Positions 1-64,000 of a DNA stretch of 64,000 bases are shown piece after piece. The stretch is from Oxalobacteraceae bacterium. GTDB lineage: Bacteria > Pseudomonadota > Gammaproteobacteria > Burkholderiales > Burkholderiaceae_D. Under the pieces are notes generated by a model. It made no database searches. It saw only the letters and a program-made list of their open reading frames with translations, and was not told the origin of the DNA. Made by a program: the position numbers and the translations under genes. Numbering within the stretch: position 1 is the stretch's first letter; every line of letters starts with the position of its first letter. The stretch covers positions 62,001 to 126,000 of the forward strand of contig JAIXXN010000053.1 of the NCBI GenBank assembly GCA_027490725.1, in the 5' to 3' direction.

Positions 1-106
1 ATGCAGGTATTTGAACACAGCCTATGCTGGTATGCAATAAATCTCACCCGATTGTCGCGCCCGCACCGATATAATGCAGATTGCTCAGAAGCATCGAAAG
101 GCTGGT

Positions 107-1297
107 ATGTCCTCTCCACTTGGTCCGCAAGAAGCGCAAGCCTATCTGCATAAATTGCTCAGGGCGATGCATCAGATGGGCGCTTCCGATCTGTTTATTG
201 CCGCCGATTTCCCGCCCAGCGTGAAGGCGCAGGGCGCCATGAAGCCGCTCAGCCAGCAGAAACTTAGCGGGCCGGTGACGCGCGCGCTGGCCTTGTCGAT
301 CATGAACGAGAAGCAGCAGCGCGAGTTTGAAACCGAGCTCGAATGTAATTTCGCCATTTCGCTACCTGATCTGTGTCGCTTCCGCGTGAATGTCTTCGTG
401 CAGCAGCAGTGCGTGAGTATGGTGATCCGTACGATTGCGGCGGAAATTCCCGATTTCGAGAAACTGGCGCTGCCCGCAGTCCTCAAGGATGTGATCATGA
501 GCAAACGCGGGCTGGTGCTGGTGGTCGGTGGGACCGGCTCCGGCAAGTCGACCACGCTGGCCGCCATGATCGATTACCGCAACGCCAATTCGGCCGGCCA
601 CATCATCACGGTGGAAGATCCGGTCGAATACGTCCACAAGAACAAGCAGTGTCTGGTGACGCACCGCGAGGTGGGCGTCGATACCCTGTCCTGGCATAAC
701 GCGCTGAAAAATACCTTGCGGCAGGCGCCCGATGTGATTCTGATCGGCGAGATCCGCGATACGGAAACCATGGAGCATGCGATTGCGTTTGCCGAGACCG
801 GCCATTTGTGTCTGGGTACGCTGCACGCCAATAACGCCAATCAGACTATGGACCGCATCATCAATTTCTTCCCCGAAGAGCGCCGCAACCAGTTGCTGAT
901 GGATCTGTCGTCGAACTTGCGGGCGATCGTGTCGCAGCGTCTGATCCGCACGGAAGATGGCACGGGCCGCAAGGCGGCGATAGAAATTCTGCTGAATACG
1001 CCGACCATTGCCGAGATGATTTTTAAAGGGAATTTCCAGAACATCAAAGAGATCATGCACAAATCCCGTGAACTGGGCATGTGTACCTTCGACCAGGCGC
1101 TGTATGAACTTTATAATGCGGGCTACATTGCCTATGAAGAGGCGCTGCGCAATGCCGACTCGGTGAACGGCTTACGCCTGCAGATCAAGCTGCACGGCGG
1201 CCGTCAGGAGGCTGGCAGCGTCAGTGCAGCCGGGGCCGGGTCGCTCAGCATGCAGCTCGATGAAGCGTCACCGGACGAAGATCAAGCTATCCAATAA
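107..1297 (+). CDS. pilU: Type IV pilus retraction ATPase, PilT/PilU family
   Basis: This is a hexameric secretion-superfamily ATPase expected to power or assist pilus retraction at the cytoplasmic face of the inner membrane. The Walker A motif GGTGSGKST lies at about residues 141-149 and the Walker B region reads ILIGEIRD, followed by a His-containing segment (GHLCLGTLHANN) typical of PilT-type enzymes. The length (396 aa) fits PilU better than PilT, which is usually nearer 345 aa. I chose ATG 107, preceded by GAAAGG, over an in-frame ATG at 74. The 74 ATG overlaps a TATAAT-like hexamer (70-75), so it may lie upstream of the transcription start. A pilT partner would be expected before the window. 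Confidence 0.88.
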   Translation: MSSPLGPQEAQAYLHKLLRAMHQMGASDLFIAADFPPSVKAQGAMKPLSQQKLSGPVTRALALSIMNEKQQREFETELECNFAISLPDLCRFRVNVFVQQQCVSMVIRTIAAEIPDFEKLALPAVLKDVIMSKRGLVLVVGGTGSGKSTTLAAMIDYRNANSAGHIITVEDPVEYVHKNKQCLVTHREVGVDTLSWHNALKNTLRQAPDVILIGEIRDTETMEHAIAFAETGHLCLGTLHANNANQTMDRIINFFPEERRNQLLMDLSSNLRAIVSQRLIRTEDGTGRKAAIEILLNTPTIAEMIFKGNFQNIKEIMHKSRELGMCTFDQALYELYNAGYIAYEEALRNADSVNGLRLQIKLHGGRQEAGSVSAAGAGSLSMQLDEASPDEDQAIQ

Positions 1298-1333
1298 CCA
1301 GTCTATAGTCAGTATCAACCTAGGAAGTTACAC

Positions 1334-1816
1334 ATGCCACAATTCGAGAAGAAAATCTGCAGCCGCGACGAGCTGGCAGCGCGCGTGGCAGCGCTGCCCA
1401 AGCCCGTAGTCATGACCAACGGTGTGTTCGACATCCTGCACCGTGGTCACGTTACCTATCTGGCACAGGCGCGTGCTCTGGGCGGGTCACTGGTGGTGGC
1501 GGCCAATACCGACGCTTCCGTCAAGCGTCTGGGGAAGGGCGATGACCGTCCGCTGAATAGCTGTGCGGACCGTATGGCAGTGCTGGCCGCGCTGCAGGCG
1601 GTCGATCTGGTGGTCGATTTTGATGAGGATACGGCGCTCGAAGCGGTGCTTGCCGCCCGCCCGGAAATTTACGCCAAGGGTGGCGATTACCGTATGGATG
1701 AAATCCCCGAAGGGCTGGCCGTGCTGGCCTATGGCGGCGAAGCCGTCGCGATCAATTTCGAACACGACCGTTCGACCACCAAACTGCTGACCAAGGTTCG
1801 CGCGCAGCAGCCCTGA
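1334..1816 (+). CDS. rfaE2: D-glycero-beta-D-manno-heptose 1-phosphate adenylyltransferase
   Basis: This nucleotidyltransferase makes ADP-D-glycero-beta-D-manno-heptose for the lipopolysaccharide inner core. The cytidylyltransferase signature TNGVFDILHRGH, with the HxGH nucleotide-binding motif at residues 36-39, is near the N terminus. At 160 aa it is the stand-alone C-terminal half of the fused HldE of enterobacteria; the kinase half (rfaE1/hldA) is not in the window. AGGAAG stands seven bases before the ATG. It lies 36 bp after pilU on the same strand, so co-transcription is possible. The family assignment is firm. The stand-alone form is common in betaproteobacteria (family knowledge). 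Confidence 0.92.
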   Translation: MPQFEKKICSRDELAARVAALPKPVVMTNGVFDILHRGHVTYLAQARALGGSLVVAANTDASVKRLGKGDDRPLNSCADRMAVLAALQAVDLVVDFDEDTALEAVLAARPEIYAKGGDYRMDEIPEGLAVLAYGGEAVAINFEHDRSTTKLLTKVRAQQP

Positions 1817-1866
1817 TGCACTTAGACCTCCCACCCTGCCGGGCGCTGGCCCGGCAGTCCTGCAGC

Positions 1867-2337
1867 TCAGGCGCCGCCGGCGTAACCGTTCTGGCGCCAC
1901 GCTTCAAACACCACCACCGCCACTGTGTTCGACAGATTCATGCTGCGGTTATCGGGGCGCATCGGCAGGCGGATGCGCTGGGCCGGGGCAAAGCTGTCGC
2001 GTAGCGCTGGCGCCAGACCGCGCGTTTCCGAGCCGAACACGAATACATCGCCGGGCTGGAAAGTCGCCTGCCCGAACGGTGCGGAACCGTGCGTCGTCAT
2101 GGCAAACATGCGCTGCGGGTCGGGCTGTACGGCGGCCAGAAACGCGGCCCAGTCAGCGTGCACCTGCATGCGCGCGTATTCGTGATAGTCGAGGCCGGCG
2201 CGTTTCAGTTTGCTGTCTTCGAGCGGAAAACCGAGTGGTTCGATCAGATGTAATTGCACGCCCGTGTTGGCGCACAGACGGATCACATTGCCCGTGTTGG
2301 GTGGAATTTCTGGCTCGACGAGTACGACATGAAACAC
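1867..2337 (-). CDS. trmL: tRNA (cytidine(34)-2'-O)-methyltransferase
   Basis: This small SPOUT-class methyltransferase is predicted to methylate the 2'-OH of the wobble nucleotide of tRNA-Leu isoacceptors. The 156-residue length equals the usual TrmL length. The start (VEPEIPPNTGNVIRLCANT), the VFGSETRGL loop and the C-terminal SMNLSNTVAVVVFEAWRQ stretch are the three conserved SPOUT motifs that form the trefoil knot. The start codon is GTG, preceded by AAGGAG at a spacing of six; reading from GTG gives the canonical MFHVVL beginning. It ends opposite rfaE2 (convergent, 50 bp apart) and follows comF on the same strand by 20 bp. Confidence 0.93.
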   Translation of the reverse strand: MFHVVLVEPEIPPNTGNVIRLCANTGVQLHLIEPLGFPLEDSKLKRAGLDYHEYARMQVHADWAAFLAAVQPDPQRMFAMTTHGSAPFGQATFQPGDVFVFGSETRGLAPALRDSFAPAQRIRLPMRPDNRSMNLSNTVAVVVFEAWRQNGYAGGA

Positions 2338-2357
2338 GGACTTCTCCTTGATACGGT

Positions 2358-3152
2358 TTAACGGGGTGGGGTGCGGGCAAACACCAGATTACTGACCCGG
2401 CTGGCGCCATAACGGCGCAGCAGGGCGGCCAACTCCTGCACGGTGCTAGCGCTGGTCATCACATCATCGACCAGCCCGATATGGCGCCCCTGCACCAGTG
2501 CCGGCTGACTCAGTACAAACGCGCCGGCCAGATTATGCCGGCGCGCCGCCGGCGTGACCAGACTTTGCGCGGCCGTCTCGCGCACCCGCTGGAATAGTCT
2601 TGGCGCCAGCGGCACCCCGAGCTGGCGGGCCAGCGGACGGGCGATTTCCAGCGCCTGATTGTAGCCCCGCTCGGCCAGCCGGCGCGGCCCCAGCGGGACC
2701 GGGCACAGCAGATCGGGCAGACGGTAATCACGTGTACGCAGTACGGCATCGCGCAGCAGTCGTGCCATCAGCCCCGCATACGCCAGCTGCTGGCCGAACT
2801 TCAGGCGCAGCACTAGCTGGTCCAGCGGCAGTTGATAGCTGCCTGCCACCAGCGTGTGGGCGTAGGCCGGTGGCGACCTCAGGCAGGCGCCGCAACGGCT
2901 GTCGATGAGGGCGTCCGGCATGGCATCCGGTGCTGCCTCCCGATACGCGGCACCATTATCCGGTGTGAGCGGATTGGCGCAGCAGCTACAGCGCGCGCCG
3001 TTGGCGGCAGCGCTGAAGAACTGCTCGCGACAGTCCGCACAGAGCAAGGCCTTGCCCGCGCCGCACAGGGCGCAACTGGCCGGCAATAGCCAGTCCAGCA
3101 GGCGCAGGCCGCTACGACGCAGAACACGGGGTAGATCTGCACGGGCAAACAT
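2358..3152 (-). CDS. comF: ComF family phosphoribosyltransferase-like protein
   Basis: ComF/GntX-type protein linked to DNA uptake or use of DNA as nutrient; the enzymatic role is unclear. The N terminus carries paired CxxC cysteines (27/30, 38/41) and further CxC/CxxC pairs around 55-58 and 85-88, consistent with zinc binding. The C-terminal half is a type I phosphoribosyltransferase fold with the PRPP loop LVDDVMTSASTVQEL. I take ATG 3152 over GTG 3158 because GGGAG is better spaced from it. It is divergent from bioC and lies upstream of trmL, with 20 bp between, so the two probably share a transcript. Confidence 0.88.
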   Translation of the reverse strand: MFARADLPRVLRRSGLRLLDWLLPASCALCGAGKALLCADCREQFFSAAANGARCSCCANPLTPDNGAAYREAAPDAMPDALIDSRCGACLRSPPAYAHTLVAGSYQLPLDQLVLRLKFGQQLAYAGLMARLLRDAVLRTRDYRLPDLLCPVPLGPRRLAERGYNQALEIARPLARQLGVPLAPRLFQRVRETAAQSLVTPAARRHNLAGAFVLSQPALVQGRHIGLVDDVMTSASTVQELAALLRRYGASRVSNLVFARTPPR

Positions 3153-3240
3153 GGTCACTCCCGGACGCCAGAGGCGGCAAGCATGTACACTGCCGACATT
3201 ATCGCATTAGAACACCCTTCACCCCTATCGACGAACACCT

Positions 3241-4167
3241 ATGCAAGCCCCCGCTCAGCCTCCGAAACTTAGTGCCCCCATCGACCTGCAGCGCGTGCGC
3301 CGCCTGTTTGCCCGCCCCGAGCGGGTCGCGTCCGCCGACTTTTTGCGCCGTGAAATCGCCGAACGCATGCTCGACCGGCTGGGGCTGGTCAAGATTTCAC
3401 CCCAGCGTCTGCTCGATGCCGGCTGCGGCACGGGTGCCGATTTGGCGGTTTTACAGAAGACTTATGCTGCAGCGCACATCCTCGGTGTCGATGCCGCGCC
3501 GGCCATGTTGCAGGCAGCCCGGCAGCGTGCCGGACGCAGCTCTTCGCTGAACCAGTTACTGAGTAAACTATTGCCTGCCAAGGCCGGTGTGGATCTGCTG
3601 TGTGGTGATTTTGCCGAGCTGCCGCTGGGGCCGCTGAGCGTGGATCTGGTGTGGTCGAATCTGGCGTTGCACTGGCATCCCCAGCCGGACCGGGTGTTCG
3701 CCGAATGGCGCCGGGTGTTGCGGGTGAATGGCTTGCTGATGTTCTCCTGTTTCGGCCCGGACAGCCTGCGCGAGCTGCGTAGCGCCTTTGCCGAGGCCGA
3801 TCTGGCCGAACATACGCTGCCGTTTGTCGACATGCACGATTTCGGCGATCAGCTGGTCGAAGCCGGGTTTGCCACCCCGGTGCTGGACATGGAAACCATT
3901 ACCGTGACCTACGATACGGCGGCCGCACTGCTGGCCGATGTGCGCGCGCTGGGCGGCAATCCTCAGTCGACGCTGCCGCGCGGCCTGATGGGACGTCAGC
4001 GCTGGCAGCGCATGCTGGCAGCACTGGAGCGGGGGCGACGTGCAGATGGCAAGTTAGGACTCACTTTCGAGGTCATTTATGGACATGCTTTCCGCCCTGC
4101 AGCACGGATGACGTCAAGCGGCGAAGCGATAATTCGCTTTGATTTACCACGAAAACCGCCTAGGTAG
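3241..4167 (+). CDS. bioC: Malonyl-ACP O-methyltransferase (BioC-type)
   Basis: A class I SAM-dependent methyltransferase, probably the one that methylates malonyl-ACP to start pimelate synthesis for biotin. Motif I (LLDAGCGTGADL) lies near residues 57-68, and a later segment (LVWSNLALHWHPQPDRVFAEWRRVLRVNGLLMFSCFGPDSL) matches the BioC pattern. The overall 308 aa is longer than E. coli BioC (about 250 aa) but close to betaproteobacterial forms. No other bio gene is in the window, so the call rests on the protein alone; a generic SAM methyltransferase is the alternative. The gene is divergent from comF, 88 bp away. Confidence 0.8.
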   Translation: MQAPAQPPKLSAPIDLQRVRRLFARPERVASADFLRREIAERMLDRLGLVKISPQRLLDAGCGTGADLAVLQKTYAAAHILGVDAAPAMLQAARQRAGRSSSLNQLLSKLLPAKAGVDLLCGDFAELPLGPLSVDLVWSNLALHWHPQPDRVFAEWRRVLRVNGLLMFSCFGPDSLRELRSAFAEADLAEHTLPFVDMHDFGDQLVEAGFATPVLDMETITVTYDTAAALLADVRALGGNPQSTLPRGLMGRQRWQRMLAALERGRRADGKLGLTFEVIYGHAFRPAARMTSSGEAIIRFDLPRKPPR

Positions 4168-4227
4168 GTGTTTTCCCTCATAAGTGTGGTAAGGCTAGCA
4201 AGTCGAAATCTTGATTTAGATTATTTC

Positions 4228-4256
4228 TTGAGCGTGGTGATCTACTTATATATAAT
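4228..4256 (+). promoter_or_regulatory. Sigma-70 type promoter of the cytochrome oxidase operon
   Basis: TTGAGC (4228-4233) and a perfect TATAAT (4251-4256) are separated by 17 bp. The predicted start is near 4263, which leaves a leader of about 310 nt before coxB. It is the best-matching promoter in the bioC-coxB gap and points towards coxB. Confidence 0.7.
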
Positions 4257-4262
4257 CGGCCA

Positions 4263-4575
4263 ACAAAATTTGCCCTTGGACCAAGCTGCCAGCCAGATTC
4301 GGCTATAAACAGGCAGCCGCGGCCGGTGGCGGATCGCAGCGAGCACGAACGAGCAGTTGAATTAAGCAGAATCGGGCTTTTTTATTGTCCTCAGGCAGCA
4401 TCCGAGGGCCCTAACAGAGTTCCGTAAGGCCCCGCCGGGCTGGTGTCGGTATGTTTCCCGGCAACACTGGCAAGGGGCCTGTGGTTGTTTAAGGAGCGGC
4501 GCCGGTTCAGTTCACCGAAATCCGGAGTCGTTAAAAAAATATAAATTTTTAATTTCTTGGGTGGTTGGGGAAAAC
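4263..4575 (+). promoter_or_regulatory. Long structured 5' leader of coxB (candidate attenuator or small RNA)
   Basis: This 310-nt stretch has no supported gene. AGCCAGATT near 4291 can pair at 8 of 9 positions with AATCGGGCT near 4370, immediately followed by a run of six T (4378-4383), which resembles an intrinsic terminator with a long loop. Downstream, GGCCCC near 4428 pairs with GGGGCC near 4475, with inner GCCGGG/CCCGGC complementarity, while the first strand could instead pair with GGGCC near 4407. A very AT-rich tract lies just before the ribosome site. A terminated small RNA or an attenuator are both possible; both are inference from base pairing by eye. Confidence 0.4.
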
Positions 4576-5802
4576 ATGAAACATGCGAAACGACTTCAAT
4601 CGTTGATGCTCGGGCTGTCAGTGATGGCGGCGAACATCCCAGCGTGGGCGGCAGACGCGGCGGTGAGCGCGACTGGTACGTACACGTCGGCAACCGGCGG
4701 TACTGGCGGCCCTGTCGCCGGCGAACTGAATCTGCAGCCGCCAGCGACCCAGATCGCATCGGAGATCTACAGTCTGCACACGTGGATGATGGTGGTCTGT
4801 ATGGTCATCTTCGTCGCTGTGTTCGGCGTGATGTTCTACTCGATCTTCAAACACCGTAAGTCGCTCGGTCACAAACCTGCCACCTTCCATGAATCCACCG
4901 CCGTGGAAATCGCCTGGACCGTGGTGCCTTTCCTGATCGTGATCGGGATGGCACTGCCTGCTACTCGCACCGTGGTTGGCATGAAAGACACTTCGAATGC
5001 CGATATCACCATCAAGGCCACCGGCATGCAGTGGAAATGGGGCTACGATTACCTGAAAGGCGAGGGCGAAGGGATTGCCTTCCTGTCCAATCTGGCCACG
5101 CCACGCGCACAAGTGGGCGCGCCGGGCTTCGAGGCGACCGAAAAACGCGGCGATAACTACCTGATGGAAGTCGATCAGGAAGTGGTCGTGCCGGTCAACA
5201 AAAAAATCCGCATCATCACCACTGCCAACGATGTGATTCACTCGTGGTCGATTCCGGCCTTCGGCGTGAAACAGGATGCGATCCCCGGTTTCGTGCGCGA
5301 CACCTGGTTCAAAGCCGAACATACCGGTACTTTCCGTGGTTACTGCTCGGAACTGTGTGGCAAGGAACACGCCTTCATGCCTATCGTAGTGCGGGTGGTC
5401 AGCGATGCCGACTACAGCGCCTGGGTCGCTGCCAAGAAAAAGGAAATGGCGGCACTGGCCGACGATCCGAGCAAAACCTGGACCATCGATGAACTGAAAA
5501 CCAAGGGCGAAAAAGTGTACGCCGCCAACTGCGTGGCTTGCCACCAGGCCAATGGTAAGGGCGTCGCTGCGACCTTCGCGCCACTCGATGGCTCGCCAGT
5601 CGTGACCGGCCCGAAAGCCGAACAGATCGACGTGCTGTTGCACGGTAAGAAGAGCGGTAAATATGCCACCGAAATGCCGGCGTGGAAGCAACTGTCGGAT
5701 ACGGATATCGCAGCAGTCATTACCTATACCCGTAATAGCTGGTCGAACAAGGCCGCCGAAAACATCGTTCAACCAGCCGAAGTTGTGGCTGCACGTAAGT
5801 AA
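4576..5802 (+). CDS. coxB: Cytochrome c oxidase subunit II with fused cytochrome c domain
   Basis: The copper-A subunit of an aa3-type oxidase accepts electrons from cytochrome c at the periplasmic face. A signal peptide ends near AWA-AD (residues 25-28) and two transmembrane helices span about 65-90 and 105-130. The CuA site reads CSELCGKEHAFM (C257, C261, H265, M268). A C-terminal cytochrome c domain carries C319-V-A-C-H323, so this is a caa3-like fused subunit II. ATG 4576 is preferred to a GTG at 4561, since GGTTGGGG acts as ribosome site and the signal peptide then starts with MKHAKR. It heads the cox operon; coxA follows after 15 bp. Confidence 0.95.
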   Translation: MKHAKRLQSLMLGLSVMAANIPAWAADAAVSATGTYTSATGGTGGPVAGELNLQPPATQIASEIYSLHTWMMVVCMVIFVAVFGVMFYSIFKHRKSLGHKPATFHESTAVEIAWTVVPFLIVIGMALPATRTVVGMKDTSNADITIKATGMQWKWGYDYLKGEGEGIAFLSNLATPRAQVGAPGFEATEKRGDNYLMEVDQEVVVPVNKKIRIITTANDVIHSWSIPAFGVKQDAIPGFVRDTWFKAEHTGTFRGYCSELCGKEHAFMPIVVRVVSDADYSAWVAAKKKEMAALADDPSKTWTIDELKTKGEKVYAANCVACHQANGKGVAATFAPLDGSPVVTGPKAEQIDVLLHGKKSGKYATEMPAWKQLSDTDIAAVITYTRNSWSNKAAENIVQPAEVVAARK

Positions 5803-5817
5803 TCAGGAGCGTTACAA

Positions 5818-7407
5818 ATGAGCACTAGCACTGTAGATCACGCGCACGATCACGACCACGCACACGACCATCCCCATGGTCTGGCGCGCTGGCTGTTTGC
5901 CACCAATCACAAAGACATCGGTACGCTGTACCTGTGGTTCTCGCTGATTATGCTGATGTCGGGCGGCGTACTGGCCCTGATGATCCGCACCGAACTGTTT
6001 AAACCGGGCCTGCAATACTTCCAGCCGGAGTTCTTCAACCAGCTGACCACCATGCACGGTCTGGTGATGGTGTTCGGCGCCATCATGCCAGCCTTCGTCG
6101 GCTTCGCTAACTGGATGATTCCGCTGCAGATCGGCGCTTCCGATATGGCGTTTGCCCGCATGAACAACTTCTCGTTCTGGCTGCTGCCACCGGCCGCGCT
6201 GCTGCTGGCCTCGTCGTTCTTCGTGCCGGGCGGCGCGACCGCTGCCGGCTGGACGCTGTACGCACCGCTGTCGAGCCAGATGGGTATCGGCATGGACATG
6301 GGTATTTTCGCCATGCACCTGATGGGCGCGTCCTCGATCATGGGTTCGATTAACATCATCGTCACCATCCTGAACATGCGCGCTCCCGGCATGACCCTGA
6401 TGAAAATGCCGATGTTCTGCTGCACCTGGCTGATCACCGCCTACCTGCTGATCGCTGTGATGCCGGTTCTGGCAGGCGCGATCACCATGACCCTGACCGA
6501 CCGTCACTTCGGCACCTCCTTCTTCAACGCCGCTGGCGGCGGTGATCCGGTGATGTACCAGCACATCTTCTGGTTCTTCGGTCACCCTGAGGTGTACATC
6601 ATGATTCTGCCGGCCTTCGGCATCGTCTCGCAGATTCTGCCAGCGTTCGCCCGCAAGCAGCTGTTCGGCTACGCTTCGATGGTCTACGCTACCGCCTCGA
6701 TCGCGATTCTGTCCTTCATCGTCTGGGCGCACCACATGTTCAGCACCGGTATGCCGGTGACCTCGCAACTGTTCTTCATGTACGCCACCATGCTGATCGC
6801 CGTTCCAACCGGCGTGAAAGTGTTTAACTGGGTTGCCACCATGTGGAAGGGTTCGATGACCTTCGAAACCCCGATGCTGTTCGCCGTCGGCTTCATCTTC
6901 GTGTTCACCATCGGTGGCTTCACCGGTCTGATTCTGGCCGTGACCCCGATCGACATCCAGTTGCAGGACACCTACTACGTGGTGGCGCACTTCCACTACG
7001 TGCTGGTGGCCGGTTCGCTGTTTGCCCTGTTCGCCGGTTTCTACTACTGGTCGCCGAAATGGACTGGCTTCATGTACAACGAAGGCATGGGCAAGTTCCA
7101 CTTCTGGGCTTCGCTGATCACCTTTAACATTACCTTCTTCCCGATGCACTTCCTGGGTCTGGCAGGTATGCCGCGCCGCTACGCTGACTATTCGGCGCAG
7201 TTCACCGACTTCAACTCGATCGCCACCATCGGTGCTTTCGGTTTCGGTCTGTCGCAGGCATTCTTCCTGTTCTTCGTGGTGCTGCCAACCATCCGTGGCG
7301 GTAAGAAAGCCGAAGCCAAACCTTGGGAAGCTGCCGAAGGTCTGGAGTGGACTGTGCCATCGCCGGCACCGTTCCACACCTTCGAAACCCCACCACAGGT
7401 GAAGTAA
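5818..7407 (+). CDS. coxA: Cytochrome c oxidase subunit I
   Basis: The catalytic heme-copper subunit reduces oxygen at the heme a3/CuB centre and pumps protons. It has the twelve-helix pattern, the active-site motif [11 protein letters not shown] near residue 255 and the later HHMF and [13 protein letters not shown] segments that supply heme and copper ligands. Its 529 aa are typical. The N terminus is unusually His-rich ([14 protein letters not shown], residues 8-21), which could be a metal-binding tail; that role is inference. Codon use is strongly biased and uniform, as expected of a highly expressed gene. The stop at 7405-7407 is two bases before the next small gene. Confidence 0.97.
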
Positions 7408-7409
7408 TC

Positions 7410-7517
7410 GTGACGCCGAAAAAGCAACCGAACAATGCCCGTACCGGCTGGATGCTGGCCGGTCTGGCACTGTTCTTCTTCGTGTCGGTGTATGTCAAAC
7501 ATATCTGGCTGAGCTAA
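7410..7517 (+). CDS. Cytochrome oxidase small assembly-type membrane peptide (35 aa)
   Basis: A 35-codon reading frame starts with GTG two bases after the coxA stop; AGGTGA inside the coxA end serves as ribosome site. The peptide has a basic N-terminal segment (TPKKQPNNARTGW) followed by one transmembrane helix (MLAGLALFFFVSVYVKHIWL). Similar tiny proteins between coxA and ctaG are annotated as oxidase small assembly proteins in Burkholderiales (family knowledge, not checked here). The tight fit between coxA and ctaG, with one base to the ctaG start, supports a real gene. Confidence 0.75.
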   Translation: MTPKKQPNNARTGWMLAGLALFFFVSVYVKHIWLS

Positions 7518-7518
7518 C

Positions 7519-8076
7519 GTGAGCGACGCTGCATCGGGCCGCGGCTTGAACCGTACTTTGCTGGGCAAGCTGATTGTCGTGGCAGTGCTGATGTTCGGTT
7601 TTGCCTACGCGCTTAACCCGTTCTACCGGCAGATCTGTGAAGCACTGGGCATCAATGTGCTGACGCAGCAAGACGGTACGGTGAGCGCGCCGGTGAATAC
7701 CCAGATCGATATGACGCGCGAAGTGGTCGTGGAATTTGACGGCAACGCGCAGGGGCCATGGCGTTTCCGTCCCGTGACGCGCAGCATGACGGTGCATCCG
7801 GGCGAACTGGTGACGGCGACGTATGAAGTGGTGAATACTCTGAATCGTCCCGTCAGTGCACAGGCGATACCGAGCTACGCGCCGCAGAGCGCCATGCCGC
7901 ACTTGAAAAAGGTCGAGTGTTTCTGCTTCAAGCAGCAGACCTTGCAGGCCAACGAAGCACGGCAGATGCCGGTGGTGTTTTTCATCGATCCGGCGCTGCC
8001 GAAGGATGTGAAGACGATTACGCTGTCCTACACTTTCTTTGAAGTGGGCGGACTGGAAAAATCAGCAGCACAGTAA
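7519..8076 (+). CDS. ctaG: Cytochrome c oxidase assembly protein CtaG/Cox11
   Basis: This copper chaperone delivers copper to the CuB site of subunit I. One N-terminal membrane anchor (KLIVVAVLMFGFAYALNPFY, about 15-35) holds a periplasmic immunoglobulin-like domain. The copper-binding motif CFCF is at 134-137 within VECFCFKQQ, and the late PVVFFIDP and TLSYTFF segments are conserved in the family. It starts with GTG one base after the preceding small gene and has the normal Cox11 length of 185 aa. Position directly before subunit III matches other proteobacterial cox operons. Confidence 0.95.
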   Translation: MSDAASGRGLNRTLLGKLIVVAVLMFGFAYALNPFYRQICEALGINVLTQQDGTVSAPVNTQIDMTREVVVEFDGNAQGPWRFRPVTRSMTVHPGELVTATYEVVNTLNRPVSAQAIPSYAPQSAMPHLKKVECFCFKQQTLQANEARQMPVVFFIDPALPKDVKTITLSYTFFEVGGLEKSAAQ

Positions 8077-8088
8077 AAGGTTGTGACG

Positions 8089-8289
8089 ATGGAGAAGAAA
8101 CCGCAGGCGTCGTTCCTGTATTCGCTGAAAGCGGTAATCTGGTCGTTTTTCGGCCTGCGCCGCAAAAGCGACTTCGATCACGACGAAGTAAAGCTTAATC
8201 CGCTGCATATCATCATTGCAGCACTGCTGGCGGTAGCCTGCTTCATCGGCACCCTGATCAGCATCGTCAAGTATGTGGTTCTAAAATAA
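8089..8289 (+). CDS. DUF2970 family membrane protein
   Basis: A 66-aa protein of unknown activity with a cytosolic N terminus (SLKAVIWSFFGLRRKSDFDHD) and one C-terminal membrane helix (IIIAALLAVACFIGTLISIVKYVVL). The segment AVxWSFFGxRR followed by an acidic stretch is the DUF2970 pattern, a family often found between ctaG and coxC in betaproteobacteria. ATG 8089, with AAAAGG eight bases upstream, is preferred to GTG 8083. A role in oxidase assembly is inferred only from its position. Confidence 0.8.
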   Translation: MEKKPQASFLYSLKAVIWSFFGLRRKSDFDHDEVKLNPLHIIIAALLAVACFIGTLISIVKYVVLK

Positions 8290-8325
8290 AACGTAGCATT
8301 CTCGAATAAAGTAAGGGAGATGAAG

Positions 8326-9186
8326 ATGAGTTCACATAACGCTGCGGCACCGTACTATTTTGTGCCTGGTCCTTCCAGGTGGCCACTGTTTGCGGGCATT
8401 TCGCTGCTGACCACCATGATCGGCGCGTCGGCCTGGGTGAATGATGTATCGTGGGGCCCGACCCTGAATTACGTCGGCCTGGCCGGTTTCCTCGCCGTGC
8501 TGTTCTTCTGGTTCCGCGACGCCATCGCCGAATCCGAAGGCGGGCAGTATAGCCAGCGTATCGATCACTCGTATCGCTGGTCGATGGGCTGGTTCATTTT
8601 CTCGGAAGTGATGTTCTTCGCCGCCTTCTTCGGCGCGCTGTTCTATGCCCGTTCGATATCCATGCCATGGCTGGCGGATCTGGACCACAAAGTTCTGTGG
8701 CCTGACTTCGTGCCGCACTGGGGTAACACCGGTCCGGCTGGTACGGTGGCGGCATTCAACACCATGGGACCATTCCCCATCCCGACCATCAACACCGCAC
8801 TGCTGCTGACCTCGGGCCTGACGCTGACCCTGTCGCACCACGCGCTGCGCGCCGGTCACCGTTCCCAGACCGCCCTGTGGCTGTTCGCCACCGTGCTGCT
8901 GGGTGCTGTGTTCATGGGCTTCCAAGCTTACGAATATCATCACGCCTACACCGAACTGAATCTGAAACTGACCTCGGGTATCTACGGTTCGACCTTCTTC
9001 ATGCTGACCGGCTTCCACGGCTTCCACGTGACCATGGGCGCAATCATGCTGTCGGTGGTGCTGTTCCGTGTCCTGAAAGGCCACTTCACGCCGGATAATC
9101 ACTTTGCCTTCGAAGGCGCCGCATGGTACTGGCACTTCGTCGACGTAGTCTGGCTGGGTCTGTACGTCGTGGTGTACTGGCTGTAA
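8326..9186 (+). CDS. coxC: Cytochrome c oxidase subunit III
   Basis: The seven-helix third core subunit of the aa3-type oxidase stabilises subunit I. Conserved features include the YYFVPGPSRWPL start, GWFIFSEVMFFAAFFGALFYAR-type helix III and the C-terminal HFVDVVWLGLYVVVYWL ending. Start choice: AAGGGA ends one base before an ATG at 8320 but seven bases before ATG 8326, so the latter is used (286 aa). A good intrinsic terminator follows about 70 bp downstream, marking the end of the first transcription unit. Confidence 0.95.
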   Translation: MSSHNAAAPYYFVPGPSRWPLFAGISLLTTMIGASAWVNDVSWGPTLNYVGLAGFLAVLFFWFRDAIAESEGGQYSQRIDHSYRWSMGWFIFSEVMFFAAFFGALFYARSISMPWLADLDHKVLWPDFVPHWGNTGPAGTVAAFNTMGPFPIPTINTALLLTSGLTLTLSHHALRAGHRSQTALWLFATVLLGAVFMGFQAYEYHHAYTELNLKLTSGIYGSTFFMLTGFHGFHVTMGAIMLSVVLFRVLKGHFTPDNHFAFEGAAWYWHFVDVVWLGLYVVVYWL

Positions 9187-9254
9187 AGCTGCACAGGATG
9201 AGCGCCACTGCGTTATCGCTGTGGCGCCGGTAGCAGCAGCTGCGTAAATAAACA

Positions 9255-9292
9255 AGCCGCATGCGGGAGTACCCGGATGCGGCTGTTTTTTT
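9255..9292 (+). terminator. Intrinsic terminator after coxC
   Basis: AGCCGCAT pairs with ATGCGGCT around a loop with inner GCGGG/CCCGG complementarity, followed by GTTTTTTT. It separates the coxB-coxC transcript from the convergent small gene downstream. Confidence 0.85.
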
Positions 9293-9327
9293 AAGCGCGC
9301 CAGTATGTGGCGCGCCGGGTAGTGCGC

Positions 9328-9531
9328 TTACATGCGGATGCCGGTGGGCTGGATGTAACCGAGTTTGTGCGCCAGCAGCAGGGCGGCGAACAGGGCGATC
9401 GAGAGTCCCACGCGCACGGCCAGCGCGCGCACGGTATTATTCGTCTTGCCCTTATCGCGCATCAGGAAAAAGAAGGCCGCCGCGAGGCTGCCGATGATCA
9501 GAAGGAAGGCGATGGCGACGGCGATTTTCAT
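9328..9531 (-). CDS. DUF2909-type twin-transmembrane protein
   Basis: A 67-aa protein made almost only of two membrane helices (IAVAIAFLLIIGSLAAAFFFLM and GLSIALFAALLLAHKLG), joined by a short basic loop (RDKGKTNNTVRALAVR). The pattern fits the DUF2909/twin-transmembrane family that sits beside cytochrome oxidase assembly genes in betaproteobacteria. It is encoded against the direction of the oxidase genes and is divergent from the SURF1 gene 38 bp away. A function in oxidase biogenesis is guilt by association only. Confidence 0.75.
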   Translation of the reverse strand: MKIAVAIAFLLIIGSLAAAFFFLMRDKGKTNNTVRALAVRVGLSIALFAALLLAHKLGYIQPTGIRM

Positions 9532-9569
9532 GTAGGCGTTAGTCAGAGGGAATAGGAGAGATCATTGTA

Positions 9570-10304
9570 ATGCGTATTCGCTTCCGATTTAAGCTGATTC
9601 CTTTCATCGCCACCGTGCTGGTGGTGGCGCTGGGCATACAGCTGGGGAACTGGCAGCAACGCAAGGCCACCCAGAAGCAGGTGATGCAGAGCCAATTGGT
9701 GCAAGGCCAGCAGGCCGCGCCACTGCTGCTCGATGGTGCGGCGCTGGCGGCCGAGGCGCTGCAGTTCCGCCGGGTGCAGCTGCGCGGCGAATTCGTCACT
9801 GGCTGGCCGCTGTATCTGGATAACCGTCCGTATCAGGGACGGGCCGGTTTCTATGTCCTGATGCCGTTTAAAATTGCTGGCTCAGGCATGCATGTGCTGG
9901 TACTGCGCGGCTGGGTCGCGCGCGATGCGGCGCAGCGCACCCGCTTGCCGTCAGTGAGCACACCGGCCGGCACCGTGACGCTGGACGGGGTGGCGCGTTT
10001 GAATGCCGGCCATGTGCTGCAACTGGGTGGCGCAGTGCCGCTGACGCCGGGCGCCATCGTGTCGAATCTCGATCCGCTGCAGCTGGCGCGCGACAGCGGT
10101 CTGACCATGCAGCCTTTCGTGGTCGAACAGAGCGCTGCCGCGCAGCCCGGTGGCGATGATGCGCAGCTGGTGCGCGACTGGCCGGCACCGGCGCTGGGCG
10201 TGGAAAAAAATCAGGGCTACGCAGTGCAGTGGTATGCGCTGGCTGCGATGGCAGTTGTCTTTTTTGTTGTGAATGGATGCAGACGTGGAAAAAATTCAGC
10301 TTAG
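9570..10304 (+). CDS. SURF1-family cytochrome oxidase assembly protein
   Basis: SURF1 proteins help insert heme a into subunit I. The protein has the expected two-helix layout: an N-terminal helix (LIPFIATVLVVALGIQLGNWQ, about 8-28) with the conserved LGxWQ motif and a C-terminal helix (WYALAAMAVVFFVVNG). The periplasmic part contains the LDNRPYQGRAGFYVLMPF and VLRGWVARD segments typical of the family. It begins a second oxidase-assembly unit after the divergent DUF2909-type gene, and its last 32 bp overlap the next reading frame. Confidence 0.92.
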   Translation: MRIRFRFKLIPFIATVLVVALGIQLGNWQQRKATQKQVMQSQLVQGQQAAPLLLDGAALAAEALQFRRVQLRGEFVTGWPLYLDNRPYQGRAGFYVLMPFKIAGSGMHVLVLRGWVARDAAQRTRLPSVSTPAGTVTLDGVARLNAGHVLQLGGAVPLTPGAIVSNLDPLQLARDSGLTMQPFVVEQSAAAQPGGDDAQLVRDWPAPALGVEKNQGYAVQWYALAAMAVVFFVVNGCRRGKNSA

Positions 10305-10890
10305 TCGTTTGAAAATGCTCGGGGTGCTGGCGGTGTGCGCAGCGCCGCTGCTGGCCTCCTACTTTACCTATTATGTGATCAAGCCGCAGGGTGGCGCCAC
10401 CAATGCTGGCACGCTGATCGACCCGCGCCTGTACCCGATTCCGGCGATGGCCAGTACCACACTGGATGGCCAGCCGCAGACCCTGGAGCAGTTCAAGGGC
10501 AAGTGGATCATGCTCAAAGTGGGGCCATCCGACTGCCAGCAGGATTGCCAGGACCAGCTGTTTGCGATGCGCCAGTTGCGCACCATGCAGGGCAAGGAAA
10601 TGGAGCGCATCGAGCGGGTCTGGCTGATTACCGACCAGCAGCCGCTCGACACCGTCATGCTGCGGGTGAATGATGGCACTCGCATGCTGCGCGCACCGGC
10701 CGCCACGGTAGCGGGCTGGCTGCCGCTGGAAGGCAATGCAGATCAGGTGACCGAGCATGTCTATCTGATCGACCCGCTGGGTAACCTGATGATGCGCTTC
10801 CCGAAAGGCGCAGTCTCCAGCGATCTGGTGCAGGTTAAACGGGTGCACAAGGATATCGCCAAACTGCTCAAGGCTTCTGCGATCGGCTAA
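10273..10890 (+). CDS. Sco-like membrane-anchored thioredoxin-fold protein
   Basis: A 205-aa protein with one N-terminal membrane helix (MLGVLAVCAAPLLASYFTYYVI, about 15-36) and a periplasmic domain. C88-Q-Q-D-C92 has the CxxxC spacing of Sco copper chaperones, and TEHVYLIDPLGN further on corresponds to the Sco region with the third ligand His. Overall sequence is diverged from classical Sco1, which is also present in this cluster (sco, 12979). Copper delivery or thiol reduction for the oxidase is inference. Its start overlaps SURF1 by 32 bp and lacks a clear ribosome site, suggesting translational coupling; ATG 10315 would cut into the helix. Confidence 0.72.
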   Translation: MDADVEKIQLSRLKMLGVLAVCAAPLLASYFTYYVIKPQGGATNAGTLIDPRLYPIPAMASTTLDGQPQTLEQFKGKWIMLKVGPSDCQQDCQDQLFAMRQLRTMQGKEMERIERVWLITDQQPLDTVMLRVNDGTRMLRAPAATVAGWLPLEGNADQVTEHVYLIDPLGNLMMRFPKGAVSSDLVQVKRVHKDIAKLLKASAIG

Positions 10891-10892
10891 TC

Positions 10893-12092
10893 ATGCATCT
10901 GACTCTGGCGCAAATGGCCATCACGGCCCTGCTGGTGGCATTGTTGCCGCTGGCTCTGGTGTGGACTTCGTCCGATGTGAATAAATATCGCAAGCTGGTA
11001 TGGGTGTGCGTGTTTCTCACCTTTGACCTGATTGTGTTCGGTGCGTTTACCCGCCTAACCGATTCCGGTCTGGGCTGTCCGGACTGGCCGGGCTGTTATG
11101 GTGCGGCCAATCCCTTCCTCGCCCATCAACAGATTGTCGCAGCGGAAGCACTGCTGCCGAGCGGGCCGGTGACGGTGTTCAAAGCGTGGATCGAAATGAT
11201 CCACCGTTATCTGGCGATGGCGATCGGCGTGCTGATCGTGGCGATGCTGGTGCAAGCGTGCTACCAGTGGCGCCGCAGCGCAAGTGCTAGTGCCACTGCG
11301 GCGTCGGCCGAAGGGCGCGCCGCCTATGCGCCGGCAATGCCGACCCTGCTGTTCTTGATGGTCTGTCTGCAGGGCGCGTTCGGGGCGTGGACGGTAACCC
11401 TGAAACTGCAGCCAGTGATCGTCACTACCCATCTGCTGCTGGGCATGGGCTTGCTGGCGGTGCTGGTCTGGTACGCCAGCCGGCAGGATCAGCTGATGAC
11501 GCCATTGCGCACGCTGACGGCAGCGCCGCCCGCCATGCGCCGTATCCGCTGGCTGGCTGGCGCCAGCGGGGCGCTATTGGTGCTGCAGATAGCCCTGGGT
11601 GGCTGGACCAGTACCAATTACGCCACGCTGGCCTGTACCGACTTCCCGCTGTGCGGCGGGGTGCTGGTGCCACCGATGGACTTCGAACACGGCTTCACGT
11701 TGTGGCGTGAGCTGGGCAAGACTGCCGCCGGTCACTACCTGCCATTTTCGGCGCTGACGGCGATCCACTGGGTGCACCGTAACGTCGGCCTGCTGCTGGC
11801 CCTGCTGGCCGGCTACACGGCTTGGCGCGCGTGGCAGCATACGGCGTTGCAGCGCACTGCGCGCTGGCTGGCCCTGACGCTGCTGCTGCAACTGTGCACC
11901 GGCATCGCCACCATTTACCTGAGCTTCCCGCTGACCATTGCCGTGCTGCACAATGCCGGTGCCGCGCTGCTGGTGCTGTTACTGACCATGTTAAACTATC
12001 AGGCAAAATGCCAGTTTGCTCTGGCCGCCTCCACCGATGCTGCAGCGGCAGCTCACTCGCAACGCATCCGCAAAGATATCACCCCCTCATGA
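10893..12092 (+). CDS. ctaA: Heme A synthase (COX15/CtaA)
   Basis: This integral membrane enzyme oxidises heme O to heme A. The conserved [17 protein letters not shown] segment near residues 52-68 includes the paired cysteines and follows the first helix. Later [11 protein letters not shown] and [15 protein letters not shown] carry the heme-ligand histidines, and [16 protein letters not shown] holds the second cysteine pair. At 399 aa it is of the long type 2 class. It starts two bases after the preceding stop, and its TGA overlaps the ATG of ctaB, indicating coupled translation. Confidence 0.95.
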
Positions 12093-12982
12093 CCACACAG
12101 ACTGTCTCTTCCAAGCTTTCCGGCCGTGCCGCCCAGTACTGGGCGCTGACCAAACCGCGCGTCACCCTGCTGGCCGTTTTCTGCGCCGTGATCGGTATGT
12201 TCCTCGCTACCGACGGGATGCCCGACTGGCGCTTGCTGGTCTCGGCCACGGTCGGTATCTGGCTGCTGTCGGGGGCGGCATTTGCCGTCAACTGTCTGGC
12301 CGAGCGCGAGATCGATGCGCGCATGGCACGTACCGCACGGCGCCCGATGGCGCTGGGCGATATTAGCGTGACGCAGACGGTGATTTTTGCCACCGTGATC
12401 GGCGCTGCCGGTATGTGGCTGCTGTACGCGCTGGTCAATCCGCTGACCATGTGGCTGACCTTTGTCACCTTCCTCGGCTACGCCATCATCTACACCATGA
12501 TTCTGAAACCGGCCACGCCGCAGAACATCGTGATTGGTGGCCTGTCGGGCGCGATGCCGCCAGCACTGGGCTGGGCTGCCGTCGCCAATGATGTGCCGAT
12601 GCAGGCGTGGTTGCTGGTGCTGATTATTTTCGTCTGGACCCCGCCGCATTTCTGGGCGCTGGCGATGTACCGGCGCGACGACTATGCCCGTTCCGGCCTG
12701 CCGATGCTGCCGGTCACGCACGGTATGCAGTTCACCCGCTTCCACGTCTGGCTGTATTCGATTGCACTGGCGGCGACCACGCTGATGCCCTACGCAGTGC
12801 GCATGAGTGGCCTGATCTATCTGCTCAGCGCCATCGTGCTGAATGCGGTGTTCCTGCGCCACGCGTGGAAAATCTACCGCCATTACACCGACCTGATCGC
12901 CCGCAAGGCGTTCACCTGGTCGATCATTTATCTGTCGCTGCTGTTTGCCGCCTTGCTGGTGGATCACTACTTCAAAATATGA
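12089..12982 (+). CDS. ctaB: Protoheme IX farnesyltransferase (heme O synthase)
   Basis: This UbiA-family prenyltransferase adds the farnesyl chain to protoheme to give heme O, the substrate of CtaA. The prenyl-diphosphate motif [19 protein letters not shown] lies near residues 70-88, and YTMILKP plus the [14 protein letters not shown] stretch are conserved. About eight or nine membrane helices are visible. ATG 12089 overlaps the ctaA stop (ATGA); the longer upstream reading frame is out of frame with ctaA and not credible. The stop again overlaps the next ATG, so ctaA-ctaB-sco is a tightly coupled set. Confidence 0.96.
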
Positions 12983-13587
12983 AAAAACTATCTTTAGCGG
13001 GCGTGGCTTTCAGCCTTGCCCTGAGTTTGCTGGCCGCCTGCGGTGAGAGTAAAACCTCGGTGCCGCGCGAGGCATTCCAGAATACCGATCTGACCGGGCT
13101 GCCGTATGCCAAGGACTTCGCACTGAGCGACCATACCGGCAAGCCGCGTACGCTGGCCGATTTCAAGGGCAAAGTGGTGCTGATGTTCTTCGGCTATACC
13201 CAGTGTCCCGATGTGTGCCCGACCACGCTGTCGGAAATGGCGCAAGTGATGCAGCAACTGGGGCCGCAGGCCGATCAGGTGCAGGTATTGTTCGTGACCG
13301 TTGACCCCGAGCGCGATACCCAGCCGCTGCTGGCGCAATACGTGCCGGCTTTCGATGCACGCTTCCTCGGCCTGTATGGCAGCGCCGAGCAGACGGCCGC
13401 GGTGGCCAAGGAATTCAAGGTGTTCTACGCCAAGGTGCCGGGCAAAGCTGCCGGCAGCTATTCGATGGACCACACGGCTGCCAGCTATGTGTTTGACAAG
13501 CAGGGCAAGATCCGCCTGCTGGTGCGCAATGGTCAGGGCACCGAATCCATGCTGCACGATGTGAAACTGCTGCTGGCCCAGCGCTAG
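12979..13587 (+). CDS. sco: SCO1/SenC family copper chaperone lipoprotein
   Basis: Sco proteins bind copper and mature the CuA site of subunit II. The 202-aa product has a lipoprotein signal ([10 protein letters not shown], lipid Cys near residue 22) rather than a membrane helix. The copper/thiol motif is C76-P-D-V-C80 in [13 protein letters not shown], with the third ligand H165 in YSMDHTA. The ATG overlaps the ctaB stop. Together with the Sco-like protein at 10273, the cluster carries two members with CxxxC motifs, one lipid-anchored and one helix-anchored. Confidence 0.95.
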
Positions 13588-13597
13588 GCTGCGCGCT

Positions 13598-14653
13598 ATG
13601 TCGGATAAATTCCAGCCCTACACCCGTCTGGCGGCGATTGTTTTATTGCTGCTCGGCTGTCTGGCAGTATTGCGGCCGTTTCTGGCGGCGATACTGTTTG
13701 CTGCCGCGATCACCATGGCCAGCTGGCCCGTGTATCTGCAGGTACTGGCGCGCTGCGGCCAGCGGCGTTCGCTGGCGGCGGCCGTGATGTCGGTGGCGCT
13801 GACGCTGCTGATCATTGTGCCGCTGACGGCGGTGACGTGGAATGTGGCGGACAATATCAGCGTGTTCTACGATCATCTGAAGATCACTCTCGATGGGGGG
13901 CAGCTGGCGCCGCCGGCATGGCTGAAAGAAATTCCCGTGCTGGGCAGCGTGGCAGATAGTTATCTGCGCAAGCTGCTGGGGAGTCGTGACGAGTTACTCA
14001 ATCTGGCGAAAACCCTGCTGGAACCGGCGCGCCATCTGCTGCTCGGGGCCGGCGTGGTGCTGGGCAGCGGCGTGGCGCAGGTCAGCCTTGCCGTGTTTGT
14101 CAGCTTCTTCCTGTACCGCGACGGCAAAGCGCTGCACGCGACTTTGCAGACGGCGATGGCACGGCTGATCGGCCCGCAGGGGCAACTGGTCACGGAGACC
14201 GTTAGCCGCACCGTGCGCGGCGTGGTGTATGGTTTGCTGGGAACGGCGCTGGCACAGGCCGCTGTCGCGGCACTCGGGTTTCTGATTGCCGGGGTGCCGG
14301 CGGTGGCGCTGCTGGCGGCCGCGACGTTTTTACTGTCGCTGGTGCCGGTCGGGCCGCCACTGGTGTGGGGCGGTGCGGCCATCTACCTGTTCGATGCCGG
14401 CCAGACCGGCTGGGGCATCTTCATGCTGGTATGGGGCTTCTTCCTGATCAGCAGCGTCGATAATGTGGTCAAGCCGATGCTGATCAGCCGTGGCAGCAGC
14501 CTGCCGTTTATCCTTGTACTGCTGGGCGTGACGGGTGGCGTGCTGGCATTCGGCTTTGTCGGCCTGTTTATCGGCCCGGCGCTGCTGGCGGTCGGGCTGG
14601 GCCTGATCCGCAACTGGAGCGCTGAGTCAGGTAGCGGCGACGTTCAGTCCTGA
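13598..14653 (+). CDS. AI-2E family transporter (PerM-like permease)
   Basis: A 351-aa polytopic membrane protein of the UPF0118/AI-2E family. The pattern is two N-terminal helices (residues 8-40), a hydrophilic segment with a coiled character near 85-150, then five or six helices including the GTALAQAAVAALGFLIAGVP and LLSLVPVGPPLVWGG stretches with the conserved proline-rich turn. Substrates of the family vary (autoinducer, ions, unknown), so none is assigned. It begins 10 bp after sco and may be transcribed with it. Its last 10 bp overlap tail-to-tail with the next gene. Confidence 0.85.
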   Translation: MSDKFQPYTRLAAIVLLLLGCLAVLRPFLAAILFAAAITMASWPVYLQVLARCGQRRSLAAAVMSVALTLLIIVPLTAVTWNVADNISVFYDHLKITLDGGQLAPPAWLKEIPVLGSVADSYLRKLLGSRDELLNLAKTLLEPARHLLLGAGVVLGSGVAQVSLAVFVSFFLYRDGKALHATLQTAMARLIGPQGQLVTETVSRTVRGVVYGLLGTALAQAAVAALGFLIAGVPAVALLAAATFLLSLVPVGPPLVWGGAAIYLFDAGQTGWGIFMLVWGFFLISSVDNVVKPMLISRGSSLPFILVLLGVTGGVLAFGFVGLFIGPALLAVGLGLIRNWSAESGSGDVQS

Positions 14654-15981
14654 TCGGCGTTGTCTTCCGTGTCATCGCGCGGAATGACTTTGACCAGCAG
14701 GATGCGTGGCCCGCTCATTTTCTTGACCACGATGTCAAAGGCCTTGAAGCTGATGCGCTGCCCCTGTTTCGGGATGTCGCCCAGTTTGAGCATGATCAGG
14801 CCGCCCACCGATTCGATTTCTTCCAGTCCCAGTTCTTCGTTTTCAATATCGATGCCGAGTGCCCGTTCCAGCGAGAAGATGGGCAGGCTGGCTTTGCCGG
14901 CCAGCGTTCCGTCCGGCTGCTTCAGCCAGTCGTTTTCATTGAGCCGGAACTCGTCGTGGATTTCGCCGACCATCGCGCCCAGCAGATTGTCGAGCGTGAT
15001 GAAGCCCAGCGGGCGCTTGCCTTTTTCGCCGATCAGCGCAAAGTGCGGCGCGCCGTCGCGGAAGCGGCGGAACTGTTCCAGTGCCGGCGTGCGCGCGGCG
15101 ATGGTTTCGATGGGGCGCAGGAACGGCGCCAGATCGGTAATCGGTTTGCCCGATTGCAGCGCAAAGAACAGATCCTTCAGGTGTACCACCCCGAGCACGC
15201 TCTCGCCATCCTTGTCGTAATACGGATAGCGGCTGAAGCGGTTGCGCAGCATGGTGTCGAGATTGTCCTGCAGCGGGCGCGCCGCATGCAGGGCGATGAC
15301 CTCGTTGATGGGGCGCATCAGGTCCGACACGGCCAGATCGCTGAAATCCAGCGTGTGGGCCAGAATGTTGCGCTCATCTTCGTTGAATTTTTCGCCGGGC
15401 TGGCTGGTGCGCAGGATCAGTTTCAGTTCATCGACCGAATAATGGCTGTCGTGGCCACCCTTGCCGGACAGGCCGGCCAGCCGCAGTACCATGGCGGCGC
15501 TGGCATTCAGCACCCAGATAAACGGATACATGGCCCAGTAGAAGCCGTATAGGGGCAGGGCGCTCCACAGTCCCACCACTTCCGGCAGGCGGATCGCCAG
15601 CGACTTCGGCGCCAGTTCGCCCACCACGATGTGCAGGAAGGAGATCACGCAGAAGGCAAATACGAAGGCGATGCCGTGCACCAGCTCCGGTGAGGTGATG
15701 CCGATTGCCGTCAGCAGCGGCTCCAGCAGGCCGGCGAAGGCCGGTTCGCCGACCCAGCCCAGTCCCAGCGAGGCGAGGGTGATGCCGAGCTGGCAGGCTG
15801 ACAGGTAGGCATCCAGTTCGCCATGCACGATGCCCAGAATGCGGCCGCGCAGTCCCTGGGTTTTGGCGATGGCGCGCACGCGGGTTTTGCGCAGGGTGAC
15901 GATGCCGAATTCGGCGGCGACGAAAAATCCGTTCAGAGCTACCAGGATCAGAGCCAGTACGACAAGCAGGAGGTTATTCAT
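14644..15981 (-). CDS. CNNM/hemolysin C-type membrane protein with CBS pair
   Basis: This 445-aa protein has an N-terminal DUF21 (CNNM) membrane domain (about 1-200) with the conserved CQLGITLASLGLGWVGEPA segment, a paired CBS domain (about 210-340, starting near VSDLMRPINEVIAL) and a C-terminal CorC_HlyC domain (about 350-435). The family is associated with magnesium or cobalt homeostasis; the name hemolysin is historical. It converges on and overlaps the permease gene by 10 bp, and no terminator separates them. Confidence 0.88.
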   Translation of the reverse strand: MNNLLLVVLALILVALNGFFVAAEFGIVTLRKTRVRAIAKTQGLRGRILGIVHGELDAYLSACQLGITLASLGLGWVGEPAFAGLLEPLLTAIGITSPELVHGIAFVFAFCVISFLHIVVGELAPKSLAIRLPEVVGLWSALPLYGFYWAMYPFIWVLNASAAMVLRLAGLSGKGGHDSHYSVDELKLILRTSQPGEKFNEDERNILAHTLDFSDLAVSDLMRPINEVIALHAARPLQDNLDTMLRNRFSRYPYYDKDGESVLGVVHLKDLFFALQSGKPITDLAPFLRPIETIAARTPALEQFRRFRDGAPHFALIGEKGKRPLGFITLDNLLGAMVGEIHDEFRLNENDWLKQPDGTLAGKASLPIFSLERALGIDIENEELGLEEIESVGGLIMLKLGDIPKQGQRISFKAFDIVVKKMSGPRILLVKVIPRDDTEDNADQD

Positions 15982-16213
15982 AGGGCGACGCTGAACGTCA
16001 TCGGTGATAAAGGCTGTATCTTAGCCGAAACTGGGCCGAAACCTCACCGAAACCTCGCCGCGACTGGTCCACGACGTGGCCAAATCCCGGGTAAAGTCCG
16101 GCCGCGTATCGTCATCGCCGCTAAATAAGCCGCGAAGCAACAATGTGCGTAAATTCACGCGCCGACATGCGGTATAGTGGAAGTCATTGTAAAAATGATA
16201 TTTCAGGCTAGCC

Positions 16214-16582
16214 ATGGACGTTGGGCAATACGAGAGTATCGGGCAGATTATCTACGGTTACGCGCGTGCCCGTAACGAGTTTGCCATGCTGCTGTCGGGC
16301 GTATGCGGCCTTGCCCTGCATGCGCCCCTGACGCCCGATGCGGAGCTGACGCTGATCGCCACAGCGCGCCAGCGCGTGCGCACCGCCGGTCTGGCGCGTC
16401 AGGTGCTGACCGATTTCGAGGCGCTCCTCGATTGCTTCCGCTCCCTGCAGCAGATCGACGCCTTGCTGCATCCGGCCGCCGGTGGCAATAGCGGCGCGGC
16501 GATCCTGCCTTACCAGCGGCAACTGGTGACGGCGCGCAGGCTGCTGGAAGTGTGCCGGCATGCTCTGAGCGAGCTGCTCTAG
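16214..16582 (+). CDS. Hypothetical protein, 122 aa
   Basis: I do not recognise this protein. It is predicted mostly helical and soluble, with an N-terminal segment MDVGQYESIGQIIYGYARAR, two cysteines (about 30 and 76) and a leucine-rich C terminus. It has no signal peptide or clear membrane helix. The ATG is preceded by CAGG at spacing seven, and codon use matches neighbouring genes, which supports it being coding. A long antisense frame over part of it reads less naturally. It stands alone between the CNNM protein (divergent) and the LysR gene (convergent). Confidence 0.6.
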   Translation: MDVGQYESIGQIIYGYARARNEFAMLLSGVCGLALHAPLTPDAELTLIATARQRVRTAGLARQVLTDFEALLDCFRSLQQIDALLHPAAGGNSGAAILPYQRQLVTARRLLEVCRHALSELL

Positions 16583-16621
16583 TTGCTCTAGCGGTGCTTG
16601 TCGCGATGGCTGGTCGGGTCC

Positions 16622-17533
16622 TTATTCCGCAATCGCGAATGGGCCACCCTGCACCGTGTTGAGAATCGCGGTAATCGCCGGGTGGGTAATTTTGCGGGCA
16701 TTGGAAATCGCGTAGAACTGTTCGCGCAGTTCCGGCGCGTCGCCGACCAGCACGGCGCCGAACTGGGTACCCATATCTTCTTCCAGTGCAGACGGCGCAA
16801 AGAATAATCCCAGACCATTCCGGCCAAAGGTGTTGAGCATGGCGTTGTCCTCGAACTCGCCGACGATTTCCGGCGTCACCTGATGGGCGATGAACCACGC
16901 ATCGATGCGGCCGCGTAAAGCGTTGTTGCGGGTTGGTAGCAACAGCGGCGCACCGTGCAGGCTGGCCGGAAAATTGCGGCGATAGCGGCGCGCCAGCTTG
17001 GCGGCACCGAACAGTTTCATGTCACTTTCACCGAGCAGGTGGCTGAATACTTTCAGACTGCCGCCAGCCCTTACCGTGCGATCGGTCAGCACCACATCGA
17101 GTTTGCCCAGTGCCAGATCGGCCAGCAGTGATTCGAATTCATCTTCCATACAGACTAGTCTTACCTGCTGCTCCAGTTGCTGGGTTGCCTGCAATAGACG
17201 GTAGGCCACCAGCTTGGGAAGCGAATCGGAAATGCCCACCGTGAGGCGCATCTTGCCTGCCTCGGTGGTTTCCAGTGCATCCTGCAACTGATCGCCTAGC
17301 AGGAAGATCTGCTCGCAATAGGTGAGTGCCAGCCGGCCCGCTTCGGTCGGTACCAGCCGGCGTCCCTGCGGCTCCAGCAACTGCTTGCCGATGCTCTGTT
17401 CCAGTAGCGATAACTGCATGCTGATGGTCTGCACGGCCAGTCCCAGTCGCTCTGCCGCTCGGGTCACGCCGCCTTCTTTGGCCACCATGTAAAAGAAATA
17501 CAGATGGCGAAAATTCAATCCGGAGGTTTTCAT
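16622..17533 (-). CDS. LysR-family regulator, NhaR-like
   Basis: A 303-aa LysR-type transcription factor. The N-terminal winged helix-turn-helix (LNFRHLYFFYMVAKEGGVTRAAERLGLAVQTISMQLSLLE, residues 4-43 of this start) is characteristic of the NhaR branch, which in enterobacteria answers to sodium. The rest is a periplasmic-binding-like effector domain. ATG 17533, with AGAAG upstream, gives the normal NhaR length; a TTG at 17563 would add ten residues. It is divergent from the TerC-type gene at 17639, the classic arrangement of a LysR regulator and its target. The sensed signal cannot be read from sequence. Confidence 0.85.
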   Translation of the reverse strand: MKTSGLNFRHLYFFYMVAKEGGVTRAAERLGLAVQTISMQLSLLEQSIGKQLLEPQGRRLVPTEAGRLALTYCEQIFLLGDQLQDALETTEAGKMRLTVGISDSLPKLVAYRLLQATQQLEQQVRLVCMEDEFESLLADLALGKLDVVLTDRTVRAGGSLKVFSHLLGESDMKLFGAAKLARRYRRNFPASLHGAPLLLPTRNNALRGRIDAWFIAHQVTPEIVGEFEDNAMLNTFGRNGLGLFFAPSALEEDMGTQFGAVLVGDAPELREQFYAISNARKITHPAITAILNTVQGGPFAIAE

Positions 17534-17588
17534 AGCTTCTGTTTTTTCGAAGTAATGCTTCAATTATCTTCTATTTTTAAAAAGTCCG

Positions 17589-17635
17589 TTTATCCCTACA
17601 CTGCATCACATTCTTAAAACAACTCGTGGGATAAA
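17589..17635. promoter_or_regulatory. Inverted repeat between LysR gene and terC-like gene
   Basis: TTTATCCC (17589-17596) and GGGATAAA (17628-17635) form a perfect 8-bp dyad separated by 31 bp. The right arm reaches to three bases before the ATG of the terC-like gene. It could be a regulator site or an mRNA hairpin that hides the start region. Confidence 0.4.
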
Positions 17636-17638
17636 AAA

Positions 17639-18685
17639 ATGAAACACTTCAAAGTGTCCTTTTTAGTGACAGCCCTCTGCCTCGCGGCAGCAGGCTGGTG
17701 GGGCTATACATTAACCGGCTGGAGCGGCGCGCTGTCGGCACTGGGCATTGCGGCCATTCTGGCAGCCATGGAAGTGTCGCTGTCGTTCGATAACGCGGTG
17801 GTGAATGCCTCCGTTCTAAAGACCTGGGATGACTACTGGCAGAAGCTGTTCCTCGGCGTCGGCATCATCATCGCGGTGTTCGGTATGCGCCTGCTGTTCC
17901 CGCTGGTGATTGTGGCGGTGGCAGCCGACATCGGCATCATGGATGTCTGGCATCTGGCACTTAATGATCCCAAGACTTATTCGATGCATCTGACCAATCA
18001 CCACGCAGAAGTGGCGGCCTTTGGCGGCATGTTCCTGTTGCTGGTGTTCCTGAACTTCCTGTTTGACCACGAGAAGGAAGTGCACTGGCTGGGCCACGTC
18101 GAGCAGAAGCTTGGCGCGCTGGGCAAGGTCTCCTCGATTGCAGTCATGATTTCGCTGGCGGTCCTACTGGGCTCGATGAGCCTGGTAGGCGAAGCGCAGA
18201 AACTGGTGGTGCTGATTTCCGGCCTGTGGGGCATTCTGATCTACGTCGCAGTCGATGCGATCAGCAATCTGCTGGAGAAGGAAGAAGAAGGTAGCAATGT
18301 CGGTGATCTGGTCAAGAAGGGCGGTATCGGTGGTTTCCTGTACCTGGAAGTACTCGATGCGTCGTTCAGCTTTGACGGTGTGATCGGTGCGTTTGCGATT
18401 ACCACCGACGTAGTGATCATCATGCTGGGTCTGGCAATTGGTGCGATGTTTGTGCGTTCGCTGACGGTGTATCTGGTCAAGCAGGGCACACTCGATCAAT
18501 TCGTGTTCCTCGAACATGGTGCGCACTATGCGATCGGTATCCTCGCCGCAATCATGCTGGCCAGTATGAAGTATCACATCCCGGAAATCTTTACCGGTCT
18601 GATAGGTGTGGCCTTTATCGCCGCGTCGGTGTGGTCGTCGGTACGTCACCGTCGCCAGCAGGCCAGCGCTGCGCTCACCGCGTAA
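17639..18685 (+). CDS. TerC-family membrane protein (DUF475 type)
   Basis: A 348-aa polytopic membrane protein of the TerC superfamily. The two internally repeated signatures are visible: EVSLSFDNAVVNA near residue 45 and DASFSFDGVIGAFAI near residue 240, each with the acidic residue thought to bind metal ions within the membrane. About eight to nine helices are seen. The family is tied to tellurite resistance and, in related branches, to manganese export or metal loading of secreted proteins. It starts a same-strand run with two TerD-like genes and is divergent from the NhaR-like regulator. Confidence 0.88.
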   Translation: MKHFKVSFLVTALCLAAAGWWGYTLTGWSGALSALGIAAILAAMEVSLSFDNAVVNASVLKTWDDYWQKLFLGVGIIIAVFGMRLLFPLVIVAVAADIGIMDVWHLALNDPKTYSMHLTNHHAEVAAFGGMFLLLVFLNFLFDHEKEVHWLGHVEQKLGALGKVSSIAVMISLAVLLGSMSLVGEAQKLVVLISGLWGILIYVAVDAISNLLEKEEEGSNVGDLVKKGGIGGFLYLEVLDASFSFDGVIGAFAITTDVVIIMLGLAIGAMFVRSLTVYLVKQGTLDQFVFLEHGAHYAIGILAAIMLASMKYHIPEIFTGLIGVAFIAASVWSSVRHRRQQASAALTA

Positions 18686-18779
18686 GCCAGCATTCAAGAA
18701 TTCGGCGCGCCGTTAAAAACGGACACGGCACGCCGCCTGTAGTACCCAAGTCCGCTCTGTATTTTTTAGGAGTTACATC

Positions 18780-19355
18780 ATGGCAATCAGTCTGCAAAAA
18801 GGCGGTAACGTTAATCTGAGCAAGGAAGCTCCCGGCCTGTCGAAAATCGTGGTCGGTCTGGGCTGGGACGCACGTAGCACGGACGGCAAGGACTTCGATC
18901 TGGATGGTTCGGCCTTTCTGCTGAAAGTCGACGGCAAGGTGCGCGCCGATAACGACTTCATCTTCTACAACAATCTGAAATCGTCGGATCAGTCGGTGGC
19001 CCACTCGGGTGATAACCGTACCGGCGCCGGCGATGGCGACGATGAAACCGTGACCATTGATCTGACCCGCGTGCCGGCCGACGTGGAACGCATCGCGATC
19101 TGCGCCACTATTCACGACGGTGACGAGCGCCGCCAGAACTTCGGCATGGTGCAGCGCGCCTTTATCCGCTGCATGAACGGCGCCAACAGTGGTGAGATCG
19201 CCCGCTACGATCTGTCGGAAGACGGCTCGACCGAGTCGGCCATGATCTTCGGTGAAGTCTACCGCCACGGCAGCGACTGGAAATTCAAGGCCGTCGGCCA
19301 GGGTTTCAAAGGCGGTCTGGGCCCACTGGCCAGCTCGTTCGGCGTACGCGTTTAA
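18780..19355 (+). CDS. terD: TerD-family stress protein
   Basis: TerD proteins are calcium-binding cytosolic proteins of the tellurium and general stress response. The 191-aa product has the N-terminal [11 protein letters not shown], the DLDGSAFLL acidic motif and the [12 protein letters not shown] motif near residues 79-90, which together form the paired calcium sites. AGGAG precedes the ATG. The gene follows the TerC-type gene by 94 bp and precedes the AIM24-type gene by 18 bp, so it belongs to the same stress group. Assignment to the family is firm; terD versus terE or terZ is not resolved. Confidence 0.92.
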
Positions 19356-19373
19356 AGGGAGAGGGAGCACATC

Positions 19374-20072
19374 ATGCCTGTATTTTCGATTACCGGTGAT
19401 ATCGATCCTTTCCTGCACGTGTCGCTGACTCATGGTGAAAAAATCTATTGCGAATCCGATGCGATGGTGATGATGGAAGCGGGCCTCGATCTGAAGGGCA
19501 AGATGACCGGTGGCATAGGCGCGGCGCTGATGCGGCGCTTTGCCAACGGCGAGTCACTGTTCCAGCAACACATCGAAGCTGTGCGGAGCGGCGGCGACTG
19601 CCTGCTGGCGCCACGCCTGCCCGGTGCCATGCAGGTGCTCGATGTGGGCCAGCGCCAGTACCTGCTCAGCGACGGCGCGTTTGTGGCCGCCACTGACAAG
19701 GTCGACCTGAAAGTGCGTACCCAGAGTGTCGGCAATGCCCTGTTCGCCCAGAGTGGCGGCTTCTTCATCACGGAAACGGGTGGGGTGGGGCAGGTGGCGG
19801 TGTCGGGCTTCGGCGCGATCTCGCAACTCGAGGTTACGCCCGGTAACGACATGATTATCGACAACGCCCACGTGGTGGCCTGGGATAGCACGCTGCGTTA
19901 CGAAATTTCCGTCACCACCGGCGGGAATAGCGGCTTCCTCGGCAATCTGGTGAATAGCCAGACCAGTGGCGAGGGCATGGTGTTGCGCTTCTCGGGACAG
20001 GGCAAGATCCTGATCTCTTCGCGTAATCGTGCAGCGTTCCAGTTGTGGGCGCAGCGCGGCGCGGCGCAGTAA
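19374..20072 (+). CDS. AIM24/TIGR00266 family protein
   Basis: A 232-aa all-beta protein of the AIM24-like family, whose fold resembles a tryptophan-RNA-attenuator-like beta barrel. Diagnostic segments are ESDAMVMMEAGLDLKGKMTGG near the N terminus, GGFFITETGGVGQVAVSGFGAI in the middle and VAWDSTLRYEIS late. The biochemical function is unknown. Genes of this family recur beside terD genes in bacterial stress clusters (family knowledge), and here it sits between two of them with 18 and 26 bp spacings, so all three are probably co-transcribed. Confidence 0.85.
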   Translation: MPVFSITGDIDPFLHVSLTHGEKIYCESDAMVMMEAGLDLKGKMTGGIGAALMRRFANGESLFQQHIEAVRSGGDCLLAPRLPGAMQVLDVGQRQYLLSDGAFVAATDKVDLKVRTQSVGNALFAQSGGFFITETGGVGQVAVSGFGAISQLEVTPGNDMIIDNAHVVAWDSTLRYEISVTTGGNSGFLGNLVNSQTSGEGMVLRFSGQGKILISSRNRAAFQLWAQRGAAQ

Positions 20073-20098
20073 AACAATTTAGCAATCAAGGAGTAGCG

Positions 20099-20680
20099 AT
20101 GACTGTCAGTTTAAGCAAGGGCCAGAAAATTTCTCTGGCCAAAGAAGGTGGCGGTAGCCTCGGGCGCGTCACCATGGGGCTGGGCTGGGATGCCATCAAG
20201 AGCAAGGGCTTCTTCGGCTTCGGCAGTAAAAGCGAAGCGGTCGATCTCGACGCGTCCTGCGTGATGTTCGACGAGGCCGGGCGTCCGGTGGACGTGATCT
20301 GGTTCCGCCAGTTGCGTAGTCGCGACGGCAGTGTGCTGCATACGGGCGACAACCGCACCGGTGCCGGTGATGGTGACGATGAGCAGATCAATGTCGATCT
20401 GAATGCCGTGCCGGATACGGTGAAGAGTCTGGTATTTACCGTCAACAGCTTTACGGGCCAGACTTTTGCTCAGGTAGAAAACGCCTATTGCCGTCTGCTC
20501 GATGCGACGCAGAACAAGGAAGTGGCGCGTTTCAATCTGTCGGTGCAGGGACCGCACTCGGCGCAGATCATGAGCAAGCTGTATCGCCATAATGGTGAGT
20601 GGAAGATGCACGCCATTGGCGAAAACGGTCAGGGTCGCACCTTCGAGGAATTGCTGCCGCAGATAGGCGCGCACCTCTAA
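20099..20680 (+). CDS. TerD-family stress protein, second copy
   Basis: A 193-aa TerD homologue with LSKGQKISLAKEGGGSLGRV at the N terminus and [13 protein letters not shown] near residue 84. It differs from the first copy by an inserted glycine/phenylalanine-rich stretch (GFFGFGSKSEAVDLDAS), seen in the TerX/TerZ-like branch. ATG 20099 with AAGGAG six bases before it is the start; an upstream in-frame GTG at 20045 would overlap the previous gene. Calcium binding is expected from the conserved acidic motifs. A weak GC hairpin without T-tract follows the stop. Confidence 0.9.
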   Translation: MTVSLSKGQKISLAKEGGGSLGRVTMGLGWDAIKSKGFFGFGSKSEAVDLDASCVMFDEAGRPVDVIWFRQLRSRDGSVLHTGDNRTGAGDGDDEQINVDLNAVPDTVKSLVFTVNSFTGQTFAQVENAYCRLLDATQNKEVARFNLSVQGPHSAQIMSKLYRHNGEWKMHAIGENGQGRTFEELLPQIGAHL

Positions 20681-20798
20681 GCATAGGGAGGCAGCCAGCT
20701 TCTGCGGGCTGTCTCTAGCGCAGGGGAAAACTTCCCTAGGGTAAAGTCCCTAAGCGCAAAGCAAGTCATACGATGTGTAATAAGTATGTCATATTGCA

Positions 20799-20816
20799 AT
20801 GTTACTGTTTCGTCAC
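20799..20816 (+). promoter_or_regulatory. Possible PhoB box upstream of the PAP2 phosphatase
   Basis: ATGTTAC and TCGTCAC are two imperfect 7-bp direct repeats spaced by TGTT, the 7-4-7 layout of a Pho box (consensus CTGTCAT-N4-CTGTCAY). It lies 27 bp before a phosphatase start, which fits, but each repeat has two or more mismatches. Confidence 0.3.
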
Positions 20817-20842
20817 TTTAACCAACAGTAACGGACTCTGCC

Positions 20843-22786
20843 ATGCGTCATTTCGCTCCCCGCCCCCTGATTCTCGCTGTCAGCATTGCGCTCGCTCTGA
20901 GCGGCTGCGGTTCCAACGTGGAAGACCAGCCGCTGGTGATGCCAGCTGCCCCGGCCGATCAGGGCGCGGCCGAGGTGGTGCCAGTGCCCGCGGTGACTGC
21001 GTTTGTCGATACGATTGCGACCAATCAGCGCGGCGATGCCCGCTATGCGACGCTGGCGACCAATGCCGGTGTGCGCGTGCTTGGTGGTTTCCTGCAGATC
21101 TGGAAGCCGCTCACGGAAATCGTCGACGCCGGCGTGAACGCTGCGGCAGTGGAAGGCTTCCCGGCTGTGGTGGCATCGAAATGGACGGGTGTACCCAACG
21201 ATGGCACGCCCGATGGCAGCGTGCTCAACGCAGCCGTGCATGCGGCGAATATCGGCTACGTGGTGACGGCGACCGCCAACCGTAGCGATGCACAGGGCGT
21301 TCAGGCGTATCTGGATGACCGCCGTGGCAAAGGGTATAGCGTCACGGAAGGACTGGGCCCGCTGACGGCGGCCTGGCGCAATGCGGCCCAGCAGACTACC
21401 TCGATTAACGGCGTCGCAGCGGATGCGACCAGCGTGCTGTACAACGACACTGGCAATAATACCGGCGTCGCTGGCAGTGCCAATCCGGCTTTCGGTAGCG
21501 TGGTGGAGCTGGTCAATCTGGTTGGCAATAATGCTTCCACCGAACCGGCTAAACGCTTTTACAAATATGCCCGCCCATATCGCTGGAGTAGCAGCGTGCA
21601 GGTGCTGCCGGCGCTGGTGCCGGCCAAGAGCAGCACGCCGGCCACGGATGGCGGTTTTACCAGTGGTCACTCGGCCGAAGCCGTACGGGATGCGGTGGCC
21701 ATGGCCTACGCCCTGCCTGAACGCTATCAGGAAATTCTCAGCCGTGGTCTGGAGCTGGGTGAATCGCGGATTCTGTCCGGTATGCATTCGCCCCTCGATG
21801 TGTTGAGCGGGCGCATACTCGGTCAGGCCAGTGCCGCTGCCAACCTGGCCGATCCGGCCAATGCCGCCAAGAAGGCGGCAGCGCTGGCGCAGGCGCACAC
21901 CACCCTGATGGCGGCCACCGGCACCAATCCGGACAGCTTTGCAGCGTTCGCGCAATCCGGTACGCCAGCCAACGATCGCTTTGCCGATTACAGTGTGAAT
22001 CGCGGTAATTATCTGCGCCGCAGCACCTATGGTTTCAGCGCGATCGCCGCGACCAATCTGACTGCGGTGGTGCCGAAAGGTGCGGAAGTGCTGCTGGAAA
22101 CCCGTCAACCTTACCTGAGCGATGCACAGCGCCGTGTGGTGCTGAAAACCACGGCGCTGCCGTCGGGCTATCCGGTGATGGATGATGCAGAAGGCTGGGG
22201 GCGTTTGAATCTGTTTGCGGCGGCGGATGGCTATGCTGCCTTCACCGGTAACGTAATCATCAGCATGGACGCGAGCAAAGCTGGCTTCCATGCAGTGGAC
22301 CGCTGGCGCAACGATATCAGCGGTACGGGCAAGCTGGTGAAACAGGGTACGGGCTTGCTCAAGCTGGCGGGCAATAACAGCTGGAGTGGCGGCGTCGAAT
22401 TGACGGCTGGTGGCCTGCAGGGTGATTCCGTGACGGCGTTCGGTACGGGTGACGTGTATGTAAGCGGCGGTACGCTGGTCGTGAACGCGCCTGCGGCGCT
22501 CAAGCTGGCAGGAAAATTCACTCAGCTGAGCGGCGCTACCGGCACGGAAATGCTGCTTGGAGCAAACGGGCAGGGCAGTCTGAGCGTGGCAGGAACGGCC
22601 ACGCTGGGCGGCGGTACGCTGCGGATTAAATTTGCCAGTGGCTACAAACCTAAGGCTGGCGACAGTCTGGTGGTGCTCACTGCGGGCAGCTTGAAAGGTC
22701 GTTACACCAGCATTAGCGTGGACGGCTTTAGCAACGTCACGCCAGTGTATGGCAGCACCACGCTGACGCTGAATCTGGGCAGCTGA
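20843..22786 (+). CDS. PAP2 (class A acid) phosphatase lipoprotein with autotransporter-type beta repeats
   Basis: A 647-aa secreted phosphatase. The signal ends in a lipobox (LALSGCGSN, Cys near 23). The full class A/PAP2 active site is present: K237-x6-R244-P245, T273-S-G-H276 (variant of PSGH) and S308-R-x5-H315-x3-D319. From about residue 480 the protein becomes glycine/threonine-rich and carries an autotransporter-associated beta-strand repeat (GTGKLVKQGTGLLKLAGNNSW) and further similar strands to the end. No outer-membrane barrel follows, so it is not a classical autotransporter. Anchoring on the outer membrane is inferred from the lipobox. The gene stands alone. Confidence 0.82.
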   Translation: MRHFAPRPLILAVSIALALSGCGSNVEDQPLVMPAAPADQGAAEVVPVPAVTAFVDTIATNQRGDARYATLATNAGVRVLGGFLQIWKPLTEIVDAGVNAAAVEGFPAVVASKWTGVPNDGTPDGSVLNAAVHAANIGYVVTATANRSDAQGVQAYLDDRRGKGYSVTEGLGPLTAAWRNAAQQTTSINGVAADATSVLYNDTGNNTGVAGSANPAFGSVVELVNLVGNNASTEPAKRFYKYARPYRWSSSVQVLPALVPAKSSTPATDGGFTSGHSAEAVRDAVAMAYALPERYQEILSRGLELGESRILSGMHSPLDVLSGRILGQASAAANLADPANAAKKAAALAQAHTTLMAATGTNPDSFAAFAQSGTPANDRFADYSVNRGNYLRRSTYGFSAIAATNLTAVVPKGAEVLLETRQPYLSDAQRRVVLKTTALPSGYPVMDDAEGWGRLNLFAAADGYAAFTGNVIISMDASKAGFHAVDRWRNDISGTGKLVKQGTGLLKLAGNNSWSGGVELTAGGLQGDSVTAFGTGDVYVSGGTLVVNAPAALKLAGKFTQLSGATGTEMLLGANGQGSLSVAGTATLGGGTLRIKFASGYKPKAGDSLVVLTAGSLKGRYTSISVDGFSNVTPVYGSTTLTLNLGS

Positions 22787-22892
22787 GCTGGCAGTGCTGC
22801 GGCGATTTTGTCAAATGGGAACTTTTGCACACTTCTTAGAAAGTTTCTTCGGGGAATAATCCTGCTGTCCTCGCTAAGGCTATAATCAAGCG

Positions 22893-23711
22893 ATGGAAAA
22901 ACTCAAGGATTACGCTGAAGTGGTCAGTCGCGCAGAGCGCGGTGAACTGGTGTTCCCGACCAGCGTCAATGCCGCGCTACGCTTGCAGCTGGCACTGTCT
23001 GATCCTGATTGCAACACGGAAGATGTGATCCGCAAGGTGCTGGCCGAGCCGCAACTGGCCGCCCGGACGGTGGCGCTGGCGAATGCGGCGGCGTTTAACC
23101 GCAGCAGCACGCCGGTGACCAGTGTGCGGGTGGCGGTGCAGCGGCTCGGTTTCCGCCATCTGTATTCGATGGCGGCGGCGATGGTGGTGCGCCAGTTCGG
23201 CAACCGTATCAACGATCCGCTGCTGCGCGCCAAGGCCGACCAGCTGTGGCAGCACACCGCCCATGTGGCGGCACTGTCCTATATTATCGGCCGCAAGCTG
23301 ACCCATACCGATCCCGATACCGCGCTGTTTGCCGCGATTGTGCACGAGGCGGGCGGCTTCTATCTGCTGTCCTGTGCCGATGAATTGCCGGGCTTGCTGG
23401 ATCATCCGGAGCGGTGGCAGGGGGCCGCGCAGGAAATCATCACGCGCGAGATGATGAAGAAAATGGCGATTCCAGAGCCGGTCAGTCAGGCCATCGTGGC
23501 CTTGCGTGGTGCCAGTTTGCTGCCGCCGCCGATAGGCTTGCGCGATACCCTGCTGGTGGCACGTTTTCTGGCACCCGTGGCGTCGCCACTGGCCACCGAA
23601 GCGGCGCACCCGAGTCTGGCGGAATTCGTCGACGGCAACGTGGCACTCAGCCAGATGCTGGCCGAATCGGCCGACGATGCCGCCTCGATGAGTGCCGCGC
23701 TGCTGGCCTGA
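22893..23711 (+). CDS. HDOD-domain protein
   Basis: A 272-aa cytosolic signalling-type protein made essentially of one HDOD domain. The start LVFPTSVNAALRLQLALSDPDCNTEDV and the region ALANAAAFNRSSTPVTSVRVAVQRLGF match the family's helical core, followed by a HTAHVAALSYIIGRKL segment. HDOD proteins act in regulatory or phosphodiesterase-like roles but lack reliable catalytic residues, so no activity is assigned. A TATAAT (22881-22886) ends only six bases before the ATG and no ribosome site is seen, so the transcript may be leaderless. Confidence 0.82.
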   Translation: MEKLKDYAEVVSRAERGELVFPTSVNAALRLQLALSDPDCNTEDVIRKVLAEPQLAARTVALANAAAFNRSSTPVTSVRVAVQRLGFRHLYSMAAAMVVRQFGNRINDPLLRAKADQLWQHTAHVAALSYIIGRKLTHTDPDTALFAAIVHEAGGFYLLSCADELPGLLDHPERWQGAAQEIITREMMKKMAIPEPVSQAIVALRGASLLPPPIGLRDTLLVARFLAPVASPLATEAAHPSLAEFVDGNVALSQMLAESADDAASMSAALLA

Positions 23712-23783
23712 TGCAGGATTGCCGGGTGGCGTAATGCGCTGCCCCTTACGCGCAGAGCCGCTTAGCGTGTATGCTATTGGTCA

Positions 23784-23792
23784 TCATACAAC
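23784..23792 (+). promoter_or_regulatory. Half operator before the first FCD regulator
   Basis: TCATACAAC equals the right arm of the palindrome upstream of kdgD (24660-24679). It lies 13 bp before the start of the regulator gene, just after a TATGCT -10-like hexamer, a position suited to autorepression. The left arm is poorly conserved. Confidence 0.4.
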
Positions 23793-23804
23793 TTCTGGCA
23801 TGCC

Positions 23805-24572
23805 ATGAATCCGAATACCGACCAGCCTAGCGTTCCCGCCACTCCCTCTGTGCCGATGAAGAAGCACCGTAATCTTGCTCAGGGTGTGGTGGAAGCGGTG
23901 ACCAGCAGCATTCAGGCGGGCACGCTGAAACCGGGCGAAAAGCTGCCGACCGAATCGGTCATCATGGCCATGCACGGCGTCAGTCGCACGGTGGTGCGCG
24001 AAGCGATTTCCCATCTGCAGGCAGCCGGGCTGGTGCAGACTCGCCATGGCATCGGCACCTTTGTGCTGGAACCACCCCCGGCCAGCTTGCGGTTTTCTGC
24101 CGACACCATCCGCACCATTGCCGATGTGCTGGCCATCCTCGAGCTGCGTATCAGTCTGGAAACGGAAGCGGCCTGGCTGGCGGCAACCCGGCGCAGCGAG
24201 GCGCAGGTGCAGGAAATGGGCGAGGTGCTCAAGCGCATTCAGGCATCCCAGCAACAGCAGGCGGGCTCGGTGGAATCGGATGTGGCGTTCCACTTACTGA
24301 TCGCGCAGGCTACCGGCAACCGTTATTTTGTCGATATTCTCAGCGATCTTGGTCACACCATCATTCCCCGTACCCGTATCGATTCAGCCCGGCTGGCGCA
24401 GGACGAGCCGCGTGCCTATCTGGAACGCCTGAACCGCGAGCACGAAGATATTTACAACGCCATCGCGCGCAAGGATGCGGAAGCGGCCCGTGCCGCGATG
24501 CGTACCCATCTCAGCAATAGTCGCGAACGTCTGCGCCGTGCGCAGGACGGTATCGTCGCGCAGAACGGCTAA
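23805..24572 (+). CDS. GntR-family regulator with FCD domain (galacturonate/galactarate locus)
   Basis: A 255-aa FadR-subfamily transcription factor. The winged helix-turn-helix (about 25-95: LKPGEKLPTESVIMAMHGVSRTVVREAISHLQAAGLVQTRHG) is followed by an all-helical FCD effector domain with the metal-ligand-like D and H residues (for example in VAFHLLIAQATGNRYF and HEDIYNAI). It heads a same-strand run with kdgD, udh, the dioxovalerate dehydrogenase and the lactonase. A conserved palindrome before kdgD and a matching half-site before this gene suggest it represses both and is relieved by a sugar acid; the inducer is inference. Confidence 0.88.
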   Translation: MNPNTDQPSVPATPSVPMKKHRNLAQGVVEAVTSSIQAGTLKPGEKLPTESVIMAMHGVSRTVVREAISHLQAAGLVQTRHGIGTFVLEPPPASLRFSADTIRTIADVLAILELRISLETEAAWLAATRRSEAQVQEMGEVLKRIQASQQQQAGSVESDVAFHLLIAQATGNRYFVDILSDLGHTIIPRTRIDSARLAQDEPRAYLERLNREHEDIYNAIARKDAEAARAAMRTHLSNSRERLRRAQDGIVAQNG

Positions 24573-24659
24573 CTCAGCATCAGGAATCGCAACACCTGCG
24601 GGGCAAGCGCGCGTAGCAAGGGCAGTTTTTGCTAAATCGCTTGCTCACGTTTCGATATA

Positions 24660-24679
24660 GTTGTACGATGTCATACAAC
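24660..24679. promoter_or_regulatory. Palindromic FCD-type operator before kdgD
   Basis: GTTGTACGATGTCATACAAC is an almost perfect dyad (GTTGTAyGAyrTCrTACAAC), typical in length and symmetry for FadR/FCD-family repressors. It overlaps a TATAGT -10-like hexamer and lies 46 bp before kdgD. The same right arm recurs before the adjacent regulator. Confidence 0.65.
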
Positions 24680-24725
24680 AAGGCGGGATGACCGCTCACA
24701 TCCACCCCCACACACTGGAGACTGT

Positions 24726-25637
24726 ATGCAACCGAATGACCTCAAAAAAATCCTCTCTTCCGGACTGCTGTCGTTTCCGGTGACCGACTTCGATGCGGAA
24801 GGTAATTTCCGCAAGTCGAGCTATATCGAGCGTCTGGAGTGGCTGGCACCGTACGGCGCGAGCGCGCTGTTTGCCGCTGGCGGTACTGGCGAGTTCTTCT
24901 CACTGGAAGCCAAGGAATACAGCGATATCATCAAGACCGCCGTCGATACCTGCGCCGGTAAAGTGCCAATTCTGGCCGGTGTCGGTGGCCCGACCCGCGT
25001 GGCGGCCGCCTATGCCCGCGAAGCCGAACGGCTTGGCGCCCACGGCTTGCTGCTGCTGCCGCACTACCTGACCGAAGCGAGCCAGGATGGTCTGGTGGCG
25101 CACGTTGAAGAGGTCTGCAAAGCTACCCGTCTGGGTGTGGTGGTGTACAACCGCGCTAACTGCCGTTTGACGCCTGATTCGCTGGCCAAGCTGGCCGAAC
25201 GTTGCCCGAATCTGATCGGCTTCAAAGATGGGGTAGGCGATATCGAACTGATGGTGTCGATCTGGCGTCGCATGGGTGACCGTTTCAGCTACCTCGGCGG
25301 CCTGCCAACCGCAGAAGTCTATGCAGCCGCCTACAAGGCACTCGGTACGCCGGTGTACTCGTCGGCAGTGTTCAACTTCATGCCGAAACTGGCGATGGAT
25401 TTCTACCACGCGGTGGCCTCGGACAACCACGCCGAACAGAATCGCATGCTCGACGAATTCTTCCTGCCGTATCTGGAAATCCGCAATCGCAAAGCCGGTT
25501 ACGCGGTGAGTATCGTGAAAGCCGGTGCCCGTCTGGTCGGCCATGATGCCGGTCCGGTGCGCGCACCGCTGACCGACCTGACGGAAGAAGAATGCGCTAT
25601 GCTCGATAAGCTGATCCGCAAGCAGGGCCCGCAATAA
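24726..25637 (+). CDS. kdgD: 5-dehydro-4-deoxyglucarate dehydratase
   Basis: This DHDPS/NAL-superfamily enzyme decarboxylates and dehydrates 5-keto-4-deoxyglucarate to 2,5-dioxopentanoate. The Schiff-base lysine is K167 in [10 protein letters not shown], and the partner tyrosine is Y141 in [10 protein letters not shown]. The GGTGEFFSL phosphate/carboxylate-binding loop is near residue 41. The length of 303 aa is standard. It acts between galactarate dehydratase (41065) and 2,5-dioxovalerate dehydrogenase (26796). The palindrome upstream indicates control by the FCD regulator encoded just before it. Confidence 0.93.
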
Positions 25638-25742
25638 AGCTGGCGTCAGTTCCGGCATGACCAGGCACTGCTGTGGCGCTGCGCTGCAGCGGTGCAGCTT
25701 AACGATGTGTGATGAAATCGAACCAATCACTTCGGGTGAAAA

Positions 25743-26555
25743 ATGAGTAAACCATTCAAACGTATTCTGCTGACCGGCGCTGCTGGTGGTCTGGGGAAAA
25801 TTCTGCGCGAGCGCATCAAGCCGTGGGCCGACGTGGTGCGGCTGTCCGATATCGGCGAGATGGCGCCTGCCGGTGAAGGCGAGGAAGTGGTGCGCTGCGA
25901 TCTGGCCGACAAGGCCGGCGTGCTGAAGCTGCTCGAAGGCGTGGACGTGGTGCTGCACTTTGGCGGGATCTCGACCGAGAACACCTTCGAGAACATCATG
26001 GCGGCGAATATCGCCGGTACCTACAATCTGTACGAAGCGGCGCACAAGAACGGCATCAAGCGCGTGGTGTTCGCCAGCTCGAATCACACCATCGGTTTTT
26101 ACAAGACCACTGACTACATCGATGCCGATAGCCCGATGCGTCCGGACAGTCTGTATGGCGTGAGCAAATGCTTCGGCGAGTCGCTGTCGCGCTACTACTA
26201 CGACAGCGTCGGCATCGAGACGGTGTGCCTGCGGATCGGCTCGTCCTTCCCCGAACCACTCAACCCGCGCATGCTGGTGACCTGGTTCAGTTACGACGAT
26301 CTGGTGGAAGCGCTGCGCAGTGCCTTGTTCACTCCGCGGGTTGGCCACACCATCATGTTTGGTGCGTCGGCCAATCCGGCTAGCTGGTGGGATAACAGCA
26401 AGGCCGAACATCTGGGCTTCCGTCCGAAAGACAGCTCGCTGCAATTCGCCGATAAATTCCCGCCGACGGGCAACTATCCGGCTGCCGATGATCGCGCGAC
26501 GATGTATCAGGGGGGCGCGTTTGTCGTGCCCGGGCCGCAATATCAGCAGCCCTGA
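25743..26555 (+). CDS. udh: Uronate dehydrogenase
   Basis: An NAD-dependent short-chain/extended dehydrogenase that oxidises galacturonate or glucuronate to the aldarolactone. The Rossmann motif GAAGGLG is at residues 12-18, and the catalytic Y138-x3-K142 is in LYGVSKCFGE, with the serine in FASSNHTIGFY. The 270-aa length and the C-terminal WWDNSKAEHLGFRPKDSS stretch match characterised uronate dehydrogenases. It performs the first step of the oxidative galacturonate route encoded around it. A hairpin with T-tract follows at 26591. Confidence 0.92.
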   Translation: MSKPFKRILLTGAAGGLGKILRERIKPWADVVRLSDIGEMAPAGEGEEVVRCDLADKAGVLKLLEGVDVVLHFGGISTENTFENIMAANIAGTYNLYEAAHKNGIKRVVFASSNHTIGFYKTTDYIDADSPMRPDSLYGVSKCFGESLSRYYYDSVGIETVCLRIGSSFPEPLNPRMLVTWFSYDDLVEALRSALFTPRVGHTIMFGASANPASWWDNSKAEHLGFRPKDSSLQFADKFPPTGNYPAADDRATMYQGGAFVVPGPQYQQP

Positions 26556-26590
26556 TCGCACCAGTTTGCGATAGCGGAGTATACTTGCCG

Positions 26591-26631
26591 CGCCGGTTTC
26601 GCTGATGCGGAAACCGGCGCGGGCGTTTTTG
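26591..26631 (+). terminator. Probable terminator after udh
   Basis: GCGCCGGTTTC (26591-26601) pairs with GAAACCGGCGC (26611-26621) and is followed by GGGCGTTTTT. An 11-bp perfect stem; the T run starts six bases after it. Confidence 0.65.
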
Positions 26632-26691
26632 CTGCTGGTGTTTTGCCGACCCTGAGTGGGCGGCAAACGCTGCAGCATGGCCGTTATGCTG

Positions 26692-26708
26692 AACACCGCA
26701 GCGGTGTT
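26692..26708. promoter_or_regulatory. Perfect 17-bp palindrome before the dioxovalerate dehydrogenase gene
   Basis: AACACCGCAGCGGTGTT is an exact dyad (8 bp arms around a central A), extended by GCTG/CAGC on either side with one offset. It lies 88 bp before the start codon and looks like an operator; its sequence differs from the two FCD-type sites in this locus. Confidence 0.45.
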
Positions 26709-26714
26709 GCAGCA

Positions 26715-26750
26715 ATCGGCACAACTATCGGCATAACTATCAACATCACT
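26715..26750 (+). repeat. Three 12-bp degenerate tandem repeats
   Basis: ATCGGCACAACT, ATCGGCATAACT and ATCAACATCACT stand head to tail just before the dehydrogenase start. The first two differ at one position. They may be regulator sites with near-helical spacing or a replication-slippage product. Confidence 0.55.
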
Positions 26751-26795
26751 ACCAGTGCGGCGAGGTCGCACTGAGGAAAATCTAACGGAGGCTTT

Positions 26796-28370
26796 ATGCA
26801 AATTGCAGGCGAAATGATCATCGGCCGTAGCACGCTGTTCGGCAAAGAAGGCACGATGAAGGCAGTAGACCCATCGCGTAACGTGGAAATCGAGCCCGCA
26901 TTCGGGCTGGCTGGCGCTGCCGATCTGCAGCGCGCCTGCGAACTGGCCGAGCAGGCGTTTGATGTGTATCGCGCCACCGGTCTGGAAGCCCGCGCCAAAT
27001 TCCTCGAAACCATCGCCGAGCGCATCATGGACCTGGGTCCTGCGCTGATCGAACGCGCGATGCTGGAAACCGGTTTGCCGCAAGTGCGTCTGGAAGGTGA
27101 ACGTGGCCGTACCTGCAACCAGTTGCGTCTGTTCGCGAAAGTGGTGCGCGATGGTCTGTGGCAGTCGGCTACGCTGGATTCGGCACTGCCGGAACGCACC
27201 CCGCCACGCGCCGATCTGCGCCTGCGTAAAATCGGTCTGGGGCCGGTAGCCGTGTTCGGCGCCAGTAACTTCCCGCTGGCCTTCTCGGTGGCCGGTGGCG
27301 ATACTGCTTCGGCATTGGCAGCCGGTTGCCCGGTGGTGGTGAAAGCCCACTCGGCCCACCTCGGCACTTCGGAACTGGTGGGCAAGGCCGTCGCCCGTGC
27401 AGCGCAGGAATGCGCCATGCCGGAAGGCGTGTTCTCGCTGCTGATCGGCGCCGGTCAGACCATCGGTCAGGCACTGGTGAGCCATCCTGCGATCAAGGCA
27501 GTCGGCTTTACCGGTTCGCGCGCTGGCGGCGTATCGCTGATGCGTACGGCAGCTGCCCGCAAGGAGCCAATTCCTGTGTACGCAGAAATGAGCTCGATCA
27601 ATCCGGTGTTCCTGCTGCCGGGTGCGCTGGACAATCCTAAGCTGCCGCAAGCCTTTGCCGATTCGCTGACCATGGGCGCCGGCCAGTTCTGCACCAATCC
27701 CGGCATGCTGGTTGGTTTGAAGAGCGCCAAGCTCGATGCGTTTGTGGCGGCAGTGGGCGGCACCATCGGCGCCAAAGCAGCAGCGACCATGCTGACTCCC
27801 GGCATCCATAAAGCCTATGTGACCGGGGTTAGCACGCTGTCCGCGATCGACGGTGTGCGCCAGATGGCGGCCGGTCAGGGCAGCGCAGCGCCTTGCGCGG
27901 CGCAGGCCTTCCTGTATCAGGTACCTGCCAGCGAATTCCTCAGCAATGCAGCACTGGAAGGCGAAATCTTTGGCCCGACCTCGCTGCTGCTGGTGTGCGA
28001 CGATGAAGCGCAAATGCTGGCAGTGGCCGAACACGTCGAAGGTCAACTGACCTCGGCCATCCACGCCACTGCCGACGACCGCGCACTGGCTGCGAAGCTG
28101 ATGCCTACGCTGGAGCGTAAAGTCGGCCGGATTCTGTTCAATGGCTTCGGTACCGGTGTGGAAGTGTCGCACGCGATGGTGCACGGTGGTCCGTTCCCGT
28201 CTACTTCGGACAGCCGCACGACCTCGGTAGGTGCTTCGGCAATCGACCGCTTCCTGCGTCCGATCTGCTATCAGGATGTGCCATCCTATCTGCTGCCGGA
28301 AGCGCTGGCTGATGCCAATCCGCAGAACATTCCGCGCGTGGTCAACGGTGATCTGGTATGGAACGGCTAA
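26796..28370 (+). CDS. 2,5-dioxovalerate (alpha-ketoglutaric semialdehyde) dehydrogenase
   Basis: An aldehyde dehydrogenase superfamily enzyme that oxidises 2,5-dioxopentanoate to 2-oxoglutarate. The catalytic cysteine is C299 in AGQFCTNPG, and the cofactor segment VFGASNFPLAFSVAGGDTASALAAGCPVVVKAH is near residues 150-185, with the GFTGSRAGG nucleotide loop around 237. The length of 524 aa is typical of the KGSADH class and longer than common aldehyde dehydrogenases. GGAGG lies six bases before the ATG. The gene overlaps the lactonase gene by 13 bp, so the two are coupled. Confidence 0.92.
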   Translation: MQIAGEMIIGRSTLFGKEGTMKAVDPSRNVEIEPAFGLAGAADLQRACELAEQAFDVYRATGLEARAKFLETIAERIMDLGPALIERAMLETGLPQVRLEGERGRTCNQLRLFAKVVRDGLWQSATLDSALPERTPPRADLRLRKIGLGPVAVFGASNFPLAFSVAGGDTASALAAGCPVVVKAHSAHLGTSELVGKAVARAAQECAMPEGVFSLLIGAGQTIGQALVSHPAIKAVGFTGSRAGGVSLMRTAAARKEPIPVYAEMSSINPVFLLPGALDNPKLPQAFADSLTMGAGQFCTNPGMLVGLKSAKLDAFVAAVGGTIGAKAAATMLTPGIHKAYVTGVSTLSAIDGVRQMAAGQGSAAPCAAQAFLYQVPASEFLSNAALEGEIFGPTSLLLVCDDEAQMLAVAEHVEGQLTSAIHATADDRALAAKLMPTLERKVGRILFNGFGTGVEVSHAMVHGGPFPSTSDSRTTSVGASAIDRFLRPICYQDVPSYLLPEALADANPQNIPRVVNGDLVWNG

Positions 28371-29236
28371 GCGAGGTCAGTTGTCAGGTCGGCGAGAGCC
28401 CGACCTGGCATGCCGCAGAGGGTGCGTGGTACTGGGTTGACATTCCGCAGCGCCGTGTCTGGCGTCTGGATGCCAGCAGCGGTGCAACGCGCTTCTGGAG
28501 CACGGATGAAATGGTGGCCTGTGTGGCACCACGTTCGGATGGCGGGCTGATAGCGGGCATGGAAAGCGGCATCTTCGCGCTGGAACTGGGCGACGCCGGT
28601 ACGGCGCTACAGCGCAAGCTGGCAGCACCGGCCAGCGGTCTGGATGCCGGGATGCGTTTTAACGATGGTCGCTGCGACCGTCAGGGACGCTTCTGGAGTG
28701 GCACCATGTTCATGGATATGGCGGCAGCACGCGCAGTCGGGCAGCTGTACCGCTACGATGCGGTGCGCGGTCTGTCCGAGCCGGTGGTGAGCGAACTGCT
28801 GACCCAGAACGGTCTGGCATTTTCGCCCGATGGACGCACCATGTATCTGTCGGACTCGCATCCGCAGCGGCGCATGGTGTGGGCCTTCGATTACGACACC
28901 GATGCAGGTGTTCCGTCGAAGCGCCGGGTGTTTGCCGACATGAGCAGTTTCGCCGGTCGTCCGGATGGCGCGGCGATCGATACCGATGGCTGCTACTGGG
29001 TGTGCGGGAATGACGATGCCTGCGTGCTGCGTTTCACTCCGGACGGCAAACTCGATCGTCGGGTTGAGGTGCCAATGCTGAAACCTGCCATGTGTGCGTT
29101 CGGCGGCAGGAATCTCGATACGCTGATGGTCACCTCTATCATTTCCGGCAAGCCGGAAGATGCGCAGTGGGGTGGTGCGGTAGTGCTGCTGCAACCGGGC
29201 GCACAGGGCGTGGCCGAAACGCTGTTCGCCGCTTAA
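28358..29236 (+). CDS. SMP-30/gluconolactonase-family aldarolactone hydrolase
   Basis: A six-bladed beta-propeller lactonase expected to open the galactaro- or glucarolactone made by uronate dehydrogenase. The metal-site glutamate is in GESPTWHAAEGAWYWVDI near the N terminus; RFNDGRCDRQGRFWSGTM, LTQNGLAFSPDG and LYLSDS-type motifs supply the Asn and Asp ligands. The 292-aa length is normal. Its ATG lies inside the last codons of the dehydrogenase gene. Substrate is inferred from the pathway; L-arabinonolactone or gluconolactone are alternatives for the family. Confidence 0.88.
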   Translation: MERLSEVSCQVGESPTWHAAEGAWYWVDIPQRRVWRLDASSGATRFWSTDEMVACVAPRSDGGLIAGMESGIFALELGDAGTALQRKLAAPASGLDAGMRFNDGRCDRQGRFWSGTMFMDMAAARAVGQLYRYDAVRGLSEPVVSELLTQNGLAFSPDGRTMYLSDSHPQRRMVWAFDYDTDAGVPSKRRVFADMSSFAGRPDGAAIDTDGCYWVCGNDDACVLRFTPDGKLDRRVEVPMLKPAMCAFGGRNLDTLMVTSIISGKPEDAQWGGAVVLLQPGAQGVAETLFAA

Positions 29237-29251
29237 GGGACTATTCTGAAT

Positions 29252-29291
29252 AAAGCAGTGCGCCACGCAGCCGCGTGGTTCACTGCTTTTT
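29252..29291. terminator. Bidirectional terminator between lactonase and convergent gene
   Basis: AAAGCAGTG pairs with CACTGCTTT, with inner CCACGC/GCGTGG complementarity, flanked by T runs on the + side and A residues on the other. It can serve both converging genes; it overlaps the last codons of the minus-strand gene. Confidence 0.8.
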
Positions 29292-29792
29292 CAATTGCAG
29301 ACGGAACTGGGTGATCCATTTGCCGTCGATCTGCATCTCGCTGTGAGCCAGATAACTGTCTTCCGAGGTCGGCGTCCAGCGCACCCGGTAGCGCAGCACT
29401 TTGCCCCCGGCGACATAATCGGTGGCCGGGAAATCCAGTCCGCTGGCATCGGCAATCATAGTCCCACGGCTATAGCCACCGCCGTTTTCCACATACAGAA
29501 ACGCCACCTGCGCGCTGGCGCTATCGTAGTAGTACAGGGTTTCGCCGACATAATCGGGACGACCGGGTGAGCGTACGGTGTGGACGTCGCGCAGTACATG
29601 GCCCTGGTACTGCCACTGGAAACAGTGCTCGTCGATGGTTTTGCCATCGGCGAAGCTGGCTTTCCAGCAGTGCCCCGCCAGAAAAGCCATCGGTTTGAGT
29701 GCTTCAACGGGCGCCGCGTGGGCGCCCGCTGCCAGCAGCATGGGCAGGGTGATCAGAGGGATGAAAGGGCTGACAGGACTAAGACCTCGCAT
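29280..29792 (-). CDS. Secreted protein of unknown function, 170 aa
   Basis: A predicted periplasmic protein with a signal peptide ending near AGAHA-APV (residues 22-27). The mature part is beta-rich with the segments FLAGHCWKASFADGKTIDEHCFQWQYQGHVLRD and GETLYYYDSASAQVAFLYVENGG, which recall lipocalin-like DUF1579-type domains, though the match is loose. Two cysteines in the first segment could form a disulfide. It lies between the galacturonate catabolic genes and the pectinases, on the strand of the latter, but nothing in the sequence proves a role in pectin use. Confidence 0.65.
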   Translation of the reverse strand: MRGLSPVSPFIPLITLPMLLAAGAHAAPVEALKPMAFLAGHCWKASFADGKTIDEHCFQWQYQGHVLRDVHTVRSPGRPDYVGETLYYYDSASAQVAFLYVENGGGYSRGTMIADASGLDFPATDYVAGGKVLRYRVRWTPTSEDSYLAHSEMQIDGKWITQFRLQLKKQ

Positions 29793-29845
29793 GGCTGGAC
29801 TCCGCTAACCGGGCAGCCCAGTATAAACGAGATTAGCAGCGAGCC

Positions 29846-31723
29846 TCAGCGCTCCAGCGTGGTGTTATGCACGGTGGCGCCGATGGTGACGTTTTTCAGC
29901 GTCAGTCCTTTGACGTTGTACAGGAACCATGGCTGCGCGGTGTTGACCGGTGTACCGAAATCGCAGTCGCTGATGCTGACGTTGGTCACCGGCGGCACCG
30001 GTGGCACCGGCAGCGGGCCGTTGTAATCGGAGGCGACCGGGCCCAGAATCACGATGGCCTGATAGCAGGACACAGTTTTGCCATCACGGGTGCGGACATT
30101 GCCGGTGCGGACGTTAGAGATATGGACGTTGTCCACAATCGGTGGACGGGTGCGCACGTTGTCGCTGGTCGGGGTGTAGTCGCAATCGAAGGTGACGATT
30201 GCGCCGGCGGCAGTAGCCACGGTCTTGGACTGGATCGGAGAACCCGGCAGCGAAGCGTAGAACGAAGGGCTGGTCTGCACGCCGTTCGGAATGCTCACGT
30301 CACGCACGAAGAAATTGCGCAGGTAGCCACCGCGATTCAGATTGGTCTTCAGACGGATCGCGGTATTCAGCGGATTGGTTGCCCAGTTGATGTTCTGGAA
30401 CGTCAGCTTCTGAGCGTACACGTTCTGGATGCCACCGGCCATTTCGCTGCCCAGCGTGACGGCGCCGTGACCACTTTGCATGATGCAGTTCTGGATCACG
30501 ATGTTCTGCGATGGACCGTACTGGGTGTCGAGATCCTTGCCAGCCTTGATGGCGATGCAGTCGTCACCGGTGTCGAAGGTGCAGCCTTCGATCAGTACAT
30601 GGTCGCAGGCTTCCGGATCGAAGCCGTCGCTGTTGGGGCCCAGACTTTCGCAGTGGACGTTGCGGATCACGATGTTCCGGCAATGGACAGGGTGGTGCTG
30701 CCAGAACGGCGTGTGGGTGACGTGGTAACCCTGCAGCAGCACATTGGTGCAGCCGATCAGCTGGATCATCGGCGGACGCAGGTAGTGGCCGATGCCGAAC
30801 ACGCGGCGGGCAATCGGCACACCGGCTTCGGACAGTGCCGGCAGGTACTGTGCGTCGGCGCGCCAGCGCTGGCCGTCACCTTGTATCAGCAGGCGTTCGG
30901 CTTCGGTCAGTTGCGGTGCGATGTCGGCCAGCGAGAGCGCGTTGAGCGGATTCTCGGTATTCTCCGACATCTTGCCTTTGCTGAAATTCGGTGTCGAGCC
31001 TTGTGCGACCGCGTTCAGGGTTTTCAGTTTTCCCTTCCAAGTCCACCAGCAATCGCCCTGTTCGTTGAACGGCACGCCGCCCTGACCATTCAGCGTACTG
31101 GTCCAGTCGGCACCGGTCAGTGCAATATTGTGCTGACCATAGGCGTAGATCATCGACGAGAAATTCAGGCAGTCGTTACTCTGCCAGCGTGAGATCGACA
31201 GCTTGCCATGTTTGCCGCAATCGATCTCGCCATAGCGGGCATAGTCGAGTGGCTGATTGCTGAAATAGATCTGGGCACCGGCCGCCAGATGCACGTGGAC
31301 ATTCGAGCGCAGCACAATCGGGCCGGCGCAGTACCAGCGTCCGGCGGGGATCAGCACACGGCCACCACCAGCGGCGTGACAGGCTTCGATCGCGGCGCGG
31401 AAGGCCGGATAGCAGTCGGGCGAGTCGGGCGCAGGGGTATCAACCACATCCTGCTCTTCAAAGGAAATCCACGCGCGCACTTTCACCATGCTGCACGGTT
31501 TGGCGCCGTAGGCAGTGACCGGAAAATCCTGCTGGCGGAAGCTCAGCGGTTTCGACACATGGTCGATGATGGCCTGCGCGCGCAACCACGGGTCCGGCGC
31601 GGTGCTGGCGCTGGCTGGCAATGCAGCGACCATGCCGGCTGCCGGCAGGGCCTTCATCAGATTGCGGCGCTGGGTGTTGATGCTCGCGCTCTGGTTCACG
31701 CTCTTGTTTACCTGCTTGCTCAT
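29846..31723 (-). CDS. GH28 family polygalacturonase, Tat-exported
   Basis: A 625-aa glycoside hydrolase family 28 protein predicted to cleave homogalacturonan or a related pectin backbone. The N terminus has a twin-arginine signal (QRRNLMKALPAAGMVAAL). The right-handed beta-helix contains all GH28 catalytic motifs: NSDGFDPE, TGDDCIAIKAG, SGHGAVTLGSE and IRLKTNLNRGG. ATG 31723 with AGGA at spacing ten is preferred; longer in-frame starts run back into the preceding gene, whose stop lies only 11 bp away. It is closely similar to the product at 35212-37083, so the two look like paralogues by duplication. Exo- versus endo-action is not resolved. Confidence 0.9.
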   Translation of the reverse strand: MSKQVNKSVNQSASINTQRRNLMKALPAAGMVAALPASASTAPDPWLRAQAIIDHVSKPLSFRQQDFPVTAYGAKPCSMVKVRAWISFEEQDVVDTPAPDSPDCYPAFRAAIEACHAAGGGRVLIPAGRWYCAGPIVLRSNVHVHLAAGAQIYFSNQPLDYARYGEIDCGKHGKLSISRWQSNDCLNFSSMIYAYGQHNIALTGADWTSTLNGQGGVPFNEQGDCWWTWKGKLKTLNAVAQGSTPNFSKGKMSENTENPLNALSLADIAPQLTEAERLLIQGDGQRWRADAQYLPALSEAGVPIARRVFGIGHYLRPPMIQLIGCTNVLLQGYHVTHTPFWQHHPVHCRNIVIRNVHCESLGPNSDGFDPEACDHVLIEGCTFDTGDDCIAIKAGKDLDTQYGPSQNIVIQNCIMQSGHGAVTLGSEMAGGIQNVYAQKLTFQNINWATNPLNTAIRLKTNLNRGGYLRNFFVRDVSIPNGVQTSPSFYASLPGSPIQSKTVATAAGAIVTFDCDYTPTSDNVRTRPPIVDNVHISNVRTGNVRTRDGKTVSCYQAIVILGPVASDYNGPLPVPPVPPVTNVSISDCDFGTPVNTAQPWFLYNVKGLTLKNVTIGATVHNTTLER

Positions 31724-31733
31724 GTTGTACGTC

Positions 31734-34361
31734 CTATTCATCCGAATTATTGAATTCACCGAGGAAGATTCTGGTGGCCGGTGGCGCTTCCGTGTAACCG
31801 AGATCACGTTGCGGATCGATGCCAGCCTGACGCAGATAGTTCCAGTGCTGTTGCGCGTTGTATTGCGCGGGACGATAAGCCAACGTGCCCGGCTTGTTCC
31901 AGTCCGCCCAGGGCGTCAGTTGGTTGATGTGGCTGCCGATACGCGAGTTCAGCACCACCATTTTCCCGACCGCTTCCAGCGAGCTACGTGCAACCGTTCC
32001 TTTGGGCGCCTGATAGCCGTTGCTAGGACCATAGGTGCAGGCGTAGCCATCGACGGCGACCGGCGCGTAGGGACTGCAGCGGGCACTGTGGAACCACTGA
32101 CGCAGTAGGTAAAACTTGCCGGCACGGGCGTTGGCGGAATTGTCATGACTGAAGTGACAGTTATCGAAGACAAATCCGTAGCGGGTGTCGAGGTGGGTGT
32201 CCGGCGCCGCCACATAGGATGTGCCACGCTCACCCAGCGTGCGGATTTCGCTCTGGTAGAAATAGGCGGTGCTATCGCCGAAGATGAAATCGACATCGCC
32301 CTCGATGTAGGACTTGTTGAAGAAGCTGCGCGAGGTGCTACCGAGCTGCGGCGACTTGAGGAACAGCGTGTCCTGAAAACCGATCAGGCGGATGTTTTCG
32401 AACTGGGCTTTATCCGCACCGTCGACCTGCAGGGCCAGCGCCTGATGGTGGACGTTGTTGATGTTGGGAAGTTCTTCGGCGCGGGCGTTGCCGGTATCCT
32501 TGTTGTAGCCATTTTCGAACGTCAGGTTACGCGCCTGGAAGCCCTTGCTTTGCACCCAGACAGTGGCAGTGGCCATGGTCTGGATCAGATTGCGATCCTT
32601 GATGGTGGCATACATCGCCTGCACTTCCGGCGCCGCGTCGCGGAATTGTGCGCCATGGCGGGCGACATATTCTGCGCCACTGTTGGAGGCATCCAGCCTG
32701 GCGGTGATGCGGGTTGCGCTGGCATCCTTGCCTTCACCATACATCGTAAGTGGTGCGCTGACGGCAGGGATATACACCAGTTCATGGTAGACGCCGGGAC
32801 GGATCAGCAGATACAGACGTTTTGCCGGATTCTGCTTGCTATCGGCCACCGCCCGGCTGACAGCTTGCTGCACACTGTGGAATCGCTTGACGCCATCGGC
32901 ACGGGCTTGCGGATCGACGATATAGTCCGGTGTAAAGCTGGCGCCGCGTGCCAGTGGATCATTGAGCGGATCCCACGGGTCGATGCGCTCCTGTCCGGCC
33001 ACGCCGACGTACTTGAGCACTTCGGCGTAGCTGTATTGTTTGGCCTGTTCCAGACTCAGTTGCGGGCGCGTGGCGACAGCGACCATGTCGGGGTAGGGCA
33101 GGAAGCGGCCGGCGCAGCTGTCTGCTGGCGGCACGGCGATATTGCCGCTCACGGACGCATCGCTGATGTTGCGCCCAGCGCCGTCAGCAATACTGACCTG
33201 ATCCAGCGTGACCTGCAGGGCATGGGCGGCATCGTAGCCAGTGATGGTGACGCGTCCCGGGGTGACGCTGTGCACCGCTTCGAGTGTGATGTCGCGATAC
33301 ACAGGAATCAGGGTTCCGCTGGCGCGCGGGTTGTAGCGGGTGCTGAAATCGATCGGTGCCTTGACGTTGCGCTGGCAGACATTCCGGTAACGGATCTGTT
33401 CGACCTTGCCACCGCGTGAAATGTCACTCTTGATGCGCAGACCGGAGGTGCTGCCATCAAGCGTCAGATCGTCCACCAGTACGCGCCGTACGCCGCCCAT
33501 GGTTTCGCTGCCGATCGACATACCGTGGCCGCTGTAGAAGCGGTTGTGCAGCACCGAGATATTTTCTGACGGTCCCTTGTCGCTGGCCTTGATGGCGATG
33601 TTGTCGTCGCCGGTGCGGATGACGCTATGCGCGATGGTGATGTTGCGCGACGAGATAGGATCGATGCCGTCGGTATTTCGCGCCGTGGCCGGGGTGTCGA
33701 TGCGCACTCCCCATGCGGTGAAACCATCTACGCCGTTCAGGGTGACGTGGAAGTTGGCCGAGTTGCGCAGCGCGATGTGGTGCAGCGTGAAGTCGCGCGC
33801 GTCGGTGATTTCGATCAGGCGTGGCACGTTCTGGTGCGCGTCCAGCTTCTGGGCGCGACGTGCCAGTTGCCACCACGATTCGCTCAGTCCTTCCACCACC
33901 CGGCCACCCTGACCGTCGATGATGCCTTCGCCGTAGATGCCGCTGCCCTGAGTCTTGCTGGCGCTGATAAACGGCTTGCAGCCTTTGCTGGCATCGGTGA
34001 TGCGTCCGCAAGTGCCGTTGCCGCGATCGTACACGGCCGGATTGCGGCTGGCATACAGTGTGACGCCCTGATCGATCAGCAGACTGACGCCACTGCGCAA
34101 AGTCAGCGGACCGGCCACGAAATCGCTGCGGCCATCCCGGCCTGACAGGCGTACCGCGTGACCCGCTGCACAGTGATCGATGGCGTGCTGGATCTGGCTG
34201 GCGGCATCCATTGCACTGGCCGGCGTCAGTAGCGCGCACACGGGTGGTACGACGGGCTCGGTGACCTTACGCGTGTCTTGCGCGTGCGCGCTGTTGCTCG
34301 CTGCGCAGGCAAGACTCGCCAGCAGCACCAGTGAGCAGCGCAGTCGCGGTTTATGCGTCAT
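31734..34361 (-). CDS. Bifunctional GH28 polygalacturonase - CE8 pectin methylesterase
   Basis: An 875-aa secreted fusion. A Sec signal peptide ends near SAHA-QDT (residue 27). Residues about 50-420 form a GH28 beta-helix with NTDGIDPISS, RTGDDNIAIKA, SGHGMSIGSE and the LRIKSD motif. Residues about 480-870 form a carbohydrate esterase 8 domain with GFQDTLF and the catalytic stretch YIEGDVDFIFGDSTAYF. One protein could thus de-esterify and cut pectin. Its start overlaps the stop of the acetylesterase gene by four bases (ATGA), and the next gene starts 10 bp after its stop, so three genes form one unit. Confidence 0.9.
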   Translation of the reverse strand: MTHKPRLRCSLVLLASLACAASNSAHAQDTRKVTEPVVPPVCALLTPASAMDAASQIQHAIDHCAAGHAVRLSGRDGRSDFVAGPLTLRSGVSLLIDQGVTLYASRNPAVYDRGNGTCGRITDASKGCKPFISASKTQGSGIYGEGIIDGQGGRVVEGLSESWWQLARRAQKLDAHQNVPRLIEITDARDFTLHHIALRNSANFHVTLNGVDGFTAWGVRIDTPATARNTDGIDPISSRNITIAHSVIRTGDDNIAIKASDKGPSENISVLHNRFYSGHGMSIGSETMGGVRRVLVDDLTLDGSTSGLRIKSDISRGGKVEQIRYRNVCQRNVKAPIDFSTRYNPRASGTLIPVYRDITLEAVHSVTPGRVTITGYDAAHALQVTLDQVSIADGAGRNISDASVSGNIAVPPADSCAGRFLPYPDMVAVATRPQLSLEQAKQYSYAEVLKYVGVAGQERIDPWDPLNDPLARGASFTPDYIVDPQARADGVKRFHSVQQAVSRAVADSKQNPAKRLYLLIRPGVYHELVYIPAVSAPLTMYGEGKDASATRITARLDASNSGAEYVARHGAQFRDAAPEVQAMYATIKDRNLIQTMATATVWVQSKGFQARNLTFENGYNKDTGNARAEELPNINNVHHQALALQVDGADKAQFENIRLIGFQDTLFLKSPQLGSTSRSFFNKSYIEGDVDFIFGDSTAYFYQSEIRTLGERGTSYVAAPDTHLDTRYGFVFDNCHFSHDNSANARAGKFYLLRQWFHSARCSPYAPVAVDGYACTYGPSNGYQAPKGTVARSSLEAVGKMVVLNSRIGSHINQLTPWADWNKPGTLAYRPAQYNAQQHWNYLRQAGIDPQRDLGYTEAPPATRIFLGEFNNSDE

Positions 34362-35155
34362 TGTTCGTTCTCGGGTTTGAAGTAGCCAGCCGCTTCGGGC
34401 AGTGCGCGTTTCATTTCGTCCATCACCATGCGCGAGAACAAGGCGGCGCCTTTGCTGCCCACGTGCGTGCGGTCAAAGGCCGATTTGGCGGCGCCAGCCA
34501 GTTCCACTTTGCCGCTGGCGAGCGCCGCTTCGCTGAGTGTGTCGGGACGGGGTGCGACCGCCAGCGTATCGGCGGCGTCTTCGCCCATGGCTTGCACGGC
34601 GGCGTAGCTGTCGGCATTCAGGTCGAGCAGTGCCGCTTGCTGCTGCGCTGCCGTGGTGCGGATGACGTCGGCCCACGGCTGCAGAGTATTTTCCAGCACA
34701 CCCTGGGTGAAACTGCGCCGGGTGAGTGGCGTTAGCAGTACCGGTATGCCACCCAGCGCGCGCACTTCGCGCACGTAACGCGCCATATTCACGGGGAATT
34801 CGGTTTGCAGATCGGTCGAGCGGCCCGGTTTACCGGGCTGGTCGTTGTGGCCGAACTGGATCAGAACATAGGTGCTGCGGTAGGCAGCACTGCCGCGCAG
34901 CAGACCTTCCACTTCGTCCCAGCGGCCTTCGGCGCGGAAGCTGCCGGAACTGCGGCCACCTTTGGCCAGATTCAGGCAGGTATTGGCGCGGTTGACGCGG
35001 GCACAGAAGGCGTCACCGTAGCCGCTGTTGCTGGCCATGGTGGAATCGCCAACCAGCAGTAGACGCACAGGTTTCACGGGCAGGTCAGCGGCGCTGCAGA
35101 CGCTCGCGGTGCAGCAGGCCAGCAGGGTGGCGAGACAGAATCGGAATGGTTTCAT
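34358..35155 (-). CDS. Rhamnogalacturonan acetylesterase (CE12, SGNH fold)
   Basis: A 265-aa secreted esterase expected to remove acetyl groups from rhamnogalacturonan, opening it to hydrolases. A signal peptide ends near VCSA-ADL (residue 22). The SGNH blocks are visible: GDSTMAS (nucleophile Ser), KGGRSSGSF, FGHNDQPG and the C-terminal DRTHVGSKGA with catalytic Asp and His. It leads a minus-strand unit with the GH28-CE8 fusion and the Tat-exported GH28 enzyme. A terminator separates it from the upstream GH28 gene, so it may have its own promoter or depend on read-through. Confidence 0.9.
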   Translation of the reverse strand: MKPFRFCLATLLACCTASVCSAADLPVKPVRLLLVGDSTMASNSGYGDAFCARVNRANTCLNLAKGGRSSGSFRAEGRWDEVEGLLRGSAAYRSTYVLIQFGHNDQPGKPGRSTDLQTEFPVNMARYVREVRALGGIPVLLTPLTRRSFTQGVLENTLQPWADVIRTTAAQQQAALLDLNADSYAAVQAMGEDAADTLAVAPRPDTLSEAALASGKVELAGAAKSAFDRTHVGSKGAALFSRMVMDEMKRALPEAAGYFKPENEQ

Positions 35156-35171
35156 GGGCGGCTGGGGTGTG

Positions 35172-35207
35172 AAAAAAAAGCGCCGGCCGCAGAGCGGACC
35201 GGCGCTT
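35172..35207 (-). terminator. Intrinsic terminator after the second GH28 gene
   Basis: AAGCGCCGG (35178-35186) pairs with CCGGCGCTT (35199-35207); on the minus strand the stem is followed by a run of eight T. It ends the TonB receptor-GH28 transcript before the acetylesterase gene. Confidence 0.85.
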
Positions 35208-35211
35208 CAAC

Positions 35212-37083
35212 TCAGGCGGAGAGAGTTTGATTGACCACCTTGCCGGCGATCCTGACGTTTTTCAGTTTGAGACCTTTAACGTTGTACAGATACAGCGGCT
35301 GTGCAGCATTGACCGGCGTACCCAGATCGCAATCGCTGATCTCGATGTCAGATACCGGCAGGATGGTTGGCTTGCCCGGACCGTTGTAATCCGAGGCTAC
35401 CGGCCCCAGTATCACCACTGCCTGATAGCAGGAGAAGTTACCGGCTTTGGTGGCAGCGTTGGCGCAGGTGACGTTGGAAATGCGTACATGGCTGACGCTC
35501 GGTGGACGGATCCGCACGTTATCGTTAATCGGATCGTAGCCGCAGTCGATGGTGATGATGCCACCGGCCGAGGTGGCCACACTCTTGGTCGGAATCAGCG
35601 ATCCCGGCAAGGTCGAGTAGAACGCTGGCGTGGTGCGGATGCCGTTCGGAATCTGCACATTGCGTACATGCATATTCCGCAGGTAGCCGCCACGGCTCAT
35701 ATTGGTCTTGAGGCGGATCGCGATGTTCAGCGGGTCGGTTTCCCAGTGGGCGTTTTCGAACACTAGATCCTGTGCATAGATGTTCTCGATCCCGCCGGAC
35801 ATGATGCTGCCCAGCGTCAGGGCACCGTGACCACTCTGCATTTTGCAGTTCTGGATTACGATGTCCTTGGCCGGGCCGAACTGGATGTCCGGACCTTTGC
35901 CCGAGTCGATCGCGATGCAGTCGTCGCCGGTGTTGAAGTGGCAGTCCTCGATCAGCACATTGGTGCACGACTCCGGATCGAAACCATCACTGTTCGGCCC
36001 CATGCTGTTGGCATAGATCTTCTTCACATGCATATTGTGGCAGTTGACCGGATTGTGCTGCCAGAACGGCGTGTTGGTGGTCTGATAGCCTTCGAACAGC
36101 ACATTGGTGCAGCTGATGAACTGCACCATGTGCGGGCGCAGATAGTGACCGATACCGAAGATGCGTTTCTCCACCGGCACGCGGGCTTCTGCCAGCGAAC
36201 GCAGGAAGTAGGAATCGGTGCGCCATTTTTCGCTCGGTCCCTGAATAAAGGCCGCTTCTGCTTCGCTCAGATGCGGCGCTACTTCGCGCAGCGAAACCGG
36301 ATTGAGCGGATTGATGTGCACTTCCGTCTTGCCCTTGGTGTGCTTGACGTAGTTGCCCGTGCCGGCAGCGATGTCGCCGGCCCAATTCGGTTTCTCGCGG
36401 CCTTTCCACGACCACCAGCAATCCACATCGCCGTCGAAAGTCACACCGGCCTGACCGTCCAGAATACTGGTCCAGTCTTCACCGGTCAGCGCGATGTTGT
36501 TCTGGCCGTGGGCGTATACCATCGACGAGTAGTTCAGCAGGTCATTGCCTTCCCAGCGGGTGATCGACAGCTTGCCATGTTTGCCGCAATCGTAAGCGCC
36601 ATACTTGGCATAGTCGGCCGGGTTGTTGCTGAAATAGACGTGCGCACCGGCTTTCAGGTGCACGTGTACGTTCGACAGCAGCACGATCGGGCCGGCACAC
36701 AGCCAGTTACCGGCCGGGATCACTACCCGCCCACCACCGGCCTTGTGGCAGGCAGCGATGGCGGCGGCGATCGCCGGATAGCAATCGTGCGCACCTGCCA
36801 CCGGGGTATTCAGCGTATCCGACTCGGTAAACGAAGTCCACGCGGTGACGGGACGAACTTCGCAGCTCGCCGCGCCGTAGCTGGTAACGATGAAATCTTC
36901 GGCACGGAATTTCAGCGGTTGGCGCACGCGCCGGATGATCGCGTCAGCCTGTTTCCAGGGATCGGCGGCCCCGGTCGCTGCCACTGCTGCCGGACCCACG
37001 GCACCGGTCAGACCGGCCGCGGAGAGGGTTTGCAGGAAGCGGCGACGGCCGGGGCCTGTCACTTGCTGTTCAACTTTAGACAT
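35212..37083 (-). CDS. GH28 family polygalacturonase, Tat-exported (paralogue)
   Basis: A 623-aa GH28 enzyme with a twin-arginine signal (GPGRRRFLQTLSAAGLTGAV). Catalytic motifs are NSDGFDPESC, TGDDCIAIDSG, SGHGALTLGS and IRLKTNMSRGG. Nearly every block aligns with the product at 29846-31723 without large gaps, including the unusual central insert with cysteine and tryptophan residues, so the pair probably arose by duplication. It is 11 bp downstream of the TonB-dependent receptor gene and likely co-transcribed with it. Differences in the KAG/DSG active-site neighbourhood could reflect different product or linkage preferences (inference). Confidence 0.9.
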   Translation of the reverse strand: MSKVEQQVTGPGRRRFLQTLSAAGLTGAVGPAAVAATGAADPWKQADAIIRRVRQPLKFRAEDFIVTSYGAASCEVRPVTAWTSFTESDTLNTPVAGAHDCYPAIAAAIAACHKAGGGRVVIPAGNWLCAGPIVLLSNVHVHLKAGAHVYFSNNPADYAKYGAYDCGKHGKLSITRWEGNDLLNYSSMVYAHGQNNIALTGEDWTSILDGQAGVTFDGDVDCWWSWKGREKPNWAGDIAAGTGNYVKHTKGKTEVHINPLNPVSLREVAPHLSEAEAAFIQGPSEKWRTDSYFLRSLAEARVPVEKRIFGIGHYLRPHMVQFISCTNVLFEGYQTTNTPFWQHNPVNCHNMHVKKIYANSMGPNSDGFDPESCTNVLIEDCHFNTGDDCIAIDSGKGPDIQFGPAKDIVIQNCKMQSGHGALTLGSIMSGGIENIYAQDLVFENAHWETDPLNIAIRLKTNMSRGGYLRNMHVRNVQIPNGIRTTPAFYSTLPGSLIPTKSVATSAGGIITIDCGYDPINDNVRIRPPSVSHVRISNVTCANAATKAGNFSCYQAVVILGPVASDYNGPGKPTILPVSDIEISDCDLGTPVNAAQPLYLYNVKGLKLKNVRIAGKVVNQTLSA

Positions 37084-37094
37084 CGTTAGACTCG

Positions 37095-39818
37095 TTAGAA
37101 GGTATAGGTGGCACGGACGTTGTAGGCGCGGCCGATCGGGCTGGCGGCGCTGCTCAGGTAACCAAAGTTATACAGGCTGCTGTTGGTCACAGGCGGATTC
37201 ACGTTGAACAGATTGGTGATCCCTGCGGTGACCGAAATGTTCTTGAAGCCGCTGTACGTGGTGGTCAGATTCCATACCTTGTAGGAATTGATGTTGCGCC
37301 AGTACTGTTGCGCCACCAGGTTCTGGTCGGTGTACTTGGAGTTGTAGTTCTGGGTCAGCTGGCTGTTCCAGTTACCGGCGGCCCAGTTCAGCTTCAGCGT
37401 GTGTTTCCAGCGGAAGGTGATGATCGGCAGGCTGGAGGTGGTGCCGTTACTGGCCAGACCGAACTGACCAATGTTCGAGACGTAAGGGCTACCGTTATCG
37501 AGCTGGTTGTCGAACTGGGTCAGGTAAGTGCCATCAATCGATGCTTTGAAGGTGCCGTAGGCAGTGCGCGGGAACACATACGAAGCCGAGACGTCGATAC
37601 CGGCAGCTTTCTGGCCACCCAGATTCATCGTGGTGTTCTTGATGAAGTTGATGGTGCCATCAGCATTGCGCACGAAGTAGGCCGCGTATTTGACCGGATC
37701 GAGGAAGTAGACCTGCTCTGGCAAGTTGGCCAGCATATTGGTCATCTTGATGTTCCAGTAATCGAGCGAGATCGACGAATTTTTGCTTGGCTCGAACACG
37801 GTACCGAAGGTGAAGCCTTTGGATTTTTCCGGAACCAGCTCTGCGTTCGAACCGGTCTGTTTCGGCAGCGTGGTGTTGCAGACGGTCGAGGCGACATAGC
37901 CGGCCAGTGCTTTACCGGTGCCGGCTACGCCGGGCGTGCCACCAGGGCAAAGCACCGGATCATCCCACTTGGCCGAGGTCAGACCGGTGGCACCCGGCAG
38001 GCGGTAGCCGTAGCGGTCGAACAGAGTCGGTGCGCGGAAGCCGGTATTGGCCGAGCCGCGGAACATCAGCTGCTTGCTTGGCTCGTAACGGAAACTGATT
38101 TTCGGGTTGATGGTATTACCGAAGTCGCTGAAATGGTCGTCCCGCACGGCGGCGTTCAGTTCCAGGGTTTTGGTCAGCGGTACATTCAGTTCGGCGAATA
38201 GTGCTGCGACATTGCGCTGGCCTTCGCCATGCGATGGCGAGCTGGCGGCATAGGTCACTACGCTGGTAATCGGCAGCTTGGTGTCTTCGGTGGTGTCACG
38301 GTGCAGATCGGCGCCCAGTGCCAGCGCCATCGAGCCACCTTCCAGATCCATCAGCGTCCGGCTGGCGGTCAGGTCGATGCCGGTGAAGGTGGATTTCGAG
38401 GTACGGTTTTTCTCGCCATCGACTCTGATGGTGTCGAGGTAGGCGCGGCCATCGGCATCCTGCAGACCGAAAGGATTCAGGACGCCGTTTTTCAGGCCAT
38501 CGAGCAGACCCTGACCTTTGACGTAGCCGGATTTATAGTAGTTATCGCGGTTGGAGATACCCACTACCAGACCAGCTTTGTAGTCCCAGTTACCGAATTT
38601 TCCTTCGTCGCTGATCGCAAAGCGCTGGTTCAGCTGCACGTCTTTGGTGGTCGCCAGACCCAGATCGGCCACTGCCCAGGTGACGTTTAGCGCTGCATTG
38701 TTCAGACCTGCGACGGCTGGGACACCGCCGGCTTTACCGGGATACCATTTGCTGGTCGACGGCAGGGAGGCGCTGACGCCATTCACGGCCAGTGCATTGG
38801 TCGGATTTTTGGTACCGAGAATGAATTCTTCGCCGCGCGAGTAGTCGATCGTGATGATGTGATCTTCGCTGATTTTCTTCGCAGCGCGTGCGTAGAAGGT
38901 GACCTGCTGGTTGGCGTACAGCGCGGTGCCGTATTCATTGTTATCGAGGATACAGGTGCTCTTCTGGCCGCTGATCGAGTACGGTGCCAGACAGCCGGTG
39001 GTTCCGTACGGATTCTGTGCGGTTTTGTTGGTGGCCGTGGTGAAGTTGGCCGGGGTGGCATTGCCGCCGGTCCCCAGGGTTGGCGCGCGGCCGATGCTGG
39101 TCAGCAGTGCTGCCGAGCTCAGGTCGGCGCGATCGGAGGATGCCAGACGGGTACGCTGGTGTGCGTCGATGGTGCCGTACACGCTCCAGCCGTCGCGTTC
39201 CAGATTGCCCTTACCCCAGGTGATGCTGGCGCGCTGTTCGTCGCCGCCGCCGTTGCGTTCCGGCTGGACTGCCTGAGCGGTCAGGCTCAGGCCTTCGAAC
39301 GAGGTTTTGGTGATGAAGTTGACCACGCCGCCGATGGCGTCGGAACCGTAGATCGAGGAGGCACCGTCGCGCAGGATTTCGACACGGGCGATGGCGCTCA
39401 TCGGGATCACGTCCAGATTGGCGTAGCCGTCGGCGATTGCTTCGTTGGCCAGACGGCGGCCGTTCAGCAGGACCAGTGTGCGATTGACACCCAGACCGCG
39501 CAGATTGATGTTGGTGCCGGAGCCGGCGTTCGATGGTGCCAGCGAGGCCGACTGCGGCAGCGTCATCATTACATCCGCCAGCGTGGTCATGCCCTGCTTG
39601 ATAAAGTCTTCAGCCTTGACGGTGCTCACTGGCAGCGAGGCTTCGCTGGCCAGACGCTTGATGCTGGAACCGGTTACTTCGACGCGGGTTATGGCGGCTT
39701 CACCGCTTTGCTGTGCTGCGGCCTGATTCGCCAGCGTCAGTACGGCAACCGTAATGGCTGACAGCAGTAAGCGGGGGTGGGCAGAGCGTTGCTGTGCCGA
39801 TGGTGCGGACTGTTTCAT
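37095..39818 (-). CDS. TonB-dependent outer-membrane receptor
   Basis: A 907-aa outer-membrane receptor with a signal peptide ending near QAAA-QQS (residue 36). The plug domain (about 45-165) holds RLASEASLPVSTVKAEDF and the NINLRGLGVNRTLVLLNGRRL and EILRDGASSIYGSDAIGGVVNFITK blocks; a 22-strand barrel follows and ends with the aromatic FNVRATYTF-like signature (YNVRATYTF). AGGAG precedes the start. Its downstream partner is a pectinase gene, so import of pectin oligomers or galacturonate is likely, though ligand choice cannot be read from sequence. No SusD-like protein or TonB/ExbBD set is nearby. Confidence 0.92.
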   Translation of the reverse strand: MKQSAPSAQQRSAHPRLLLSAITVAVLTLANQAAAQQSGEAAITRVEVTGSSIKRLASEASLPVSTVKAEDFIKQGMTTLADVMMTLPQSASLAPSNAGSGTNINLRGLGVNRTLVLLNGRRLANEAIADGYANLDVIPMSAIARVEILRDGASSIYGSDAIGGVVNFITKTSFEGLSLTAQAVQPERNGGGDEQRASITWGKGNLERDGWSVYGTIDAHQRTRLASSDRADLSSAALLTSIGRAPTLGTGGNATPANFTTATNKTAQNPYGTTGCLAPYSISGQKSTCILDNNEYGTALYANQQVTFYARAAKKISEDHIITIDYSRGEEFILGTKNPTNALAVNGVSASLPSTSKWYPGKAGGVPAVAGLNNAALNVTWAVADLGLATTKDVQLNQRFAISDEGKFGNWDYKAGLVVGISNRDNYYKSGYVKGQGLLDGLKNGVLNPFGLQDADGRAYLDTIRVDGEKNRTSKSTFTGIDLTASRTLMDLEGGSMALALGADLHRDTTEDTKLPITSVVTYAASSPSHGEGQRNVAALFAELNVPLTKTLELNAAVRDDHFSDFGNTINPKISFRYEPSKQLMFRGSANTGFRAPTLFDRYGYRLPGATGLTSAKWDDPVLCPGGTPGVAGTGKALAGYVASTVCNTTLPKQTGSNAELVPEKSKGFTFGTVFEPSKNSSISLDYWNIKMTNMLANLPEQVYFLDPVKYAAYFVRNADGTINFIKNTTMNLGGQKAAGIDVSASYVFPRTAYGTFKASIDGTYLTQFDNQLDNGSPYVSNIGQFGLASNGTTSSLPIITFRWKHTLKLNWAAGNWNSQLTQNYNSKYTDQNLVAQQYWRNINSYKVWNLTTTYSGFKNISVTAGITNLFNVNPPVTNSSLYNFGYLSSAASPIGRAYNVRATYTF

Positions 39819-40042
39819 GCGGGTCTCCTGGGTCTTTTTAATAAAGTTATACGCGCGCTGAAAAGCGCTAGCGTGTGTGGAGCACCTCGCGTACTCCGTG
39901 CCGTTGCGACGAGGGACGCTGCGTTGAACGCGCGCCGAGGTTGCAAACCGGTCGATAACTTGATTACTTTTTTTCGCGAACCGGCATCGAGGCCGGTCCT
40001 GCGTTACTGCCTGCTTCTAGTTGCTTGCTACTACGCTGGCGG

Positions 40043-40744
40043 TTAGCCGCGCGAGAAGGTACGGGTCACGCGTTCCAGGTGGGAGCGCATGGCTTTACGT
40101 GCTGCAGCCGGATCATGGGCGGCGATGGCCTCCAGAATACGGCGGTGATCTTTCAGGGTTTCCTGACGCAGTTCTTCGGTCTGGAAGTGTTCTTTGAGTT
40201 TGTGCCACAGGCGGCCGCGCTGGTCCCACAGATAGTTCAGCGATCCGACCAGCGCGCTGTTGCCGGTAGCACGCGCGATCGCCAGATGGAAGTTGCGGTC
40301 GGCCTGCTCGTTGCTGGCGTAGTTGTCGTGGTTCTGTTCCATCTCGACGACCGCTGTCAGGATCGCATCGATGGCGCTGTCGGTGGCCACGCGGGCAGCA
40401 ATGGCGGCGATTTCTGCTTCGATCAGACGGCGTGCCGAAAGCACTTCGAAAGGACCGGGGCCTGCCTCCGGCAGGTCGGCGGCGGCCGGTTCGGCCACTT
40501 CGCTGACATACACGCCGGAGCCGCCACGCACTTCGATCACACCACTCAGTTCCAGCGCGATCAGCGCTTCACGCAGCGAGGCGCGGCTGACATTGAGCTT
40601 GGTGGACAGGTCGCGTTCCGATGGCAGACGTTCGCCGCCGACGATGTGCTCGTCGCGGATCAGATCCTGAATGCGATTGGCCACTACCCGGTACAGACGC
40701 GGTTCGTGGGCATTGCTTTCAACAGGGAGGGCAGGCTTCTTCAC
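40043..40744 (-). CDS. GntR-family regulator with FCD domain (second, divergent from garD)
   Basis: A 233-aa FadR-subfamily regulator. The winged helix-turn-helix (about 15-85: GGERLPSERDLSTKLNVSRASLREALIALELSGVIEVRGGSG) is followed by an FCD domain with RNFHLAIARATGNSAL and HRRILEAIAAHDPAAAR. It is divergent from garD across a 320-bp region with three TGGYCWGRCCA palindromes. The recognition helix residues and the operator differ from those of the first FCD regulator in the locus (23805), so the two probably control separate promoters. Relief by galactarate or a pathway intermediate is inference. Confidence 0.88.
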   Translation of the reverse strand: MKKPALPVESNAHEPRLYRVVANRIQDLIRDEHIVGGERLPSERDLSTKLNVSRASLREALIALELSGVIEVRGGSGVYVSEVAEPAAADLPEAGPGPFEVLSARRLIEAEIAAIAARVATDSAIDAILTAVVEMEQNHDNYASNEQADRNFHLAIARATGNSALVGSLNYLWDQRGRLWHKLKEHFQTEELRQETLKDHRRILEAIAAHDPAAARKAMRSHLERVTRTFSRG

Positions 40745-41064
40745 TAGGGTCTCTTGGTCTCATCAACTTGTCGCGGCGTTAAGTTCGCCATCTGGTCAGG
40801 CCATTCTAAAGTGGTCAGACCAAAGATGCAATGTGGACTAGCCAAATTTATTTTTAGCTGTCATACTAAAATCGTGGTGGAGCAGCAGAGAAGTACTATT
40901 TATTAATGTAAGTACATGATAAATAAGACAAATTCATATGTGGCGCAGAGGCCACACGGAGACTGCGGAAGGGACTGGTAAAAGTGGCCTGACCACTTTT
41001 TCTATGACCAGTTACCGCAAAATTACAACGATTCCGGGATGCCGAACCCGGTAAAGGACGCCAG
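40745..41064. promoter_or_regulatory. Divergent regulatory region between FCD regulator and garD with three operators
   Basis: Three FadR-type palindromes are visible: TGGTCAGGCCA (40793-40803), TGGTCAGACCA (40812-40822) and TGGCCTGACCA (40985-40995), the last within a longer dyad AAAGTGGCCTGACCACTTT. The first two are 19 bp apart centre to centre, close to the regulator start; the third is 70 bp before garD. A half-site TGACCAG lies further on. The stretch between is AT-rich and holds no gene. Confidence 0.7.
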
Positions 41065-42627
41065 ATGAGCACACCGAGCAGCGCCGCAACACCGCGCTAC
41101 ATCCTGATGCATGAAAACGATAACGTCGCCATCGTCGTCAATGACGGCGGCCTGCCTGCGGGCGCCGTATTTGCCAGTGGTCTGACGCTGTTAGAGGCGG
41201 TGCCGCAAGGGCACAAGGTGGCGCTGCGTGCGCTGGCACAGGGCGATCCGGTGCGGCGTTACAACGTCACGATCGGCTATGCGGCCTGTGATCTGGCCGC
41301 CGGTAGCTGGGTGGGTGAAGCACAGGTGCAGATGCCGGATGCGCGCGAACTGGTCAACCTGCCGGTATCGACCAATCTGGCACCACCAGTCGCGCCGCTG
41401 GAAGGCTATACCTTCGAGGGTTTCCGTAATCCGGATGGCAGCGTCGGAACCCGCAATATTCTGGCAATTACCACCACCGTGCAATGCGTCTCCGGGGTGG
41501 TGGATTTTGCGGTGCAGCGGATTAAAAAAGAACTGCTGCCGAAGTATCCGCATGTGGATGATGTGGTGGGGCTCGAGCATACCTATGGCTGTGGCGTGGC
41601 GATCGACGCGCCGGGCGCCATGGTGCCGATCCGTACCCTGCGCAATATCACGCTGAACCCCAACTTTGGTGGTCAGGCCATGGTGGTTAGTCTCGGTTGC
41701 GAAAAGCTGCAGCCTGCGCGGCTGTTCCCGAAAGGTTCGATCCCGATCCAGAATGGCGGCGGCGCCGAGCCGGCGCTGGTGTGCCTGCAGGATGCTGCGC
41801 ACATTGGCTTCATGTCGATGATCGAATCGATCATGCAGCAGGCTGAAACCAATCTGGCGGCACTCAATCAGCGCCGCCGCGAAACAGTTCCGGCCTCGGA
41901 ACTGGTGGTGGGTGTGCAGTGTGGTGGCAGCGATGCCTTCTCCGGCGTCACGGCCAATCCTGCAGTGGGTTTTGCCACCGATCTGCTGGTGCGTGCCGGC
42001 GCCACGGTGATGTTCTCGGAAGTGACAGAAGTGCGCGACGGAATTGATCAGCTGACGGCGCGCGCCGCTACACCGGAAGTGGCCGAAGCGATGATCCGCG
42101 AGATGGCATGGTATGACAGTTATCTGAAGCGCGGCGGAGTCGATCGTAGCGCCAACACCACGCCCGGCAACAAGAAAGGCGGTCTCTCCAACATCGTCGA
42201 AAAAGCCATGGGCTCGATCGTCAAATCCGGCAGCAGCCCAATCTCCGGGGTGCTCTCGCCCGGTGAAAAGCTGAGCAGCAAAGGCCTGATTTATGCGGCC
42301 ACACCAGCCAGCGATTTCATCTGCGGCACGCTGCAGCTGGCCGCCGGTATGAATCTGCACGTGTTCACCACTGGCCGTGGTACGCCATATGGTCTGGCCG
42401 AGGTGCCGGTGATTAAGGTGGCGACGCGCAATGAGCTGGCGGTGCGCTGGCACGATCTGATGGATATTAATGCCGGCCGTATCGCCAGTGGCGAGGCGAC
42501 GATCGCCGATGTGGGCTGGGAGCTGTTCCAGTTATTGCTGGAGGTGGCCAGCGGCCGTCAGACCTGGGCCGAGAAATGGCAGCTGCATAACGCGCTGGTG
42601 CTGTTTAATCCTGCTCCGGTAACCTGA
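41065..42627 (+). CDS. garD: Galactarate dehydratase
   Basis: A UxaA/altronate-dehydratase superfamily enzyme that converts galactarate to 5-keto-4-deoxyglucarate. The small N-terminal SAF domain (about 10-95; [17 protein letters not shown]) is joined to the large catalytic domain containing [31 protein letters not shown] and [19 protein letters not shown] with its iron-binding cysteine. The length of 520 aa matches GarD. It is the missing step between uronate dehydrogenase/lactonase and kdgD. Its stop codon lies in the first copy of an 8-bp tandem repeat. Confidence 0.92.
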
Positions 42628-42663
42628 TCCCCTGATCCCCTGATCCCCTGATCCCCTGATCCC
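42624..42663 (+). repeat. Five perfect 8-bp tandem repeats (CTGATCCC)
   Basis: The octamer CTGATCCC occurs five times without error, starting one base before the garD stop codon, which is part of the first copy. Because the stop lies in the first unit, copy-number change would alter only the 3' untranslated region and the distance to the terminator. Confidence 0.9.
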
Positions 42664-42673
42664 CGGACTTCGG

Positions 42674-42711
42674 AACGCCACCCGATCGAGCATCGTGGTG
42701 GCGTTTTTTTT
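42674..42711 (+). terminator. Intrinsic terminator after garD
   Basis: AACGCCACC pairs with GGTGGCGTT around a 14-nt loop and runs into eight T. Confidence 0.88.
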
Positions 42712-42779
42712 GACGTTACAGCATGAGCAGCGTGGCGAGTAGGGCGAGTGCTACAGCGTAGCCGCCCAGACTGGGTGAT

Positions 42780-43460
42780 TCAGTGGGCCGGATACAGACT
42801 CATACCGAAGCGTTCGGTGCGCGGCAGCCAGTTGCCTTCGATGTCGGCCGAGGCCAGTACCCGTTCGGCGCGGCCGATCAGCAGTGCGCGCGGCACCATG
42901 CCGATGTAGCGTGAATCGGCGCTGTTATCGCGGTTGTCGCCCAGCATCATGTACTGGCCGGCCGGAATCACGACGGGGGCCATGTCGCGTCGTGCCTGTA
43001 CCTGCGGCATCAGCTGGATGGTGTGCGGGCGGCTGCCGGCCAGTGTTTCACCGACCTGCAAAGCGGTCAGCTGGCCGACCCCGCGGATGGTTTCAGCGCC
43101 CCGCACCACGCCGTCGTAATCGGCGGCCTGACCGTTGATGATCAGCTGTTCATTGCGCATTTCCACACGGTCGCCGGGCAGGGCGATGACCCGTTTGATC
43201 AGGCGTGTGCCATCGCGTGGCGAGGAGAAGGTGACGATGTCGCCGCGTTGCGGTTCGCCCGTCTGACCCAGCACGATGTCGGTCAGCGGCAGTTTGACGT
43301 TATACGCCAGCCGGTTGACGAACACCACGTCGCCTTCCAGCAGATTGGGGTGCATGGAGGCGGAGGGAATCGGATTCCAGTCCGCCACGGCAGTGCGGAA
43401 AATACCGAACAGCATCAGGAACAGTACAAAGCCTTTGTTGGCACGCATCCAGTTTTTCAT
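42780..43460 (-). CDS. lepB: Signal peptidase I
   Basis: This inner-membrane protease removes Sec and Tat signal peptides. The catalytic serine is S35 in IPSASMHPNL and the lysine is K89 in TRLIKRVIALPGDRV; box E reads MLGDNRDNSADSRYIG. The single helix at residues 10-26 is also the membrane anchor. At 226 aa it is shorter than E. coli LepB and lacks the second helix. Oxalobacteraceae usually have a longer lepB near lepA, so this may be a second signal peptidase (inference). It follows the histidine kinase gene by 54 bp. Confidence 0.9.
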   Translation of the reverse strand: MKNWMRANKGFVLFLMLFGIFRTAVADWNPIPSASMHPNLLEGDVVFVNRLAYNVKLPLTDIVLGQTGEPQRGDIVTFSSPRDGTRLIKRVIALPGDRVEMRNEQLIINGQAADYDGVVRGAETIRGVGQLTALQVGETLAGSRPHTIQLMPQVQARRDMAPVVIPAGQYMMLGDNRDNSADSRYIGMVPRALLIGRAERVLASADIEGNWLPRTERFGMSLYPAH

Positions 43461-43514
43461 CGCAACTCCCGGTTAGTGAAGTTGCCAGTGTGTTGGCATA
43501 GTCTTAAACGCGGC

Positions 43515-45914
43515 TTAGTGTTGCGCGCTAGCGCCGGCGGGGCCGCGTTCAGGGTGCGGCTCGGGGGCGGTGAGTGGCAGCGTCAGGAGGAAGCGGCAGC
43601 CTTGTCCCGGTGCCGAGTCGAGCACGATGTCGCCGCCCAGAGCGCCGTGCACCAGACTGTACACAATGTACAGGCCCAGTCCGGAACCGCCCTGACCGAA
43701 GCGGGTGGTGAAGAAGGGATCAAAAGCGCGTTGCGCGGTGTCTGCCGACATGCCCGCGCCATCGTCACTAAATTCCAGCAGCACATGGCTGGCCGGGTGT
43801 TCCGGAGCAGGGCGTGCGCTCAGACGGATCTGCAGTGCGCTGCGCCCCAGCAGGCCGTGGATGGCGGCGTTCTGCAGCAGATTGGCGAGGATCTGTTCGA
43901 GTGGTCCGGGGAAGCTGTCGAGTTGTATGCTGTCTGGCACTTGCAAATCGATCTGGATCGGCTGGCGCTTCAGGTTCAGCGCTACCATCGAGACCGCGTC
44001 GGCGACCACCTCGGCCAGTTTGAAGCGGCGCCGCAGCATGCTGGTCTGATCGACGGCGACCTGTTTGAAGCTGGTGATCAGTTGCGAGGCGCGGTCGGCG
44101 TTGCGCTGGATTAGCTCGGCCGCTTCGCGGCTGTTGGCCAGAAAGTCGCTGAGCTGGGTCTTGCGCAGGGTACCGCTTTCGCTGGCGACCAGCATGCTGC
44201 GCACATGGTCGAGCAAGGTGCTGGCCGTGGTCACGGTATTGCCGATCGGCGTGTTCAGTTCGTGCGCCACGCCGGCCACCAGCCCGCCCAGTGCCGCCAG
44301 CTTTTCCGACTGCAGCAGGTGTTCCTGGGTCTGTTTCAGATGGTCGAGTGCCTGCTGCAGGTCGCGGTTGCTGGCCTCGGCATCAGCCTTGGCGCGCGCC
44401 AGTGCCAGACTGGCCAGCTTACGCTCGGTAATGTCAGCCACACTGCCGATCATGCGCAGCGCTTTACCGCTGGCGTCGCGCTCGGTGATGTCGGCGCGGT
44501 CGTGTACCCAGATCAGGCTGCCGTCGCAGCGCTGCATACGGTGCTCGTGGCAGTAGGACTCGCCGCTCGCCAGACTGTGTTCGATGGCGCTCTGCACACT
44601 GGCGCGGTCCTCGGGGTGGATGTGTTCCATGAATACGCTGATGGCATGCTGACCTTCCTGTGCCGGATAGCCGAACATCTCTGCCCAGCGGGCATTGTTA
44701 TACATGCTGCTGTGCCGGATATCCCAGTCCCAGATGCCGTCGCCGGTGGTGTCGAGCACGGCACGCAAACGCTGTTCGTTGATGCGCAGTTCATGCTGGG
44801 CCGTCTGCAACTGGGCGGTGCGGCGTTCCACCTGTGCTTCCAGTGTGGTGTTGAGGTGACGGATTTCCGCTTCATTCTGCTTGCGCTGGCTGATGTCGCG
44901 GATCAGCCAGATGGCGGCACGGCGCCCGTGCAGGGCGATCTGACTGGCCGAGATTTCGCAGGTCAGGTACTGGCCATCGCGTAGCCGGCAATCGCGCTCG
45001 ATGCTGGCCAGCATGCCGGCGCTGTCGAGTTGCTGGATCAGGGTAGGCTGCAAACCGGGCGCCTCGAAAATACTCAGTTGCGCACTGGTCTGCCCCAGTA
45101 CCTCGGCTTTGCGATAGCCGAACACCTGCTCCCAGCGCCGGTTGACATCCAGGTAGCCACCACTGTCGAGGTCAATCAGTGCCATCGGCTCCGGCAGCAG
45201 ATCGAGGGTGGTCAGTAGCAAGGCCTGCTGTTCGCGCAAGGCCTTGTCGGCAGCGCTGCGGGCGTTCAATTCCTGCGCCAGTGTGTCGCGCAGACGGTTC
45301 AGGCTGACCGATAGCAGTACCACGCCGATCAGGGTGAAGGGTAGGGCGGAGAAATAGCGTACCAGTGCTGCATCCATGCCGGACGCCAGCATCCCTGCCA
45401 GCGACAGGGGCTGGATGCACAGCACCGCACACAGCAGCTGATGGCCAGCATGACGCTCGCTGCGTGCCGCTTGCGCGACTTGCCAGGCACAGTACAGAAA
45501 GATGGCGACCGAGCACAGGTCGCCCACCAGCGGAAAGCGGCGCGCCAGCAGCACCACGATCACTAGCAGGCTAGGCCAGAGCAGCAGGAATTCCTTGCGG
45601 CTACTGTAGCGTTGCCGCCCCGTATAGGCACGCAAGCCAACGGTCAGTGCGCTCAGGCAGGCAAAACCGATGAGGAGCAGGAACAGCGCCACCGGCTTGG
45701 GAGCACCGATCAGGGCGCCATGCACCAGGAAGGGCGTGATCAGGCGATGGGCACTGAGATTGATGAGGGCCGAGCAGGCCATCGCGGCGGCGATCCAGCG
45801 CAGACCCCAGCGGGTCTGGCGCTGATGGTGTCGCCACAGCAGTACTGCCAGCAGCCCTTGCACAAAACCGGCGCTGGTGGCAAACGCTTCAGCATAGTTC
45901 AGGTCGAGGTTCAT
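43515..45914 (-). CDS. Membrane sensor histidine kinase with two PAS domains
   Basis: A 799-aa sensor kinase. Six or seven N-terminal helices (about 10-205) are followed by a PAS domain (about 225-345), a short coiled coil, a second PAS/PAC domain of the PAS_3 type (about 380-500), and the kinase core. The phosphorylated His is H551 in AHELNTPIGNT; the N box is ILANLLQNAAIHGL, and DDGAGMS and GGSGLGLYIVYSLV mark the ATP lid. No receiver domain or response regulator gene is adjacent. It lies 15 bp after ggt and 54 bp before lepB, suggesting one transcript. The signal is unknown. Confidence 0.87.
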   Translation of the reverse strand: MNLDLNYAEAFATSAGFVQGLLAVLLWRHHQRQTRWGLRWIAAAMACSALINLSAHRLITPFLVHGALIGAPKPVALFLLLIGFACLSALTVGLRAYTGRQRYSSRKEFLLLWPSLLVIVVLLARRFPLVGDLCSVAIFLYCAWQVAQAARSERHAGHQLLCAVLCIQPLSLAGMLASGMDAALVRYFSALPFTLIGVVLLSVSLNRLRDTLAQELNARSAADKALREQQALLLTTLDLLPEPMALIDLDSGGYLDVNRRWEQVFGYRKAEVLGQTSAQLSIFEAPGLQPTLIQQLDSAGMLASIERDCRLRDGQYLTCEISASQIALHGRRAAIWLIRDISQRKQNEAEIRHLNTTLEAQVERRTAQLQTAQHELRINEQRLRAVLDTTGDGIWDWDIRHSSMYNNARWAEMFGYPAQEGQHAISVFMEHIHPEDRASVQSAIEHSLASGESYCHEHRMQRCDGSLIWVHDRADITERDASGKALRMIGSVADITERKLASLALARAKADAEASNRDLQQALDHLKQTQEHLLQSEKLAALGGLVAGVAHELNTPIGNTVTTASTLLDHVRSMLVASESGTLRKTQLSDFLANSREAAELIQRNADRASQLITSFKQVAVDQTSMLRRRFKLAEVVADAVSMVALNLKRQPIQIDLQVPDSIQLDSFPGPLEQILANLLQNAAIHGLLGRSALQIRLSARPAPEHPASHVLLEFSDDGAGMSADTAQRAFDPFFTTRFGQGGSGLGLYIVYSLVHGALGGDIVLDSAPGQGCRFLLTLPLTAPEPHPERGPAGASAQH

Positions 45915-45929
45915 GCTGGCGGCATGGCA

Positions 45930-47690
45930 CTAGTGAGCGGGTTTTTGCACCAGTGCGCTACCCACACCGTGGCGATGACCTTCGCTGACGGCAGTGATGG
46001 TGCCGTCGGGATTGAAGACCAGCGCATTGGCCGCGCCGATTTCTTCCGGCTGGCCCCAGCGCTGGCCGGTTTTCTCGAGCGCCTGGGCCTGCGCCGTGCC
46101 GGCGAAGCCCGGCTCCACATCGGTGGCCATGCCGTTGCGCTCGGACAGGCGCGGTGCGTTCAGCGCATCAGGCATGCTCATGCCCAGATCGACGTAGTTG
46201 ACGATGGTTTGCAGCACGGTGGTGATGATGGTGGCGCCGCCCGGGCTGCCGATGGTGAAGGCCGGTTTGCCGTTACGGAAGGCGATGGTGGGCGACATGC
46301 TGCTGCGCGGCCGCTTGCCCGCTTCTGGCACGTTCGGCGCCGGACCGGAGAAATCGAAGTCGGTCATTTCGTTATTCAGCAGGAAACCATAGCCGGGCAC
46401 CACGATGCCACTACCGCCCCACGATTCGATGGTGTAGGTGTAGGAAACGATGTTGCCTTGCTTATCGGCCACGGTTAGGTGGGTGGTGTGGGCGCCTTCG
46501 GCCAGCAGTTTGTTGTTGCGTGGACGCAGTGGCACGCTGACATCGTTCTGGAACGGGTAGGGATCGCCTGCCGAAGCATGCGGCGTGGCCTGTTGCGGGT
46601 TGATCAGTTCGCGGCGACGGCTGGCGTAGTCTTTGTTCAGCAGGCCGGCGACCGGTGCGTCGACAAATTCGGGATCGGCCAGATAGGCATTGCGGTCGGC
46701 AAACGCCAGCCGGCTCGCTTCCAGATACAGGTGCTCGGCCTGGGCGCGCGGCAGGGCTTTCAGATCATAGCCTTCCAGGATGTTGAGCGCTTCGGCTACC
46801 GCGATGCCGCCGCTGCTGGGCAGGGCCATACCGTACAGATCATAGCCACGATAGGTGCTGTGGATGGGCTGGCGGATGCGCGCTTCGTAGTTGGCCAGAT
46901 CGGCCATGCTCATCTTGCCGGGGCGTACTTTAACCCCTGCCGCCACAGGCGGCTGGTTGACGGCGGCGACGATGGCGCGCCCCATCTTGCCTTCGTAAAA
47001 CACCTTGATGCCATCACTGGACAGCTCGCGGTAAGCCTTGGCCAGATCGGGATTGCGCAGCAGCGTACCGGCCGGCAGCGCCTTGCCATCTTTCAGGTAC
47101 AGCGCGCTAGTCGCCGGGAATAGTTTGAATTTATTCAGGTTTTCGTCGATCAGGTGGCTGAAGTTGGCGCTCACCGGGAAGCCCCGGCTGGCCACGCCGA
47201 TGGCGGGGGCCAGCACTTGTTTGAAGGACATGCTGCCATAGCGTTGCAGCGCTTCATGCCAGCCGCGTACCGTGCCCGGCACACCGACCGACATGCCACT
47301 GGCAACGGCGGTGTCGAAATCGAGTTCCTTGCCATCCTGCTGGAATACCGTGGGGCTGAAACTGGCCGGTGCCGTTTCGCGGTGATCGAGGGTAATCACG
47401 CGTTTATCCTTGGCCAGATAGATCACCATCAGGCCGCCACCGCCGATGCCACAGCTGAACGGATCCGTCACGCCCAGTGTCGCCGCAGCGGCCACTGCCG
47501 CATCGATGGCGTTACCACCCTGATTGAGGATGGTCAGTGCCGCCTGGGTGGCCGGTTCGCTGATGGTGGCCGCCGCGCCACCGGTACCGGTGGCGACCGG
47601 GGTCTTGGCCCAGGCTGCTGACGGTACGATGAAACTGAGGATGAGGGTGCTGGCAAGCAGGGTGCGGGCAGGGCGGCGGAGCTGGGTCAT
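45930..47690 (-). CDS. ggt: Gamma-glutamyltransferase
   Basis: This secreted N-terminal nucleophile hydrolase cleaves glutathione and other gamma-glutamyl peptides in the periplasm. A signal peptide ends near AAWA-KTP (residue 29). The autoprocessing/catalytic threonine is T402 in GAHTTHLTVADKQGN, and the substrate-binding SSMSPTI and GSPGGATIITTV blocks lie downstream. At 586 aa it has the usual proenzyme length. It is flanked by a lipoprotein gene (16 bp upstream) and the histidine kinase gene (15 bp downstream). Confidence 0.94.
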   Translation of the reverse strand: MTQLRRPARTLLASTLILSFIVPSAAWAKTPVATGTGGAAATISEPATQAALTILNQGGNAIDAAVAAAATLGVTDPFSCGIGGGGLMVIYLAKDKRVITLDHRETAPASFSPTVFQQDGKELDFDTAVASGMSVGVPGTVRGWHEALQRYGSMSFKQVLAPAIGVASRGFPVSANFSHLIDENLNKFKLFPATSALYLKDGKALPAGTLLRNPDLAKAYRELSSDGIKVFYEGKMGRAIVAAVNQPPVAAGVKVRPGKMSMADLANYEARIRQPIHSTYRGYDLYGMALPSSGGIAVAEALNILEGYDLKALPRAQAEHLYLEASRLAFADRNAYLADPEFVDAPVAGLLNKDYASRRRELINPQQATPHASAGDPYPFQNDVSVPLRPRNNKLLAEGAHTTHLTVADKQGNIVSYTYTIESWGGSGIVVPGYGFLLNNEMTDFDFSGPAPNVPEAGKRPRSSMSPTIAFRNGKPAFTIGSPGGATIITTVLQTIVNYVDLGMSMPDALNAPRLSERNGMATDVEPGFAGTAQAQALEKTGQRWGQPEEIGAANALVFNPDGTITAVSEGHRHGVGSALVQKPAH

Positions 47691-47706
47691 GGGTCGCGGA
47701 CTCGGG

Positions 47707-48234
47707 TTAGGATGAAGGTGCGTTGCTCACCCTCAAGCTTACCCGATATTGCGGCGCGGTTTCATTTTTTGCTGGGGCCGCTTGAGGTTCCAGTCCGGTG
47801 AGCGTAATGGTCCAGCCTTGCTGGGTGGTGCTGGCGCTGGCGTTCGGCATATTTTCCGACAGCACGAAATTGCTGCGTCCGCCGGGGCCGGTCAGTACGA
47901 AGCTGTAGCTGATGTAGCCGGCCCAGACGCATACCATGCCCTGCCGGCAGCGGCTATCGTTGATGCGTTCCAGCGTCAGCTGTGTCGCACTGGCATCAGC
48001 GGCGGTGCCGGGTCTGACTGCCGGCGTCAGGCTCACGCTAGCACCCTGAGTCAGGACTAGCTCGCGAGTAATCATGTCGGGCGCCGTCGCGTCGGGCGCC
48101 GCTGCGTCGGGCGCCGCTGCGTCGGGCGCCGCCGCGTCAGCGCGACCCACGCTCACGCTGCAGGCATGCAGCAGGGCCATGCTGGCCATCAACAGAGGCA
48201 GAATGACGAGTTGCCGTAGCAGGCTGGTTTTCAT
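47707..48234 (-). CDS. Lipoprotein with a DAAAP repeat, function unknown
   Basis: A 175-aa predicted lipoprotein (LLHAC lipobox, Cys 25). After a short linker it has four DAAAP/DATAP pentapeptides encoded by 15-bp DNA repeats (48076-48135), probably a flexible spacer. The C-terminal domain (about 60-175) carries the NDSRCRQGMVCVWAGYISYS block, a cysteine-pair pattern I have seen in small secreted proteins of unknown role. I chose ATG 48234 because it gives a clean lipoprotein signal; an upstream GTG at 48279 would prepend a basic stretch. It probably begins the ggt transcript. Confidence 0.72.
   Translation of the reverse strand: MKTSLLRQLVILPLLMASMALLHACSVSVGRADAAAPDAAAPDAAAPDATAPDMITRELVLTQGASVSLTPAVRPGTAADASATQLTLERINDSRCRQGMVCVWAGYISYSFVLTGPGGRSNFVLSENMPNASASTTQQGWTITLTGLEPQAAPAKNETAPQYRVSLRVSNAPSS
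48076..48135 (-). repeat. Four 15-bp tandem repeats inside the lipoprotein gene
   Basis: GTCGGGCGCCGYYGC recurs four times in frame, coding DAAAP (the outermost DATAP). Unit length is a multiple of three, so copy change would lengthen or shorten the spacer without frameshift. Confidence 0.85.
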
Positions 48235-48350
48235 GATGAACCTCGGTGCGGCGCAGGGTGCGCGTCGGGAGCCGGACACGCAACAAGCTTAACAAAAACA
48301 TCACAAGCTGGGCGCACTGCTGGGAGCAGCGTCCCTGACGGCGAAAAAAA

Positions 48351-48379
48351 ACAGCCGCGCGGGGGAACCGGGCGGCTGT
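48351..48379 (-). terminator. Intrinsic terminator after rpoH
   Basis: ACAGCCGC pairs with GCGGCTGT; on the minus strand the stem runs into eight T (48344-48351). It lies 20 bp after the rpoH stop. Confidence 0.85.
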
Positions 48380-48398
48380 GCGGTCGGGCAGCGCTGGC

Positions 48399-49304
48399 TT
48401 AGACGTAGTCGGCCAGTGCCCCTTTCATTTTTTTCAGTGCCGCCACTTCGATCTGGCGGATCCGTTCGGCCGAGACGCCGAATTCATCGGCCAGTGCGTG
48501 CAGGGTGGCACCACTGCCATCGTCGTTGGCCAGCCAGCGCGCTTCGACGATACGGCGCGAACGGGCGTCCAGTTTGCCCAGTGCCTGTTCGATCCCTTCC
48601 GAATGCAGACGGGTCACCTGTTGCGCTTCCAGCACACGGGTTGGTTCGCTTGCTTCGGACGACAGATAGGCAATCGGGGCGAATTTGTCGTCTTCGTCGT
48701 CGGTGGGCGATTCCAGCGCGATGTCGCGACCGCTGAGACGGGTTTCCATCTCGATCACTTCTTCGCGCTTCACGTCCAGAGTCTTGGCCAGTTGGTCGAT
48801 CTGGGACGGGCTCATCGCGTCCAGCCCCGTTTTATGGCTGCGCAGATTGAAGAACAGCTTGCGCTGGGCTTTGGTGGTGGCCACTTTGACCAGACGCCAG
48901 TTCTTCAGGATGTATTCGTGCATCTCGGCTTTAATCCAGTGCATCGCGTACGACACCAGACGCACGCCCTGATCGGGATCGAAGCGTTTCACGGCTTTCA
49001 TCAGACCGATATTGCCTTCCTGAATCAGGTCGGCATGGGGCAGGCCGTAGCCCAGATAGCCACGGGCGATCGAGACCACCAGACGCAGGTGCGACAGCAC
49101 CAGTTCCTGCGCGGCGGCCAGATCATTGTGTTCTTTGAGACGCTGGGCCAGCGAAATTTCTTCGTCGTGGCTCAGCATCGGCAGACGGTTGACGGCCGAA
49201 ATGTAGGCATCGATATTGCCCAGATTACCGGTAAATCCCAGTCCCAAGGCGCGATTGGTGACCGGTACCAAAGCAGTCGGTGCGGACATCGTAGTCATAG
49301 TCAT
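48399..49304 (-). CDS. rpoH: Heat-shock sigma factor RpoH (sigma-32)
   Basis: This 301-aa sigma-70-family factor directs RNA polymerase to heat-shock promoters. Region 2 includes LVVSIARGYLGYGLPHADLIQEGNIGLMKAVKRFDPDQGVRLVSYAMHWIKAEMHEYI, and the RpoH box QRKLFFNLR, diagnostic for sigma-32, follows near residue 140. Region 4.2 (GVSAERIRQIEVAALKKMK) is at the C terminus. Several near-start ATGs exist; the first is annotated. A CIRCE element embedded in its promoter (49373-49402) implies HrcA control in addition to the usual post-transcriptional regulation. Confidence 0.96.
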   Translation of the reverse strand: MTMTTMSAPTALVPVTNRALGLGFTGNLGNIDAYISAVNRLPMLSHDEEISLAQRLKEHNDLAAAQELVLSHLRLVVSIARGYLGYGLPHADLIQEGNIGLMKAVKRFDPDQGVRLVSYAMHWIKAEMHEYILKNWRLVKVATTKAQRKLFFNLRSHKTGLDAMSPSQIDQLAKTLDVKREEVIEMETRLSGRDIALESPTDDEDDKFAPIAYLSSEASEPTRVLEAQQVTRLHSEGIEQALGKLDARSRRIVEARWLANDDGSGATLHALADEFGVSAERIRQIEVAALKKMKGALADYV

Positions 49305-49372
49305 TCCTTAGTAGTGAGTGCGTCTTCGTAGTGCAAGTTTGCTGCAGAGACCAGTTGCTCGTCAGTGCAGAT

Positions 49373-49402
49373 ATATTAGCACTCTCTGTCGTTGAGTGCC
49401 AA
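49373..49402 (-). promoter_or_regulatory. rpoH promoter with embedded CIRCE element
   Basis: The + strand reads TTAGCACTC-N9-GAGTGCCAA (49376-49402), a CIRCE inverted repeat with a single mismatch to the consensus GAGTGCTAA arm. Read on the minus strand, TTGGCA (49397-49402) and TAATAT (49373-49378) are spaced by 18 bp, forming a sigma-70 promoter that coincides with the HrcA site. The start of rpoH is 68 bp downstream. Confidence 0.82.
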
Positions 49403-49553
49403 TCGAGACAATATATCGCATCGATAGCAAAAAAACTATAGCCGCGACGCATACAATGCGCGTCCGGTCTTAGGGGGGACTTAATCTCGTCACAGGATAG
49501 GCTGGGCGGGGCAGCCAGTCCGTGCGGAGCCGCACGGAGTCAGGAGGGAGTTG

Positions 49554-49579
49554 GCGGCCGGGCAGTGTCACCCGGCCGC
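49554..49579 (-). terminator. GC-rich hairpin after ftsX
   Basis: GCGGCCGGG pairs with CCCGGCCGC around an 8-nt loop, 17 bp after the ftsX stop. No T run follows on the minus strand, so termination efficiency is uncertain. A second hairpin (CCGTGCGG/CCGCACGG, 49520-49537) lies beyond. Confidence 0.4.
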
Positions 49580-49595
49580 TAGGGCGGCCTGTGGT

Positions 49596-50516
49596 CTAGT
49601 TCAGACGCGACAGATGGCGTTGCACGGACAGCATGGCGCCGATCAGGCCCAGTCCGGCGGACAGGGCCAGCAGACCGGCCATGGCCAGTGGCGGCAAAGG
49701 CGTCAGCTGGAATTCCGAGGCGTACAATCTTGCAAATTCGGCAATTGCCTGATTCAGTGGCTGCAGGGCCAGCGCGACTGCGCCCAGCGCCACAGCGCCG
49801 GCGCACAGGCCCAGCAGGGCGCCCGTGTAATAGAAGGGGCGGTGGATGAACAGATCGGTGGCGCCGATCAGTTTGCAGACCAGAATTTCTTCGCGCTGGG
49901 TCATCACTTGCAGGCGGATGGTGTTGAAAATCACCGCTACCACCACCGTGCCCAGCGTGGCGGCCAGAATCAGCAGCGCCAGGCGCAGCACATTGATCAG
50001 GGCTGCCAGCCGTTTTACCCAGGCTGAATCGACTTGCACCGATTCCACCCCGGGCAGGGTGCGAATCTGTTCGGCCAGCAGATCGACATCACCACCCGAC
50101 TGGGCCTGGCGGAAGGCGTCCAGCTTGAGCACATAGCTGTCCGGCAGGGGATTGTCACCGAGCGTGGTCAGGACATCGGCCAGCCCGCTTTTTTCGCGTA
50201 GCTGTTCCAGCGCCTTTTCGCGCGGCGTGAAGATGATTTTGGCCTGCTTGTCGTGCACCGCCTGACGCAGCGAGGAGGCCAGTGCCAGTGCCTGCTCGCG
50301 CGCGGTGTCCTGCTTCAGAAACACGCTCAGTTCCGGATCGACGGATAGCTGTTCCGACATGGGACGCACGTTGTCGAGCATGGTCACGCCGGCAAACGGC
50401 AAGGCAAGGGCGATCGCCACCACCAGAATATTGAACAGGAAACCGCCCGGCGAGCGGCGCAGGTGCAGCAGTGCGGCACCCAGTGCGTAACGGTGCTGTC
50501 GCAACCAGTAAGTCAT
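49596..50516 (-). CDS. ftsX: Cell division protein FtsX
   Basis: The membrane half of the FtsEX complex, which couples ATP binding to septal peptidoglycan hydrolase activation. The 306-aa product has a cytosolic N terminus, a first helix (GGFLFNILVVAIALALPFAGVTML), a periplasmic domain (about 50-165) and three C-terminal helices with the FtsX/permease core (LRLALLILAATLGTVVVAVIFNTIRLQVM, the conserved KLIGATDLFI loop). It starts inside the ftsE end (4-bp overlap), as in most bacteria. ftsY lies upstream on the same strand. Confidence 0.93.
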   Translation of the reverse strand: MTYWLRQHRYALGAALLHLRRSPGGFLFNILVVAIALALPFAGVTMLDNVRPMSEQLSVDPELSVFLKQDTAREQALALASSLRQAVHDKQAKIIFTPREKALEQLREKSGLADVLTTLGDNPLPDSYVLKLDAFRQAQSGGDVDLLAEQIRTLPGVESVQVDSAWVKRLAALINVLRLALLILAATLGTVVVAVIFNTIRLQVMTQREEILVCKLIGATDLFIHRPFYYTGALLGLCAGAVALGAVALALQPLNQAIAEFARLYASEFQLTPLPPLAMAGLLALSAGLGLIGAMLSVQRHLSRLN

Positions 50517-51169
50517 GCTGCTTCCTCCAGTTGGCCCTGATTCAGGTGGATCACGCGGGCGGCCGCGTCGAGCATCTGTTCATCGTGGCTGGAAATAATG
50601 CAGGTCACGCCGACCGAATGGAAGGCTTGCAGCGCTTCCAGCACCCGATTGGCGCTGGTACGGTCGAGATTGGCAGTCGGTTCGTCGGCCAGAATCAGTT
50701 GTGGCCGGTTGACGATGGCGCGCGCAATCGAGACGCGCTGCTGTTCGCCGCCGGACAGCGACAGCGGCTGGGCCTCGGCGCGCTCGGCCAGACCGACTTT
50801 GTCGAGCGCGGCGCGGGCGCGGCTGGCTGCTTCGCGGTGCGAAGCGCCCGTGACCAGCAGGGGCAGCATCACATTGGCCAGAATGCTGCGGTCGTTGAGC
50901 AGGCGCTGTTGCTGGAAAATCAGGCCCAGATTGCGGCGCAGCGAGGGCACGGCGGCGGGCCGGATGCGGCCGATATCCTGACCGTTGACCAGAACCTGTC
51001 CGCTGCTGGGCCGCTCCATGGCGGCCAGCATTTTCAGCAGGGTGGATTTGCCGGCGCCGGAAGGACCGGCCAGAAATACCAGTTCACCTTTGGCGATGCT
51101 AAATGACACGTCGCGCAGGGCGTAGGAGTCGCTTGTGTACTGTTTGGAAACGTTGCGGAATTCGATCAT
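50513..51169 (-). CDS. ftsE: Cell division ATP-binding protein FtsE
   Basis: The ABC-type ATPase partner of FtsX. All motifs are present: Walker A GPSGAGKSTLL (about 36-46), Q-loop IFQQQRLL, signature LSGGEQQRVSIARAI and Walker B LILADEPTANLD, then SSHDE with the switch histidine. At 218 aa it has standard FtsE length. It overlaps ftsX by 4 bp and begins 15 bp after the ftsY stop, so ftsY-ftsE-ftsX form one operon. Confidence 0.95.
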   Translation of the reverse strand: MIEFRNVSKQYTSDSYALRDVSFSIAKGELVFLAGPSGAGKSTLLKMLAAMERPSSGQVLVNGQDIGRIRPAAVPSLRRNLGLIFQQQRLLNDRSILANVMLPLLVTGASHREAASRARAALDKVGLAERAEAQPLSLSGGEQQRVSIARAIVNRPQLILADEPTANLDRTSANRVLEALQAFHSVGVTCIISSHDEQMLDAAARVIHLNQGQLEEAA

Positions 51170-51184
51170 GGAGCGTTAGTCCGG

Positions 51185-52246
51185 TCATTCACCAAGTAAA
51201 GCGTCGACAAAATCGGCCGCCACGAAGGGTTGCAGATCCTCAATCTTCTCACCGATGCCAATGAAATACACGGGAACCGGCCGGACCCGGGCGATGGCGG
51301 CCAGCACGCCGCCTTTGGCGGTGCCGTCCAGTTTGGTAATCACCAGCCCGGTCAGGTGCAGTGCATCGTCGAAAGCTTTGACTTGCGCCAGTGCATTCTG
51401 GCCGGTATTGCCGTCGATCACCAGCAGGGTTTCGTGGGGCGCACCGTCCATGCCTTTGCCCAGCACGCGCTGGACTTTCTTCAGTTCTTCCATCAGGTGC
51501 AACTGGGTTGGCAGGCGCCCGGCGGTATCGACCATCACCACATCATGGCCGCGTGCTTTGCCGGACTGCACGGCGTCGAACGCGACGGCGGCGGGGTCGC
51601 CCGAGGCTTGTGAGATGACGGTAATGTTATTGCGCTGGCCCCACACCATCAGTTGCTCGCGGGCTGCGGCACGGAAAGTATCGCCCGCAGCCAGCAGCAC
51701 CGACTGACCGTGGGTCTGCATATGTTTGGCCAGTTTGCCGATGGTGGTGGTCTTGCCTGCACCGTTGACGCCGGCAATCATCATCACCATCGGCTGATGG
51801 CGACCCAGTTCGAACGGGCGTTGCAGGGGCAGCAATAATTCGGTCAGCAACTGTTTCAGCGCTGCCTTCACGGCGGCCGCGTCGAGCAGCTTATCCTGCT
51901 TGACCTTGAGTTTCAGGGCCGTCAGCAGGTACTCGGTGGCGTCGACGCCCGCATCGGCCATCAGCAGGGCCGCTTCGAGTTCCTCGTACAGATCGTCATC
52001 GATCTTGGCGCCGACAAACAGTACCGACAGATTGCTGGAGGTTTTCGACAGCCCCGCTTTCAGGCGCGCCATCCACGACAGGCGTGGCGCGGGCTCTTCG
52101 ATTAGTGCTGGCTCGAGCGGCTGCTGCGGCGTCAGTGCCGGCGTGGTTGCCGGTGTGGAGGGCGGTGTGGCGGCAGTTGCCGCGACCGGGGTGGCCGCTT
52201 CAGGCGGCGTGACAGGCTTTTTCTTGAAGAAACTAAACATGGACAT
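51185..52246 (-). CDS. ftsY: Signal recognition particle receptor FtsY
   Basis: The SRP-receptor GTPase that docks ribosome-nascent chain complexes to the Sec translocon. After a short N-terminal basic stretch and an alanine/proline/threonine-rich linker (about 12-55), the NG domain carries GVNGAGKTTTIGKLAK (P loop), DTFRAAAREQL, DTAGRLPTQ and TKLDGTAKGG. The linker is much shorter than the acidic A domain of E. coli FtsY, which is usual for this group. 353 aa. It heads the ftsY-ftsE-ftsX operon. Confidence 0.95.
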   Translation of the reverse strand: MSMFSFFKKKPVTPPEAATPVAATAATPPSTPATTPALTPQQPLEPALIEEPAPRLSWMARLKAGLSKTSSNLSVLFVGAKIDDDLYEELEAALLMADAGVDATEYLLTALKLKVKQDKLLDAAAVKAALKQLLTELLLPLQRPFELGRHQPMVMMIAGVNGAGKTTTIGKLAKHMQTHGQSVLLAAGDTFRAAAREQLMVWGQRNNITVISQASGDPAAVAFDAVQSGKARGHDVVMVDTAGRLPTQLHLMEELKKVQRVLGKGMDGAPHETLLVIDGNTGQNALAQVKAFDDALHLTGLVITKLDGTAKGGVLAAIARVRPVPVYFIGIGEKIEDLQPFVAADFVDALLGE

Positions 52247-52325
52247 GTGGTTGCGGGCGCTTCAAGCGAAGGTCCGGCAATGCCGGACACAGGGAAATAG
52301 CTATTTTAACAGCCCATCGTCCGCT

Positions 52326-52395
52326 GGGGTCAGATCCGGCAAGCGTACAAAAGTTGGTTTGAGTCAAATTTTGTCCGGATGTCGGATCTGACCCC
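52326..52395. repeat. REP/MITE-like palindromic element
   Basis: Perfect 13-bp inverted ends, GGGGTCAGATCCG and CGGATCTGACCCC, bound a 70-bp unit with a further inner ACAAAA/TTTTGT complementarity, forming an extended hairpin. The GGGGTCAG terminus resembles REP sequences mobilised by TnpA-REP (RAYT) transposases; no such gene is in the window. It sits between ftsY and the MerR-type gene. Confidence 0.7.
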
Positions 52396-52411
52396 GGGTT
52401 CTGCCTGCGGC

Positions 52412-53344
52412 TTAGCGGCCGTGGCGCTGGCGCCAGTCGGTGATTGCGCTCTGGAGGTCGCTCAGGGAGTAGACCCGGACGTAAGGGGGGCGGCGGCGTT
52501 TCAGGGCGACGTTGCTGCCGCCGGCCCACAGTTCGGCGTGGCCGGCCAGTCGGGTATGCAGTTCGGCCAGGCCATCGAGGGCCTGACGGGGGTTCATGGC
52601 GACCGAGAAGGACAGTGCGATGATGTCGACGCGCTGCGCGGTGGCCGCTTCGACGATGTCGATCAGCGGTGTCTGCACGCCGAGCGAGATGCAGTGGGCG
52701 CCTTCGGCTACGCACATGGCTTCGGCCATCAGCAGGCCCAGACCGTGGCGCTCCTGCGGCAGGGTGGTCAGCATGATGCGCGGTGCGCCCTGGCTGTTGC
52801 CGTTGGCCTGGGGCATGGCGAAGATGGCGCTGCGCATCACCACCGTCAGCGATTCCGTGTACAGGTGTTCTTCGAAGGTGGCCAGAATGCCGCTAGCCCA
52901 GGCTTCGCCGATCAGCGCGGTGAGCGGGGCAACCAGATCGATGACGAAGCTTTTCAGGCCCATCATCAGCAGCGCTTGCGAGAGCTTGCGGCGCAAGGCT
53001 TCCATCTGGTGGCTCTTGCACAGATCTAGATAGGTCTGCAGTTCCGGCGCAGGCACCGAGGTGGGTTTGACGCGGGTAGCCTGGCCCGTCAGTGCCTGCA
53101 GTTCCTCGGCACTCTGCTGGATGATTTTGCTGGGGCGAAAGCCGAGGTCAATCAGCCGCTTGACCAGACGCAATTTCTGCACCTGCTCCTGCGGGTAGAT
53201 GCGCTCGCCATTGGGATCACGCAGCGGCTGCGGGAAAGCATAACGCCGTTCCCATACCCGCAAGGTCTCCTTGGCAACGCCGGTATCGCGTTCCACGTCA
53301 CTAATTGTGCTCAGCGCTAGTGGTGTATTTTCTCTATTTATCAT
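52412..53344 (-). CDS. MerR-family regulator with B12-binding (CarH/LitR-like) domain
   Basis: A 310-aa transcription factor. Residues about 10-75 form a MerR winged helix (TISDVERDTGVAKETLRVWERRYAFP). A four-helix bundle (about 98-180) contains the motif W149-x9-E159-H160, and the next domain begins with E198-R-H-G-L-G203, the ExHxxG motif that binds cobalamin in CarH, LitR and CarA. These residues are the known determinants of B12-dependent, in CarH light-dependent, repression. I chose ATG 53344 since it gives the usual N terminus; a longer in-frame start at 53407 adds an unlikely cysteine-rich stretch. No photolyase, carotenoid or cobalamin gene is adjacent, so its targets are unknown. Confidence 0.85.
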   Translation of the reverse strand: MINRENTPLALSTISDVERDTGVAKETLRVWERRYAFPQPLRDPNGERIYPQEQVQKLRLVKRLIDLGFRPSKIIQQSAEELQALTGQATRVKPTSVPAPELQTYLDLCKSHQMEALRRKLSQALLMMGLKSFVIDLVAPLTALIGEAWASGILATFEEHLYTESLTVVMRSAIFAMPQANGNSQGAPRIMLTTLPQERHGLGLLMAEAMCVAEGAHCISLGVQTPLIDIVEAATAQRVDIIALSFSVAMNPRQALDGLAELHTRLAGHAELWAGGSNVALKRRRPPYVRVYSLSDLQSAITDWRQRHGR

Positions 53345-54377
53345 CAGGCTACGGCAGCCCCTTTCTATTGGTGGCCGCCAGAGTTGGCACAGGGTCCGGG
53401 TGCACAACGCGCTAGGTCACGCCGGATAACGCGACCAGCATTCTACATTCGATTGATGCTGCTCAGTATGGCACGCCCCTCGCAAGTTGTCTGCGCCGAT
53501 GCGTGGAAAACTGCTTGTCCACGACATGTCCGAGGCATCCTGAATGTACGGGGTGATTCTGCTCCGCGTGGAAAATTTGTCATAGACAAAATATTTTTTC
53601 CAGGAAAGTTTGCTGGCCATCCTAGAACTGTTGTTTTGTTAGTCGGCTATGCTATGAAACAAGTTTAAAAAACATATATCGTTAATTTCTGCAATGATTA
53701 AGCGTGCAACTGTTGCGTAAATGTCACAGGTAGCAATTACTTACAAATTGCTGATGCGCCGCAACACCTCGCACTGTTAGCTGAATTTCATTCAGTGATA
53801 TTACGTTTGATGATGAATATAGTTGGTATTAAGCCCCAATTCCCCGTTTAAATCGCTGAACTTTCTGCGGAGTTGTAAGCTTATTACCAATTAGTCGAGG
53901 CCGTTATGGGCTGACTCCGGTATAAAATGTGCAGGTTAATAGCAATGTCGCTATTTTCACTTGGTCCGACAACAGTGCCTGAACCGTAAGGGGCGGGCAG
54001 TATGCAAGGAAGAAATCGGGCGGAGCCTCCGGGCTAGTTGGCTGGATCGGCAGGAAATATTGCGATGCGGTAAAATGCCGACGTTTTGAGATTCTGGCAA
54101 GAGTAATCAACGGCAATCTTTGGCGTTGAACTCTTGATAGGCAAGCAAAGCATCAGTATAGTGCCGCCTCCGACGCGTAGACCGCGTTGCGATAAAGCCA
54201 GCGGCGACCGTATCGGCCGCATTTAAGTGAACGCGTAGCGTATCCCGCTATGCACTGTGGCAGCTGGGGAGTTTGCCCTCACAAATACACGGCGCCTTAT
54301 TCGGCGTCGAAAAGCACCGAACATGCCGTAATACTAGCTTTACCTTTTTACAGCTACACAACTGAAGGAAACACGTT
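53345..54377. other. Gene-free stretch upstream of the porin gene
   Basis: I see no supported gene in this 1 kb. It becomes AT-rich from about 53580 to 53900, and the short open frames in it lack ribosome sites and normal codon use. A moderate promoter candidate for the porin is TCGAAA (54307-54312) with TAATAC (54329-54334), spaced by 16 bp. GAAGGA precedes the porin ATG. Confidence 0.6.
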
Positions 54378-55454
54378 ATGAAAAAATCCCTTATCGCCCT
54401 GGCCGTTTTGAGCGCAACCAGCGCTGCAGCCTTTGCCCAGTCGAACGTCACCATCTACGGTATCGTTGATGCCGGTCTGGTGAGCGAGCGCGGCGGCGTG
54501 GCCAACACCACCAAAGTTTCCAGCGGCGTAGGTTCGGCCTCGCGTCTGGGCTTCAAAGGTACGGAAGATCTGGGCGGTGGTCTGAACGCTGTCTTCGTAC
54601 TGGAATCGGGCATCAAAGCTGACACCGGTGAGTCCGATGTTGCTGGTTCGATCGCTAACCGTCAATCCTACGTTGGTCTGAAATCGACCACCGCTGGTCA
54701 ACTGACCCTGGGTCGTCAATACACCCCTTACTACGAGTCCGTACGTGACGTAGCTGATCCATTCGCAATGGGCTACGCTGGTACCGCTAAAAACCTGTTC
54801 GGCGTGGCTGGCAACAACACCCGTAACAGCAACGCTATCGTGTACCAGAGCCCAGTGGTTGAAGGTTTCGTTGGCGCCGTATCGTACAGCGTTGGCGAAC
54901 AAGCTGGCGATGCTTCGGCACAGCGTCAGATCGGTGCCTACGTTGGTTACTCGAACGGTCCTCTGAACGTGCGCGTAGCAACCAACGCCCGTAACAACGA
55001 CACCGTGTCGCCAAAACTGAGCACCACCGTTGGCCACAACACCCTGATCGCTGCGAACTACGATTTCGCGATCGTGAAAGCCTACGCTGCGTACAGCAAA
55101 GACACCGGCACCAACAGCTCGGCACTGGGTAACAGCGCTAACCCATTCGGCTACACCGTTGCTCCAGTGGCATCGAAAGACAGCAGCGTTGCACTGATCG
55201 GTCTGACCGCTCCAGTGGGCCCAGCTGGTACCCTGATGGCTTCTTACACCCGTAAGAACGACAAAGAAGTCGCGAACCGTGACGCTGATCAGTGGGCCGT
55301 GGGTTACTCCTACGCTCTGTCGAAGCGCACCAGCACCTACGTGTCGTACGCTAAGATCCACAACAAAAACGGCGCTAGCTACACTGTTGGTAACAACAGC
55401 GAATCCGGTACCGGTGACAAAGCCTTCAACGTGGGCGTACGTCACTCCTTCTAA
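54378..55454 (+). CDS. General porin, Burkholderiales type
   Basis: A 358-aa outer-membrane porin of the Gram-negative porin family (Porin_4). The signal peptide ends near AAAFA-QSN (residue 20), and the mature start SNVTIYGIVDAGLV is the classic first beta strand of betaproteobacterial porins. A 16-strand barrel is expected, with the terminal aromatic residue in VGVRHSF. Codons are strongly biased, as in abundant proteins. The gene has its own promoter region and is closed by a terminator at 55480. Confidence 0.95.
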   Translation: MKKSLIALAVLSATSAAAFAQSNVTIYGIVDAGLVSERGGVANTTKVSSGVGSASRLGFKGTEDLGGGLNAVFVLESGIKADTGESDVAGSIANRQSYVGLKSTTAGQLTLGRQYTPYYESVRDVADPFAMGYAGTAKNLFGVAGNNTRNSNAIVYQSPVVEGFVGAVSYSVGEQAGDASAQRQIGAYVGYSNGPLNVRVATNARNNDTVSPKLSTTVGHNTLIAANYDFAIVKAYAAYSKDTGTNSSALGNSANPFGYTVAPVASKDSSVALIGLTAPVGPAGTLMASYTRKNDKEVANRDADQWAVGYSYALSKRTSTYVSYAKIHNKNGASYTVGNNSESGTGDKAFNVGVRHSF

Positions 55455-55479
55455 TCTGATCTGATCAGTTAGAATCCAC

Positions 55480-55508
55480 AACGGCTGCCTGGTGCAGCCG
55501 TTGTTCAT
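55480..55508 (+). terminator. Intrinsic terminator after the porin gene
   Basis: AACGGCTGC pairs with GCAGCCGTT around a 5-nt loop, followed by GTTCATTT; a moderate T tract. Confidence 0.75.
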
Positions 55509-55525
55509 TTCCGGGAGCTGAAACC

Positions 55526-56059
55526 ATGTTATTGCCGCGCCGCCTAGTGTTTGCCTCAGCCTTGTTGCTGGTATCGTATGCCGTGCTGGCCACGCCGAAA
55601 CTGGCGCGCCGCCCGGCTGCGCAGGTGTTGCCGCGCTATGGCATGCTGGTGTTTTCCGATTTGTGCATCAGTACCCAGACGGGCGAGTTCGGCGGTCAGC
55701 GGATTACCCTGCAGCGCTTTGCCGAAGTCGATACGGTGCTGTATGAATACACTGCCGGTGGCCTGAGCTGGCCCGTGGTGGCCAGCGACGTGGTGGTCGA
55801 TCCCCGTGGCCGGCAATTCTATTTCACGGTGCAACCGCCCGACGAGGAGGCGCGCACCATCCGTGGCACGCTCAGTGACGACGGAAAATTCCTGCGACTG
55901 GATGACAATTACTGTGCTGACCCGGCAGTGCCGATGCGGTTGGCGCGGGTCAGTGATTTTGGCCGGCAGGCGGGCGCCTGTCGCGCCTGCCCACCGCCCC
56001 GCGCGGTGCCTGAGCAGGAGGCACCGGCCGGCGTGCCGCCAACGGTGCAGCCGCAGTGA
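55526..56059 (+). CDS. Predicted secreted protein, 177 aa, function unknown
   Basis: An N-terminal signal (LVFASALLLVSYAVLA, cleavage near TPKLA) points to export. The mature protein is not recognised; it includes LVFSDLCISTQTGEFGGQRITLQRF and RGTLSDDGKFLRLDD segments, a beta-rich pattern, and a proline-rich tail with the cysteine pair GACRACPP. GGGAG lies eight bases before the ATG. It converges on the thiamine-diphosphate enzyme gene with 15 bp between the stops. No neighbour suggests a role. Confidence 0.6.
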   Translation: MLLPRRLVFASALLLVSYAVLATPKLARRPAAQVLPRYGMLVFSDLCISTQTGEFGGQRITLQRFAEVDTVLYEYTAGGLSWPVVASDVVVDPRGRQFYFTVQPPDEEARTIRGTLSDDGKFLRLDDNYCADPAVPMRLARVSDFGRQAGACRACPPPRAVPEQEAPAGVPPTVQPQ

Positions 56060-56074
56060 CCGCAGTAAGCGCAA

Positions 56075-57778
56075 CTACTGCGCTGCTTTAGCTTTCAGGG
56101 CGTTCTGGCGGATGGTGTCCAGCGTGGCGCCCGGGGTGATCAGATTGCCGTCATAGCGCAGTTCGATCACGGCTGGCAGGTTCTGGGTGCGGGCGAAGGC
56201 CAGCGAACGCTCCAGCGCCGGCGCAAACGCTGCCGTGGTGTCGACGACTTCGCCATGACCGCCATAGGCTGCCGCGAGTGCTGCAAAGTCAGGATTGTGC
56301 AGCTGGGTGCCGGAAATCCGCCCCGGATAATGCAATTCCTGATGCATGCGGATGGTGCCGAACATGCCGTTATTGAACACGATGATCACCACCCCGGCGC
56401 GGTACTGCACGGCGGTGGCCAGTTCCTGCCCGTTCATCATGTATTCGCCGTCGCCGGCGAAGGTGATCACGGTGCGTTCCGGATCGATAATTTTGGCTGC
56501 CACCCCGGCCGGTACGCTGTAGCCCATCGCGCCGCTGGTGGGGGCCAGCTGGGTGCGCATGCCACCGTAGCGGTGGAAGCGGTGTGCCCAGGTGGCGTAG
56601 TTGCCGGCGCCGTTGGTGATGATGGTGTCGGCCGGCGTCAGGGCGTCGATCAGTTGCACCACCTGCCATAGATCAAGTGGCGCCTTGCCATCCTGGAAAA
56701 TAGGTGGCTGTTGCTGCCACGCGGCCAGATCGGCTTTGGCGGCGGCCACGCTGTCGCGCCATGCGCTGGCGTCGAGTGGCGCCATGGCTGCCAGCATGCT
56801 GGCAATTTGCGGCATGCCGCTGTTAATCATCAGTTCGGCCTGATACACGCTGCCCAGTTCTTCCGTGTCGGCGTGCACGTGGATCAGGCGCTGGCGTGGC
56901 AGCGGCGCTTCGATCAGGCTGTAGCCGCCGGTGGTCATTTCGCCAAGGCGCGGGCCGATCGCCAGCACCACGTCCGCTTCGCGCACGCGCGCCGCCAGTT
57001 TCGGGTTGATGCCGATGCCGACGTCGCCAATATAGTTCGGATGGGCATTATCGAGCAGATCCTGGAAGCGGAAGGCGCAGGCCACTGGCAGCTGGTTGGC
57101 TTCGGCGAAGCGCTGCAGATCGGCGCAGGCGGCCGGAGTCCAGCCACCACCACCGAGCAGTACCAGGGGTTTTTTGGCAGCGGCCAGCATGCTGCGCAAC
57201 TGTTCGATCTGGCTGGCGGCCGGGGCGGCCTGCACTGGCTGGTAGCAGCGCGTATCGGCCACGCTGGCCACGGCGGTCAGCATATCTTCGGGCAGCGCCA
57301 GTACCACCGGGCCGGGACGGCCGCTGGTGGCGATCTGGAAAGCGCGGGCGATGTATTCGGGCACGCGGTCGGCTCGGTCGATCTGGGCCACCCACTTGGC
57401 CATCTGGCCATACATGCGGCGGTAGTCGATTTCCTGGAAGGCTTCGCGGTCAACGAAATCGTTGCCGACCTGACCGATGAACAGAATCATCGGAGTCGAA
57501 TCCTGGAACGCGGTATGCACGCCGATCGAGGCATTGGTGGCGCCGGGTCCGCGGGTGACGAAGCAGATGCCGGGTTTGCCCGTCATTTTGCCGTAGGCGT
57601 CGGCCATGAAGGCGGCACCGCCCTCCTGACGGTTGATGATGAAGCGGATCTCGGAATCGTGCAGGGCATCGAGTACGTCCAGATAGCTTTCTCCGGGTAC
57701 GCCGAAAGCGGTGTCTACGCCGTGGATCTTCAGGGCATCGACCAGAATCTGGCCGCCGGTGCGGGATGGTTGCGTCAT
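56075..57778 (-). CDS. Thiamine-diphosphate-dependent enzyme, acetolactate synthase-like
   Basis: A 567-aa three-domain ThDP enzyme. The N-terminal pyrimidine-binding domain has VDTAFGVPGESYLDVLDAL and the catalytic glutamate in INRQEGGAAFMADAYGK (about 46-62). The central domain is like that of acetolactate synthase, and the C-terminal domain carries the cofactor motif GDGEYMMNGQELATA...NNGMFGTIR. A regulatory small subunit gene (ilvH) is not adjacent, so it may be a catabolic or single-subunit enzyme such as an acetolactate synthase, oxalyl-CoA decarboxylase-like or benzoylformate decarboxylase-like protein. The specific substrate cannot be fixed. Confidence 0.8.
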   Translation of the reverse strand: MTQPSRTGGQILVDALKIHGVDTAFGVPGESYLDVLDALHDSEIRFIINRQEGGAAFMADAYGKMTGKPGICFVTRGPGATNASIGVHTAFQDSTPMILFIGQVGNDFVDREAFQEIDYRRMYGQMAKWVAQIDRADRVPEYIARAFQIATSGRPGPVVLALPEDMLTAVASVADTRCYQPVQAAPAASQIEQLRSMLAAAKKPLVLLGGGGWTPAACADLQRFAEANQLPVACAFRFQDLLDNAHPNYIGDVGIGINPKLAARVREADVVLAIGPRLGEMTTGGYSLIEAPLPRQRLIHVHADTEELGSVYQAELMINSGMPQIASMLAAMAPLDASAWRDSVAAAKADLAAWQQQPPIFQDGKAPLDLWQVVQLIDALTPADTIITNGAGNYATWAHRFHRYGGMRTQLAPTSGAMGYSVPAGVAAKIIDPERTVITFAGDGEYMMNGQELATAVQYRAGVVIIVFNNGMFGTIRMHQELHYPGRISGTQLHNPDFAALAAAYGGHGEVVDTTAAFAPALERSLAFARTQNLPAVIELRYDGNLITPGATLDTIRQNALKAKAAQ

Positions 57779-57917
57779 AGCTAGCCTTATGGGTCAGACG
57801 AGTGTCAGGATGGTAGCCATTCTACGGCGCAGTCTGGCGGCCGACTTTTCAAATGGCGACACCAAATTACAGAATTCTGGCACCCGCCCTGGTGGCGGCC
57901 TACCGCTGGCCGGCAAC

Positions 57918-57926
57918 TGGTACAAT
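57918..57926 (+). promoter_or_regulatory. Extended -10 promoter of rnpB
   Basis: TGGTACAAT provides a TGn extension and TACAAT -10 hexamer, ending seven bases before the RNA 5' end. No good -35 is seen. Confidence 0.55.
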
Positions 57927-57933
57927 AGCGCCC

Positions 57934-58273
57934 GAAGCAAGTCAGACAGTCGCTGGCCAGTGCGTAATGCCTGGCGGGAGGAAGGTCCGGACACCATAGA
58001 GCGGGGTGACGGTTAACGGCCGTCCGCTGAAAGCTGTAAGCGCAAGCCCAAGGTATAAGGCGAGGAATAGGGCCACAGAGACGAGCGTATTAAGTTACGG
58101 TGAAACGCGGTAACCTCCACCTGGTGCAATTCCAAATAGGCACGCGATGATGTGGCTCGCGGAGCGTGCGGGTAGGAAGCTTGAGCGCTGGAGTAATTCA
58201 GCGCCTAGAGGAATGGCTGTCATAGCGCAGGTTCGCCTGTGCCGTAACAAAATCCGGCCTATCGGCTTGCTTC
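57934..58273 (+). ncRNA. rnpB: RNase P RNA, bacterial class A
   Basis: The catalytic RNA of RNase P, which trims tRNA 5' leaders. The 5' end GAAGCAAGTCAGACAGTCGC and the 3' GCTTGCTTC pair to form helix P1. The conserved blocks GGGAGGAAGGTCCGGAC, ACAGAGACGAG-type J/P segments, the AGGGTGAAA-like GGTGAAACGCGGTAACCTCCACC and the late GAGGAATGGCTGTC are all present in order. The length of 340 nt is typical of class A molecules. The start and end are set by the P1 pairing. Confidence 0.95.
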
Positions 58274-58336
58274 AACTAATTTACAGTGCGCGGCTGGCGC
58301 GGCAAAGGCGTACAGCCCTTTGCCGGGACCACGCCG

Positions 58337-59842
58337 ATGAAACACTACATACTGGCCCTCGATCAGGGCACCACCAGCTCGCGGGCGATTCTGTTCGACC
58401 ACGCCGGGCAGATCTGCGGCAGTGCTGCGCAGGAATTTCCTCAGCACTTTCCTCAATCCGGCTGGGTTGAGCACGATCCCAATGAAATCTGGAATAGCCA
58501 GCTGACGGTGGCGCGCAAGGTGCTGCACGAGTGCGGCGTGTCGGGTCAGCAGATCCGCGCGATCGGGATTGCTAATCAGCGTGAAACTACGCTGGTGTGG
58601 GATCGCAAGAGTGGCGAGCCGATCGCCCCGGCGATCGTCTGGCAGGACCGCCGTACCGCCGACCTGTGCGAGCATTTGCGCGCGGCGGGCAAGGCCAAGC
58701 TGATTGCCGATAGCTCCGGACTGGAGCTCGATGCCTATTTTTCCGCGACCAAACTGAAATGGCTGCTCGATCATGTGCCCGGTGCGCGTGAGCGCGCGCA
58801 GCGTGGTGCGCTGGCGTTTGGCACCATCGATAGCTGGCTGATTTACAAACTGACGGGGCAGCATGTGACGGACGTCAGCAATGCCTCGCGCACCATGCTG
58901 TTCAACATCCATCTGATGCGCTGGGATAGCGATTTGCTGCATCTGTTCGATATTCCCGAGCAGATGCTGCCGCAAGTGCGTTCGTCCAGTGAAGAAGTGG
59001 GGATGACCCATGCCGCCTTGTTTGGTGCGGAAATTCCGGTGGCTGGCATCGCGGGCGACCAGCAGGCCGCTACCTTCGGGCAGGCATGCATGACGCCGGG
59101 GATGGTGAAAAATACCTATGGCACCGGCTGCTTCATGATGATGCAGCTGGGTAGCCATCCGGTGGCGTCGCATAATCGGCTGCTGACTACGGTGGGCTGG
59201 CGGGTTGATGGCGTGACCGATTATCTGCTGGAAGGCAGTGTCTTCATGGGCGGCGCAACGGTGCAGTGGCTGCGCGATGGGCTGGGCATCATCGAGCGTT
59301 CCTCCGATGTCGAGGCGCTGGCTGCCAGTGTGCCCGATAGTGGCGGGGTGTATCTGGTGCCGGCCTTTGTCGGACTCGGTGCGCCGCACTGGGATCCGTA
59401 TGCGCGCGGCACGCTGGTGGGTATGAGTCGTGGCAGTCATCGTGGCCATATTGCGCGCGCTGCGCTGGAGGCGATTGCCTATCAGAGTGCGGAGCTGATG
59501 GCGGCCATGCAGAAGGATGTCGCGGCCGCGCACCGCCAGATTCCGCTGTGCGAAGTGCGCGCCGATGGCGGGGCGGCCTGTAATAATATGCTGATGCAGT
59601 TCCAGGCCGATTTGCTGGGCGTGCCGGTGCTGCGCCCGACTGTGACGGAAACCACGGCGCTCGGTGTGGCCTATCTGGCCGGACTGGCGGTGGGCTACTG
59701 GGAAACGCAGGAAGAAATCCGCGCCCAGTGGCGCTGCGAGCGACGCTTCGAACCGGCCATGCCGGAACAGCGTCGGCTTGAGATGATGGGACAGTGGCAG
59801 CGCGCGGTGGAGCGTTCGCGGGGCTGGCAGCAACCGGCCTAA
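58337..59842 (+). CDS. glpK: Glycerol kinase
   Basis: This FGGY-family kinase phosphorylates glycerol to glycerol 3-phosphate. The N terminus [15 protein letters not shown] is the ATP/substrate domain signature, [12 protein letters not shown] and the [13 protein letters not shown] segment are typical of GlpK, and the C-terminal [24 protein letters not shown] completes the fold. ATG 58337 gives 501 aa, the family length; an upstream in-frame GTG at 58286 would add 17 unlikely residues. It begins 63 bp after rnpB. No glpF or glpD is adjacent. Confidence 0.95.
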
Positions 59843-60146
59843 GCGGGTTTTTGGCTAGTATGGGGAAAACCGTGCTGGCAAGAACGAGGTGCCTGTCAGT
59901 GGCCAGACTCGCGCACTGCAGTGGCCAGGTGCTTGAGTGGCGGAGGATGGGGTGGCGGTTTTCCACTTTTTGTCTAAAACGTCTGAAACGGTACTAGAAC
60001 GGTCTAAACGCGTCTAGAATCGGCGATGGCTCCAACTTTTTAGACTGTATTCGACTCTTTAAGGTATTTCTTAGACTGCCTTAGACGCTTGGTCGCGGCA
60101 AATTAGACTATCCTGGTCACCGCCCTTTCCGTATGAGCCGCTTCTG
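59843..60146. other. Intergenic region with a cluster of GTCTAA/TTAGAC hexamers
   Basis: No gene is seen here. From 59972 to 60108 the motif occurs repeatedly: GTCTAAAAC, GTCTGAAAC, GTCTAAACG and GTCTAGAAT on the + strand, then TTAGAC at 60040, 60071, 60081 and 60103, so the arrangement is four forward copies followed by four inverted ones. It could be a set of protein-binding sites or a relic repeat. Confidence 0.6.
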
Positions 60147-60551
60147 ATGCAGAAACAGCGCCGAACTCTGGTGACCGCGCTTGCGCTCACGCCCCTGGCT
60201 GCTTGTCAGTCCGCACCACCGACCATGAAAGAGCACAAGCCTATGTATGGCCTGATCACGAAAATTACATCCAAGCCGGGTCAGCGCAGCGGCTTGATTG
60301 CGATCCTGTTGCAAGCTACCCAGGCCATGCCCGGATGTCTGAGTTATGTCATCGCAGAGGATCCCGCCGACAGCGACGCCTTGTGGATTACCGAGGTGTG
60401 GGACCGTGCCGAGAGTCATAAAGCATCGCTCGGTCTGCCGGAAGTGCAGGCGGCGCTTCAGGCGGGGCGGCCACTGATTGCCGGCTTTGCCGAGCGTTTC
60501 GAGACGCATCCGGTGGGCGGCTTTGGCACTCGCTTAAGCCCGGCTAACTAA
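60147..60551 (+). CDS. Putative lipoprotein with antibiotic-biosynthesis-monooxygenase (ABM) domain
   Basis: A 134-aa protein combining a lipoprotein-like signal (LVTALALTPLAACQSAP, Cys about 20) with an ABM/YgiN-type ferredoxin-like domain (YGLITKITSKPGQRSGLIAILLQATQAMPGCLSYVIAEDP...WITEVWDR). ABM domains are usually cytosolic dimers, so a lipobox is unusual; an alternative start at the internal MYGLIT (codon 33, 60243) would give a normal soluble ABM protein of 102 aa. The product may act on a quinone or small aromatic, but no residue fixes a substrate. It lies just after the hexamer cluster. Confidence 0.7.
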   Translation: MQKQRRTLVTALALTPLAACQSAPPTMKEHKPMYGLITKITSKPGQRSGLIAILLQATQAMPGCLSYVIAEDPADSDALWITEVWDRAESHKASLGLPEVQAALQAGRPLIAGFAERFETHPVGGFGTRLSPAN

Positions 60552-60933
60552 GCTTTGCCAGTCCGCAGCGCAGTGTTGTTGTGCATTTCCTGTGCACGCA
60601 ACACTTGCGTCGCGGTAAGATGCTGTTTCGAATTCCCCTGAGCGCTTGTGCGCCACTTGCCTCTATCTCCCCGCTAACACCCGCCTAAATCCTCTATCCC
60701 GTCCCGCACGTGTTGCCGATTTGTCACTATCATGTTGTCCCGCTGCAACTATGTATATTTAATTCAACAGAGCAATTCCACCATAAACCCATGTGCATAC
60801 GTGAGGTAGCACTTTCACACTCTGGCATAAGTACTTAATTTGGCTAACTATTTTATTTCTATCCGGCTTCAAAGAATTGCGCTAAGTCCTTAATTTCATT
60901 ACTAAAATCGGCGTTTCGATTGCCTGAAACCGC

Positions 60934-60962
60934 TTGACCACGGACCAGCCATCCTCTAAAGT
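60934..60962 (+). promoter_or_regulatory. Promoter of the mraZ-dcw cluster
   Basis: TTGACC (60934-60939) and TAAAGT (60957-60962) are spaced by exactly 17 bp. The -10 hexamer overlaps the first MraZ-like repeat, which suits autorepression. Confidence 0.7.
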
Positions 60963-61000
60963 GGGCACATGTGTGGAAAAGTGTCATTTTGTGGGAAATT
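60961..61000 (+). promoter_or_regulatory. MraZ-box-like decameric repeats
   Basis: GTGGG, GTGTG, GTGTC and GTGGG start at 60961, 60971, 60981 and 60991, a strict 10-bp period. MraZ binds such TGGGN repeats with 5-bp spacers in E. coli (family knowledge). The two outer units are exact and the two inner ones degenerate. Confidence 0.7.
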
Positions 61001-61076
61001 TCACCCGACTTAGCGGCGGGGGAGATGGAGCCAGAAAGATGCCAGCCACACGCCGCTAACCCAAGTGAGGTATTCC

Positions 61077-61505
61077 GTGTTTCAAGGTGCGTCTGCAATC
61101 AATCTCGATGCGAAAGGCAGGATGGCTATTCCTGCCAAGCATCGTGACGCGCTCGCGATCCAGTGCGAAGGCCGCCTCACGCTGACCCGCCACCCCGATG
61201 GCTGCGTCATGCTGTTCCCCCGTCCCGTGTGGGAACAACACCGTCAACAGATTGCCCAGTGGCCTATGCAGGCCCGCGCCTGGCAGCGCATTTTCCTCGG
61301 TTATGCCACCGACGTCGAACTCGACACGGCTGGCCGCATCCTGATTGCGCCGGAACTGCGCGCTGCCGTTGGCCTCGACCGCGAGGTGGTGATGATGGGC
61401 ATGGGTTCACATTTCGAAATCTGGGATGCAGTCAAAATGGCTGAAAAAGAGCAGCAGGCCATTGAAGCCGGCACCCCCGATGTTCTCGCTAATTTTTCTT
61501 TCTGA
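61077..61505 (+). CDS. mraZ: Transcriptional regulator MraZ
   Basis: A small AbrB/SpoVT-type ring-forming DNA-binding protein that represses the division cluster, including its own promoter. The duplicated fold has the signature [19 protein letters not shown] in the first half and [19 protein letters not shown] in the second (each with the Dx3GR motif). I choose GTG 61077, which gives the canonical [11 protein letters not shown] start, with GTGAGG six bases before; a GTG at 61065 would overlap that site. 142 aa. rsmH follows 9 bp after the stop. Confidence 0.93.
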
Positions 61506-61514
61506 GGCACTTAG

Positions 61515-62501
61515 ATGACCCTGACATCGGTGCCGGAATTTCAGCATCGTACGGTGCTGCTTGATGAGGCGGTTGACGCCCTCGCACTGGACGGCGTGCG
61601 CGCTGACGGCGTCTACGTAGACGGTACCTTCGGCCGCGGCGGCCATTCGCGCCTGATCCTGTCGCGCCTCGGCGCCAACGCGCGCCTGATCGCTTTTGAT
61701 AAAGATTTACAAGCCATTGCCACCGCCGAGCAGGTGGCCGACCCGCGTTTCACCATCGTGCACGACAGCTTCGCCACCATGCATGACGCGCTGGCTGCGC
61801 GCGGCGTGACGGCCGTAGACGGCATCCTGCTCGACTTAGGGATTTCCTCGCCGCAGGTGGATGATGCCACGCGCGGCTTCAGTTTCCGCAACGATGGTCC
61901 ACTCGACATGCGCATGGATACCACGCGCGGCCTGTCGGCGGCCGAGTGGCTTGCTACAGAATCCGAACAGACACTGGAAAAGGTGATCAGAGAATATGGG
62001 GAAGAACGGTTTGCTTTTCAGATTGCAAAGGCGATTGTTGCTCGCCGGGCAGTCGAGCCAATTTCAAGCACACGACAGCTTGCCAGCATCGTGGCAGGCG
62101 CGGTCAAGACTCGGGAAAAGGGCAAGGATCCGGCCACCCGTACTTTTCAAGCTATCCGGATTTTCATCAATAAAGAGCTTGAAGACCTCGAAACAGGCCT
62201 GACCCAGGCCTGGGCCAGTCTGGCGCCGGGCGGCATCATGGCCATCATCAGCTTCCATTCGCTGGAAGACCGCATGGTCAAGCGCTTCCTCGCCGCCAAA
62301 GCCAATGTCGAACAACCGGACCGTCGTCTGCCGATCCGCGCCGTCGATCTGCCACAGCCGGAACTGAAGCTGCTGGCCAAGCTGAAACCGTCGGAGGCCG
62401 AAGTGTCGGCCAATCCGCGCGCCCGCTCGGCCGTGATGCGCGTGGCGCGTCGCTTACCCTTGCCATTGCCTGCTGCGGCAGCGACGAAAGGGGCGGCATG
62501 A
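61515..62501 (+). CDS. rsmH: 16S rRNA (cytosine(1402)-N4)-methyltransferase RsmH
   Basis: This SAM-dependent enzyme (formerly MraW) methylates C1402 of 16S rRNA. The start has [12 protein letters not shown] with the GxGGHS SAM motif, [20 protein letters not shown] follows, and the C terminus has [12 protein letters not shown]-like [14 protein letters not shown]. The length of 328 aa is typical. Between about 61948 and 62196 codon use changes (rare AGA, ACA, GGG, CGG, CGA, TCA and CTT codons) while the protein stays conserved, which suggests recombination from another lineage. Its stop overlaps the ftsL start. Confidence 0.95.
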
Positions 62502-62773
62502 GCGGCAAGATCAATCTGTTCCTGACCGCACTGCTGGTGGGCTGCGCGCTGTCGCTGGTGAATGCCCAGTATCAGGCACGTCATCTGTTCATCGAACTGG
62601 AACGCAGCCAGTCGCAGGCGCGCCAGCTCGATATCGAATGGGCCCAGCTGCAACTGGACCAGTCGACGCTGGGCAAACACGCCCGTATCGAAGAAATCGC
62701 CCGGCGTGAAATCAACATGACGCCGCTGACCGCCGCGCGCACCCAGTATCTGACGCCGGAAGGATCGAAATGA
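62498..62773 (+). CDS. ftsL: Cell division protein FtsL
   Basis: A 91-aa bitopic divisome protein. One membrane helix ([21 protein letters not shown], about 6-26) is followed by a coiled-coil periplasmic segment ([29 protein letters not shown]). It overlaps rsmH by 4 bp (ATGA) and its stop overlaps the ftsI start. Position between rsmH and ftsI, plus size and topology, fix the identity, since FtsL sequence is weakly conserved. Confidence 0.9.
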
Positions 62774-64000
62774 GCCGCGGCAGTAATCTGAACTCGTCAC
62801 GCGTGGCCGCCTCGAAAGGCGTGCCATTCAGCAAGAGCCCGGTACTGGCAGTGCGTCTGCCCGTCTGGCGCTCGCGCGTGGTGCTGTTCGTATTGTTTGC
62901 CGCTTTCGCTGCATTGGCTGGCCGCGCCCTGTGGCTGCAAGGCCTGACCACCCAGTTCCTGCAGAAGCAGGGTGAAATCCGTTATGCCCGTACCATCGAC
63001 CTGCCAGCTACGCGCGGCAAGATCACCGATCGTGAAGGTCAGGTGCTGGCCTCGTCGCTGCCCGTCAAAGCTATCTGGGCGATTCCCGACGACGTGCAGA
63101 ATGCCGCGCCAGCCAAACTCAAAGAACTGGCCCGTCTGCTCGAGATGAGCGATGCCGATCTGCAGAAAAAACTCGATTCGGATCGCAGCTTCGTGTACCT
63201 GAAACGTCAGGTCGAGCAGGAAGTGTCGGACCAGATTGCCAAGCTGGGCATCGAAGGCATCCAGACCCGCAAGGAATACAAACGCTTCTACCCGCAGGGC
63301 GAAGTGACTACCCACGTGGTGGGCTTTACCAATGTGGAAGACGTCGGTCAGGAATCGATGGAGCTGGCGCAGCAGAAAAATCTGGTAGGCCAGCCCGGTA
63401 GCCGGCGTGTCATCAAGGACCGTCTTGGCCGCATCGTCGAGGATATCGAATCGGTGCGCGAGCCGCATGATGGCAAAGACCTGACCCTGTCGATCGATAG
63501 CAAAATCCAGTACATCGCTTACATGCAGGTCAAGGACGCAGTGGAGAAGTTCCATGCCAAGGCCGGTGCGGCCGTAGTGCTGGACGTGCATACGGGCGAA
63601 GTGCTGGCGCTGGCCAACTGGCCAACTTACAACCCGAATGACCGCTCCAAACTGAATGGCGAACAGCTGCGTAACCGCGTGATGACCGATACCTTCGAGC
63701 CGGGTTCCTCGCTCAAGCCGTTCACCGTCGGTCTGGCACTGGATGAAAAACGCGTCACCCCGCACACCATGTTCGATACCGGCAACGGCTCGATGGTGAT
63801 TGCCGATCGCGTCATCCACGACACCCATCCGCATTTCGTGATCGATGTGCAGACCATCATCCAGAAATCGTCGAATATCGGCACCTCGAAAATTGCGCTC
63901 GGTATGCCGGCGCAGGATATGTGGGAAATGTTCACCAAGGTTGGTTTCGGCCAGCAGCCCAAGTGGGGCTTCCCCGGCGCCGTGGCAGGCCGCGTGCGCC
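62770..64000 (+). CDS. ftsI: Peptidoglycan D,D-transpeptidase FtsI (PBP3), truncated by window end
   Basis: The septal class B penicillin-binding protein. The ATG overlaps the ftsL stop; 410 codons are present and the frame runs off the window. One membrane helix (VVLFVLFAAFAALAGRALWLQG, about 37-58) precedes the non-penicillin-binding domain (LPATRGKITDREGQVLASS) and the transpeptidase domain, with the active-site serine in EPGSSLKPF and the SxN motif KSSNIG. The C-terminal KTG motif lies beyond the window. Confidence 0.95.
   Translation, partial: MSRGSNLNSSRVAASKGVPFSKSPVLAVRLPVWRSRVVLFVLFAAFAALAGRALWLQGLTTQFLQKQGEIRYARTIDLPATRGKITDREGQVLASSLPVKAIWAIPDDVQNAAPAKLKELARLLEMSDADLQKKLDSDRSFVYLKRQVEQEVSDQIAKLGIEGIQTRKEYKRFYPQGEVTTHVVGFTNVEDVGQESMELAQQKNLVGQPGSRRVIKDRLGRIVEDIESVREPHDGKDLTLSIDSKIQYIAYMQVKDAVEKFHAKAGAAVVLDVHTGEVLALANWPTYNPNDRSKLNGEQLRNRVMTDTFEPGSSLKPFTVGLALDEKRVTPHTMFDTGNGSMVIADRVIHDTHPHFVIDVQTIIQKSSNIGTSKIALGMPAQDMWEMFTKVGFGQQPKWGFPGAVAGRVR

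Follow-up and report, generated by a model that had tools for sequence, protein, structure and literature searches.

A CarH/LitR-like regulator with a predicted operator pair, probably orphaned from a putative furan-fatty-acid operon, in an Oxalobacteraceae bacterium

The regulator gene and its surroundings

The window, that is, the whole 64,000-nucleotide stretch of Oxalobacteraceae DNA analysed here, encodes a MerR-type regulator located between ftsY, which lies downstream, and a porin gene, which lies upstream. The gene and the control elements predicted in front of it are the following:

52412 to 53344, minus strand: MerR-B12 regulator gene, 310 amino acids plus stop, protein starting MINREN
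53515 to 53527, no strand assigned: predicted operator 2, TTGTCCACGACAT, one mismatch, regulator-side copy; 12 of 13 positions conserved in the five-member window clade
53532 to 53560, plus strand: predicted operon-directed promoter, decayed; -35 GAGGCA, N17, -10 GATTCT
53556 to 53583, minus strand: tentative regulator-directed promoter; -35 ATGACA inside operator 1, N16, -10 CAGAAT; 9 of 12 in a consensus scan
53577 to 53589, no strand assigned: predicted operator 1, TTGTCATAGACAA, exact palindrome, operon-side copy; 13 of 13 positions conserved in the window clade

The protein consists of a MerR head (residues 13-74, approximately), a four-helix bundle (about 100-176) and a Rossmann B12 domain (about 186-308). 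An earlier note, made from the sequence alone, had described a MerR DNA-binding head, the motifs W149-x9-E159-H160 and E198-R-H200-G-L-G203, the ftsY and porin neighbours, and a lack of cobalamin and carotenoid genes nearby, and this description stands: the winged-helix head is recognized by the Pfam model MerR_1 (52.8 bits against a cut-off of 21.6), both motifs occupy exactly these residues, and genome searches with PF02310, RF00174, PF01923 and PF00494 place all other matches outside the window. In a Pfam hmmscan of the protein, the two B12 models fall just below their cut-offs (B12-binding, 31.9 versus 32.1 bits; B12-binding_2, 20.3 versus 23), and in a six-frame search of the genome, B12-binding passes, with 33.6 bits. 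Between the 3' end of the regulator gene and ftsY lies a REP-like element (52326-52395) with the ends GGGGTCAGATCCG and CGGATCTGACCCC, and its 21-base end pattern recurs across the genome, at up to three mismatches, 82 times in the forward and 69 times in the reverse orientation, compared to 2 and 0 for a reversed control. A class A RNase P RNA (57934-58277) is the only Rfam match in the window at the gathering threshold.

No other full-length protein of this kind was found in the genome, where the next-best match is a MerR head with 33% identity. The closest full-length named relatives of the regulator (92%) come from Pseudoduganella danionis and Duganella fentianensis, and the genome itself is that of a Duganella/Pseudoduganella relative. 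Among 304 stretches coding for a relative, the best 80 were used for comparison, with titles largely from Burkholderiales or Betaproteobacteria. Matches were also obtained in 127 of 195 genomes of the same family, many of them through the MerR head alone; at E <= 1e-60, the full-length homologue set comprises 66 matches in 64 genomes. Outside the window, the genome encodes a PduO-type adenosyltransferase, two cobalamin riboswitches and three other B12-domain genes, and a supply of adenosylcobalamin (AdoCbl) appears plausible. As for a carotenoid link, the sole SQS_PSY matches in the genome are an adjacent pair on contig C9, which we take to be hopanoid genes, hpnC/hpnD-like.

Fold and predicted cobalamin-binding residues

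The predicted fold resembles that of CarH. The ColabFold model, based on an alignment of 57 named relatives with the window protein (mean pLDDT 88.5), has photocobilins (Z 18.2-18.7) and Thermus CarH at the top of the comparison with solved structures. In the comparison with CarH that the earlier note had proposed, the CarH B12 domain superposes with Z of about 17-17.7 and 2.2-2.5 Å over about 190 residues, the placement of the pocket residues being taken from the sequence alignment. The top Foldseek matches are full-length CarH chains, at a large rmsd because the head and the tail differ in placement. A domain used in PMC11796333 to contrast with cobalamin-binding ones, the SCHIC domain of AppA, reaches Z 16.6 against the same model, and the fold alone is therefore no proof of B12 binding.

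Conservation of the key residues is nearly complete. W149, E159 and H160 are identical in all 112 aligned sequences and H200 is identical in 110; this alignment includes three copies of the window's own gene, and loci L086-L090 are taken as repeats of L036, L010, L054, L038 and L037, which leaves about 104 distinct relatives. When the window protein is aligned separately with the 57 named relatives, G146, W149, E159, H160, H200 and G203 are invariant. By sequence, too, Thermus CarH is the best match among solved structures (6.4e-26), with W149, E159-H160 and H200 aligned with the CarH Trp, Glu-His and His residues that are numbered W131, E141, H142 and H177 in PMC11796333. In L015 and L016, sister species that both lack the adjacent ufa genes discussed below, residue 200 is Asp, and B12 ligation may have been lost. 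Ala150 of the window regulator takes the place of Thermus His132, the bis-His histidine, and none of the 112 sequences has His there. The weight of this residue is disputed, given that the Thermus H132A variant was first reported to dissociate in the light but was later found to be mostly tetrameric (PMC10442372), and CtMerR responds to light despite having Arg at the bis-His position (PMC11796333).

The published signatures give a graded answer. The Wx9EH motif, as defined in PMC8156234, spans residues 149-160 and is present in 112 of 112 sequences. The strict ExHx2Gx41SxV/Tx22-27GG motif from the same source is broken by Ser247 in place of V/T, with all other spacings and residues fitting; across the alignment, the strict form occurs in 8 and a relaxed form in 109 of the 112 sequences. 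In the light-responsive set of SignatureFinder (GxxW, EH, GxxH, GxxxP; PMC11796333), GxxH is replaced by Q197xxH200 and the other three elements are present; Gly is found in column 197 in just one of the 112 sequences. The NCBIfam equivalog NF052513 gives 128.4 bits against a cut-off of 400, yet is the best NCBIfam match of the regulator (3e-37). Since the regulator departs from the strict motif, lacks one SignatureFinder element and stays below the NCBIfam cut-off, we do not file it as CarH proper. The CarH/LitR-like identity put forward in the earlier note is, however, supported by sequence, fold and residue conservation; of the CarH detail, the cap and ligand residues held up, whereas the bis-His histidine is Ala150 and the strict published signatures each fail at one position. 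In our best reading of the sequence, the regulator would work like CarH, as a member of the wider LitR/CarH group distinct from class II LitR.

A putative operon and paired operators in the relatives

The relatives offer a partner that the window lacks. We clustered the neighbours across the 80 named loci, naming clusters via the Pfam matches of one member each, and found that the regulator is adjoined by a divergent, ufaD-ufaO-ufaM-like putative furan-fatty-acid operon, with ufaD- or ufaM-like genes carried by 47 of the 80. The operon members are an FAD amine-oxidase-like, UfaD-like protein (46 loci), a UfaM-like CMAS (45), MFS_2 (29), a chalcone-isomerase-like protein (10) and DUF3833 (9); glutathione peroxidase (22 loci) and a photolyase-related DPRP gene (15) are also often found in the neighbourhood. 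The UfaO-like DUF1365 protein was counted in 18 of the 80 loci, an underestimate caused by the dropping of overlapping ORFs. Among the 66 full-length homologues, DUF1365 lies within 6 kb of the regulator in 42, elsewhere in 10, and is lacking in 14; 63 of the 195 genomes have DUF1365 but not the regulator, so that the linkage is one-sided. In Rhodobacter, furan fatty acids are made by UfaM, UfaD and UfaO, the last being a DUF1365 protein (PMC7380195). Family membership and gene order suggest that the operon makes furan fatty acids in the relatives as well. In many Burkholderiales relatives, the regulator would control this divergent operon of a furan-fatty-acid/photo-oxidative-stress type. On a quick tree of 41 regulators, in which some long branches are flagged, the operon label must change at least 7 times, and well-supported branches account for 5 of these changes; operon loss therefore looks repeated. 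In five loci without adjacent ufa genes (L011, L014, L021, L025 and L028), a gene cluster of the MCP (chemoreceptor) type is found near the regulator.

Of 76 regions upstream of the regulator, taken from 75 named loci and the window (five loci were excluded because the ORF picker missed their regulator), 44 contain a palindrome, TTGTC-N3-GACAA, whereas in one shuffled set no palindrome rose above 2. In the 75 loci (891,493 bases), the exact palindrome occurs 45 times, in 44 cases no more than 400 bp ahead of codon 20 of the regulator, and 19 half-site rearrangements used as controls yield 0 to 7 copies. Pairs of such sites, 62-64 bp apart and with no more than two mismatches per site, surround the operon promoter in 49 of the 76 regions; given that many loci are close relatives, these counts are not independent. 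In the paired regions, TTGACA (mean 4.7 of 6 matches) follows the regulator-side copy on its inner side at a distance of 4 bp, and in Duganella loci with ufaD, this gene starts 24-26 bp past the other, operon-side copy in five of seven cases, the remaining two being longer ORF calls.

Across the 195 genomes, a search for the 62-bp pair at up to three mismatches is noisy, with matches in 50 genomes and in 31 for the reversed control, and therefore only pairs with at most one mismatch were used. Such pairs occur in 21 genomes: in 19 of them the pair adjoins a regulator gene, in G108 it precedes ufaD at the end of a contig, and in G151 it is unlinked. The unlinked pair of G151 (L178, 4972-5046) is exact, spaced by 62 bp, with TTGACA placed inside as elsewhere; it is located about 1 Mb from the regulator, and some 25 bp separate its end from the probable ATG of a methyl-accepting chemotaxis (chemoreceptor) gene. 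Exact palindromes about 530-550 bp apart are present upstream of the regulator in G128 (L182, 4282-4844) and G151 (L179, 4763-5307); those of G128 lie on either side of a DUF378 gene, with a gene for a fasciclin-domain lipoprotein after the second, which suggests a different set of targets.

The control region in the window

In the window, the ufa operon is absent beside the regulator, and the two operators are retained, exactly 62 bp apart. Within the window clade, only 45% of the positions between the operators and 39% of the 120 bp beyond them are conserved, compared to the 12 and 13 of 13 in the operators themselves; the whole intergenic region averages 71%, mainly via its porin-side half. 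The number of single sites with up to two mismatches in the window does not exceed chance (14 observed versus 18.9). The operon-directed -35 element is degraded in all five clade members (GAGGCA in the window and GAGACA, GAGACA, CAGACA and TAGGCA in the sisters), whereas it reads TTGACA in L009 (D. aquatilis), L017 and L054, all of which retain ufaD. A good TTGACA (mean best 5.6 of 6) also survives in 19 other loci that lack adjacent ufa genes; something may therefore still be transcribed there, and operon loss does not fully explain these loci. A search for a ufaD remnant detected none in the window (z = -0.6), with z of 0.0-2.0 in the four sisters, and found clear remnants in other operon-less species (L014, z 14.2; L011, L019, L024, L026, L029 and L031, z 6.1-9.0). 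The regulator itself is under purifying selection: by a simple counting method, its dN/dS relative to L005-L007 is 0.12-0.13 (for L005 and L006, the compared frame takes in 21 codons upstream of the start), no higher than the 0.15-0.19 relative to operon-bearing relatives; ftsY yields 0.05-0.08 and the porin gene 0.14-0.17.

The earlier note had called the regulator lone, with an unlinked or novel regulon. It is indeed alone in this window, but its relatives have a partner, the ufa operon with its conserved operator pair, and a genome-wide palindrome search, proposed as a check, yielded no second pair at the 62-bp spacing with up to three mismatches elsewhere in this genome, so that an unlinked regulon here is unsupported, although G151 does have a clear unlinked pair. 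The exact operator occurs at four places in the genome, fewer than the reversed control (18), and the three outside the locus lie inside reading frames; the 15-bp form at up to two mismatches is found 57 times forward and 63 times reverse, versus 100 and 111 for the control. No second site at 62 bp accompanies any of the 20 operator-like places inspected among the matches listed, or appears in the 15 regions examined. With exact sites rarer than the control and no partner site at 62 bp, we rejected unlinked targets in this genome. A weak lead is a chemoreceptor gene on C9, a candidate target with a one-mismatch site 73 bp upstream; the site persists in the closest orthologue (89% identical) but is missing from the next two (67% and 46%).

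The genome has a second ufa-like operon, on contig C1 (FAD oxidoreductase, DUF1365, CMAS, SDR, SnoaL, TspO and DPRP), divergent from a TetR gene and with a photolyase gene nearby. Its 19-kb region contains no operator with one mismatch or fewer, and between 7700 and 7900 the only match at up to three mismatches falls on the start of ufaD; control of this operon by the regulator was rejected on these grounds.

It appears likely, with a probability of about 0.65, that the regulator is an AdoCbl-dependent, light-released, CarH/LitR-like repressor that is now orphaned and probably autoregulated; that it binds cobalamin, responds to light, represses transcription and controls its own gene is what we infer from the combined observations. 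In the dark, AdoCbl would be held between His200, as the lower ligand, and Trp149, Glu159 and His160, as the cap over the adenosyl group, and an oligomer bound to the two TTGTC-N3-GACAA palindromes 62 bp apart would block the promoter between them; light would break the Co-C bond and free the DNA. In the window clade, the operon would have been lost from beside the regulator and its promoter would have decayed, with the regulator and both operators retained, most likely, for autoregulation. The regulator-directed promoter, with its -35 element inside operator 1, would fit such a role, although it is weak, its -10 element not being clearly conserved across loci without the operon. Because the only site pair found in this genome is the regulator's own, autoregulation is the best-supported remaining role.

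Several alternatives have to be weighed against this scenario. A B12-independent mode of action, as in CarA or class II LitR (PplR, PmlR), where a short LOV photoreceptor or another partner protein would release the repressor and the C-terminal domain would serve for oligomerisation only, would agree with A150 in place of His132, with the Asp at ligand position 200 in two relatives, and with the fact that class II LitR needs no B12 to govern comparable genes, namely those for photolyase, FAD oxidoreductase and UfaM (PMC9758184). We nevertheless consider it improbable: both B12 domains together with the cap and ligand residues are present in at least 110 of the 112 sequences, whereas class II proteins retain the helical half only, and the class II operator TGTACA-N12-TGTACA is at chance level in the window, where it is represented solely by three-mismatch matches (10 versus 12.2 expected), two of them upstream of the regulator, at 53442 and 53527. 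Nor does it seem probable that the protein is a sensor of AdoCbl supply, a repressor that forms only with AdoCbl and for which light has no natural role. AdoCbl binding would be enough for such a switch, and the genome uses B12, as the adenosyltransferase, the two riboswitches and the other B12-domain genes indicate, but the genes linked in the relatives (photolyase-related, glutathione peroxidase, furan fatty acids) fit photo-oxidative stress rather than B12 metabolism. Most doubtful is a functionless relic on its way to being lost in the window lineage, for which the missing operon, the degraded -35 element in five of five clade members, the lack of a second 62-bp pair in the genome and H200D in two other operon-less species might speak, given that dN/dS is not above that relative to operon-bearing relatives and that both operators have been kept, whereas the DNA between and beyond them has not.

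An extension of the orphaned-repressor scenario is speculative, and we regard it as rather unlikely: the 75-bp operator-promoter-operator module might be a re-usable unit of this branch of B12 light sensors, with the ufa operon repeatedly lost in Duganella and the module put to other uses, such as the chemoreceptor gene of G151, the window orphan representing one stage of rewiring. If so, B12 and light would steer chemotaxis in the G151 case.

Relationship to known systems

The open-access literature (titles, abstracts and matching terms, with subscription papers largely outside) yielded no B12-type LitR/CarH beside ufa genes, nor the combination of such a regulator with both ufa genes and paired palindromic operators. 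The furan-fatty-acid pathway has been studied in Rhodobacter chrR (anti-sigma) mutants (PMC7380195), and in Pseudomonas, ufaM is controlled by LitR regulators that work without B12 and are linked to LOV proteins (PMC9758184); the system proposed here would join B12 photoreception to furan-fatty-acid synthesis. It further offers a delimited DNA module of 75 bp and a naturally occurring relative of CarH whose bis-His position is taken by Ala; in close species with and without the operon, the fate of a regulator after the loss of its target can be followed.

The Vibrio cholerae MerR protein (VCA0056) is comparable as a MerR regulator that acts on blue-light genes and has a photolyase encoded alongside it, but the parts of PMC5241685 that describe it give no B12 role and propose a response to ROS. 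The class II LitR proteins (PplR1-3 of Pseudomonas putida and PmlR1/2 of P. mendocina) resemble the proposed window repressor in being MerR-type repressors of a light-induced set with photolyase, FAD oxidoreductase and ufaM, but are without the second B12 domain, act through a short LOV protein and use the operator TGTACA-N12-TGTACA (PMC9758184), whereas the window regulator has both B12 halves by Pfam, motif and fold. CtMerR of Chloracidobacterium (8JBS, 8JBT) shares a MerR-family B12 domain without the bis-His histidine, a domain that in CtMerR responds to light and has Arg at this position (PMC11796333), and is matched by both sequence and fold, yet is just 17-20% identical over the aligned domain. 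Thermus thermophilus CarH (5C8D, 5C8E) shares the MerR head, the helical bundle and Rossmann B12 domain, the Wx9EH cap and the lower-ligand His, and differs by His132 in place of Ala150 and V/T in place of Ser247. The operators found here form a pair of palindromes, whereas those of known CarH proteins are typically 11-bp direct repeats, nAnnTnnACAn (PMC8156234), and whereas CarH is tied to carotenoid genes, the family of the window regulator is tied to ufa genes.
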